This document shows positions 1 to 35,290 of a stretch of DNA of 35,290 nt, piece after piece. Location: contig JAUZPY010000009.1 of assembly GCA_030705805.1 (NCBI GenBank), positions 1 to 35,290 on the forward strand, given 5' to 3'. The notes beneath the pieces are model-generated. The model was not told where the DNA came from, ran no database searches, and worked only from the letters and a program-made list of their open reading frames with translations. Numbering within the stretch: position 1 is the stretch's first letter; every line of letters begins with the position of its first letter. The position numbers and the translations under genes are program-made. Source of the DNA: Bacillota bacterium (GTDB lineage Bacteria > Bacillota > Clostridia > CAKSNL01 > HGM11501).

Positions 1-1
1 G

Positions 2-1777
2 GAGGATGGCAAGGTCACAGGGCATGACGAATGTCCTCATGTGATCACCGTGGATTTCGGAAAGTCTGTGGCGGTATCCGGTTGGCGCTATACCGCGCGG
101 ACGGACACCAATTCCGGCATCGTGAACGATTACAACATCTATGCGTCGACGGACGGCAAGACCTTCAACAAAATTTATACGGGCTCATTCCCGAAATTCG
201 GAGTGAATGAGGACTATAAAACGAATCCGGTAAAAACTGCCTCCTGGGGCGATACGCCCATGCGCACAATCAAAATAGAAATAACGTCCTCAATCAGTGG
301 CTACGGCACAGCCGCGGAGATTAACTTTCTGACCGGCGGCAAGGCAGATGGCGCAAAGACAGATAGTATAAAGACGGATAGCACAAAAACAGAGACAGAC
401 AGCACAAAGACACAGACCGTTCGGCTTGCCGAGGCGGAAGGCTATGTTGATCGTTCGCTCTGGAAGGTTCAGGCCAGCTCAGATTTGGGCAGTACAGTGC
501 AGCGTGTACTTGATAATAACACGGGAACCTTCTGGCATACCCATTATACGGCAGAGGGCAGCACCATCACCGAGCACGACACACCGCCCTTCACACTGGA
601 ATTCACACTTCCTGAGGTCACCGCTATTTCCGGCGTTTCGATACTGCCACGTCAGGTGGGTAACACCGGTATGATTCAAAAGGTCAATCTCTATGTTTCC
701 GATTCGGACACGGGTGAATATTTTCTTCTTAAGGAAAATGTAGAATTTAATGAAGAGAGCTTTTCAGAAAAGCGGATCCCGTTTTCCGCCAACATTAAGG
801 TAAAGCACATTAAGCTGGAAGTTTTAGCAAGCATCGGGAGCTATGGCACCATGGCGGAATTTTACGCTTTTTCCGAGGACAAGGGAAAACCGACAGTTAG
901 CTATCAGGAATTCAATACTTATGAAAGCGAACATAAGCTCTATGAGATTGACAATACAGCATTTATTGCTACCTATGAGGGCAATAACTGGGGCGGCAAC
1001 ACACCACCCAATATGTTTGACGGCAGTATCAAGACCTTCTGGCAGACCGAGCCCACACAGGATAGTGTCATGTCCTTCAATGTGGATATGAAGGCTGTCA
1101 ACCGGGTTACCGAGATACATTATACGCCTAGACAGACTGATGATCATGATGGGCTATGGAAGGAAGTCAAAATCTGGGGCGGTACCGACCCGAACAACAT
1201 GGAACCACTCAAGGATGTAACGCTTGCGGAAACGCTAGACAAAAAAGTCATCGCCTTTGATTCACCCATCACCGTACGCTATCTCTGCTTTGAAGTTTTA
1301 CAGTATGTTGATAAGCGGATATCATGTGCGGAGCTTTCCTTCTGGCAGGATAAGGCGTCAAAAGATGCTATGAAAAAGAAAGAGATGTACAATCTGAAAA
1401 TTGGCTCAAATGTTATTGCTTCTGAAGGGTCGGAGGGTAAGATTGAGAAGGCTATTGACGTGGCACCCTATATCGTGAACGGCTCGACACTGATTCCGCT
1501 TCGCGGACTTTTGGAGCAGATGGGTGCGTCCATACAGTGGGACGGAGTGAAACAAAAAATCTACATCACTAACGGGGATTATAAGATAACACTTCAGATA
1601 TGCAACAAACTTGTGTATGTGGAAGATCCCCGATACGGAAGCATCCGCTACACGCTTCTGAACTTTCCTGTGATAAAGGATTCCCGTACCTTCATTCCGG
1701 TACGATTCATATCTGAACAGTTGGGCTATAAGGTGGATTGGAACAGCGAAACTCAAACGGTCACCATTACTAAATAA
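2..1777 (+). CDS. Secreted discoidin-repeat protein with C-terminal copper-amine-oxidase-like stalk domain (5' partial)
   Basis: The reading frame is open to the left edge, so the N-terminus and any signal peptide are missing; base 41 is only the first in-frame GTG. Numbering from base 41: residues 1-98 look like the end of an F5/8 type C (discoidin) domain, followed by a Lys/Thr/Asp/Ser-rich linker (about 101-126) of repeated KTDS-like units. A second discoidin-like domain spans about 128-277 and a third about 290-437. Residues about 450-578 resemble the copper amine oxidase N-terminal-like domain, with the paired motifs TLIPLRGLLEQMGA and TFIPVRFISEQLG. Such architectures are typical of exported carbohydrate-binding or cell-wall proteins of Clostridia and Paenibacillus. 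No catalytic domain is visible in this part. The gene is more GC-rich than everything downstream. The exact function is unknown. Confidence 0.85.
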   Translation, partial: EDGKVTGHDECPHVITVDFGKSVAVSGWRYTARTDTNSGIVNDYNIYASTDGKTFNKIYTGSFPKFGVNEDYKTNPVKTASWGDTPMRTIKIEITSSISGYGTAAEINFLTGGKADGAKTDSIKTDSTKTETDSTKTQTVRLAEAEGYVDRSLWKVQASSDLGSTVQRVLDNNTGTFWHTHYTAEGSTITEHDTPPFTLEFTLPEVTAISGVSILPRQVGNTGMIQKVNLYVSDSDTGEYFLLKENVEFNEESFSEKRIPFSANIKVKHIKLEVLASIGSYGTMAEFYAFSEDKGKPTVSYQEFNTYESEHKLYEIDNTAFIATYEGNNWGGNTPPNMFDGSIKTFWQTEPTQDSVMSFNVDMKAVNRVTEIHYTPRQTDDHDGLWKEVKIWGGTDPNNMEPLKDVTLAETLDKKVIAFDSPITVRYLCFEVLQYVDKRISCAELSFWQDKASKDAMKKKEMYNLKIGSNVIASEGSEGKIEKAIDVAPYIVNGSTLIPLRGLLEQMGASIQWDGVKQKIYITNGDYKITLQICNKLVYVEDPRYGSIRYTLLNFPVIKDSRTFIPVRFISEQLGYKVDWNSETQTVTITK

Positions 1778-1830
1778 TAAAATAACCTTTTTGAAGCAAA
1801 CCGTAAAAAATAAACATTGATGAAAAAATC

Positions 1831-1865
1831 CACAATGCACCTAAAGTACAAAAAGGTGCATTGTG
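1831..1865. repeat. Perfect 12-bp inverted repeat
   Basis: Arms 1831-1842 (CACAATGCACCT) and 1854-1865 are exactly complementary around an 11-nt loop. No T-run follows, so it is either a weak terminator or a structured 3' end of the upstream transcript. Confidence 0.6.
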
Positions 1866-1881
1866 AGTATTATACTGGGGG

Positions 1882-1918
1882 AAAGCCTCCGATTGTATTA
1901 ACTACAATCGGAGGCTTT
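1882..1918. terminator. Strong terminator-like hairpin after the stalk protein
   Basis: The 16-bp perfect stem 1882-1897/1903-1918 (AAAGCCTCCGATTGTA) has a 5-nt loop and ends in a short T tract. It should work in both directions and isolates the downstream operon. Confidence 0.75.
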
Positions 1919-2075
1919 TATATGTCCTGAAGAAAAGGAAGCCCCTCTTTGAATTTTTCCATATATTCCATAAATATGTGTGCCTATTTTAAAAGAAAGC
2001 TGCCCTGTCAAAAGTGATGTAGCAGCCTTTTGCTGTAAACTTGATTATTTTTAGTGAAACTTATTTGCTTTTATA

Positions 2076-2104
2076 TTGACAATTGTATAAAATAAGTATA
2101 TACT
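2076..2104 (+). promoter_or_regulatory. Sigma-A promoter of the GntR/ABC/M13 operon
   Basis: A consensus -35 TTGACA (2076-2081), a 17-nt spacer and -10 TATACT (2099-2104) lie about 38 bp before the TTG start of the GntR regulator. Confidence 0.8.
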
Positions 2105-2125
2105 GTATATGCTGTTAATATACAG
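2098..2125. promoter_or_regulatory. Putative operator of the YtrA-type repressor
   Basis: Two overlapping dyads cover the -10 and start region: ATATAC-T-GTATAT (2098-2110), and the 8-bp perfect inverted repeat CTGTATAT (2103-2110) / ATATACAG (2118-2125). Their position over the promoter of a GntR-family gene fits autorepression. That the product of this gene binds here is inferred. Confidence 0.6.
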
Positions 2126-2141
2126 AAAAGGCGGTGGTTAA

Positions 2142-2516
2142 TTGAATATTATAATAAGCAATGCAAATAATAAGCCAATTTATGAACAGATATACGCGCA
2201 GATTAAAAATTGTATTATTTCTGGAGAACTGGCTGGAGGCGATATACTTCCATCTATTCGCTCTCTTGCAAAGGATTTAAGGATTAGCGTTATAACAACA
2301 AAAAGGGCCTATGACGAGCTTGAAAAAGACGGATTTATTTTTACGGTTGCATCTAAAGGCTGTTATGTTGCTGAAAAGAATACAGAACTCATAAGAGAAG
2401 CAAATTTGAGAAAAATTGAAGAGCATATGCGAAAAATAATTGAGCTTGCCCCGTCATGCAAATTATCAGAAAGCGATATTATTGAAATGTTTAGTATTAT
2501 TCAAAGGGAGGATTAA
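2142..2516 (+). CDS. GntR family transcriptional regulator, YtrA subfamily
   Basis: A 124-residue protein with an N-terminal GntR winged helix (about 10-75; PIYEQIYAQIKNCIISGEL, then PSIRSLAKDLRIS and TTKRAYDELEKDGF) and only a short helical tail. The large effector domain of FadR/HutC types is absent, which is the YtrA layout. The start is TTG at 2142, preceded by a GGCGGTGG ribosome binding site. YtrA-type regulators usually repress a neighbouring ABC transporter operon and respond to cell-envelope stress. Here the ATPase gene follows after 5 nt, and dyads cover the promoter. The inducer is unknown. Confidence 0.88.
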   Translation: MNIIISNANNKPIYEQIYAQIKNCIISGELAGGDILPSIRSLAKDLRISVITTKRAYDELEKDGFIFTVASKGCYVAEKNTELIREANLRKIEEHMRKIIELAPSCKLSESDIIEMFSIIQRED

Positions 2517-2521
2517 AAAAT

Positions 2522-3367
2522 ATGAATGCTATTGAAGTAAAGAACCTCACAAAAAAATATACGGATTTTTGCCTTGACAACATAGAGCTTTCATTGCCAA
2601 CCGGCAGTATTTTGGGGCTTGTCGGAGAAAATGGAGCCGGTAAGAGTACGATTATTAACCTTATTATGAATGCAATTATGCGTGACTCAGGACAAATATC
2701 TGTTTTAGGAATTGATAATCAAAGCAAGGAATTTAATAATGTTAAAAATGACATTGGAATTGTTCTGGATGAAGCATATTTTCCTGAAGTAATAACGCCT
2801 AAAAATGTAAATGTGATAATGAAAAATACATACCAAAACTGGGATGAAAAGCTATATTATAATTATATTAATAAATTTTCTCTTCCTCCCAAGGCGTTTA
2901 AGGATTTTTCAAAAGGAATGAAAATGAAGCTTGCCATAGCGGTTGCTCTTTCGCACAATCCAAAGCTTTTGATCTTGGATGAGGCGACAAGCGGACTCGA
3001 TCCGATGGTAAGAGATGAAATTCTTGATATTTTCAATGAATTTACCCGTGACGAAACGCATTCAGTTATACTGTCCTCTCATATCGTGAGTGACCTTGAA
3101 AAAATATGTGATTATATTGCATTTGTTCATAAGGGAAAGCTTGTTTTCTGTGAAGAAAAAGATAAATTGATTGAAGAATATGCAATTGTAAAAATGTCAA
3201 ATTCTGATTTTGAAGCGATACCGCCTAAGGCTATTAAAGGCATGAAGAAAAGTAAATTTGGAGTAGAAGCACTTGTTCTTAAATCCGCTGTTTCAAATGC
3301 AATTGCAACTGAGCACACAACCTTAGAAGATATTATACTGTTTCTTGCAAAGGAGGGGAATAATTGA
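2522..3367 (+). CDS. ABC transporter ATP-binding protein
   Basis: A 281-residue ATPase. Walker A is GENGAGKST (35-43), the signature is the degenerate FSKGMKMKL, and Walker B plus D-loop is LLILDEATSGLD, followed by the switch histidine in ILSSHIVSDLEKICD. This is the drug/peptide exporter type (CcmA/BcrA/YtrB-like), in which the permease is a separate ABC-2 protein. A strong GGGAGG lies before ATG 2522. The stop overlaps the permease start (TGATG), so the two are translationally coupled. The substrate cannot be read from sequence; YtrA control suggests envelope stress or antimicrobial export. Confidence 0.9.
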   Translation: MNAIEVKNLTKKYTDFCLDNIELSLPTGSILGLVGENGAGKSTIINLIMNAIMRDSGQISVLGIDNQSKEFNNVKNDIGIVLDEAYFPEVITPKNVNVIMKNTYQNWDEKLYYNYINKFSLPPKAFKDFSKGMKMKLAIAVALSHNPKLLILDEATSGLDPMVRDEILDIFNEFTRDETHSVILSSHIVSDLEKICDYIAFVHKGKLVFCEEKDKLIEEYAIVKMSNSDFEAIPPKAIKGMKKSKFGVEALVLKSAVSNAIATEHTTLEDIILFLAKEGNN

Positions 3368-3972
3368 TGAAAGCATTGCTATTAAAGGATTCTTATACAA
3401 TTGCACGTCAAATGAAAATATTTTTGATACTGATTTTATTCTTGGCTTGTTACGGATCTTCAATGTCAGGCTTTGCAATAATTTACGCTTCAATGCTGCC
3501 GATTACGGCACTTGCTTATGATGAACGCTCAAAATGGAATACACTTGCTGCTATGATGCCTTATTCACAAACAAGTATTGTGATGAGCAAGTATGTTTTG
3601 GGGTATATCTCAATAGGTATTGCAGCAATCATTTCTTGTTTGGCACAGATTGCAATAAGCCTGTATAAGCATACGAATTTTGAAGTGGAAGGTATTTTAG
3701 CTATCGTTGCAGTAATCTGTATAGCGTTATTACTGCTAGCTTTTACGCTTCCGTTTATGTTTAGATTTGGTGTTGAAAAAGGAAGAATTGCATTTTTTAC
3801 ACTTATAGCCGCAACAGGCTTGGGAAGTATGGTATTTGGAAAGAGACTTGCCGCTTTATTTGAGTTTGAGGTAGCTAACACAGCTTTTATTGGAATTATA
3901 TTAGTTGTAATTACAATTATCATAAATATTGTTTCAATCATTGTTTCAGAAAAAATATATAAAATAAATTAA
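3367..3972 (+). CDS. ABC-2 type transporter permease
   Basis: A 201-residue protein with about six hydrophobic segments (IFLILILFLACYGSS; the 30-45 region; YISIGIAAIISCLAQIAI; ILAIVAVICIALLLLAF; IAFFTLIAATGLGSMVFG; FIGIILVVITIIINIVSII). It fits the ABC-2 membrane family that pairs with CcmA-like ATPases. The start is ATG 3367, overlapping the ATPase stop; the in-frame TTG at 3364 is less likely. With the ATPase it would form the exporter core as a homodimer. Confidence 0.82.
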   Translation: MKALLLKDSYTIARQMKIFLILILFLACYGSSMSGFAIIYASMLPITALAYDERSKWNTLAAMMPYSQTSIVMSKYVLGYISIGIAAIISCLAQIAISLYKHTNFEVEGILAIVAVICIALLLLAFTLPFMFRFGVEKGRIAFFTLIAATGLGSMVFGKRLAALFEFEVANTAFIGIILVVITIIINIVSIIVSEKIYKIN

Positions 3973-3991
3973 CTTTAAAAGAGGTAACATA

Positions 3992-6349
3992 ATGAATAAA
4001 ATAAATAAATTATTAGCCGTGTTGACTGTGGCAGTAATGCTTATTAGCACAATACCCACTATAGCCTTTGCTGCTTCCGGTGATTATATAACACGTGGAG
4101 AAGTGGTAAATATGCTTCTTACAGCTGCGGACGATTACAACACAGGAGTTAAGAAGTCAGACATAATAAAAGGACGAGGAGACGGAAAACTTGATGAAGA
4201 TTCTTATGTAACAAGAGCAGAGGCACTTGTTATGCTTTCTCGTGCATTCGGAAAACTGCCTATTCCAACAGGTGATAATGCAAGAAGTGCATATCCTTAT
4301 ATAAGTTTTACAGATTTACCTGATTGGTCAACTACCGAAATTGAAAATATCCTTCAATCAGGCATTATTGCCGGAACATCAGAGACCACACTGTCACCTG
4401 ACGATAAAGTAACTTACGAACAAATGAAATTCTTTATAAGTCGTATTTATGCACTTGAAGGTACAAATTTAAAAGATGATTTTTATGCGACTATAAACAA
4501 AAAATTCTTGGATTCAAGTGTAATTCAAGAAGGTTATTCAGGAACAAGCAATTTTATGGATCTTGGAATTAAGGCAAGCAATGATGTTGCAGTAATAATT
4601 CGTGAAATTGCAAAAGGTGATGCAAAAACTGAAGGAGAAAAAAATATTGCAGCACTTTATAATAATATTATAGATGTTGCAGCCAGAAACAAAGAAGGAA
4701 TTAAACCTATTCAAAAGTATCTTGATGCTATTGATTCTTCGAAAGATTTGAAGGAACTGATGAATGTCAGAAAAGATATTTATAAAGATTTAGACACATC
4801 ATTGTTAATAGGTTTTGGCGTGATGGTTGACAGTAAGGACAGCAATCAATATATTCTTGGCTTTTCAGGAATGTCGCCTGCCCTTGGCAAGAATGGGTAT
4901 GACGGAAGGGTTCCCGCACAGAAAACAGCTTATATGAATTACCTTACAGATAATTTGAAACTGATTGGAAAAGATGCTGCAGAAGCAGAGAATGAAGCAA
5001 AACTTATTTGGAATGCAGAAAAAGAAATAGCGGCAAATTCTCTTTCAAGACAAGAAATGGGTGATGTAGATAAAATATATAATATATTTACACTTGCAGA
5101 CATTCAAAAAATATTTCCAAATGTAGATATGACCGATATATTTAATCAAACGGGATTTGAGCTTAAAGAAAAAATTATTGTTCCTGATGTAAATGCAACA
5201 AGGAAAGTTGCAGAACTTTTTGATGAAAAACACCTTGATACTTTAAAAGCGATATTAAGATTTGAAATTGCAAGTAGCTTTGGAGTTACGTTTAATGAAG
5301 AATTCAAGAATGTTAATGATAAATTACAACAAGAATATATAGGTGTTTCCGGAGCTTTATCAACAGAAGATACGGCAGCTCAATATGTTCAGAGTTTATT
5401 GTCCGACTATTTAGGTGAAGCTTATGTTTCTCGTCATTTCTCAAAAGAAGCTAAAACTGAAGCTGAACAATTAGTTAAAGATATTATCAGCACATACAAA
5501 AATCGTATTAAAAACTTAACTTGGATGAGCGAAAGTACAAAAGTGAAAGCTATCAAAAAACTTGACACAATGAAATTGAAAATTGGTTATCCTGACAAGT
5601 GGGATGATGATCTTGCAAATACAAAACTTTTGACAGCCAAAGAAGGCGGAAGCTTCTTTAATAACCTTATAGCAATACAAAAAGCATATCATAAATTATC
5701 TATCCAAAATCAAAAAAACGGTGTAGATAAGACCAGATGGGCTATGAATCCATACACGGTAAATGCTTGCTACAGCCATGTTGATAATTCAATTCAGTTT
5801 CCGGCAGCAATTTTGCAAAAACCATTTTTTGATGTAAATGCAAAATATGAAGAAAATCTGGGCGGGATAGGCTATGTCATTGCTCACGAAATCACCCATG
5901 CGTTTGATAATAACGGTGCAAAGTTTGATGAAAACGGAAACGCAACTGATTGGTGGACAAAGGAGGATTATGCAAAATTTCAGGAGCTATGCAAAAAAGT
6001 CGTAGACCTTTATGATGGCAGAGAATCAGCTCCGGGAATTGTTTGTAATGGCGAACTAACATTATCGGAAAATATTGCAGACCTTGGTTCGGCAGCTTGT
6101 ATTACTGAAATAGAAAGTAAGCAGTCAAATCCTGATTATAAAACCCTCTATGAATCAATGGCTAAGGTATGGAGTTCAAGTTATACTCGTGCAATGAAAC
6201 AATATTTACAACAAAATGATTTACATTCACCTGATAAATTGCGTGGCAGTCTTGTACTTCAGAATTTTGAGCCATTTTACGATGCTTTTGGCATTACAGA
6301 AAATGATGGAATGTGGCTTGCTCCCGAAAAACGTGTTACGATATGGTAG
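3992..6349 (+). CDS. SLH-domain M13 family zinc metallopeptidase (neprilysin/PepO-like)
   Basis: A 785-residue exported protein. A signal peptide covers about 1-28 (ending IAFAASG) and SLH-like repeats cover about 32-155, which would anchor it to the cell-wall polymer. The M13 peptidase domain is about 160-785. The zinc site is HEITH (632-636) with the third ligand E693 in ENIAD. The substrate-binding NAxY motif appears as NACY, and the end RVTIW matches the family C-terminus, so the protein is complete. M13 enzymes cleave oligopeptides outside the membrane. The gene lies 19 nt after the permease with its own AGAGG ribosome binding site and is therefore likely controlled by the YtrA-type regulator. 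Pairing with an ABC exporter suggests processing or degradation of a peptide at the cell surface; this is inference. Confidence 0.92.
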   Translation: MNKINKLLAVLTVAVMLISTIPTIAFAASGDYITRGEVVNMLLTAADDYNTGVKKSDIIKGRGDGKLDEDSYVTRAEALVMLSRAFGKLPIPTGDNARSAYPYISFTDLPDWSTTEIENILQSGIIAGTSETTLSPDDKVTYEQMKFFISRIYALEGTNLKDDFYATINKKFLDSSVIQEGYSGTSNFMDLGIKASNDVAVIIREIAKGDAKTEGEKNIAALYNNIIDVAARNKEGIKPIQKYLDAIDSSKDLKELMNVRKDIYKDLDTSLLIGFGVMVDSKDSNQYILGFSGMSPALGKNGYDGRVPAQKTAYMNYLTDNLKLIGKDAAEAENEAKLIWNAEKEIAANSLSRQEMGDVDKIYNIFTLADIQKIFPNVDMTDIFNQTGFELKEKIIVPDVNATRKVAELFDEKHLDTLKAILRFEIASSFGVTFNEEFKNVNDKLQQEYIGVSGALSTEDTAAQYVQSLLSDYLGEAYVSRHFSKEAKTEAEQLVKDIISTYKNRIKNLTWMSESTKVKAIKKLDTMKLKIGYPDKWDDDLANTKLLTAKEGGSFFNNLIAIQKAYHKLSIQNQKNGVDKTRWAMNPYTVNACYSHVDNSIQFPAAILQKPFFDVNAKYEENLGGIGYVIAHEITHAFDNNGAKFDENGNATDWWTKEDYAKFQELCKKVVDLYDGRESAPGIVCNGELTLSENIADLGSAACITEIESKQSNPDYKTLYESMAKVWSSSYTRAMKQYLQQNDLHSPDKLRGSLVLQNFEPFYDAFGITENDGMWLAPEKRVTIW

Positions 6350-6475
6350 ATATATGGGGTTAATCGATTTCACCATGAGGCGCAGCCGAATGATTTTACC
6401 GCGTGCCAAGGCGCGAGTTCATTACAGGGTTAATTTATAGATTAAAAAGTTAATTATGCTCATTTGGTGACTCCG
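6350..6475. other. GC-richer stretch after the M13 gene, no gene recognised
   Basis: Bases about 6375-6420 are clearly GC-richer than their surroundings (GGCGCAGCCG, CCGCGTGCCAAGGCGCG). No convincing ORF, ribosome binding site or stable hairpin was found. It may be a decayed fragment. Confidence 0.3.
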
Positions 6476-6507
6476 AAGATGTCGAATGAAAGTTCGGCAT
6501 CTTTTTT
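6476..6507 (+). terminator. Rho-independent terminator of the M13 operon
   Basis: The 11-bp stem 6476-6486/6493-6503 (AAGATGTCGAA, one G-T pair) is followed by six T. Confidence 0.8.
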
Positions 6508-6598
6508 GTTGTAAATTTGGTATTTTATGGTATTATAATAATACAGAAAACATTATACGGTGGGTAGTTTACCTGAGAAAGAAAGGTGTGGTTTGTAT

Positions 6599-6781
6599 AT
6601 GGATTCTTTTGATGAATTAAACTCATTTTATGAGTACAAAATGTCAGGAGGAGATTCAGATCATTCCGGCGGTGGTGGTGGCAGTGGCGGAGGCAATAAC
6701 GGTGGTTGTGGCTGTTTAACATTGCTTATTCTTGGAATACTTCTGTATGCGATATTTTCACTCATAGGGAATAATTATTAA
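6599..6781 (+). CDS. Small glycine-rich membrane protein
   Basis: A 60-residue protein read from ATG 6599, with AAAGGTGTGG upstream. The in-frame GTG at 6560 has no ribosome binding site. It has an acidic/aromatic N-terminus (MDSFDELNSFYEY), a Gly/Ser run (GGGGGSGGGNNGGCGC) and a single C-terminal hydrophobic helix (LTLLILGILLYAIFSLIG). A TATAAT at 6534-6539 may be its -10. Similar Gly-rich one-helix peptides occur in Clostridia without known function. Confidence 0.6.
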   Translation: MDSFDELNSFYEYKMSGGDSDHSGGGGGSGGGNNGGCGCLTLLILGILLYAIFSLIGNNY

Positions 6782-6782
6782 G

Positions 6783-6883
6783 GCCCCTTGTCAATGGCTG
6801 GGATGGAAATTCCAACGACGCAAGGGGCAACCCAACGCAAGCAACTTAAGAGATTTTTGGCGAAGTATTTGGGTTAATTTTTT
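6783..6883 (+). other. Structured intergenic element ending in a terminator-like stem
   Basis: An outer stem GCCCCTTG/CAAGGGGC (arms about 6783-6790 and 6821-6828, one mismatch possible) encloses a small hairpin TGGA-AAT-TCCA. It is followed by AACCCAA (6829-6835) paired with TTGGGTT (6869-6875) and then AATTTTTT. It may be the 3' end of the small membrane protein transcript or a separate small RNA. It matched no riboswitch class known to me. Confidence 0.45.
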
Positions 6884-6887
6884 AGTG

Positions 6888-6916
6888 TTGACGACAAAGT
6901 GTAGTTATGGTATAAT
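6888..6916 (+). promoter_or_regulatory. Strong promoter of the Rh channel gene
   Basis: -35 TTGACG (6888-6893), a 17-nt spacer and an extended -10 TGGTATAAT (6908-6916). The predicted transcript starts near 6922, leaving a leader of about 310 nt before the preferred start codon at 7234. Confidence 0.8.
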
Positions 6917-6920
6917 TGGC

Positions 6921-7233
6921 GATAAATACCAAGAAGTTGCGGAAGAGAATCCCGTCAGGAATTTATCATGTCTAAAAGGGATAAATCAATAATTATTTTT
7001 AACGATTCAAAAAGACTATTAAAAATTCTTAAGAGTACTATATGATTAGACATAAGGAACAAGCAGATATTAAATATTTGCTTATCCTTATGTCTAATCA
7101 TGTGTATTATCTCAATTAAAATAGGTAAGAAAGTTATATTAACGGGTGGAACCTAACCATGAGGATTAGATTGAAAGGAGAGCAGTTTACAGTACTAAAT
7201 ATTACGTTTAACAATTGCAAAGGAGTGATTGAG
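6921..7233 (+). promoter_or_regulatory. Long structured 5' leader of the Rh channel gene
   Basis: About 310 nt lie between promoter and start codon without a credible ORF. GATAAAT (6921-6927) and GATAAAT (6980-6986) can each pair with the ATTTATC between them (6961-6967), giving two mutually exclusive stems. A long hairpin follows at 7042-7101. The layout looks regulatory, but I recognise no known riboswitch consensus. Confidence 0.45.
7042..7101. repeat. Near-perfect 60-nt hairpin in the Rh leader
   Basis: A perfect 17-bp outer stem (7042-7058/7085-7101, ATGATTAGACATAAGGA) is extended by an inner stem (7061-7071/7073-7083, one G-T pair) with a minimal loop. No T-run follows, so it is not a classical terminator. 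Confidence 0.75.
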
Positions 7234-8388
7234 TTGAAAAAGAAAATGGGTTTAATTAGTTTGGTAATTGTAATGGCGCAATTACAAGTTTCTCAATGCT
7301 GGGCATTCGGTGACGCTGCGGGGGATGTTAGGCAAGTGCAGCAATATAATTTTTCTATTGGTATTCTTGCCATGCTGCTGGTTGGTTTCGGATTTTTAAT
7401 GGTATTTATAAAAAATTATGGCTTTAGTGCATTAACCGGCACATATTTGATAGTCGCAACTGCTTTGCCTTTATACATATTTATCCGCTCTACTGGCGTA
7501 TTATCCTGCGAAGCAATTCCCGCTGATTGTATTGAGTCGATTTTATATGCAGAATTTGCAGCTGCTGCAGCGCTTATAGCAATGGGTGCAGTCTTGGGAC
7601 GGTTACGGCTATATCAATATGCACTCATCGGAGCTATAATCGTACCTTTTTATATGTTAAATGAATGGCTTGTTTGTGATGGCGGATTAGGCGTTACTAA
7701 AGGTTTTGTAGATGCCGCAGGGTCTATTACAATACATACATTCGGTGCATATTTTGGACTTGGACTTGCAGTTGCGTTAACTGCTTTGAAACACAGAAGT
7801 TTAAGCGTTGAAAGTGACGCTACTTCTGATAGATTTTCGATGTTAGGTTCAATGGTTCTATGGATTTTTTGGCCAAGCTTTTGTTGTGCTATCGTATCTC
7901 CCGAGCAAGTCCAAATAACAGCAATTAATACGATATTGGCTTTATGCGGTGCAACTCTTGGCACATATTTAATAGGTTTGATTCTTCATAAAGGAAAGAC
8001 TGCAATTGCTGACATTGCAAATGCTTCACTTGCAGGAGGCGTAGCAATCGGTTCAACCTGTAATGTGGTTAGCCCATTGGGAGCATTCGGAATTGGTATA
8101 GCAGCAGGTACATTGTGCGTTGTTGGATATGCAATAATACAGCCCTTGATTTCGGCTAAGCTAAAAATAGTTGATACATGCGGTGTTCATAACTTGCACG
8201 GTATGCCCGGATTGCTTGGCGGTTTAGCTGCAATACTGGTTGTTCCGGATATTGCAAAAGCACAATTAATTGGTATTGTATTTACTTTAGTTTTAGCATT
8301 CACAGCAGGAATAATAGGTGGTTATATTATTAAAATTACAGGTTCAAAAAAAATCCCCTATGAAGACGATGATGAGTTCCTTGGCTGA
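7234..8388 (+). CDS. Rh-family ammonium/gas channel
   Basis: A 384-residue membrane protein from TTG 7234, which has AAAGGAG 8 nt upstream and starts a signal-peptide-like segment (MKKKMGLISLVIVMAQ). The in-frame ATG at 7159 has no comparable site. About eleven hydrophobic segments follow. The motifs are those of Rh glycoproteins rather than AmtB: LLVGFGFLMVFIKNYGFSA, HTFGAYFGLGLAVAL, WIFWPSFCCAI, NASLAGGVAIGS and DTCGVHNLHGMPGLLGG. The twin-histidine pore residues are present at about H168 and H322. Rh proteins conduct NH3/NH4+ and possibly CO2, and are known mainly from animals and a few bacteria such as Nitrosomonas europaea. No glnK/PII gene is adjacent. The gene is monocistronic, between its own promoter and terminator. 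Confidence 0.88.
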   Translation: MKKKMGLISLVIVMAQLQVSQCWAFGDAAGDVRQVQQYNFSIGILAMLLVGFGFLMVFIKNYGFSALTGTYLIVATALPLYIFIRSTGVLSCEAIPADCIESILYAEFAAAAALIAMGAVLGRLRLYQYALIGAIIVPFYMLNEWLVCDGGLGVTKGFVDAAGSITIHTFGAYFGLGLAVALTALKHRSLSVESDATSDRFSMLGSMVLWIFWPSFCCAIVSPEQVQITAINTILALCGATLGTYLIGLILHKGKTAIADIANASLAGGVAIGSTCNVVSPLGAFGIGIAAGTLCVVGYAIIQPLISAKLKIVDTCGVHNLHGMPGLLGGLAAILVVPDIAKAQLIGIVFTLVLAFTAGIIGGYIIKITGSKKIPYEDDDEFLG

Positions 8389-8408
8389 AATTTGATATAA
8401 CATTTTTT

Positions 8409-8442
8409 AAAGCTGTCACAATATTAAATTGTGACAGCTTTT
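8409..8442 (+). terminator. Terminator of the Rh channel gene
   Basis: A 14-bp perfect stem 8409-8422/8428-8441 (AAAGCTGTCACAAT) with TTTT at its 3' side. Confidence 0.85.
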
Positions 8443-8474
8443 ATAATATTATGGTATTTTTTTCCAAAATGGTA

Positions 8475-8503
8475 TTGAATAGTTTACATACATATGATAT
8501 AAT
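8475..8503 (+). promoter_or_regulatory. Promoter of the DUF5067-like stalk protein
   Basis: -35 TTGAAT (8475-8480), a 17-nt spacer and an extended -10 TGATATAAT (8495-8503). Confidence 0.75.
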
Positions 8504-8543
8504 GATAACATCCAGGTATATTTAATGAAAGAAGGTTGAATTT

Positions 8544-9176
8544 TTGAAAAAGTTTATTAGTGGTTTTATTTTAGGCGCTATTATGTTCTCTTTAATAGGG
8601 GCCTTTGCTGCAACATACGTTGCTAATTCAGTTAATTTTAAAATATTGGTTAATGGCAGTGAATTTGCTTCTGATCCACCGGCAGTATCAATTGAAGGAA
8701 GAACATATTTGCCTCTGAGAGCAATGGGCAAGGCATTAGGTGTTCCTGTCAACTGGAATGAGGAATTAAAGCAGGTGGAAGTTGGAAATATGCCTAAAAT
8801 TGGTGACGGTGCAGGAATTGTAGACGGCAAATATTATATTGAAATTTTATCAGTAACAAAAGCAATTGATTATAAAGGTAAAAATGCACTGATTGTTAAT
8901 TTTAAATTTACTAACAATAGCGATAAAACAATTTCTTTTATGGGAGCTACAGCATCAAAGGCATTTCAAAATAAGGTCCAGTTAGAAACTGCAATGATAA
9001 CAGGAAATAGTAATTATAGTTCTGAAAATCAAATAAAGGATGTACAACCCGGTGGAACTATTGCGGTACAAAAAGCATTTATTCTAAGCGATAATTCAGC
9101 TGTCCAAATAGAAGTATCTCCATTATTTTCATTAAATGATACGGGTAAAATTTCAAAAACTTTTAATTTACAGTAA
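8544..9176 (+). CDS. Secreted protein with stalk domain and C-terminal DUF5067/DUF4352-like domain
   Basis: A 210-residue protein starting at TTG 8544 behind AGAAGG. It has a signal peptide (about 1-22, MKKFISGFILGAIMFSLIGAF). A short copper-amine-oxidase-like stalk segment follows (about 30-70: ILVNGSEFAS, RTYLPLRAMGKALGVPVNW). The beta-rich C-terminal domain (about 90-208) has the pattern of DUF5067/DUF4352 telokin-like domains (YYIEILSVTKAIDYKG, ALIVNFKFTNNSDKTI, VQPGGTIAVQKAFIL). These Firmicute proteins are exported and usually uncharacterised. The gene has its own promoter and no clear partner. Confidence 0.8.
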   Translation: MKKFISGFILGAIMFSLIGAFAATYVANSVNFKILVNGSEFASDPPAVSIEGRTYLPLRAMGKALGVPVNWNEELKQVEVGNMPKIGDGAGIVDGKYYIEILSVTKAIDYKGKNALIVNFKFTNNSDKTISFMGATASKAFQNKVQLETAMITGNSNYSSENQIKDVQPGGTIAVQKAFILSDNSAVQIEVSPLFSLNDTGKISKTFNLQ

Positions 9177-9401
9177 AATTTTTTATGTATTTATCAAGAT
9201 ACCGGCAAGGTACTCTTGACAGTGTTCGGTTAATTAATATGGATTATGTAATGCGTTATAATGGTTAATTTAGACGAAGAGTACTTAAAAATAAGAAAAA
9301 TGAAACTGCTGAAGTCTTATGCCAAAAATGATACTCAATAAGGCAACTATTTCGTCGGTGTCAGACATTCAAAAAATACGTCTATTTGTATTACGAAAAT
9401 A

Positions 9402-9438
9402 AAGGCTTTAACCCAACTTTTGTCGGGCTAAAGCCTTT
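9402..9438. terminator. Terminator hairpin in the 9.4-kb gap
   Basis: AAAGGCTTTAACCC pairs with GGGCTAAAGCCTTT (one bulged base), followed by TTTTTG. The stem shows that an ORF crossing this region is not a gene. Confidence 0.75.
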
Positions 9439-9542
9439 TTGCGTAAGCGTATACACTGTTAATATCAGAATAGTTATTGTGCTTTTGATATACTTACAAG
9501 AGCTTTTCTTTTGTATAAAAATTATTTTAATAACTATCTTGT

Positions 9543-9597
9543 TATATGTTCATTTAAATTTCATTATATGTTCATCTAACTTTAACTATATATTCAT
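9543..9597 (+). promoter_or_regulatory. 11-nt-phased TTCAT array upstream of the DUF2680-like gene
   Basis: TTCAT occurs at 9549, 9560, 9571 and 9593, with TTAAC at 9582, so five positions are exactly 11 nt apart. The longer unit TATATGTTCAT recurs at 9543 and 9565 and as TATATATTCAT at 9587. Eleven-bp direct repeats are the binding pattern of OmpR/PhoB-class response regulators. The array ends at the -35 position of the TACAAT at 9619, which has no -35 of its own, as expected for an activator-dependent promoter. Confidence 0.6.
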
Positions 9598-9618
9598 AGA
9601 TCGCTCACAATCCAAACG

Positions 9619-9624
9619 TACAAT
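9619..9624 (+). promoter_or_regulatory. Putative -10 of the DUF2680-like gene
   Basis: TACAAT lies about 47 bp before the start codon. The matching -35 position (ATAGAT) is non-consensus and directly abuts the TTCAT array. Confidence 0.45.
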
Positions 9625-9670
9625 AAGGGTAGGAACAAACCCAAAATAATAAAAAGGAGATGTAAATTCT

Positions 9671-10795
9671 ATGAAAGCAAAAAGCCACAAAATGAAGGTA
9701 ACAAGCGGTATTTTAGCGGGGGTGATGCTCTTATCTGTTGGTACCATCAGTTATGCGGCGAACTCTAAAAGTGGCAAGGAGAACGTTTGCAGGATGAGCA
9801 AAACGCAAATGGTACAAAAAAATGGGCAAATGGATAAGGTGGATTTCAAGGCAAAACTTGCCCAGCTGGTAACTGCAGGCAGCATAACACAGGAACAATC
9901 AAATAAGATTGCGGCATACATGGAAAACGAGCAAGCTGCTATGAAAGCTGAGCATGAAAAGCTAGCAGCAATGACCGAAGCAGAAAGAAAAGCTTATTTT
10001 GAAGAAAATAAGAATACAAGTAAAACTGAAAGAAAAGATATGTTTGCATGTCTGGTAACTGACGGAACTTTGACTCAAGCACAAGCTGACTTGGTTGTTA
10101 AGGCCTTAATGCCGGAAGGCAGGGGTGGCCATGAAGGAAAATGCGGCTTAATGGATGCTAAACGACCTAAATTGACAGAAGAACAAATGGAAGCAAAAAT
10201 GGAAGAGCAAAAGGCTGAAATGACGGAAGGACTTGCACAAGCGGTGACAAACGGAACTATTACACAAGCAACGTCAGATAAATTAGCCGCTTACATAGAT
10301 AAGAAAGATGCAGAATGTAAAACACAGATGATGGAACAAAGAAATAAGACATCAGATAACAAAAAGGTTACCGGAGTAAAACCTTCTGCCAATGCCTTTC
10401 ATAAAGGGTATAAGATGCAAGGGCTATTTGAAGGTGCAGTTACTGATGGTATAATTACAGCTGAACAATCAAAGGCAATTACTGATATTTTAAGAGCAAG
10501 ACAGGAAGCAGCAAAAGAAGAAGCTATAGAAACAAAGCTTGCAAACATTGTAACTGCAGGAACAATAACACAAGAACAAGCTGATAAGGTAGTTGCTGCT
10601 TTAGATCAGCAGAAAGCCGATAAAAAAGCTGAACAAGAAAAGTTAGCAGCAATGACCGAAGCAGAAAGAAAAGCTTATTTTGAGGTAAACAAAGGAGCAA
10701 ATAAACCTGAAAAAACAAAGCCGCTTGCAAGTTTGATAAGTGATGGAACAATAACACAAGAACAAGCTTATGCAATTATGAAAGCAATTATGTAA
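9671..10795 (+). CDS. Secreted six-repeat DUF2680 (YckD-like) protein
   Basis: A 374-residue exported protein. The signal peptide is about 1-29 (VTSGILAGVMLLSVGTISYA). Six copies of a helical repeat, roughly LVT-x-GTITQEQA-x-KV-x-x-L, occur at about 62-84, 125-147, 188-210, 252-275, 289-311 and 351-374, separated by charged Lys/Glu-rich helices. This matches the DUF2680 family, whose members normally have fewer repeats. The segment LAAMTEAERKAYF appears twice (98-110 and 325-337) and is a 47-nt DNA duplication. A good AAAAGGAG precedes ATG 9671. The function of the family is unknown. No membrane anchor or sortase signal is seen, so it is probably secreted or bound by charge to the envelope. 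Confidence 0.78.
   Translation: MKAKSHKMKVTSGILAGVMLLSVGTISYAANSKSGKENVCRMSKTQMVQKNGQMDKVDFKAKLAQLVTAGSITQEQSNKIAAYMENEQAAMKAEHEKLAAMTEAERKAYFEENKNTSKTERKDMFACLVTDGTLTQAQADLVVKALMPEGRGGHEGKCGLMDAKRPKLTEEQMEAKMEEQKAEMTEGLAQAVTNGTITQATSDKLAAYIDKKDAECKTQMMEQRNKTSDNKKVTGVKPSANAFHKGYKMQGLFEGAVTDGIITAEQSKAITDILRARQEAAKEEAIETKLANIVTAGTITQEQADKVVAALDQQKADKKAEQEKLAAMTEAERKAYFEVNKGANKPEKTKPLASLISDGTITQEQAYAIMKAIM
9956..10002 (+). repeat. 47-nt intragenic direct repeat, copy 1
   Basis: It is identical to 10637-10683 except for one base (GCTAGC versus GTTAGC) and encodes KLAAMTEAERKAYF. This near-identity over 680 bp suggests recent duplication or gene conversion. Confidence 0.85.
10637..10683 (+). repeat. 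47-nt intragenic direct repeat, copy 2
   Basis: Second copy of the 9956-10002 repeat, with one mismatch, inside the same CDS. Confidence 0.85.
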
Positions 10796-10879
10796 GACGG
10801 CGAATCACAGCTCCTCAAGTATTGATAATCTAATTGCTTTGCTCATGAAAAAAAATATTGATTAAAAATAAAAAAATTC

Positions 10880-10908
10880 TTGCATTTACCAATTACATAT
10901 GATATAAT
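10880..10908 (+). promoter_or_regulatory. Promoter of the zinc-ribbon protein gene
   Basis: -35 TTGCAT (10880-10885), a 17-nt spacer and an extended -10 TGATATAAT (10900-10908). The leader is about 120 nt. Confidence 0.75.
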
Positions 10909-11034
10909 TTAAAATATAGTCATTATATATTGACAAATGGATTGATTTATTTCCAGACAATACTCTCCTTAATTTGTTTAGAGTCAGAAGTTTTGAAATT
11001 TTAAAGTCCAAATAATTTAAGGAGGTATATGAAT

Positions 11035-11325
11035 ATGACGGATAAAACTCTTACATGCAAGGATTGCAATTCAACTTTTATTTTCACGGAAAGAGAACAG
11101 GCTTTTTACCAGGAAAAGGGATTTGAAAATGAACCACAGAGATGCCCTGAATGCAGAGCTGCAAAAAAGCAGCAAAGAGGGGATAATAGAGGTAGATACG
11201 GAAACTCTGAAAGAGAAATGTTCCCGGCTGTATGTGCTCAATGTGGAAAGTCAACAACTGTTCCATTTAAGCCAAGTGGCGATAGACCGGTTTTGTGCAA
11301 AGACTGTTACCAGCCTCGTAGATAG
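11035..11325 (+). CDS. Double zinc-ribbon protein
   Basis: A 96-residue protein. AAGGAGG (11019-11025) is 9 nt before ATG 11035 but only 3 nt before the in-frame ATG 11029, so 11035 is preferred. The N-terminal half has two CxxC pairs (CKDC and CPEC, about 22 residues apart), like the probable zinc-binding zf-trcl family. The C-terminal half has another two pairs (CAQC and CKDC) about 20 residues apart, like the CxxC-x17-CxxC zinc-ribbon family. It is charged, soluble and probably cytoplasmic. Such small proteins are common in Clostridia and may bind nucleic acid or ribosomes, but no role is established. It has its own promoter and terminator. Confidence 0.85.
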   Translation: MTDKTLTCKDCNSTFIFTEREQAFYQEKGFENEPQRCPECRAAKKQQRGDNRGRYGNSEREMFPAVCAQCGKSTTVPFKPSGDRPVLCKDCYQPRR

Positions 11326-11633
11326 TCGGTTTAATTAAAAACTTGTAATGACAAAAAACCTCCTGTAGCACTTGTGCTTAGGAGGTTTTGTTTGCTTGGA
11401 TGTGCAAACAAAACCTCTTATGAAACCGCCCCTTTCTTGTTTTGATACCAGCAAATGCTGTTATTGATTGGGGAACTTTCTATAGAATAAGGAATATGAC
11501 TATAATATTTTATTTTGTATGTTGAGGAATAATTGATACAATATTGACAAAGCTAAATTACTGTTACGTAACTGATACTTGTGAAATTATTGTACTCCGA
11601 ACCGGTAATAAATAAAAGAAAGGTTATAAAAAA
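11326..11633. other. Intergenic region with terminator and palindrome
   Basis: After the terminator (11353-11390) a 6-bp hairpin GTTTGC/GCAAAC spans 11390-11409. TATAAT occurs at 11498-11503 without a good -35. TTGACA (11544-11549) is followed by the palindrome GTTACGTAAC (11563-11572) at the expected -10 position. No other gene is seen. Confidence 0.45.
11353..11390. terminator. Terminator of the zinc-ribbon gene
   Basis: An AAAACCTCC/GGAGGTTTT stem with an inner AGCA/TGCT stem, loop CTTG, followed by TTTTGTTTG. Confidence 0.8.
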
Positions 11634-11954
11634 ATGAGTAAAATTTTCAATAAGGATATGAATAAGCCAAGTGGTCACACAATTAACAATAAAAGCAATA
11701 AAACCTTAGAAGGTGCTATCGCTAAAAGCAATCATAAAGCTACAAATATGAGCAAATATTCAGACAAGTATTACAAATGTTATTCTATAAAGCTAAATGA
11801 ATTTTTAAAATCAAACAATTTAAAAACCATAAAAGAAGTAAGAAATCCAAAGACAGATAAAATTGCTTTTATCTATGAAAAAACCAATCAGTTAGATGAG
11901 TTGTTGACCATTTGGACTAATAATAAGGATAAGATGTCAAATGATGCTAAGTGA
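11634..11954 (+). CDS. Hypothetical small basic protein (possibly DUF5659-like)
   Basis: A 106-residue protein with no signal peptide or membrane helix. Residues 1-45 are Lys/Asn/Ser-rich and probably disordered. Residues about 48-100 (CYSIKLNEFLKSNNLKTI, NPKTDKIAFIYEKTNQLDEL) form a compact pattern resembling DUF5659-type domains, meaning a strand, helix, then a line of the type 'K-x-x-F-I-Y-E-x-T-x-x-L'. This is a weak, memory-based resemblance. AAAGAAAGG lies upstream at a slightly long spacing. The gene stands alone before a terminator. Confidence 0.6.
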   Translation: MSKIFNKDMNKPSGHTINNKSNKTLEGAIAKSNHKATNMSKYSDKYYKCYSIKLNEFLKSNNLKTIKEVRNPKTDKIAFIYEKTNQLDELLTIWTNNKDKMSNDAK

Positions 11955-12075
11955 GCTTGCACCAGAGCAAAGCATTATTCTTATTTAGGGCGTTTGTTAT
12001 ACTTAAGTATGAATTTACGAATGGTGAATTGGTCTACCATATGGGGGTCAGACCACTATGGGAGTGTTCTGAATA

Positions 12076-12110
12076 AAAAGGTACTGAACTTTCGTTCGGC
12101 ACCTTTTTTT
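12076..12110 (+). terminator. Terminator upstream of the LytTR operon
   Basis: AAAGGTACTGAAC pairs with GTTCGGCACCTTT (one mismatch, one G-T), loop TTTC, followed by seven T. Confidence 0.8.
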
Positions 12111-12160
12111 AAAGTAGGCATTTTATGTTTGTGAGTCTGACTGCAAAATCAGCTCTTAGC

Positions 12161-12211
12161 ACCTTTTACCCAATAAAAAATACCTTTTACATGGCAAAAA
12201 GAACCTCTTAA
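12161..12211 (+). promoter_or_regulatory. Three LytTR-type direct repeats
   Basis: ACCTTTTAC at 12161-12169, the identical ACCTTTTAC at 12182-12190, and ACCTCTTAA at 12203-12211 (7 of 9 match) are spaced exactly 21 bp. LytTR proteins bind 9-bp direct repeats separated by 12 bp. The array lies just upstream of the promoter of a LytTR gene, which suggests autoregulation. Confidence 0.65.
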
Positions 12212-12221
12212 TTAATAAGTG

Positions 12222-12250
12222 TTTACAAGCATAAAAAATTTAACTATAAT
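12222..12250 (+). promoter_or_regulatory. Promoter of the LytTR/LiaF-like operon
   Basis: -35 TTTACA (12222-12227), a 17-nt spacer and -10 TATAAT (12245-12250), 36 bp before the GTG start. Confidence 0.8.
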
Positions 12251-12286
12251 ACTTTTTGGATAGTAAATCAATAGGAGGTGACTTAA

Positions 12287-12748
12287 GTGAAAATCAAAAT
12301 TAACGTAGATGAAAGTTTATCAGACGATGAAATAATTATAAATTGCCGCGGAATTAATGATGATATCCAGCATATACAGCAAGCGATTATGCAAAGCATA
12401 AGGAATGTTAATATTACATTTTATAAAGGAGAATGTGAGTATTATTTACCTTTAAAATCAATATTGTTTTTTGAAACTTCTCAAAACAGTATTGATGCAC
12501 ATACTATTGATGATATCTATCAGGTAAAAAACAAGCTTTATGAGCTGGAACAGATTTTGCCGCACAATTTCATAAGAATTTCTAAATTTACTATTATTAA
12601 TATAAATAGCATCTACTCAATTGATAAAAGCTTAACGTCTGCCAGAAGCATCCAATTTAAAGATACGTATAAACAAGTCTACGTATCAAGGAACTATTAT
12701 AAAAATTTAAAAAACAGACTTGAAGAGAGGAGAATATTCAATGATTAA
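12287..12748 (+). CDS. LytTR-domain transcriptional regulator
   Basis: A 153-residue protein from GTG 12287 behind GGAGG. An N-terminal segment (about 1-45; KINVDESLSDDEIIINCRG) is followed by a LytTR DNA-binding domain (about 50-148), recognisable from EYYLPLKSILFFETSQNSI, the YELEQILPHNFIRISKFTIININSI core and FKDTYKQVYVSRNYYKNL. It has no receiver domain, so it is not a classical response regulator. Stand-alone LytTR proteins of this type usually sit with a small membrane protein that controls them, as here, where the LiaF-like gene overlaps its 3' end by 8 nt. It probably binds the 21-bp-spaced repeats upstream. Confidence 0.88.
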   Translation: MKIKINVDESLSDDEIIINCRGINDDIQHIQQAIMQSIRNVNITFYKGECEYYLPLKSILFFETSQNSIDAHTIDDIYQVKNKLYELEQILPHNFIRISKFTIININSIYSIDKSLTSARSIQFKDTYKQVYVSRNYYKNLKNRLEERRIFND

Positions 12749-13433
12749 AAAAGGAAAAATTATGTGGGGGATTACTTTTATTCTGGCGGCTGCATTGATC
12801 GTTGCAGAAGGCTTAGGATATCTGGGAAGTATGAGCTTATTCGGTTTAATTATAAGTGTTTTGCTCGTTCCGGTAATTATCACAAATATTATTTACCTTG
12901 ATTTCCCCGGATTTCTATTCCCATTAGCTATAATAGGTATTATTTATGCCAAACCTTTAGGCATAGAAAAACTTTCGCCATGGCCTATTTTGCTGATAGC
13001 CGTGTTGTTAAGTATAGGATTATCGTTTATCTTTCCAAATAAAGGGCATCGCAAAATGCATTCTAAACATATTGCTGAAGAAGTAATAGACGGTAATGAA
13101 AATGATGAATTGAATTTTGAGGCAAAGTTTACCGGAAGTGTTAAGTATGTTAATGCAAAAAATATTAAAAACGTAAATATTGACTGTTCGTTTGGAGGAT
13201 TAAAAGTATATTTTGATCACGCTGATATTAACGAAGCCGGTGCAAATATTAACTTTAACCTGAGTTTTTCCGGTGCTGAAATTTATATTCCAAGAAGTTG
13301 GGAAGTCATAAACAATGTAAACTGCATTGTGGGCGGAGTAGAAGTAAAAGGTGTAAGAGCAGATAATACTGATAAAAAAATTACCTTGAATGGTAAAGTA
13401 AGCTTTGCAGGAATTACAATTATATATGTTTAA
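12741..13433 (+). CDS. LiaF-like membrane protein
   Basis: A 230-residue protein from ATG 12741 behind AGAGAGGAGA, overlapping the LytTR gene; the in-frame TTG at 12720 is not supported. Four hydrophobic segments lie in residues 5-98 (IMWGITFILAAALIVAEGL, LFGLIISVLLVPVIITNII, FLFPLAIIGIIYA, PILLIAVLLSIGLSFIF). A soluble C-terminal domain (about 130-230) has the LiaF/YvqF-type repeating beta pattern (NVNIDCSFGGLKVYFDHA, GAEIYIPRSWEV, GGVEVKG). In Bacillus LiaF inhibits the LiaRS envelope-stress system. By analogy this protein may hold the LytTR regulator inactive or report envelope stress to it. Confidence 0.82.
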   Translation: MIKKGKIMWGITFILAAALIVAEGLGYLGSMSLFGLIISVLLVPVIITNIIYLDFPGFLFPLAIIGIIYAKPLGIEKLSPWPILLIAVLLSIGLSFIFPNKGHRKMHSKHIAEEVIDGNENDELNFEAKFTGSVKYVNAKNIKNVNIDCSFGGLKVYFDHADINEAGANINFNLSFSGAEIYIPRSWEVINNVNCIVGGVEVKGVRADNTDKKITLNGKVSFAGITIIYV

Positions 13434-13463
13434 GAATATTTTATAAAAACTCCTGTAAATATT

Positions 13464-13496
13464 AAAAAGATGCCGAATTTCATTTGGCATCTTTTT
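13464..13496. terminator. Terminator of the LytTR/LiaF-like operon
   Basis: A 15-bp stem 13464-13478/13482-13496 (AAAAAGATGCCGAAT, one G-T pair) with A and T runs on its flanks, so it may work in both directions. Confidence 0.85.
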
Positions 13497-13555
13497 AATT
13501 GCAAAATTTGAAGTTATGCTGTAAAATAAATTAAATGAGATAGAGGTGATTATTT

Positions 13556-13975
13556 ATGGATTCAAGTACAATGTACATAAAATATAGTTTTTATATAATT
13601 TCATTTGTAATTGTACCAATTATATTGATATTAAAATCCGTGAAAGTATTTAAAAATGAAAAATACAATAAAATCGATAGATTAAGCAGTATATTTAATG
13701 TATTCACCACTACTTTATATATCCCTATGTCTCTTTTTTCATTGGTTCAAATGCTCGCAAATATTGATATGAGTACTAAATTACAAGAAATTCTATATAA
13801 CATATGGGCCCTTATAAGCCTTTCAATACCTGTTTTTTCGATTGTATGCCTAATACTATCTAACGTATGCAGAAAAAAGGGAAAATCTAAGTTTGGGCTA
13901 ATGATACAATTCTTGCCCGCTGTTATCTTTTTATTAAATTTATTATTATCGGGTATTATTAATTCCCTTTGGTAA
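13556..13975 (+). CDS. Four-helix membrane protein of unknown function
   Basis: A 139-residue protein with four predicted membrane segments (FYIISFVIVPIILIL, about 10-24; FNVFTTTLYIPMSLFSLVQM, about 47-66; NIWALISLSIPVFSIVCLIL, about 82-101; MIQFLPAVIFLLNLLLSGII, about 116-135) and short basic loops. ATG 13556 follows TAGAGGTGA. No family was recognised. It sits between the LytTR operon terminator and a convergent chitinase gene, so it may be a single-gene unit; no promoter stands out. Confidence 0.65.
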   Translation: MDSSTMYIKYSFYIISFVIVPIILILKSVKVFKNEKYNKIDRLSSIFNVFTTTLYIPMSLFSLVQMLANIDMSTKLQEILYNIWALISLSIPVFSIVCLILSNVCRKKGKSKFGLMIQFLPAVIFLLNLLLSGIINSLW

Positions 13976-14017
13976 CTTACAGCCAGGTATGTGTTTGCTT
14001 AGAACTATGCCATATAA

Positions 14018-14056
14018 AAGAAGGAGCCGCCGGCTAAGCCGGCGGCTCCTTCTTGT
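14018..14056. terminator. Bidirectional GC-rich terminator
   Basis: A 16-bp perfect stem 14019-14034/14038-14053 (AGAAGGAGCCGCCGGC), 3-nt loop, with AAAA before and TGTTTT after. It separates the convergent membrane protein and chitinase genes. Confidence 0.88.
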
Positions 14057-14105
14057 TTTAAGAAATAAGTTCAAATTTTAATTATGGATAAGCATGTATA
14101 CTTTT

Positions 14106-15599
14106 TTAATTTAAATTGTCGTGAACAGCCCAGATAATTGTACCATCTTTATTTTGTGATAATTCCCAAAATGCTGCGCCGGCAAGATTGTTTTGCGTTA
14201 TATACTTTGCCTTTTCAGTTACTGATTGAACGTCGTCATATGATATAAATGTAGAGCCGTTAAATAACCACGGCACATCTGCAACCGAATGATAATGTCT
14301 TGTATAGCTTGTGTTATTTAAGTATGTTGATACTATCTTATCATACGTAATGGAGCTGCCGTTTGTAAATGCTTTATATAAGCCGTCAGTGCTGTTAGTA
14401 ATTCCACTATAAATATAGCCGTACAAAGGAATGCCAACGACAATTTTAGATGCCGGGAAGCCTTTAGAAATCCAATCTTGTATTGATGAGTCTGTACTGC
14501 ATTTATACTGCGGAGAGGATTCTGTCGGGGTATATAGCGGAGCATTAAAATCTGTATAGCTATCCCATGGTCCATGTATGTCATATGTCATAACATTTGC
14601 ATAATCCAAATAGTTATGTATTAAATCAATCTCTGTATTTTCAGTGTAAAAGCTTCCTGCACCACCTGCTATTGTTAACAAATATTTTTTGTTGTCAATA
14701 TTACCTTGAGCATCAAGCTTTTGCCTTATTGCCTTAAGTAAAAGCGTGAAATTCGTCTTATCCGCCGGACGATTTACATTGGATGAAAGCCCGCCGCTTA
14801 CAGGATATTCCCAATCCAAGTCTGCACCGTCAAAGCCATATTGCTTTATAAAATTCACAACACTTACCGCAAATGCATCTCTGCTGCTGTCAGTTAAAGC
14901 GACATCTGAAAATTTACCTGACCACTCCCAGCCGCCGATTGATATTAATGTTTTAATATTAGGATATTGTTTTTTAAGCTCACTCAGCTTAGAAAAATTC
15001 GTAATATCAACTGCCGGATCACCTAAGGCAATTTTTAAATCTGTTCCGATATTGGCAAATGCATAATTAATATGCGTAAGGTTAGCTGCGGGAATATTAA
15101 GAGGGGTGTATCCATTATATGCTCCCCAACTTGCATAATACCCTACTGCTATTTTTGTTGACTGAACAGGATCTGGTGGCTGAACAGGATCTGGTGGCTG
15201 AACAGGATCTGGTGGCTGAATAGGAGCCAATGTTACTACATTCAGTGCGGTACTGGAAAGAGATAAATTACCGCTGTAATCCTTTGCTTTTACGGTAATG
15301 GAATAGCTTGTGGAAGCTGTAAGACCTGTAAGAGTGTAAGTAGTAGAATAGGCAGTTGCAACATATGTAGAATTTTTATAAACCTGATAGGATGCTACGC
15401 CCTTGTTATCGTATGAGGGGGACCATGATAACGATATTGAATTCTGAGTAATACCCGTTGCAGATAAACTGCTCGGTGCTGTAGGAGCTTGAGTGTCAAC
15501 CCGCTTTTTAGCACTGGCTATGATGCCAAACTGAGGCAAAAAAGATGCAGAAATAAAGAAAAACAAGCTAAGTATGGCTATTCTTTTAACTTTGTTCAT
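14106..15599 (-). CDS. Secreted GH18 chitinase with fibronectin type III domain
   Basis: A 497-residue exported enzyme. ATG at 15599 has AAGGAAGG at good spacing; the in-frame GTG at 15608 overlaps that site. It has a signal peptide (about 1-29), then a fibronectin type III domain (about 37-123; APTAPSSLSATG, SISLSWSPSYDNKGVASYQVY, TSYSITVKAKDYSGN). Three PPDPVQ repeats form the linker. The glycoside hydrolase family 18 barrel is about 150-495. The catalytic motif is DGADLDWE with acid/base E264, and SIGGWEWS and MTYDIHGPWD are also typical. GH18 chitinases cleave chitin to chitobiose by substrate-assisted catalysis. No carbohydrate-binding module or dockerin is present. The enzyme would supply GlcNAc to the nag operon at 28.5 kb. 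Confidence 0.93.
   Translation of the reverse strand: MNKVKRIAILSLFFFISASFLPQFGIIASAKKRVDTQAPTAPSSLSATGITQNSISLSWSPSYDNKGVASYQVYKNSTYVATAYSTTYTLTGLTASTSYSITVKAKDYSGNLSLSSTALNVVTLAPIQPPDPVQPPDPVQPPDPVQSTKIAVGYYASWGAYNGYTPLNIPAANLTHINYAFANIGTDLKIALGDPAVDITNFSKLSELKKQYPNIKTLISIGGWEWSGKFSDVALTDSSRDAFAVSVVNFIKQYGFDGADLDWEYPVSGGLSSNVNRPADKTNFTLLLKAIRQKLDAQGNIDNKKYLLTIAGGAGSFYTENTEIDLIHNYLDYANVMTYDIHGPWDSYTDFNAPLYTPTESSPQYKCSTDSSIQDWISKGFPASKIVVGIPLYGYIYSGITNSTDGLYKAFTNGSSITYDKIVSTYLNNTSYTRHYHSVADVPWLFNGSTFISYDDVQSVTEKAKYITQNNLAGAAFWELSQNKDGTIIWAVHDNLN
15162..15215 (-). repeat. 18-bp tandem repeat in the chitinase linker
   Basis: Three perfect copies of the 18-bp unit CTGAACAGGATCTGGTGG (plus-strand sense) and the start of a fourth encode the PPDPVQ linker. 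The copy number is likely variable between strains. Confidence 0.9.
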
Positions 15600-15629
15600 T
15601 GATAACACCTTCCTTTGTAGTATAAGCTC

Positions 15630-15659
15630 ATTATATCAATTTTCAAAGTGTAAAATCAA
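15630..15659 (-). promoter_or_regulatory. Chitinase promoter
   Basis: On the minus strand, -35 TTGATT (15659-15654), an 18-nt spacer and an extended -10 TGATATAAT (TATAAT at 15635-15630), 30 bp before the ATG. Confidence 0.7.
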
Positions 15660-15867
15660 TGAATAAATATTGGCAGTTGTACCAATAAGCGATGGGAAAA
15701 AAAGCACAAAATTATTACAGGCAAAGTCAGACAGTATCGCATGTATGATAATTAATATTGATTATTTTAAATTAATGAAACATATGGTCATGTAAAGTGT
15801 TTATGGAGTTTTTGGTTAATAAGCCCAATACTGCCGCATATTTGCAGAAATGATTTTTGCTTATATC

Positions 15868-15896
15868 TTGATTCTTAGAGAAGCTCCTGTTATAAT
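15868..15896 (+). promoter_or_regulatory. Promoter of the SIMPL-domain gene
   Basis: -35 TTGATT (15868-15873), a 17-nt spacer and -10 TATAAT (15891-15896). The leader is about 95 nt. Confidence 0.7.
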
Positions 15897-15998
15897 AATA
15901 ATTGAAGTTATAAAAAGGAGCAGATGTTATAAGTTTTTGGCTCAATAGCATAACTTACTTTAAAAGAAAAAGGAAAAATAAATAAGGGGGTTAATTTT

Positions 15999-16778
15999 AT
16001 GAAAAAATTGTTATCTGGTATCTTGTTAGTATTTCTTTTTACAAACACATCTTTAATTTGTGCAAATGCCGAAGAAGCCAGCGAAAATGTTTTATCGGTA
16101 AGCGGCAATTATATGGTTGTATCGGTTGCTGACGAAGCATATGTTTCAATTGGCGTTAAAACAAACAACGCTGACTATAAGCTTTGTCAACAAGAAAACA
16201 AAAACAAAATGAATGATATTACACAAGCAATTAAAGCATTAGGAATAGAGGAAAAATACATAAAAACCACAGAGTACAATTCAGTTCCTATCTATGAATA
16301 TGTAAAAACAGAAGAATACACCGGTATTTATTATAACGGTACTTACTATAATAAACGAGTATTAAAGGAATACCAGATTACTCACATGATAAGAGTAAAG
16401 CTGACTGATGTTTCTTTGGTAGGAAAACTCATTGATATTACAGTGGAAAAAGGGATTAATGAGCTTAATAATGTCGAGTTCTCCTTATCAGATTCAAAAC
16501 AACAAGAACTTTATCTTGAAGCTCTGGCGGGGGCTTCCAAAGCAGCAAAAGATAAAGCAGAAGTTTTATCTAAGGCCTTTGATATAAAAACATTGAAAAT
16601 AAAAAGCATAACTACAGATAACTATAACTATGTTCCTTATAACAACTATTCCTATAAAGCACAGGGCGGTGTTTATGCCACTGCACCAGCGGCAGATAGT
16701 GAAACTGGCAATTATACCAGTATTACAAGCGGCGAAATACAAATAAGTGCAACAGTTAATATTGTCTATACCTATTAA
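15999..16778 (+). CDS. Secreted SIMPL-domain (DUF541) protein
   Basis: A 259-residue protein with a signal peptide (about 1-24, LLSGILLVFLFTNTSLICANA) followed by one SIMPL/DUF541 domain (about 30-257). Typical features are LSVSGNYMVVSVADEAYVSIGVKT, the motif ITQAIKALGIEEKYIKTTEY, YQITHMIRVKLTDVSLVGKLID and the C-terminal GEIQISATVNIVYTY. These proteins form envelope-associated oligomers of unclear function in bacteria. A Tyr/Asn-rich loop near 207-220 (NYNYVPYNNYSYKA) is less conserved. AAGGGGG lies before ATG 15999. Confidence 0.88.
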   Translation: MKKLLSGILLVFLFTNTSLICANAEEASENVLSVSGNYMVVSVADEAYVSIGVKTNNADYKLCQQENKNKMNDITQAIKALGIEEKYIKTTEYNSVPIYEYVKTEEYTGIYYNGTYYNKRVLKEYQITHMIRVKLTDVSLVGKLIDITVEKGINELNNVEFSLSDSKQQELYLEALAGASKAAKDKAEVLSKAFDIKTLKIKSITTDNYNYVPYNNYSYKAQGGVYATAPAADSETGNYTSITSGEIQISATVNIVYTY

Positions 16779-16814
16779 AAATTTGAATTAAATAAATTTA
16801 GTAACTATTAGGAG

Positions 16815-16847
16815 GGGGCTGTCTCAATCTTTTGATGAGACAGCCCC
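16815..16847. terminator. Hairpin after the SIMPL gene
   Basis: A 12-bp perfect stem GGGGCTGTCTCA (16815-16826)/16836-16847. No immediate T-run follows; the TTTTTT near 16866 is about 20 nt away. The stem sequence resembles the terminal repeat of some insertion sequences (see findings). Confidence 0.6.
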
Positions 16848-16869
16848 TACTGTTCTATGTTGTCGTTTT

Positions 16870-16898
16870 TTGACTTTTGTATGAAAATATGGCATAAT
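16870..16898 (+). promoter_or_regulatory. Promoter of the radical SAM gene
   Basis: -35 TTGACT (16870-16875), a 17-nt spacer and an extended -10 TGGCATAAT (16890-16898). The leader is about 80 nt. Confidence 0.7.
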
Positions 16899-16983
16899 AA
16901 AATTCAAGACAAAAAGCACACAACTTGTGAAGTACTAAGGCATAAGATTAATTAAATCGATATTTAAGGGAGTACTTAAAATC

Positions 16984-18072
16984 ATGATAGATAATAATGA
17001 GCTTACCGCTTATTTAAGCAGGGGAATAAAAAATATAATAACACATGCGATTAGGGGTTCGCTTAAAAATCCAAGAGAAGCTGCTTTTCTTTTGGGATAT
17101 CAAAAGCATAGCACAAAGGCTGGAAAATTAAGAAGCGGCTTTGAAGATGAAGGTAGGCATATTCCTGCGTTTTTAATTTCAAGCATAACGCAGACTTGTA
17201 ATTTACATTGCAAAGGCTGTTATGCAAGAAGCAATGGCATTTGCTGTGATGAAAAGGGCAGTGAAATTCTGTCTTCGGCCAAATGGTCAAATATCTTTAA
17301 GCAAGCGGAAGGGCTTGGAATAGGCTTTAACCTTTTAGCAGGGGGCGAGCCCCTTATGCGGCGTGATGTGATAGACGAGGCGGCAAAGCAGAAAAAAACT
17401 ATATTTCCTATTTTTACGAACGGAACTATGATTGATGAAGAGTACATAGAGGTGTTTGATACACATAGAAATCTCATACCGGTTATTAGTATTGAGGGCG
17501 ATGAGCAAGCTACAGATGAACGCCGCGGAAACGGTATTTACAGAGTATTATCAGAAAAAATGGATAAAATAGCAAAGAGACACATTTTGTTTGGCGCGTC
17601 TATTACAGTTACTGCAAAAAATATAAATCAAGTCACCGATTCATCCTTTATTGAAGATTTAAAGAAGAAGGGCTGCAAATTAATTTTCTTTATTGAATAT
17701 ATTCCGGTATCGGAAGGTACGCAAAATCTGGTTTTGTCAGATATCGACCGTAATATGCTTGAACAAAAAGTAAATCTTTTGAAAAAAGTATATAAAAGCA
17801 TATTGTTTTTATCTTTTCCGGGTGATGAAGAAAAAATGGGTGGCTGCCTGGCAGCAGGCCGGGGCTTCATTCATATAAATCCTTACGGCGGTGTGGAAGC
17901 ATGTCCTTTTTCACCCTATGGAGATTGCAGCTTAAAAAACAGTACACTAATAGATGTGATTAAGTCACCGTTTTTTGAAAAGCTTAGAATGAATTTACTA
18001 AGTGGTGAGCATAATGGCGGATGCGCCTTGTTTAATCAGCAAGAAAAGGTAGAAGAGCTGTTGCAGATTTAA
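16984..18072 (+). CDS. Radical SAM protein with SPASM-like C-terminus
   Basis: A 362-residue protein. After a basic N-terminal extension (1-60) the radical SAM core begins with the CxxxCxxC cluster motif TCNLHCKGCY (C72, C76, C79), followed by the SAM-binding LLAGGEPLMRRDV and the barrel strands PIFTNGT and VISIEGDE. The C-terminal region has further cysteines (GGCLAAGRGF, VEACPFSPYGDCSL, GGCALF) like a short SPASM/twitch cluster. Such enzymes modify peptides or cofactors, but no precursor peptide is evident next door. The gene has its own promoter and no close partner. The substrate is unknown. Confidence 0.85.
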   Translation: MIDNNELTAYLSRGIKNIITHAIRGSLKNPREAAFLLGYQKHSTKAGKLRSGFEDEGRHIPAFLISSITQTCNLHCKGCYARSNGICCDEKGSEILSSAKWSNIFKQAEGLGIGFNLLAGGEPLMRRDVIDEAAKQKKTIFPIFTNGTMIDEEYIEVFDTHRNLIPVISIEGDEQATDERRGNGIYRVLSEKMDKIAKRHILFGASITVTAKNINQVTDSSFIEDLKKKGCKLIFFIEYIPVSEGTQNLVLSDIDRNMLEQKVNLLKKVYKSILFLSFPGDEEKMGGCLAAGRGFIHINPYGGVEACPFSPYGDCSLKNSTLIDVIKSPFFEKLRMNLLSGEHNGGCALFNQQEKVEELLQI

Positions 18073-18121
18073 ATTTTAGTATAGGCATATAGGGGCAGGC
18101 TCTCTTAGGCTTAACAATTAA

Positions 18122-18163
18122 AATAGCACATGTCTTGACATATGTAAAGACATGTGCTATTCT
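18122..18163 (+). promoter_or_regulatory. nadA promoter with embedded NiaR-type operator
   Basis: A perfect 15-bp inverted repeat (18122-18136/18147-18161; AATAGCACATGTCTT) looks like a terminator but overlaps a promoter: -35 TTGACA (18135-18140), a 17-nt spacer and -10 TATTCT (18158-18163). The ACATGT half-sites on both sides fit the ACA/TGT-containing palindromes known for NiaR. niaR is the last gene of the operon, so feedback repression of NAD synthesis by niacin is the likely function. Confidence 0.75.
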
Positions 18164-18192
18164 GTTTTTAAATAATTTTTGGAGATGGGCAT

Positions 18193-19101
18193 ATGGACAA
18201 TATAATAGATAGAATTAAAGAACTTAAGAAAGAAAAGGATGCCGTTATTTTAGCTCACTATTATGTAGATGGTGAAGTAAAAGAACTTGCTGATTATATA
18301 GGCGACTCCTATTATCTTAGCGAGGTTGCTGTTACCGTGCCGCAAAAAACCATTATACTTTGCGGAGTTAAATTTATGGGTGAAAGTGCTAAGATATTAA
18401 ATTCAGGGAAAAAGGTTATTATGGCTAATGCTGCTTCTGACTGCCCCATGGCACATATGGCAGACGTTGATAAGATTGAAGAAATAAGAAAACAATACAA
18501 AGATATCGCGGTAGTTTGTTATATTAATTCAACCGCTGAAATAAAAGAACACGCTGATGTATGTGTAACATCATCAAACGCGCTAAAGATTGTAAAGGCT
18601 CTGCCACAAAAAAATATCTATTTCATTCCCGATGAAAATCTCGGCAGATATATAAAAAGCTTAGTGCCTGAAAAGAATTTTATATTAGGTGACGGATTCT
18701 GTCATGTGCATACAAGCATAAAGAGAGAAGATATTGAAAAAGCAAGGCAGATTCATCCTAACGCGAAAGTACTTGCTCATCCCGAATGTACTATGGATGT
18801 TCTTGAAATAGCCGATTACATCGGCAGCACTTCCGGTATTATTGATTATGCATCTAAAAATGAATCTGAAGAATTTATTATATGCACAGAAATGGGTATA
18901 TTGTATGAGCTAAAGAAAAATAACCCCAATAAGAAGTTCTATTCTGTAGGTCACAGGCAATTTTGCCCAAATATGAAGTTGATTAAAGTGGAAGATGTTT
19001 TGAATGCATTGGAAAATTCAGATAATGAAATAATATTGGATGATGCACTTATCCTAAAGTGTAATGATGCACTGGCTAAAATGTTAGTGCTTGCAAAGTG
19101 A
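18193..19101 (+). CDS. nadA: Quinolinate synthase NadA
   Basis: A 302-residue cytoplasmic [4Fe-4S] enzyme that condenses iminoaspartate with dihydroxyacetone phosphate to quinolinate, the second step of de novo NAD synthesis. Recognised by ILAHYYVDGEVKELADYIGDS, SDCPMAHMAD, VVCYINSTAEIK, GDGFCHVH, LAHPEC and the C-terminal CPNMKLI. Cluster ligands are probably C84, C170 and C258. The length is typical of the short NadA type. GGAGATGGGC precedes ATG 18193. The gene heads nadA-nadB-nadC-niaR. Confidence 0.96.
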   Translation: MDNIIDRIKELKKEKDAVILAHYYVDGEVKELADYIGDSYYLSEVAVTVPQKTIILCGVKFMGESAKILNSGKKVIMANAASDCPMAHMADVDKIEEIRKQYKDIAVVCYINSTAEIKEHADVCVTSSNALKIVKALPQKNIYFIPDENLGRYIKSLVPEKNFILGDGFCHVHTSIKREDIEKARQIHPNAKVLAHPECTMDVLEIADYIGSTSGIIDYASKNESEEFIICTEMGILYELKKNNPNKKFYSVGHRQFCPNMKLIKVEDVLNALENSDNEIILDDALILKCNDALAKMLVLAK

Positions 19102-19114
19102 AGGGGATAATTAT

Positions 19115-20395
19115 ATGGAGGACTTAGATGTTATAATTGTGGGGACAGGTGCAGCAGGACTATTCTGCGCTTTGCATCTGCCGACGGATAAGAAGATATT
19201 GATAGTTACTAAAAATGCTGTGGATAAGAGCAATTCATTCCTTGCTCAAGGCGGCATATGCGTTCTTAAAAACGAAAAAGATTATAACAGTTATTTTGAA
19301 GATACCATGAAGGCGGGGCACTATGAAAATAATAAAGATTCGGTAGAACTGATGATCCGTAAATCACCGGAAATAATTTCTGAATTAATCTCCTACGGAG
19401 TAAATTTTGAAAATAAAAACGGAAAATATCAATATACCCGTGAAGGCGGTCATGCTGTTCCGAGAATACTTTTTCATAAAGATTTAACCGGTAAGGAAAT
19501 CACAGGCAAATTATTTGAGGAAGTAAAGAAAAGAGAGAATATAAAGATATCAGAATACACAACTATGCTTGATATTGTTTGCAATGGCAATACTTGTACA
19601 GGTATAGTTATTTGCAATAAAGATGGTGAGGTAGAGAGAGTAGATGCAAAGTATGTTGTATTTGCCTGTGGAGGAATAGGTGGCTTGTATGAAAGCTCAA
19701 CTAACTTTCATCATATAACAGGCGATGCGATTGCAATTTCTTTGAAGCATAACATAGAACTTGAAAATATTAATTATATTCAAATTCATCCTACAACTCT
19801 TTATTCCGAAAAGCCGGGAAGGCGCTTTCTTATTTCTGAATCGGTACGCGGAGAAGGTGCAGTCTTATACAATAAAAACATGGAGCGGTTTGTCAATGAG
19901 CTTCTTCCGAGAGATTTATTAACCAAGGAAATTAAAAAACAAATGAAAAAAGACGGAACCAAGTTTGTGTGGCTTTCCATGAAAGATATTGGCGTTGATG
20001 TAATTAAAAAGCATTTTCCGAACATTTATCAGCGTTGTCTTGAAGAAGGTTATGATGTAACAAAGGAATGCATACCTGTCACTCCGGCTCAGCATTACCA
20101 TATGGGCGGAATTAAAGTAAACTTAGACAGCAAAACATCTATGGAGCGTCTGTATGCTGTCGGAGAGGCAAGCTGTAACGGAATTCACGGAAAAAACCGT
20201 TTGGCAAGCAATTCCCTTCTTGAAAGCCTTGTGTTTGCCAAGTGCGCCGCGTTTGATATTATCAAAAATTTTGCCCCATATGAGGGAGCAAAGCCTGCGG
20301 TAAACTTAGATGATTATAAAGATTCGGAAAAATTAAAATCAAGCTATAAAGAAATGATATTAAATGAAATTGAGAGGATAAATAATTGTGAGTAA
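19115..20395 (+). CDS. nadB: L-aspartate oxidase NadB
   Basis: A 426-residue FAD flavoprotein that oxidises L-aspartate to iminoaspartate for NadA. ATG 19115 with AAGGGGA upstream is chosen over the in-frame TTG 19091 inside nadA. The FAD-binding motif is VIIVGTGAAGLFCALHL, followed by SFLAQGGI, the active-site region HIHPTTLY-like IQIHPTTLYS, ESVRGEGAVLYN and HGKNRLASNSLLESLVF. It is shorter than the roughly 530-residue E. coli enzyme because the C-terminal helical domain is reduced, as is usual in Clostridia. It may use fumarate rather than oxygen as electron acceptor in this anaerobe. Confidence 0.95.
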   Translation: MEDLDVIIVGTGAAGLFCALHLPTDKKILIVTKNAVDKSNSFLAQGGICVLKNEKDYNSYFEDTMKAGHYENNKDSVELMIRKSPEIISELISYGVNFENKNGKYQYTREGGHAVPRILFHKDLTGKEITGKLFEEVKKRENIKISEYTTMLDIVCNGNTCTGIVICNKDGEVERVDAKYVVFACGGIGGLYESSTNFHHITGDAIAISLKHNIELENINYIQIHPTTLYSEKPGRRFLISESVRGEGAVLYNKNMERFVNELLPRDLLTKEIKKQMKKDGTKFVWLSMKDIGVDVIKKHFPNIYQRCLEEGYDVTKECIPVTPAQHYHMGGIKVNLDSKTSMERLYAVGEASCNGIHGKNRLASNSLLESLVFAKCAAFDIIKNFAPYEGAKPAVNLDDYKDSEKLKSSYKEMILNEIERINNCE

Positions 20396-21242
20396 TCTTA
20401 CAACAATGAAATTAAATGTGGACAGCTTATTATTACAAGCATTAAAAGAAGACATTACAAGCGAAGATATTACCACTAATGCAATTATGCGTGAAAGCCG
20501 TATAGGGCAGGTACAATTGCTTTGCAAACAAGACGGCGTATTAGCCGGTTTGGATGTATTCAGGCGGGTTTTTGAATTATTGGATGAAACTACTAAAATG
20601 GATGAGTTCTTTAAAGATGGTGATGCAGTAAAAAACGGGGATTTAATAGCGGTTATTACGGCGGATATCCGTGCTGTTCTTTCAGGGGAAAGGACTGCAC
20701 TTAATTATTTACAGCACATGAGTGGAATAGCAACTCATACCAAATCAATTTCCGGCTTGTTAGAAGGAACAAAGATTAAGCTGCTCGATACCCGAAAAAC
20801 TACGCCTAACATGAGAATATTTGAAAAGTATTCTGTTAAGGTCGGTGGAGGATATAATCATAGATTTAACCTGTCTGACGGAATTTTGATTAAAGATAAT
20901 CATATAGATGCTGCCGGAGGAGTAAAAGAAGCAATTGCTTTAGCAAAAGAGTATGCACCGTTTGTTAGAAAGATTGAAGTTGAAGTCGAGAACCTTGATA
21001 TGCTAAATGATGCATTAGAAGCAGGCGCAGATATTATTATGCTTGATAATATGGACATAAAAACGATGAAAGAAGCAGTCGGAATTATTAACGGAAGGGC
21101 CGAGATAGAATGTTCCGGCAACGTCACAAAAGAACGTGTTTCCCAAATTGCGGATGTTGGTGTGGACTACATATCCTGCGGAGCAATAACCCATTCATCT
21201 CCTATACTGGATTTTTCTTTAAAGAATCTTAAGGTATTATAA
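20388..21242 (+). CDS. nadC: Quinolinate phosphoribosyltransferase NadC
   Basis: A 284-residue enzyme converting quinolinate and PRPP to nicotinate mononucleotide. Motifs include ALKEDITSEDITTNA, GERTALNYLQHMSGIAT, LDTRKTTPNMRIFEKYSVKVGGG-type core, HRFNLSDGILIKDNH, VEVENL, and the end IDYISCGAITHS-like VDYISCGAITHSS. The GTG start at 20388 overlaps the nadB stop by 8 nt, showing translational coupling. Confidence 0.95.
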   Translation: MSNLTTMKLNVDSLLLQALKEDITSEDITTNAIMRESRIGQVQLLCKQDGVLAGLDVFRRVFELLDETTKMDEFFKDGDAVKNGDLIAVITADIRAVLSGERTALNYLQHMSGIATHTKSISGLLEGTKIKLLDTRKTTPNMRIFEKYSVKVGGGYNHRFNLSDGILIKDNHIDAAGGVKEAIALAKEYAPFVRKIEVEVENLDMLNDALEAGADIIMLDNMDIKTMKEAVGIINGRAEIECSGNVTKERVSQIADVGVDYISCGAITHSSPILDFSLKNLKVL

Positions 21243-21268
21243 TTAATCATAAGAATGGAGGGAGTAAA

Positions 21269-21778
21269 ATGGACGGGGATAAAAGACGACAAGAAATAAA
21301 GAATATGCTGTCAAACACAACCCCTATTTCAGCTGCTAAAATTGCCAAATATTTTAATGTCAGCCGGCAAGTTATCGTTCAGGACATTGCCTTACTCAGA
21401 GCTTTAAATAGCAATATTATTTCTACGAGTAAAGGCTATATACTGAATGAGGGAATTCGGAAACAGAGAATTTTTGAGGTTTGCCATACTAACGACCAAA
21501 TTGCAGACGAGTTGAATACAATTGTCGATGCAGGAGGGCGTGTTATTGATGTTTTTATAAATCATAAAATTTACGGTGAATTCAGAGCAACGCTTTTTAT
21601 TACTTCCAGAAGAGATGTTAATGATTTTGTTGAGCTTGTAAAAAGCGAAAAAGTCTCCCCTTTAAAACAGCTGACCGATGAATATCATTACCACACTGTA
21701 GAAGCAGATTCCGAAGAGATTCTTGACATTATAGAAAAAGAACTTGATAAAAAGCACTATTTGGCTAGGCATAAGTGA
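21269..21778 (+). CDS. niaR: NAD biosynthesis repressor NiaR (HTH_11 plus 3H domain)
   Basis: A 169-residue regulator. The N-terminal helix-turn-helix (about 5-60; SAAKIAKYFNVSRQVIVQDIALLR) is followed by a 3H domain (about 72-167) named for conserved histidines, seen in VCHTNDQ, INHKIYGE and YHYHTVEA. NiaR represses nad genes when niacin is bound. A GGAGGG ribosome binding site lies 26 nt after nadC. The last codons and stop (from 21766) lie inside an inverted-repeat element, so the natural C-terminus may have been replaced by a few element-encoded residues. Confidence 0.93.
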   Translation: MDGDKRRQEIKNMLSNTTPISAAKIAKYFNVSRQVIVQDIALLRALNSNIISTSKGYILNEGIRKQRIFEVCHTNDQIADELNTIVDAGGRVIDVFINHKIYGEFRATLFITSRRDVNDFVELVKSEKVSPLKQLTDEYHYHTVEADSEEILDIIEKELDKKHYLARHK

Positions 21779-22043
21779 GTAGAACTCTATATGCCCTGCC
21801 CTTGTTAAATTTCCGTCCTTCTTATCTTGTCGATTTTGCAAGGCGTCAGGTGCTACAATCTTACGCACTGAAAAGATAAAAATTTTTCCTAAGGACAGGG
21901 TCGTAGAGTTTTAAAAGAGCAAATTTTTCGTAAGAAAAGGCAAAAGCACAGTGAATACTTGATGTATTCACGAGCATTTTAACGCATTACTTTCGGAAAA
22001 TTTGCCTTTTAAAATCATATAGGGCTTTACTTCCTTATGCCTA
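21766..22043. mobile_element. MITE-like inverted-repeat element
   Basis: The ends 21766-21793 (TAGGCATAAG at the outer edge) and 22016-22043 (CTTATGCCTA) are inverted repeats matching at 23 of 28 positions. Inside are two hairpin domains. The first has arms 21783-21803 and 21891-21910 (AACTCTA...CCCTGCCCTT). The second has arms 21911-21930 and 21994-22012, with an internal perfect 8-bp hairpin GTGAATAC/GTATTCAC (21951-21958/21964-21971). There is no transposase ORF. If the outer TA is a target duplication, a mariner/IS630-type origin is possible. It lies between niaR and the terminator of the operon. Confidence 0.6.
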
Positions 22044-22062
22044 AATAAACAATAAACAGGGA

Positions 22063-22103
22063 AATCCCCTATTGCAGCACATCTGTGATAGAGGATTTTT
22101 TTT
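22063..22103 (+). terminator. Terminator of the nad operon
   Basis: AATCCCCTAT pairs with ATAGAGGATT (one mismatch) around an inner CAG/CTG stem, followed by eight T. Confidence 0.75.
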
Positions 22104-22162
22104 ATATTGAACTTACTACATTTATCCTAGAAATTACATCTTTGTCTATTTTTTAACATTGC

Positions 22163-22191
22163 TTGTAATCTTGGACGCAAAGAGATATAAT
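22163..22191 (+). promoter_or_regulatory. Promoter of the etf/lactate dehydrogenase operon
   Basis: -35 TTGTAA (22163-22168), a 17-nt spacer and -10 TATAAT (22186-22191). No operator dyad is obvious. Confidence 0.7.
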
Positions 22192-22246
22192 AATACTCGG
22201 TCTTTAAAAAGTAAAAATTATCAGCAAATATTTAGGGGGAAGCTTT

Positions 22247-23035
22247 ATGAACATTATCGTCTGCATTAAACAAGTACCGGGAACGAATAAAGTAGAAGTA
22301 GACCCGGTAACAGGCGTTTTGAAAAGAGAGAAAGTGGATTCTAAGATGAATCCGTATGATTTGTATGCGCTGGAAACGGCGTTGAGATTAAAAGAAGCTC
22401 ATGGAGGTGTTGTTAAGGTTATATCTATGGGTCCTCCCCAGGCAAAAGAGGTTTTAAAAGAGGCATTTTCCATGGGAGCAGATGACGGAGTTTTAATTTC
22501 AGACAGAGCTTTTGGAGGCTCTGATGTTCTATCAACAAGCTATACATTATCTCAAGGCATAAAAAAGCTTGACGGATTTGATTTGATACTCTGCGGAAAA
22601 CAGACAACCGATGGTGATACTGCACAGGTAGGGCCTGAACTAAGTGAATTTTTAAAGATTCCAAGCGTATCAAATGTAACAAAATTGATTGAGGTTACGA
22701 ATGAAAATATTACAGTCGAAATGGATATGCAAAACACTGTTGAGATTGCAAAAATAAATTTTCCTTGCCTGCTTTGTGTTGACAAGGATATTTTTCAGCC
22801 AAGGCTACCCTCGTATTTAAAGAAAATGGCAACAAAAAACAAAGAAATTCGTGTATTATCCCTTAATGATTTTGAGGATAAGAATACTGATAATTATGGT
22901 TTAAACGGTTCTCCGACACAGGTTCAGAGAATATTTCCTCCTGAAAGTAACGGCGATCACGAACTTTGGGCAGGTGACGGCAAATCAGTCACCACTAAGC
23001 TTTATGATAAGATAAAAGAGCTTAAATTTGTATAG
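22247..23035 (+). CDS. etfB: Electron transfer flavoprotein beta subunit (LctB-like)
   Basis: A 262-residue EtfB. Family features are MNIIVCIKQVPGT at the N-terminus, the NPYDLYALETALRLKE segment, ILCGKQTTDGDTAQVGPELSEFL, and the Etf beta signature region (VEIAKINFPCLLCVDKD, RLPSYLKKM). AGGGGGAAG precedes ATG 22247. With EtfA it forms an FAD-containing heterodimer that passes electrons between the downstream dehydrogenase, NAD and ferredoxin. Gene order etfB-etfA-FAD dehydrogenase matches lctBCD of Acetobacterium woodii. Confidence 0.93.
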   Translation: MNIIVCIKQVPGTNKVEVDPVTGVLKREKVDSKMNPYDLYALETALRLKEAHGGVVKVISMGPPQAKEVLKEAFSMGADDGVLISDRAFGGSDVLSTSYTLSQGIKKLDGFDLILCGKQTTDGDTAQVGPELSEFLKIPSVSNVTKLIEVTNENITVEMDMQNTVEIAKINFPCLLCVDKDIFQPRLPSYLKKMATKNKEIRVLSLNDFEDKNTDNYGLNGSPTQVQRIFPPESNGDHELWAGDGKSVTTKLYDKIKELKFV

Positions 23036-23050
23036 AAACGAGGGGTCAAT

Positions 23051-24241
23051 ATGCCAAAATTAATTGTGCATCAGGATAAAATTAAAAATATAGAAAACCT
23101 TATAAAAACATGTCCTTTTGGGGCAATGGATATAAATGGCGGCAAGCTGGAAATCAATTCAGCCTGCAAAATGTGTAAGCTGTGCGTCAAAAAAGGCGAC
23201 CCGGGAGCGGTCGAATATATTGAGGAAAAAGGGGTCTCTGTCGATAAGTCAAAATGGAATGACATTTGTGTTTATGTTGACCATGTAAACGGTGATATTC
23301 ACCCTGTTACATATGAGCTTATCGGAAAAGCGAAAGAGCTTGCAGGCAAAATTCATCAGAAGGTATGCTGTTTGTTTATGGGTGAAGACATTGCAGGGAA
23401 GGCAGAGGATCTGCTGTATTACGGAATAGACAAAGTATATTTGTATGAAAGCCATAGGCTTAAACATTTTTCCATAGAGCCATATACCGCTGTTTTTGAA
23501 GATTTTATAAAAAGGGAAAAACCATGTGCAATACTGGTTGGGGCAACAACCGTGGGCAGGCAGCTGGCCCCTCGTGTTGCGGCAAGATTCAAAACAGGCC
23601 TAACCGCTGATTGTACGATATTGGACATCACCGAAGATACTGACTTGGTGCAGATAAGGCCTGCCTTTGGCGGCAACATAATGGCACAAATTTGTACACC
23701 GAGAAACAGGCCTCAAATGGCAACGGTAAGATACAAGGTTATGAACCCACCGAAAAAAAACAGCTCTAAATCAGGCACGATAGTTTCCTGCCATATAGAA
23801 GACAGTAAATTAGAGTCCGGCATAGATGTTATGAATGTCTATGAAAAAGAAAAAGTTAAAACTATTGAAAATGCTGAAGTCTTGGTAGTAGCAGGCAGAG
23901 GTGTGAAGTCCAAGGATGACCTTGGAATGATACAGAAGCTGGCTGATTTATTAGGCGGTGAGATTGCATGCACAAGGCCTTTGGTTGAATGCGGCTGGAT
24001 GGATGCAAAAAAACAAATCGGCTTAAGCGGCAGAACGGTAAGACCTAAGCTGATTATCACCTGCGGAGTTTCCGGCTCGGTTCAGTTTGCATCAGGTATG
24101 AACAATTCCGAGCATATATTTGCAATTAATAATAATCCTGAAGCACCCATTTTTAAGGTTGCCAGTTATGGTATAGTGGGTGATATTTATGAAGTTGTAC
24201 CTCAGTTAATAGAGAAGATTCAAAAGGGACGGGAGGCGTGA
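23051..24241 (+). CDS. etfA: Electron transfer flavoprotein alpha subunit with N-terminal ferredoxin-like domain (LctC-like)
   Basis: A 396-residue EtfA, longer than the usual roughly 320 because of an N-terminal iron-sulfur segment (1-60) with C21 in CPFGAM and C39/C42/C45 in CKMCKLC, enough for one [4Fe-4S] cluster. The Etf alpha N-terminal domain follows (about 70-260; [23 protein letters not shown]-type motif, TADCTILDI). The C-terminal FAD domain carries the Etf alpha signature ([39 protein letters not shown]). Such N-terminal clusters are found in LctC/CarE-type Etfs. It lies 15 nt after etfB. Confidence 0.93.
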
Positions 24242-24243
24242 AT

Positions 24244-25641
24244 ATGGCTTACAAAACATTTGATGAAACTGACTTTAAGAATATAATGGCAATAATAAAT
24301 GATTCTGCAAGAGTGTTATATAAAGATAAAATTAATGCAGAATACAGCCATGATGAACTTGGCGGCACACATAGCGTGCCTGATATTGTAGTAAAAGCAC
24401 TTTGCACAGATGAAGTTTCCAAAGTAATGGAATATGCATATAAAAGCAATATACCTGTAACGCCAAGAGGTTCGGGAACAGGCTTAGTCGGAGCTTGTGT
24501 GCCCATTGAAAAGGGAATCACGCTGGATTTGTCGCTGATGAATAAGTTTTTGGAACTTGATGAGGATAACTTAACGGTTACGGTTGAACCTGGCGTTTTG
24601 CTTATGGATTTAGCCAAATATGTTGAAGAACACGACTTTTTCTATCCGCCTGACCCAGGTGAAAAAACCGCAACAATAGGCGGCAATATAAGCACCAATG
24701 CAGGTGGAATGCGCGCAGTAAAATACGGCGTTACAAGGGATTATGTGAGAGCCCTTGAGGTTGTACTGCCAAGCGGACATGTCGTAAATTTGGGTGGTAA
24801 GGTAGTAAAAAACAGCTCCGGATATGCTATGAAAGATTTAATGGTAGGTTCGGAGGGAACGCTTGGCGTTATTACAAAAGCTACTCTGAAGCTGCTGCCC
24901 CTGCCTAAAAAAACGATTTCGCTTTTAATACCGTTTTCAACCTTTGATAAAGCTATCGAAACGGTGCCGCTGATTATAAAATCCAAGGCTATCCCAACCG
25001 CAGTAGAGTTTATGCAAAGGGAAGTTATAATGGATGCAGAGGATTATTTGGGCAGTAATTTCCCGGATAATCAGTCAGATGCATATTTGCTTTTGAAATT
25101 TGACGGGAATTCAAAAGAAGAAATAGAAGATGACTATGAAAAGGTGGCAAAAATTTGCTTGGAACAGGGCGCAAAAGATATACTTATTTCAGATACCGAG
25201 GAACGCGATGAAGCTATATGGAAAACAAGAGGTGCATTTTTGGAAGCAATAAAATCATCCACCAGCGACATGGACGAGGTTGATGTTGTTGTCCCCAGAA
25301 ACAAGGTTAATGAAATGGTTACGTTTTCTCATACCTTGAAAGATACTGTGGGAACGAGAATTAAGAGTTTTGGCCATGCAGGGGACGGCAATTTGCACAT
25401 TTATGTGCTGAAAGATAATTTAACGGATGATGATTGGAGTAAAAAGCTTCATGATGCTATGAACGAAATGTATGGTAAAGCAAAGTCTTTAGGGGGCTCA
25501 GTGTCCGGAGAACATGGCATAGGATATGCAAAAAAAGAGTATCTTAAAAATTCACTTGACCCTGCTGTAATTGAAATAATGAGAGGAATAAAAGCAGCTT
25601 TTGACCCCAAGAATATTTTAAACCCCAGAAAGATTTTTTAA
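24244..25641 (+). CDS. FAD-binding (D-)lactate/glycolate dehydrogenase, GlcD/LctD type
   Basis: A 465-residue flavoprotein. ATG 24244 lies 7 nt after GGGAGG; the in-frame GTG at 24238 is too close to that site. The PCMH-type FAD domain (about 40-220) shows [37 protein letters not shown] and [18 protein letters not shown]. The C-terminal FAD-oxidase domain has [14 protein letters not shown] and the [13 protein letters not shown] active-site end. With EtfBA it probably forms a lactate dehydrogenase that drives endergonic lactate oxidation with NAD by consuming reduced ferredoxin, as in A. woodii. Other 2-hydroxy acids remain possible. No lactate permease or racemase is adjacent. Confidence 0.9.
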
Positions 25642-25678
25642 TTAGGTACTGTTAATAAGAAGTAATAGCCGTAAAATA

Positions 25679-25718
25679 AAGCTTTTCTAAAAAGATTCAG
25701 AACTTTTTAGAAAAGCTT
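25679..25718. terminator. Inverted repeat after the lactate dehydrogenase operon
   Basis: A perfect 16-bp stem 25679-25694/25703-25718 (AAGCTTTTCTAAAAAG) with an 8-nt loop. It lacks a clean T-run and is probably the operon terminator. Confidence 0.65.
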
Positions 25719-25806
25719 GTTACAAAGTTTCCCCGGTCTGCAGACATATTGAGTATGTTTGCGAATAATATAAATAGTAAAAGTTTATATTTAGGGAAGC
25801 GGAATA

Positions 25807-26673
25807 ATGATAATTTGTATTAAGCGTCAATCTTTTATAATTACGTCTATTGTGTTGATTTTAGCTATAATAGCTTCTGTTTTATACATTACTGCAATAG
25901 ACAATAGCGGGGAAGATGAAAATTTAGTATATGTCCCTATAATAATGTATCATGAAATTAAAACTTACAAATTAGGTAAGGATGTTATAAGCCCTTATGA
26001 ATTTGAAAGTGATTTGCAATATTTAAAAAGTAATAACTATAATACAATAACAATGGCAGATTTAATAAATTATGTATATAACAATGGAACCTTGCCTGAA
26101 AATCCAATAGTTATATCCTTTGATGACGGATATTTAAGCACTTATAAATATGCACTTCCGCTCCTTAAAAAGTATGAGATGAAAATAGTGTTTTCTATTC
26201 TGGGTAAAAATACAGACGACTTCACGCAAATCCCCGACAATAATATAGACTATTCACATGTAACATGGGCTCAATTAAATGAAATGCTGGATTCGGGTTA
26301 TGTGGAAGTCCAAAATCATACATACAATTTACATTACTGCGGCAGCCGATTAGGATGTATGAAAAAAGCGGAGGAATCGTTGGCAGATTATGAAAAAACC
26401 TTGACTGAAGATATAACTAAGCTGCAAGATGAAATAAAATTATATACCGGAAAGGTTCCCGATACGTTTACATATCCTTATGGCAAGTCAAGTGAAAGTA
26501 CAGTAGACATTGTAAAGAAGCTGGGCTTTAAAGCTACTTTATCCTGTAATTATGGGATTAATAAAATATCAAAAGCCCCGGAATGTTTATTTAATTTAAA
26601 AAGAATTGCCCGTGCACATGGAACGACGATGGAAAAAGTCTTGATAAAAGGTTTTAAAACTGTTAAAAGATAA
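25807..26673 (+). CDS. Membrane-anchored polysaccharide deacetylase
   Basis: A 288-residue CE4-type enzyme with an uncleaved N-terminal membrane segment (about 10-30, IITSIVLILAIIASVLYITA). The NodB domain (about 45-285) has motif 1 SFDDGY (D106, D107), motif 2 NHTYNLH (H171, H176) and motif 3 TYPYG. VPIIMYHEI near 43-51 is also typical. It would remove N-acetyl groups from peptidoglycan or another GlcNAc polymer outside the membrane. It is a single gene between two hairpins; no clear promoter motif was found, only a modest AGGGAAGCGG ribosome binding site. Confidence 0.9.
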   Translation: MIICIKRQSFIITSIVLILAIIASVLYITAIDNSGEDENLVYVPIIMYHEIKTYKLGKDVISPYEFESDLQYLKSNNYNTITMADLINYVYNNGTLPENPIVISFDDGYLSTYKYALPLLKKYEMKIVFSILGKNTDDFTQIPDNNIDYSHVTWAQLNEMLDSGYVEVQNHTYNLHYCGSRLGCMKKAEESLADYEKTLTEDITKLQDEIKLYTGKVPDTFTYPYGKSSESTVDIVKKLGFKATLSCNYGINKISKAPECLFNLKRIARAHGTTMEKVLIKGFKTVKR

Positions 26674-26691
26674 AAGATAAAAACTTCTTAG

Positions 26692-26721
26692 AAGATGCTG
26701 CAAAATGCAGCATCTTTTTTT
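26692..26721 (+). terminator. Terminator of the deacetylase gene
   Basis: An 11-bp perfect stem AAGATGCTGCA (26692-26702)/26706-26716, loop AAA, followed by an eight-T run. Confidence 0.88.
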
Positions 26722-26777
26722 GAAATTCAATAATCTCTATAGACAAAAATTCGATACCGGAACATTGAATTATACAA

Positions 26778-26812
26778 ACTTTGTCGCAAAGTAAGCTTTT
26801 TGTTCATATAAT
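26778..26812 (+). promoter_or_regulatory. Putative promoter region of the surface protein gene
   Basis: -10 TATAAT at 26807-26812. The -35 region carries the palindrome ACTTTG-TCG-CAAAGT (26778-26792), which may be an operator. The best -35 match TTGTCG (26781-26786) has a long 20-nt spacer. Confidence 0.45.
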
Positions 26813-26843
26813 GTAATCAGAAACATGGAAGGAGATGATTTAT

Positions 26844-27425
26844 TTGAAAAAAGCGATTGCTGTTTTTTTAGTATTATTATTAATGTTACTGCCGATAATT
26901 GGATACTGTGCAAGCGTTACACCTACAACAATTAAGGGTAACGATGAAAATCCAAATAAATACACACCACCGGTGGGCTGTGTCAGAATCACGCTGCCGG
27001 ATAAATTGCCGGGAAGTTATACCTATAAATTTAATGATAACGGACAATTAGATTCAAGTGGTACCAATATATTTACTCTAACAATTGTTAAAATCCAGCC
27101 AAAGACTTATAATGAAGTATCTGACTGGTCTTGGAACGGTTCATATCCTTTGAGCGCAGTTATTGTTAAAGGAGGCCCTGCATTCAATTTATATGAATAC
27201 AACGGTCAAACATCAGATACAAACTTGACTGCACCTTTAAATCCATCGGGTAAACCTTATAATATTAATCATGTATCAATAGTTATTTGCCCCCAAAATC
27301 AGCCTACGCCGCCAACGCCGACACCAACTGTTATTGCCATTATTGTGGCTTTATTGCTGCTTGCACTTGCACCATTATTCCTTTGCCGCAGGAAGCATGA
27401 TAATAACCATATAACATTTAAGTAG
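26844..27425 (+). CDS. Surface-exposed protein with C-terminal membrane anchor
   Basis: A 193-residue protein from TTG 26844 (AAGGAG 9 nt upstream; the in-frame ATG 26835 touches the AGGAG and is unlikely). It has a signal peptide (about 1-21, ending IGYCAS) and a beta-rich domain of about 120 residues with VSDWSWNGSYPLSAVIVKGG and TSDTNLTAPLNPSGKPYNI. This resembles a module I recall from bacterial surface proteins (pattern W-S-x-x-x-P-x-x-A-V-x-V-K-G-G-P ... D-T-x-L-x-A-P-x-N-P ... S-H). A Pro/Thr stretch and a terminal helix (VIAIIVALLLLALAPLFL) with basic tail follow. No LPXTG sorting motif is present. Function unknown. Confidence 0.72.
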   Translation: MKKAIAVFLVLLLMLLPIIGYCASVTPTTIKGNDENPNKYTPPVGCVRITLPDKLPGSYTYKFNDNGQLDSSGTNIFTLTIVKIQPKTYNEVSDWSWNGSYPLSAVIVKGGPAFNLYEYNGQTSDTNLTAPLNPSGKPYNINHVSIVICPQNQPTPPTPTPTVIAIIVALLLLALAPLFLCRRKHDNNHITFK

Positions 27426-27446
27426 TATATCCATCCGGGCAAAAAC

Positions 27447-27479
27447 AAAAAACCTGCCAATGCTTTGGCAGGTTTTTTT
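27447..27479. terminator. Bidirectional terminator
   Basis: A 14-bp stem AAAAAACCTGCCAA (27447-27460)/27465-27478 with A and T runs on the two sides. It serves both the surface protein gene and the convergent araC-type gene. Confidence 0.88.
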
Positions 27480-27553
27480 GCTTAATTATTTACTTTGCAT
27501 AGTTTTATTTAGAATTTTTATCTGAGGTCACTTCAGTTAAGATTTCACAGGTC

Positions 27554-28432
27554 TTACTTATTATTAACGGCTGAATTCTTATAAATTTTACGGTATTCAG
27601 ATGGGGAGAGACCGTTTGCCTGTTTAAATATTTTGCTAAAGTAAGAGCTGTTTTCAAAACCGCAAATATTACATATTTCAGCTACGGGCATTGTGCTTTC
27701 AAGCAAAAGATTTTTTGCTTTTTCACACCTGATATCATTTAAAAAAGATATAACTGTGCTTCCGGTAATTTTTTTAAATTCTCTTATAAAATGATATTTA
27801 CTTAAGCCGACTTCAAAGGCAACCTGCTCAATTGTCAAGGGATTTGATAAGTTTGCTTTCATATATCCTATAGCCAAACGTATGCTTTGAAGAGTTTTTG
27901 ATTCCCTCTTTAAATCTCCGAATGAAGCATGGAAGCGGCAAAGGTATAATATTAAATTCAGCACGGCACACTTAATTCCACATTCGGAAAAGCGGTTATT
28001 TCCATTAAATTCGGAAACTATATTGTCAAATTTATTTAATGCTTCTATATCCGTTACAATATTATTGAATGTAATACTGGATATATCAATGTCGTTGGCT
28101 TCAAGAAAACTTATGTCGGGAATTAAGCAATAATATTCAATTTGAGTGTCAGATTCAACATAGTGAAGGTTGTATGAATTGATTACTCCGATACAGCCCT
28201 CCGTCAAATTATAAACATGTGTGTTGCACACCAGATACCCGCTTCCTTTTTTTATGTATAGAAGCTCAATATTTTCGTGCCAATTCTGGATGCAGCGATT
28301 CTTATAATACTTCTTTTGGATACTGCCTTGAGAGCCCGGAGCAGTGCAAGTACCTGACACAATGTCATAGTGGAAAATGAGCGGCCGCCGGTCGGGCTTT
28401 AAAACATGTGATTCATAAATAACATCTGACAT
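27554..28432 (-). CDS. AraC family regulator, probably of the nag operon
   Basis: A 292-residue protein. The start is ATG at 28432 (MSDVIYESH), which has GGAGG upstream. An upstream in-frame extension would translate the duplicated operator and is rejected. The N-terminal half is a cupin-like ligand-binding domain (about 45-130; IELLYIKKGSGYLVCN, GCIGVINSYNLHYVES). The C-terminal AraC domain (about 185-285) has two helix-turn-helix motifs (TIEQVAFEVGLSKYHFIREFK and VAEICNICGFENSSYFSKIFK) ending GLSPSEYRK. It is divergent from nagB and shares a promoter region with it. The ligand is probably GlcNAc or an amino-sugar phosphate (inference). Confidence 0.9.
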   Translation of the reverse strand: MSDVIYESHVLKPDRRPLIFHYDIVSGTCTAPGSQGSIQKKYYKNRCIQNWHENIELLYIKKGSGYLVCNTHVYNLTEGCIGVINSYNLHYVESDTQIEYYCLIPDISFLEANDIDISSITFNNIVTDIEALNKFDNIVSEFNGNNRFSECGIKCAVLNLILYLCRFHASFGDLKRESKTLQSIRLAIGYMKANLSNPLTIEQVAFEVGLSKYHFIREFKKITGSTVISFLNDIRCEKAKNLLLESTMPVAEICNICGFENSSYFSKIFKQANGLSPSEYRKIYKNSAVNNK

Positions 28433-28448
28433 ACACTTACCTCCGATT

Positions 28449-28489
28449 AAAACCGCAATATAATTGCTGAAAACCGCAATATAATTGCT
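28449..28489. promoter_or_regulatory. Duplicated 20-bp operator between araC-type gene and nagB
   Basis: Two identical 20-bp units (AAAACCGCAATATAATTGCT) at 28449-28468 and 28470-28489 are spaced 21 bp. Each contains the dyad GCAAT-ATA-ATTGC. The second ends where the nagB -35 begins, the classical position for an AraC-type activator. Both lie downstream of the predicted araC start point, fitting autorepression. Confidence 0.7.
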
Positions 28490-28517
28490 TGAATACAGGG
28501 ATATTATACAATATAAT
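28489..28517 (+). promoter_or_regulatory. nagB promoter
   Basis: -35 TTGAAT (28489-28494), a 17-nt spacer and -10 TATAAT (28512-28517). Confidence 0.75.
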
Positions 28518-28531
28518 AAAGAAAAAAACAA
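28503..28531 (-). promoter_or_regulatory. Promoter of the araC-type gene
   Basis: On the minus strand, -35 TTGTTT (28531-28526), a 17-nt spacer and -10 TATAAT (28508-28503). It overlaps the nagB promoter, so the two polymerases may compete. Confidence 0.55.
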
Positions 28532-28563
28532 TATATTTTTAGAATAAAAAGGGGATATTTAAG

Positions 28564-29307
28564 ATGAAAACCATTTTATGTGACAGCTATGAGGAAATGT
28601 CTAAAGCAGGCGCATTGATAATTGCCGACCAGCTTAAGGCAAAGCCGGACAGCGTACTTGGTTTTGCTACAGGGTCAACTCCCGTAGGTATGTATACTGA
28701 GCTTGCAAAAATGAATAAAAATGGGGAAATGGACTTTTCTAAAGTGACAACCTTTAATTTGGATGAGTATTACCCAATAGACCCTAAAAATCAGCAAAGC
28801 TACCGATATTTTATGAATGAAAATTTATTTAATAAGATTAATATTGATATATCTAAGACTTTTGTCCCCGAAGGGTATAGTTCGGATTCTACAGCGGCTT
28901 GCAAAAAATACGAAAAAATGATTAAGGATGCCGGCGGAATTGACCTTCAGGTACTTGGTATAGGAGTCAACGGTCATATTGGTTTTAATGAGCCGGCTAA
29001 AAATTTAAAGGCCAGTACTCATGTTACGGATTTGACGGAAAGTACAATTGAAGCTAATTCCAGGTTTTTTGCAAGCAGAGAAGATGTTCCGAGGCAAGCT
29101 ATTACAATGGGTATAGGAACAATTCTTAAATCTAAAAAAATAATACTGCTTATAACCGGAGAAAATAAAAGCAAAGCTTTAAATGACCTCTTAGGTGATG
29201 ATATAATAACAGATAATCCCGCTACATTTCTTAAAGTACATAATGATGTGACTCTCATTTGTGATAAGGAGGCATATTATGGCAGAGATAATACTCAAGA
29301 ACGTTAA
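28564..29307 (+). CDS. nagB: Glucosamine-6-phosphate deaminase NagB
   Basis: A 247-residue cytoplasmic enzyme that converts GlcN-6-P to fructose-6-P and ammonia. Motifs: LGFATGSTPVGMYTEL, TFNLDEYYPI, QSYRYFMNENLF, LGIGVNGHIGFNEPA (catalytic His region) and the helix ending ALNDLLGD. The length is typical of the Firmicute type without the E. coli allosteric tail. It is first in nagB-nagA-kinase and overlaps nagA by 29 nt. AAAGGGGAT precedes the start. Confidence 0.95.
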   Translation: MKTILCDSYEEMSKAGALIIADQLKAKPDSVLGFATGSTPVGMYTELAKMNKNGEMDFSKVTTFNLDEYYPIDPKNQQSYRYFMNENLFNKINIDISKTFVPEGYSSDSTAACKKYEKMIKDAGGIDLQVLGIGVNGHIGFNEPAKNLKASTHVTDLTESTIEANSRFFASREDVPRQAITMGIGTILKSKKIILLITGENKSKALNDLLGDDIITDNPATFLKVHNDVTLICDKEAYYGRDNTQER

Positions 29308-30349
29308 AGTCAAAGGCGAAATTACAGACATCGAAATAGCTGATGGGAAAATACGAAAAATAGGAAAGAGCAGCTTACCCGGCAAAGATATGAAAGGTAT
29401 GAATGCCTATCCGGGGCTTATTGATATTCATACTCATGGATGCCTGGGCCATGAGACCGATGAACCGTCTTACCTGCAAAAGATGAGTACGTTTATGGCA
29501 TCTCACGGTGTGACTTCATGGTATCCCACATTAGCTACGTCTTCTTTTGAGACCATGAAGGAGTTAGATGACTATGATATTACGAAAAGGGTAGGGGCAA
29601 ATATTTTAGGATTTCATTTTGAAGGTCCGTACATTTCAATGAAATATAAGGGCGCACAAAATCCGGATTATATTAAAAACCCTGATTTAAATGAATTTAA
29701 AAAATTTAAAAATGTTAAAATCATAACCATTGCCCCGGAATTACCAAACAGCGCAGAATTTATAGAAAATTGCGGAGCGAAAGTGGTAATCGGTCACACA
29801 ACAGCTGATTTTGAGACTGCAAAAAAAGCAATTAATCTGGGTGCAAATTGTGTTACTCATATATTTAACGCTATGCCTCCCATGCACCACAGGGAGCCGT
29901 CGGTAGTAGGTGCTGCTTTCAATGAGCAGGCATTTGTTCAAGTAATTTGTGATGGGTTTCATATTCATTGGGCTGTTTTAAAAATGCTTTATAAACTTTT
30001 TGGCACAGAAAGAATGATTATAATAAGTGACTCCACCAGCGGCGCATATGCAAAAGACGGTGAGTATATGTCCTGCGGTCAGAAAATTTATGTTAAAGAC
30101 GGCAGATCATTGCTGCCTAACGGCACTATCGCAGGCAGTACAACCTGCCTTTTCGATGGGGTTAAAAACCTGATAAAGTATGGAATCTCCCAGGAAGATG
30201 CATTTAAAATGGCATCCGAGACTCCTGCATCTTACATGGACCTTAACAAGGGCAGAATAGAAGAAGGATATGATGCTGACTTAATTATAGTAGATGATAA
30301 ACTTAATATAAAACAGACAATTATAGATGGTGAGTATTGGGGTGCTTAA
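29279..30349 (+). CDS. nagA: N-acetylglucosamine-6-phosphate deacetylase NagA
   Basis: A 356-residue amidohydrolase that removes acetate from GlcNAc-6-P, feeding NagB. The start is ATG 29279 with AAGGAGG 6 nt upstream, inside the nagB 3' end. Metal and substrate motifs: DIHTHGCLGHETDE, FHFEGPYIS, GHTTADFETA, THIFNAMPPMHHREPS, VICDGFHIH, IISDSTSGAY (catalytic Asp) and a C-terminal DADLIIVDD. Confidence 0.95.
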   Translation: MAEIILKNVKVKGEITDIEIADGKIRKIGKSSLPGKDMKGMNAYPGLIDIHTHGCLGHETDEPSYLQKMSTFMASHGVTSWYPTLATSSFETMKELDDYDITKRVGANILGFHFEGPYISMKYKGAQNPDYIKNPDLNEFKKFKNVKIITIAPELPNSAEFIENCGAKVVIGHTTADFETAKKAINLGANCVTHIFNAMPPMHHREPSVVGAAFNEQAFVQVICDGFHIHWAVLKMLYKLFGTERMIIISDSTSGAYAKDGEYMSCGQKIYVKDGRSLLPNGTIAGSTTCLFDGVKNLIKYGISQEDAFKMASETPASYMDLNKGRIEEGYDADLIIVDDKLNIKQTIIDGEYWGA

Positions 30350-30352
30350 TAT

Positions 30353-31291
30353 ATGTATATAGGAATTGATCTTGGCGGCACAAAAATTGCAGCAGGTCTT
30401 GTAAATCAAAGAGGAAAATTAATTCTTAAGAAAAGTATTCCTACGAAAGCCGAGAGAGGGGCTTCTGCAATTATTTCAGATATGGCAGATCTTGCATTGA
30501 CAGTTACAAAGATGGGCGGCAAGACCATGGATGACATCAAGCATGTGGGTGTAGGAAGTCCGGGCCATGTTGATACAGAGACCGGAACCTTGGTAAGCGC
30601 ATCCAACCTTCCTTTTAAATCATTGCCTATGAGGGATATGCTTTGCAGCTTATTAAATAAGCCTGTTTTTATAGAAAATGACGCAAATTGTGCAGCGCTT
30701 GCCGAAAGCAAGGTGGGAGCAGCAAAAGGAACAAAACATTCGCTGACCGTAACATTAGGAACCGGAGTCGGCGGCGGCATTATTATTAATAAAAAGATAT
30801 ATGCAGGCTTTAATCATGCCGGTGGTGAATTTGGGCATATGGTTATTGCCATTGACGGTAAAAAATGCACCTGCGGTAAAAGCGGCTGCTTTGAAGCCTA
30901 TGCTTCTGCTTCCGGTCTTATAAACATATCAAAAGAAAAAGCGCTTCTTCATCCGGAATCACTCATGTGGCAGCTGCTTAAGGAAGATGGCAATTTTTCA
31001 GGTAAAACTGCATTTAATGCTGCTAAAAACGGAGATTTGGCAGGCATGGAAGCGGTAAATGAATACATAAATTACCTTGCACAGGGGATTATTAACCTGA
31101 TAGTAATTTTCCAGCCGGAAGTTATTGCAATCGGCGGAGGCGTCAGCAATGAGGGTGAGGGATTGTTTTTACCGTTAATAAGAAAAATAAATGAAATTTT
31201 AGGGCCTTCAAGTTTGCCAAAAACAAAAATAGTACAGGCAAAGCTTGGAAATGATGCAGGAATTATCGGCGCTTCCATGCTTGAAAAATAA
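30353..31291 (+). CDS. ROK family sugar kinase, probably N-acetylglucosamine kinase
   Basis: A 312-residue kinase. Phosphate-binding motifs are IGIDLGGTKIAAGLV and LGTGVGGGI, with the catalytic Asp in ENDANCAALAE. The ROK signature HAGGEFGHMVI...CTCGKSGCFEAYAS supplies the zinc-binding histidine and three cysteines. It starts 3 nt after nagA with a weak ribosome binding site. Position behind nagBA argues for GlcNAc as substrate, meaning uptake of free GlcNAc by a non-PTS route. Glucokinase activity cannot be excluded. Confidence 0.88.
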   Translation: MYIGIDLGGTKIAAGLVNQRGKLILKKSIPTKAERGASAIISDMADLALTVTKMGGKTMDDIKHVGVGSPGHVDTETGTLVSASNLPFKSLPMRDMLCSLLNKPVFIENDANCAALAESKVGAAKGTKHSLTVTLGTGVGGGIIINKKIYAGFNHAGGEFGHMVIAIDGKKCTCGKSGCFEAYASASGLINISKEKALLHPESLMWQLLKEDGNFSGKTAFNAAKNGDLAGMEAVNEYINYLAQGIINLIVIFQPEVIAIGGGVSNEGEGLFLPLIRKINEILGPSSLPKTKIVQAKLGNDAGIIGASMLEK

Positions 31292-31321
31292 AAAAATTGG
31301 GTTCATAAAGTAAACCGGTAA

Positions 31322-31365
31322 AATGAAAGAAGGCACTATGAAATTTCATAGTGCCTTCTTTCATT
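31322..31365. terminator. 44-nt perfect palindrome, bidirectional terminator
   Basis: Arms 31322-31343 and 31344-31365 are fully complementary (22 bp, AATGAAAGAAGGCACTATGAAA) with no separate loop. It lies between convergent nag operon and alcohol dehydrogenase genes. Confidence 0.8.
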
Positions 31366-31447
31366 GGCGAGTTTGCATAAAATAATTTCTTTTAGCCGTT
31401 ACATACTCTTTTTTATTGCGTAAAAAGGAGATTGTCCCCTTCCAAAA

Positions 31448-32557
31448 TTACTTAAATAGAGCCCTAAGTATTTCCGTTACATACTCTCCGTCTACATTAC
31501 CAAAGGATTTTTTTAGACTTTTGTTATTTTCCCAGCGCGGCATAAGATTAGACAAATCCTTTTCATTTAAAGTAAGTTCAAAGGAAGGAGTAATATCCTC
31601 TATGAGAGTTCTTACTTCATCCGGAGTTCTGACCAGTTCCTCAAATAATTCAGCATATATTGTAGGAGCATTTTTTTGATTATGCAAAATAAATGCAGGA
31701 AGGTATTTGGCGCAGGCGGTACCGTGAGGGATACCATAGTTTTCGGTTAAAAAATATCCGAGGGCATGGGGGAAAGCTGTGCCGGTTACCGAAATAGCAA
31801 GACCTCCGAAAATTGAGCCAAGATAAAGCTCTTCACGGTCTTTGTAGTCCAGACCTTCAGTTCCGTAAGAAGCTATTGTTTCAAAAACAGGCATCAAAAG
31901 CTTCATGCCTCTGACTGCAAAGGTACGGGAAAATTCGTTTGCTGTTTTATTAAAATAACTTTCCATACAGTGAGCCATTGCATCGGAAGCAGTACAGCGG
32001 GTAAAATCATCAGAGAGAGTCATTGTATAAGACGGGTCTCCCAAAGCAAGTACGGGATAAATACTATCATGACGAATACTCTTTTTTAAGCCTTTGGAAT
32101 CGGTGATGACAGCAACGGCAGTAACTTCGCTGCCGGTGCCTGAAGTAGTACCTATCGCTATAACAGGGAGCGGCTTTGTATTCCACTTCAGAGAGTAAAA
32201 ATCCTCTTCGGAAAGTTCTTGATTAGACGCAAAGACGGAGATAGCTTTAGCCCCGTCAAGTGGCGAACCACCGCCTATACCTATTATAAAATCAGCATTA
32301 AATGAAGAAGCCAAAATTCCGCCCTCCCGGCAAGATAAAACAGTTGGATTCTGGGTTATTTTATCAAAGATTTTATATGTAATACCTTCTTTTTCGAGAA
32401 CACTTATAATATCATCTAAAGCTCCACATTTTTTTGCTGAGGAAGAACCTGTAACAATAAGGCATCTTCTGCCAAGGGCAGAAAACAGCGCGGAACTTTC
32501 TTTAACACAGCCTTTGCCTATATTAATTTTAGTATTCATAAAAAACGTATGATCCAT
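31448..32557 (-). CDS. Iron-containing alcohol dehydrogenase
   Basis: A 369-residue type III (Fe-dependent) dehydrogenase. NAD-binding motifs: GIGGGSPLDGAKAISVFASN and AIGTTSGTGSEVTAVAVI. Metal ligands are seen in CTASDAMAHCMESYFNK (Asp, His) and FPHALGYFLTENYGIPHG (two His). It would reduce an aldehyde or oxidise a primary alcohol or diol with NAD(P)H. The substrate is not predictable. ATG 32557 follows GAGGTG. It is divergent from the cupin gene with a separate promoter. Confidence 0.92.
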   Translation of the reverse strand: MDHTFFMNTKINIGKGCVKESSALFSALGRRCLIVTGSSSAKKCGALDDIISVLEKEGITYKIFDKITQNPTVLSCREGGILASSFNADFIIGIGGGSPLDGAKAISVFASNQELSEEDFYSLKWNTKPLPVIAIGTTSGTGSEVTAVAVITDSKGLKKSIRHDSIYPVLALGDPSYTMTLSDDFTRCTASDAMAHCMESYFNKTANEFSRTFAVRGMKLLMPVFETIASYGTEGLDYKDREELYLGSIFGGLAISVTGTAFPHALGYFLTENYGIPHGTACAKYLPAFILHNQKNAPTIYAELFEELVRTPDEVRTLIEDITPSFELTLNEKDLSNLMPRWENNKSLKKSFGNVDGEYVTEILRALFK

Positions 32558-32586
32558 ATTTACACCTCACAAATTGACTTAAAGGT

Positions 32587-32615
32587 ATTATAAAACAAAT
32601 TAAACATAAAAGCAA
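32587..32615 (-). promoter_or_regulatory. Alcohol dehydrogenase promoter
   Basis: Minus strand: -35 TTGCTT (32615-32610), a 17-nt spacer and -10 TATAAT (32592-32587). Confidence 0.65.
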
Positions 32616-32623
32616 TAAACCTG

Positions 32624-32652
32624 TTGTGCTTTTTAAATCTTTAGTGTATTAT
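32624..32652 (+). promoter_or_regulatory. Promoter of the cupin gene
   Basis: -35 TTGTGC (32624-32629), a 17-nt spacer and -10 TATTAT (32647-32652), about 15 bp before the ribosome binding site. Confidence 0.6.
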
Positions 32653-32673
32653 TAAGCAAAGGAGTGATTTTTT

Positions 32674-33021
32674 ATGATAAAGAAATCTTCAGATTTAAGA
32701 AATGAAGTCCGTGAACATATGAGAGACGGAGATGGAAGCGTTTTAATAACGCATCTTGTTGAAAAGGAAAATCTGTATGATAAAAGCAGGCTTTTCGGTG
32801 TCATACATCTTGATAAAAACTGCTCTATAGGATACCATGTTCATGAAAATGACAGCGAAATATTCTATGTTATTAAAGGTGAGGCAATATACAGTGATAA
32901 CGGCGTAGAAAAAAGCGTAAAATCCGGAGATGTACTTGTTTGCGCCAAAGGTGAAGGTCATTCTATAAAAAATATAAAAGACGAGCAGGTAGAACTTGTA
33001 GCTTTAATTGTATATGCCTAA
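32674..33021 (+). CDS. Single-domain cupin protein
   Basis: A 115-residue cupin. Motif 1 is IGYHVHENDSEIFYVIKGEA, with the metal-ligand pattern His-x-His-(x)5-Glu shifted slightly, and motif 2 is GDVLVCAKGEGHSIKN. It is probably a cytosolic metal-binding sensor or sugar-isomerase-type enzyme, but no substrate is evident. AAAGGAGTG precedes ATG 32674, and a terminator follows at once. Confidence 0.88.
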   Translation: MIKKSSDLRNEVREHMRDGDGSVLITHLVEKENLYDKSRLFGVIHLDKNCSIGYHVHENDSEIFYVIKGEAIYSDNGVEKSVKSGDVLVCAKGEGHSIKNIKDEQVELVALIVYA

Positions 33022-33022
33022 T

Positions 33023-33051
33023 AAAAAAGCAGTATATTTTACTGCTTTTTT
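33023..33051 (+). terminator. Terminator of the cupin gene
   Basis: A 12-bp stem AAAAAAGCAGTA (33023-33034)/33040-33051 ending in six T. Confidence 0.88.
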
Positions 33052-33052
33052 G

Positions 33053-33081
33053 TTGCAAAAATTTAAAAATAAGTGTATAAT
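33053..33081 (+). promoter_or_regulatory. Promoter of the HAD/SGNH/epimerase cluster
   Basis: -35 TTGCAA (33053-33058), a 17-nt spacer and -10 TATAAT (33076-33081), directly after the cupin terminator. The leader is about 110 nt. Confidence 0.65.
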
Positions 33082-33198
33082 TCAAAATTGGAAACTGGGA
33101 ATTTTTACTTATTTAAAGTTTATCTATAGCATTATTTTTTTAGCATAATGTCTATAAGCTTAAAATTAGTAAAATGGTTTGGGAAAGGATGAAAAAGC

Positions 33199-33957
33199 TT
33201 GAATAGATATGCTATTTTTCTTGACATAGACGGGACACTGCTATGTGGTAGAAATATGCATCCCAAAAACTGTGAGGTTATAAAAAGAGTCAGGGAAGAA
33301 GGCCATTTGGTATTTATAAATACAGGCAGAAGCTATGGCTATATTCCGGAGGCAGTAACAAAGGATAATGAGTATGACGGCTACGTTACAAGCATTGGTG
33401 CCTGTGTCAGAGCAGGAGATTTAATCCTAAAACAGGACCTTATAGATAGAGATGAGGTAAAAAAGCTTACGGAATATTACCTTGAAAATAAAATTTGGGC
33501 TAAGCTGGAGTGTGAGGAAGGCGTTCTCTACATAAACGATCCTAAATACCATGAGGGACATACTATCAGTGAAGCTTACGAATTAGATACAACGTTTAAA
33601 AGCTACCATCCTTCCAAAATTTTTGTGAGTGGTATTATTGATGATAAAATCAAAGAAGAGTTAGAAAATAAATTTATGGTGTATCAGCATCAGGACTACT
33701 ATGAATTTTCAGGTAAGGGCAGCAGTAAGGCTTCGGGCATGAATTTAATGCTGGATTACTTTAAGATACACAAAGAAAGAAGCTTAGCCTTAGGAGATAG
33801 TCTAAATGATAAGGATATGCTGGAAGAAGCAGGCATTTCAATTGCTATGGGTAATGCTTCTGAAGATATAAAGTCTATATGTGACTATGTTTCCTGCTCT
33901 ACAGGTGATGGCGGAGTAGGATATGGGATAGCACACTATTTATTAAAGGAGAATTAA
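33199..33957 (+). CDS. Cof-type HAD-IIB phosphatase
   Basis: A 252-residue haloacid dehalogenase-like hydrolase. Motif I is FLDIDGTLL (nucleophile Asp near residue 9), motif II FINTGRSYG, then a C2-type cap domain (about 85-180), motif III lysine in GKGSSKASGM and motif IV LGDSLNDKDML. Members dephosphorylate sugar phosphates, flavin or other phosphometabolites. The start is TTG 33199 with GAAAGGA 10 nt upstream; an ATG at 33189 is out of frame and stops after five codons. It is followed after 2 nt by the SGNH gene. Confidence 0.9.
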   Translation: MNRYAIFLDIDGTLLCGRNMHPKNCEVIKRVREEGHLVFINTGRSYGYIPEAVTKDNEYDGYVTSIGACVRAGDLILKQDLIDRDEVKKLTEYYLENKIWAKLECEEGVLYINDPKYHEGHTISEAYELDTTFKSYHPSKIFVSGIIDDKIKEELENKFMVYQHQDYYEFSGKGSSKASGMNLMLDYFKIHKERSLALGDSLNDKDMLEEAGISIAMGNASEDIKSICDYVSCSTGDGGVGYGIAHYLLKEN

Positions 33958-33959
33958 AG

Positions 33960-34601
33960 GTGGAAGTTGAAGGGAAAATATTTAACTTTTTAGGAGATAG
34001 TATAACAGAGGGAACAGGTGCTTCTGAAATAAAAAAAAGCTATACATATATTTTTGAAAAAAAGTATAAGCTAGCAAAAATGAATAATTACGGCATTGGT
34101 GGGACAAGAATCGCCAGAAAGAAAACACCTTCCGAAACCCCCAGATTTGACCTTGATTTTTGTAAACGCATGACAGAAATGTCAGATGAAGCAGATTATG
34201 TTGTTGTTTTCGGAGGAACGAATGATTTTGGGCACGGAGACGCTCCTTTAGGAAATTTTAAAGATACAGATCCGTATACTTTTTTCGGAGCCTGCCATAC
34301 TTTATTTAAGGGACTCATAGAAAAGTATCCTATGTCTACAATTATTGTAATAACTCCCCTCCACAGGCTTGGTGAAGGCCCTAAGGCAGATGGAACACCT
34401 GCTTTAAAAGATTTTGTAGATGCGGAAAAACAGGTTGCGCAGTATTATTCCCTACCTGTTCTTGACCTGTTCTCCATGAGTGGACTTCAACCCAGCGTGG
34501 ATGTAATTAAGGAAATTTATATGCCTGACGGACTTCATCCAAGCGATAGAGGACATGAACTTTTAGCTGACAGGCTTTTTGGGTTTATAAAAAGTTTATA
34601 A
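33960..34601 (+). CDS. SGNH/GDSL-family hydrolase
   Basis: A 213-residue esterase-type protein without a signal peptide. Block I is FLGDSITEGTGAS (nucleophile S14), block II glycine in NYGIGGTRIAR, block III GGTNDFGHG and block V PDGLHPSDRGH (Asp and His of the triad). It probably deacylates a carbohydrate or lipid in the cytoplasm. GTG 33960 lies 9 nt after AAGGAG and 2 nt after the HAD stop, so the two are cotranscribed. Confidence 0.9.
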   Translation: MEVEGKIFNFLGDSITEGTGASEIKKSYTYIFEKKYKLAKMNNYGIGGTRIARKKTPSETPRFDLDFCKRMTEMSDEADYVVVFGGTNDFGHGDAPLGNFKDTDPYTFFGACHTLFKGLIEKYPMSTIIVITPLHRLGEGPKADGTPALKDFVDAEKQVAQYYSLPVLDLFSMSGLQPSVDVIKEIYMPDGLHPSDRGHELLADRLFGFIKSL

Positions 34602-34644
34602 TAAATTATAAATATTAATTAGATACAAAAAAAGGAGGATAGGT

Positions 34645-35290
34645 ATGAGTATTATAAAAGAATACTTTGGCAAAATCGGAGAAAAAGATGTATATAACTA
34701 TAAGATGGACAACGAAATGGGTCTTACAGCCGAGATAATTAGCTATGGCGGCATCATAAAAAACCTTACTTATAAGGGAGTAGACGTTGTACTTGGCAGA
34801 GATAATTTAGATGAGTATACACGCAATGATGGATGTTTCGGGGCGCTTATAGGGAGAAATTCCAATAGAATTGAAGCTGCCGAGTTCGAACTAAACGGCA
34901 AAAAATACACCCTGGCAAAAAACAACGGAAGAAACAATCTGCATGGTGGTCTTGAGGGCTTTAATAAGAAGGTTTGGGACTCAAAGCCTGTAGACAAGAA
35001 GGAACCTTCTTTGATTCTTACACTGGTTAGCCACGACGGAGATGAAGGCTTCCCGGGGAAGGTAAAAGTAAGTGTAACATACACCCTAACAAAAAACAAT
35101 TCTATTAAAATTCATTATGAAGGTAAAAGCGACAAAGATACGGTTTTAAACATGACAAATCATTCGTATTTTAACCTTAATGGGCATAATAGCGGCACAG
35201 CGGAAAATCATACAATAATTATGGATGCTGACTTTTTTACACCTAATACAGAGGAATGTATGCCTTATGGAGAAATATTAAAGGTTGATA
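34645..35290 (+). CDS. Aldose 1-epimerase (galactose mutarotase), 3' partial
   Basis: The first 215 codons are present and the frame is open at the right edge. ATG 34645 follows a strong AAAGGAGG. Family features: AEIISYGGIIKNLTYKG, FGALIGRNSNRIEAAEF, the catalytic-site motif NNLHGGLEGFNKKVW, DEGFPGKVKVSVTYTL and the second catalytic histidine region NMTNHSYFNLNGH. The enzyme interconverts the anomers of aldohexoses. It follows the HAD and SGNH genes after 43 nt and may belong to their operon. It is a real gene even though a long ORF also exists in the opposite frame. Confidence 0.92.
   Translation, partial: MSIIKEYFGKIGEKDVYNYKMDNEMGLTAEIISYGGIIKNLTYKGVDVVLGRDNLDEYTRNDGCFGALIGRNSNRIEAAEFELNGKKYTLAKNNGRNNLHGGLEGFNKKVWDSKPVDKKEPSLILTLVSHDGDEGFPGKVKVSVTYTLTKNNSIKIHYEGKSDKDTVLNMTNHSYFNLNGHNSGTAENHTIIMDADFFTPNTEECMPYGEILKVD

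Follow-up and report, generated by a model that had tools for sequence, protein, structure and literature searches.

A conserved 21-bp direct repeat between an AraC-type regulator gene and a nagBA-kinase operon of Clostridia as a putative amino-sugar switch

Introduction

In Escherichia coli, AraC bound at araI2 occupies positions -35 to -51 and overlaps the -35 box of araBAD (PMC11434276). Regulators of rhamnose utilization from the same family have been predicted to use 21-bp direct repeats in Bacillales, Bacteroides, and Enterococcus (PMC3870299), and AraC-family sites lying upstream of promoters in Caldicellulosiruptor have been interpreted as activator sites (PMC8579813). Two further systems act on amino sugars: E. 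coli ChbR, an AraC-family protein with a dual role in regulating an amino-sugar operon, and NagR/YvoA-DasR, a GntR repressor whose 14-bp sites are partly palindromic (both PMC12791066).

Here, we analyze a stretch of 35,290 nucleotides (the window) from a clostridial genome (G000), in which an AraC-type gene and a nagB-nagA-kinase operon diverge from a short intergenic region. The locus shares with E. coli araBAD (I1-I2) a divergent regulator gene and two direct half-sites, the proximal one overlapping the -35 box, but it would drive nagBA-kinase, and no distal loop operator was recognized in it. The rhamnose regulators respond to another sugar, and their motifs were described as unique for each group (PMC3870299). 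ChbR likewise represents AraC-family control of amino-sugar catabolism, but it acts together with NagC on diacetylchitobiose genes and not on the nag operon (PMC12791066). NagR/YvoA-DasR has the same target genes, nagA and nagB, and differs both in regulator family and in type of site. Our searches of open-licence papers turned up no description of clostridial nagBA being controlled by a regulator of the AraC type; the AraC-type wiring is classical, and its use for nag appears to be undescribed.

Results

The AraC-Type Regulator and the nag Operon

The regulator gene (27554-28432, reverse strand) codes for a protein of 292 aa, P0001, with an AraC_binding cupin domain and two helix-turn-helix (HTH) motifs, the recognition helix reading SKYHFIREFKK. 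The C-terminal double HTH is of the AraC type (HTH_AraC, 84.3 bits, cut-off 26.6; HTH_18, 80.3 bits), and the N-terminal cupin (AraC_binding, residues 41-157, 46.7 bits, cut-off 21.1) is a ligand-binding domain of the sugar-sensing subgroup. With both domains present, P0001 is, as judged from its sequence, a transcription regulator of the AraC/XylS family. It is not the arabinose regulator, scoring 83.3 bits against the AraC equivalog cut-off of 208. A GGAGG ribosome-binding site precedes the gene (28440-28444, reverse strand).

The operon on the forward strand comprises nagB, for glucosamine-6-phosphate deaminase (28564-29307; TIGR00502, 293 bits, cut-off 236.9), nagA, for N-acetylglucosamine-6-phosphate deacetylase, which overlaps the end of nagB (29279-30349; TIGR00221, 283.8 bits, cut-off 225.65), and a gene for a ROK-family sugar kinase (30353-31291; TIGR00744, the ROK glucokinase model, 267.6 bits, cut-off 260.35; Pfam ROK over residues 2-310 of 312). 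A long terminator-like hairpin is read at its end (31325-31363, forward strand). Curated models and domains thus upheld the calls of an AraC-type gene and a nagBA-kinase operon made earlier in the sequence-only reading, and by these matches the identities of NagB, NagA, the ROK kinase, and the AraC-type gene are secure. A domain search found no HTH domain in the ROK protein of the operon, which is therefore a kinase and not a NagC-type repressor; no HTH-bearing ROK protein is encoded with the nag genes.

A Tandem Repeat Overlapping the nag Promoter

The 131-bp gap between the regulator gene and the operon contains two head-to-tail copies of AAAACCGCAATATAATTGCT close upstream of the araC start codon. 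A repeat search gave these 20-mers as 100% identical with a period of 21, and no further copy with up to three mismatches was found in the rest of the window (chance expectation 0.00); by this measure the tandem is not a chance occurrence. The distal unit (half-site 1, 28449-28468, forward strand) has its core heptamer GCAATAT at 28455-28461 and a second box, TTGC, and is kept in loci L007 and L008. The promoter-proximal unit (half-site 2, 28470-28489, forward strand) has its core heptamer at 28476-28482, and the nag -35 box begins on its final base.

A promoter scan placed the nagB promoter, TTGAAT-17-TATAAT, at 28489-28517 on the forward strand (10/12 matches), with an inferred start near 28524, so that the proximal unit lies at about -54 to -35. 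On the reverse strand, a predicted araC promoter, TTGTTT-17-TATAAT (28503-28531; boxes, leftward, at 28531-28526 and 28508-28503), was read from the sequence, with an inferred start near 28496; its -35 is weak and it is absent from the list of the scanner. The two promoters overlap, and both repeats fall inside the predicted araC transcript, at about +7 to +47. Identical 20-bp repeats at 21-bp spacing, abutting the nagB -35 and inside the araC transcript between overlapping promoters, were what the sequence-only reading had described, and each of these elements was found, the abutment being a one-base overlap with TTGAAT. A class II activator site is marked by two direct half-sites spaced by about 21 bp, of which the proximal one overlaps or adjoins the -35 box, and at the level of sequence this locus has such an arrangement.

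The same geometry could serve an AraC protein that mainly represses both promoters when sugar is absent, acting as a repressor/activator in the manner of ChbR and not as a simple activator. The site does overlap the nag -35 and forms part of the predicted araC transcript, and ChbR sets a precedent as a dual regulator of an amino-sugar operon (PMC12791066). However, repression in the manner of AraC often uses a distant operator, and the window holds no second good tandem, its weak matches occurring at chance number; P0001 also falls far below the ChbR equivalog model (33.6 bits against a cut-off of 264). We regard predominant repression as unlikely, although it is the alternative that keeps most weight.

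Conservation at Orthologous Loci

The nearest relatives of P0001 (47-48% identical) come from a different genus within the same family and are encoded in G001 and G003; in these two genomes the AraC gene faces nagA-ROK and nagB is missing from that position. From the first repeat up to and including the -10, both intergenic regions give a gap-free alignment with that of the window. Lack of conservation next to orthologues had been named beforehand as refuting the proposal, and the proposal passed this check: in both genomes the 21-bp tandem period was kept together with the two overlapping promoters. The second unit and the nag -35, TTGATT in these genomes, keep the register seen in the window, with 19 bases from start to start; the -35 and -10 of the nag promoter align gap-free in both loci, and the columns of the leftward araC promoter read TTGCCT-17-TAAAAT. 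Within the units AAAA and GCAATAT are conserved, and in the distal unit also TTGC, while the flanks of the tandems have diverged between the genera.

Each unit of the window also contains a 13-base dyad, GCAATATAATTGC. A palindromic reading of the site (GCAAT-ATA-ATTGC) was considered and rejected: the proximal units in G001 and G003 have no dyad. Since the dyad is lost there and the 21-bp direct repeat is kept, the functional repeat is the direct one, as expected of what AraC monomers lying side by side would need.

Apart from the nag locus, both genomes carry a second P0001-like AraC gene (36-39% identical), and the same tandem separates it from a further AraC-type gene that it faces (about 5788-5816 of L050, G001:C64; 3140-3167 of L051, G003:C177). 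In G001 this pair adjoins genes for a PFL-like glycyl-radical enzyme and, probably, its activase.

The Tandem and the Recognition Helix Across AraC-Type Genes

Because a motif-based choice of loci was to be avoided, AraC-type genes were gathered according to the similarity of their proteins, and each scan took in 300 bp of upstream sequence together with 30 bp of the gene itself (89 regions). The score counted two GCAATAT heptamers facing the divergent gene, and TT at the place of the -35 added one point (threshold 13 out of 15); agreement at the -35 is thus partly built in, since this point forms part of the score. The tandem at 21 bp, with both heptamers near-perfect, was present in 19 of the 89 regions, against 0-2 for each of 17 other spacings (15-32), and dinucleotide shuffles reached the threshold at a rate of 0.0011. 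The site went with the recognition helix [SN]K[YF]x[FL]xxxFK, occurring in 13/23 regulators with this helix versus 6/66 others (P = 1e-5, calculated over 89 rows that share descent).

A composite over the sites showed GCAAKAT in both units and, in the distal one, TNNYA about one turn further along, which fits two HTH motifs per monomer. The repeat proposed from the window sequence stands, but in the alignments the conserved core, GCAAKAT plus TNNYA, is shorter than the 20-mer that had been taken as the recognized unit, and the site is not particular to nag (see below).

A class-wide count of AGCAATAT pairs, with a peak of 20/112 at 21 bp, was dropped in favor of the protein-first test: many pairs were coding and several were mutS starts. 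An apparent mutS start encodes AGCAATAT twice, 21 bp apart (L139, L143, and L144), giving false tandem matches, and this mutS part of the class-wide excess was excluded from the support. Among control pairs at other spacings, an AraC gene lay within the fetched 6 kb in 1/20 cases, and that pair was inside the AraC gene itself.

These data bear on a second alternative, in which the site belongs to a different regulator (GntR/NagR, ROK/NagC, or another AraC paralogue) and lies between araC and nagB by accident. Each window unit has a dyad, GCAAT-ATA-ATTGC, that a dimeric repressor could read, and G000 offers other candidates, with 34 AraC-type matches and one ROK protein extended at its N terminus. 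Against this stand the loss of the dyad at the orthologous proximal units and the fact that presence of the site tracks the type of recognition helix encoded by the neighboring AraC gene. Moreover, the helix SKYHFxREFK was absent from all 29 other AraC HTH loci of G000 that were aligned and compared, four weak matches lying outside the comparison. Finally, no UTRA-domain GntR protein was matched in G000 (94% complete), while 8/14 control genomes were positive; NagR-type control is therefore unlikely, in agreement with the earlier claim that control here departs from the NagR type. Overall, a foreign owner of the site appears improbable. The ROK protein just mentioned (372 aa; 1450-2568 of L304, G000:C117) has an N-terminal extension resembling an HTH and adjoins an alcohol-dehydrogenase-like gene; it could conceivably act as an additional regulator.

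A recent, functionless tandem duplication could account for the 20-bp identity through slippage or conversion, but it is hardly credible given that the same period and promoter register are kept in another genus despite diverged flanks and that the tandem recurs in many AraC neighborhoods.

Further Sites in the Genome and in Other Families

Pattern searches, the only approach used for the regulon scan of G000, found GCAATAT-N14-GCAATAT in exactly four places; when gaps of 2-32 bases were allowed there were six GCAATAT pairs, four of them exactly 21 bp apart. The three sites other than that of nag precede an operon of sugar-isomerase-like, Gfo-Idh-MocA, and isomerase genes (C67), a GH123 gene (C139), and a promoter on contig C30, and at 4/4 sites a TTG-type -35 lies five or six bases beyond the second heptamer. 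The type of site is thus not nag-specific, with the same tandem before at least three other promoters of this genome. To judge from the shared motif, P0001 may serve all four; because the heptamer is common to several operons, the local regulator is the likeliest reader of the nag site, not a proven one. At C30, another AraC-type gene about 440 bp away is a second candidate reader. The GH123 family includes beta-N-acetylgalactosaminidases, and a GH123 target would fit an amino-sugar regulon. In the window itself, a GH18 chitinase with a fibronectin III domain is encoded at 14106-15608. The search for the site near the chitinase, suggested by the sequence-only reading, was negative, and around this gene as in the rest of the window only weak matches were found.

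The C30 site stands before a promoter, TTGGAA-17-TATGCT, followed by a highly structured RNA of roughly 155 nt (site, promoter and RNA at 1724-1950 of L096, G000:C30). The RNA lies upstream of galT, has a fold of -76.7 kcal/mol (z -6.2), and ends in an intrinsic terminator (1921-1945); galT has a promoter-like sequence of its own. No Rfam family matched this RNA at the gathering threshold. It is a candidate AraC-controlled small RNA or leader.

In other clostridial families, a P0001-like regulator adjoins the same isomerase/Gfo operon (G138, G107, and G236), and in G012 about 4 kb separate one site of such a regulator from a nagB-ROK-nagA operon. The nagA neighborhoods of other families contain nagB-ROK-nagA operons, mostly with no tandem site nearby, and for this reason the link between AraC and nag looks lineage-restricted. 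Ahead of nagB-ROK-nagA, several clostridial families have a gene for an APH-fold kinase resembling N-acetylhexosamine kinase (L286, G012:C71, 5260-13168; L288-L296), and some also have one for a nucleotidyltransferase. This arrangement suggests a conserved amino-sugar 1-phosphate route.

Discussion

The repeat, its spacing, the promoter register, their conservation, and the pairing with a recognition helix are best read, by analogy with AraC bound at araI1-I2, as the work of an ordinary AraC-family activator. We consider it very probable that the repeats are paired half-sites of the divergent AraC-type protein, which would activate nagB-nagA-kinase on a sugar signal while the same occupancy dampened araC. 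P0001 is predicted to bind both units, the two DNA-binding domains of the dimer lying side by side on the same helix face (21 bp being two turns). Each half-site would be read by two HTH motifs, one on GCAAKAT and one on TNNYA about one turn further on, and the promoter-proximal domain would touch the nag -35. On binding of the sugar signal, probably an amino sugar or its phosphate, RNA polymerase would be recruited and nagB-nagA-kinase transcribed.

The two halves of the one-site switch first proposed fared differently. Activation of nag by P0001 is strongly indicated, the position being that of AraC class II sites. Occupancy of the repeats would also be expected to lower araC transcription, given that the promoters overlap and that the repeats follow closely on the inferred araC start; geometry, conserved in two genera, makes such autorepression plausible.

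A wider scenario, which we put forward tentatively and hold to be rather doubtful, is that in this lineage one AraC-type protein, with relatives beside a sugar-isomerase/Gfo-Idh-MocA operon in other clostridial families, came to lie adjacent to nagBA and at present controls, through a single type of site, a small regulon for amino sugars: nagBA-kinase, the isomerase/oxidoreductase operon, the GH123 gene, and the structured RNA upstream of galT.

For specialists the surprise would be moderate, since the principle of action is classical. Under the activator reading, AraC would join GntR and ROK as a third type of regulator on the core GlcNAc-6-P pathway. The locus offers a concrete regulator-site pair for the large set of uncharacterized clostridial AraC proteins, and the motif GCAAKAT-N14-GCAAWAT-N5,6-TTG lets the putative targets of such proteins be listed.
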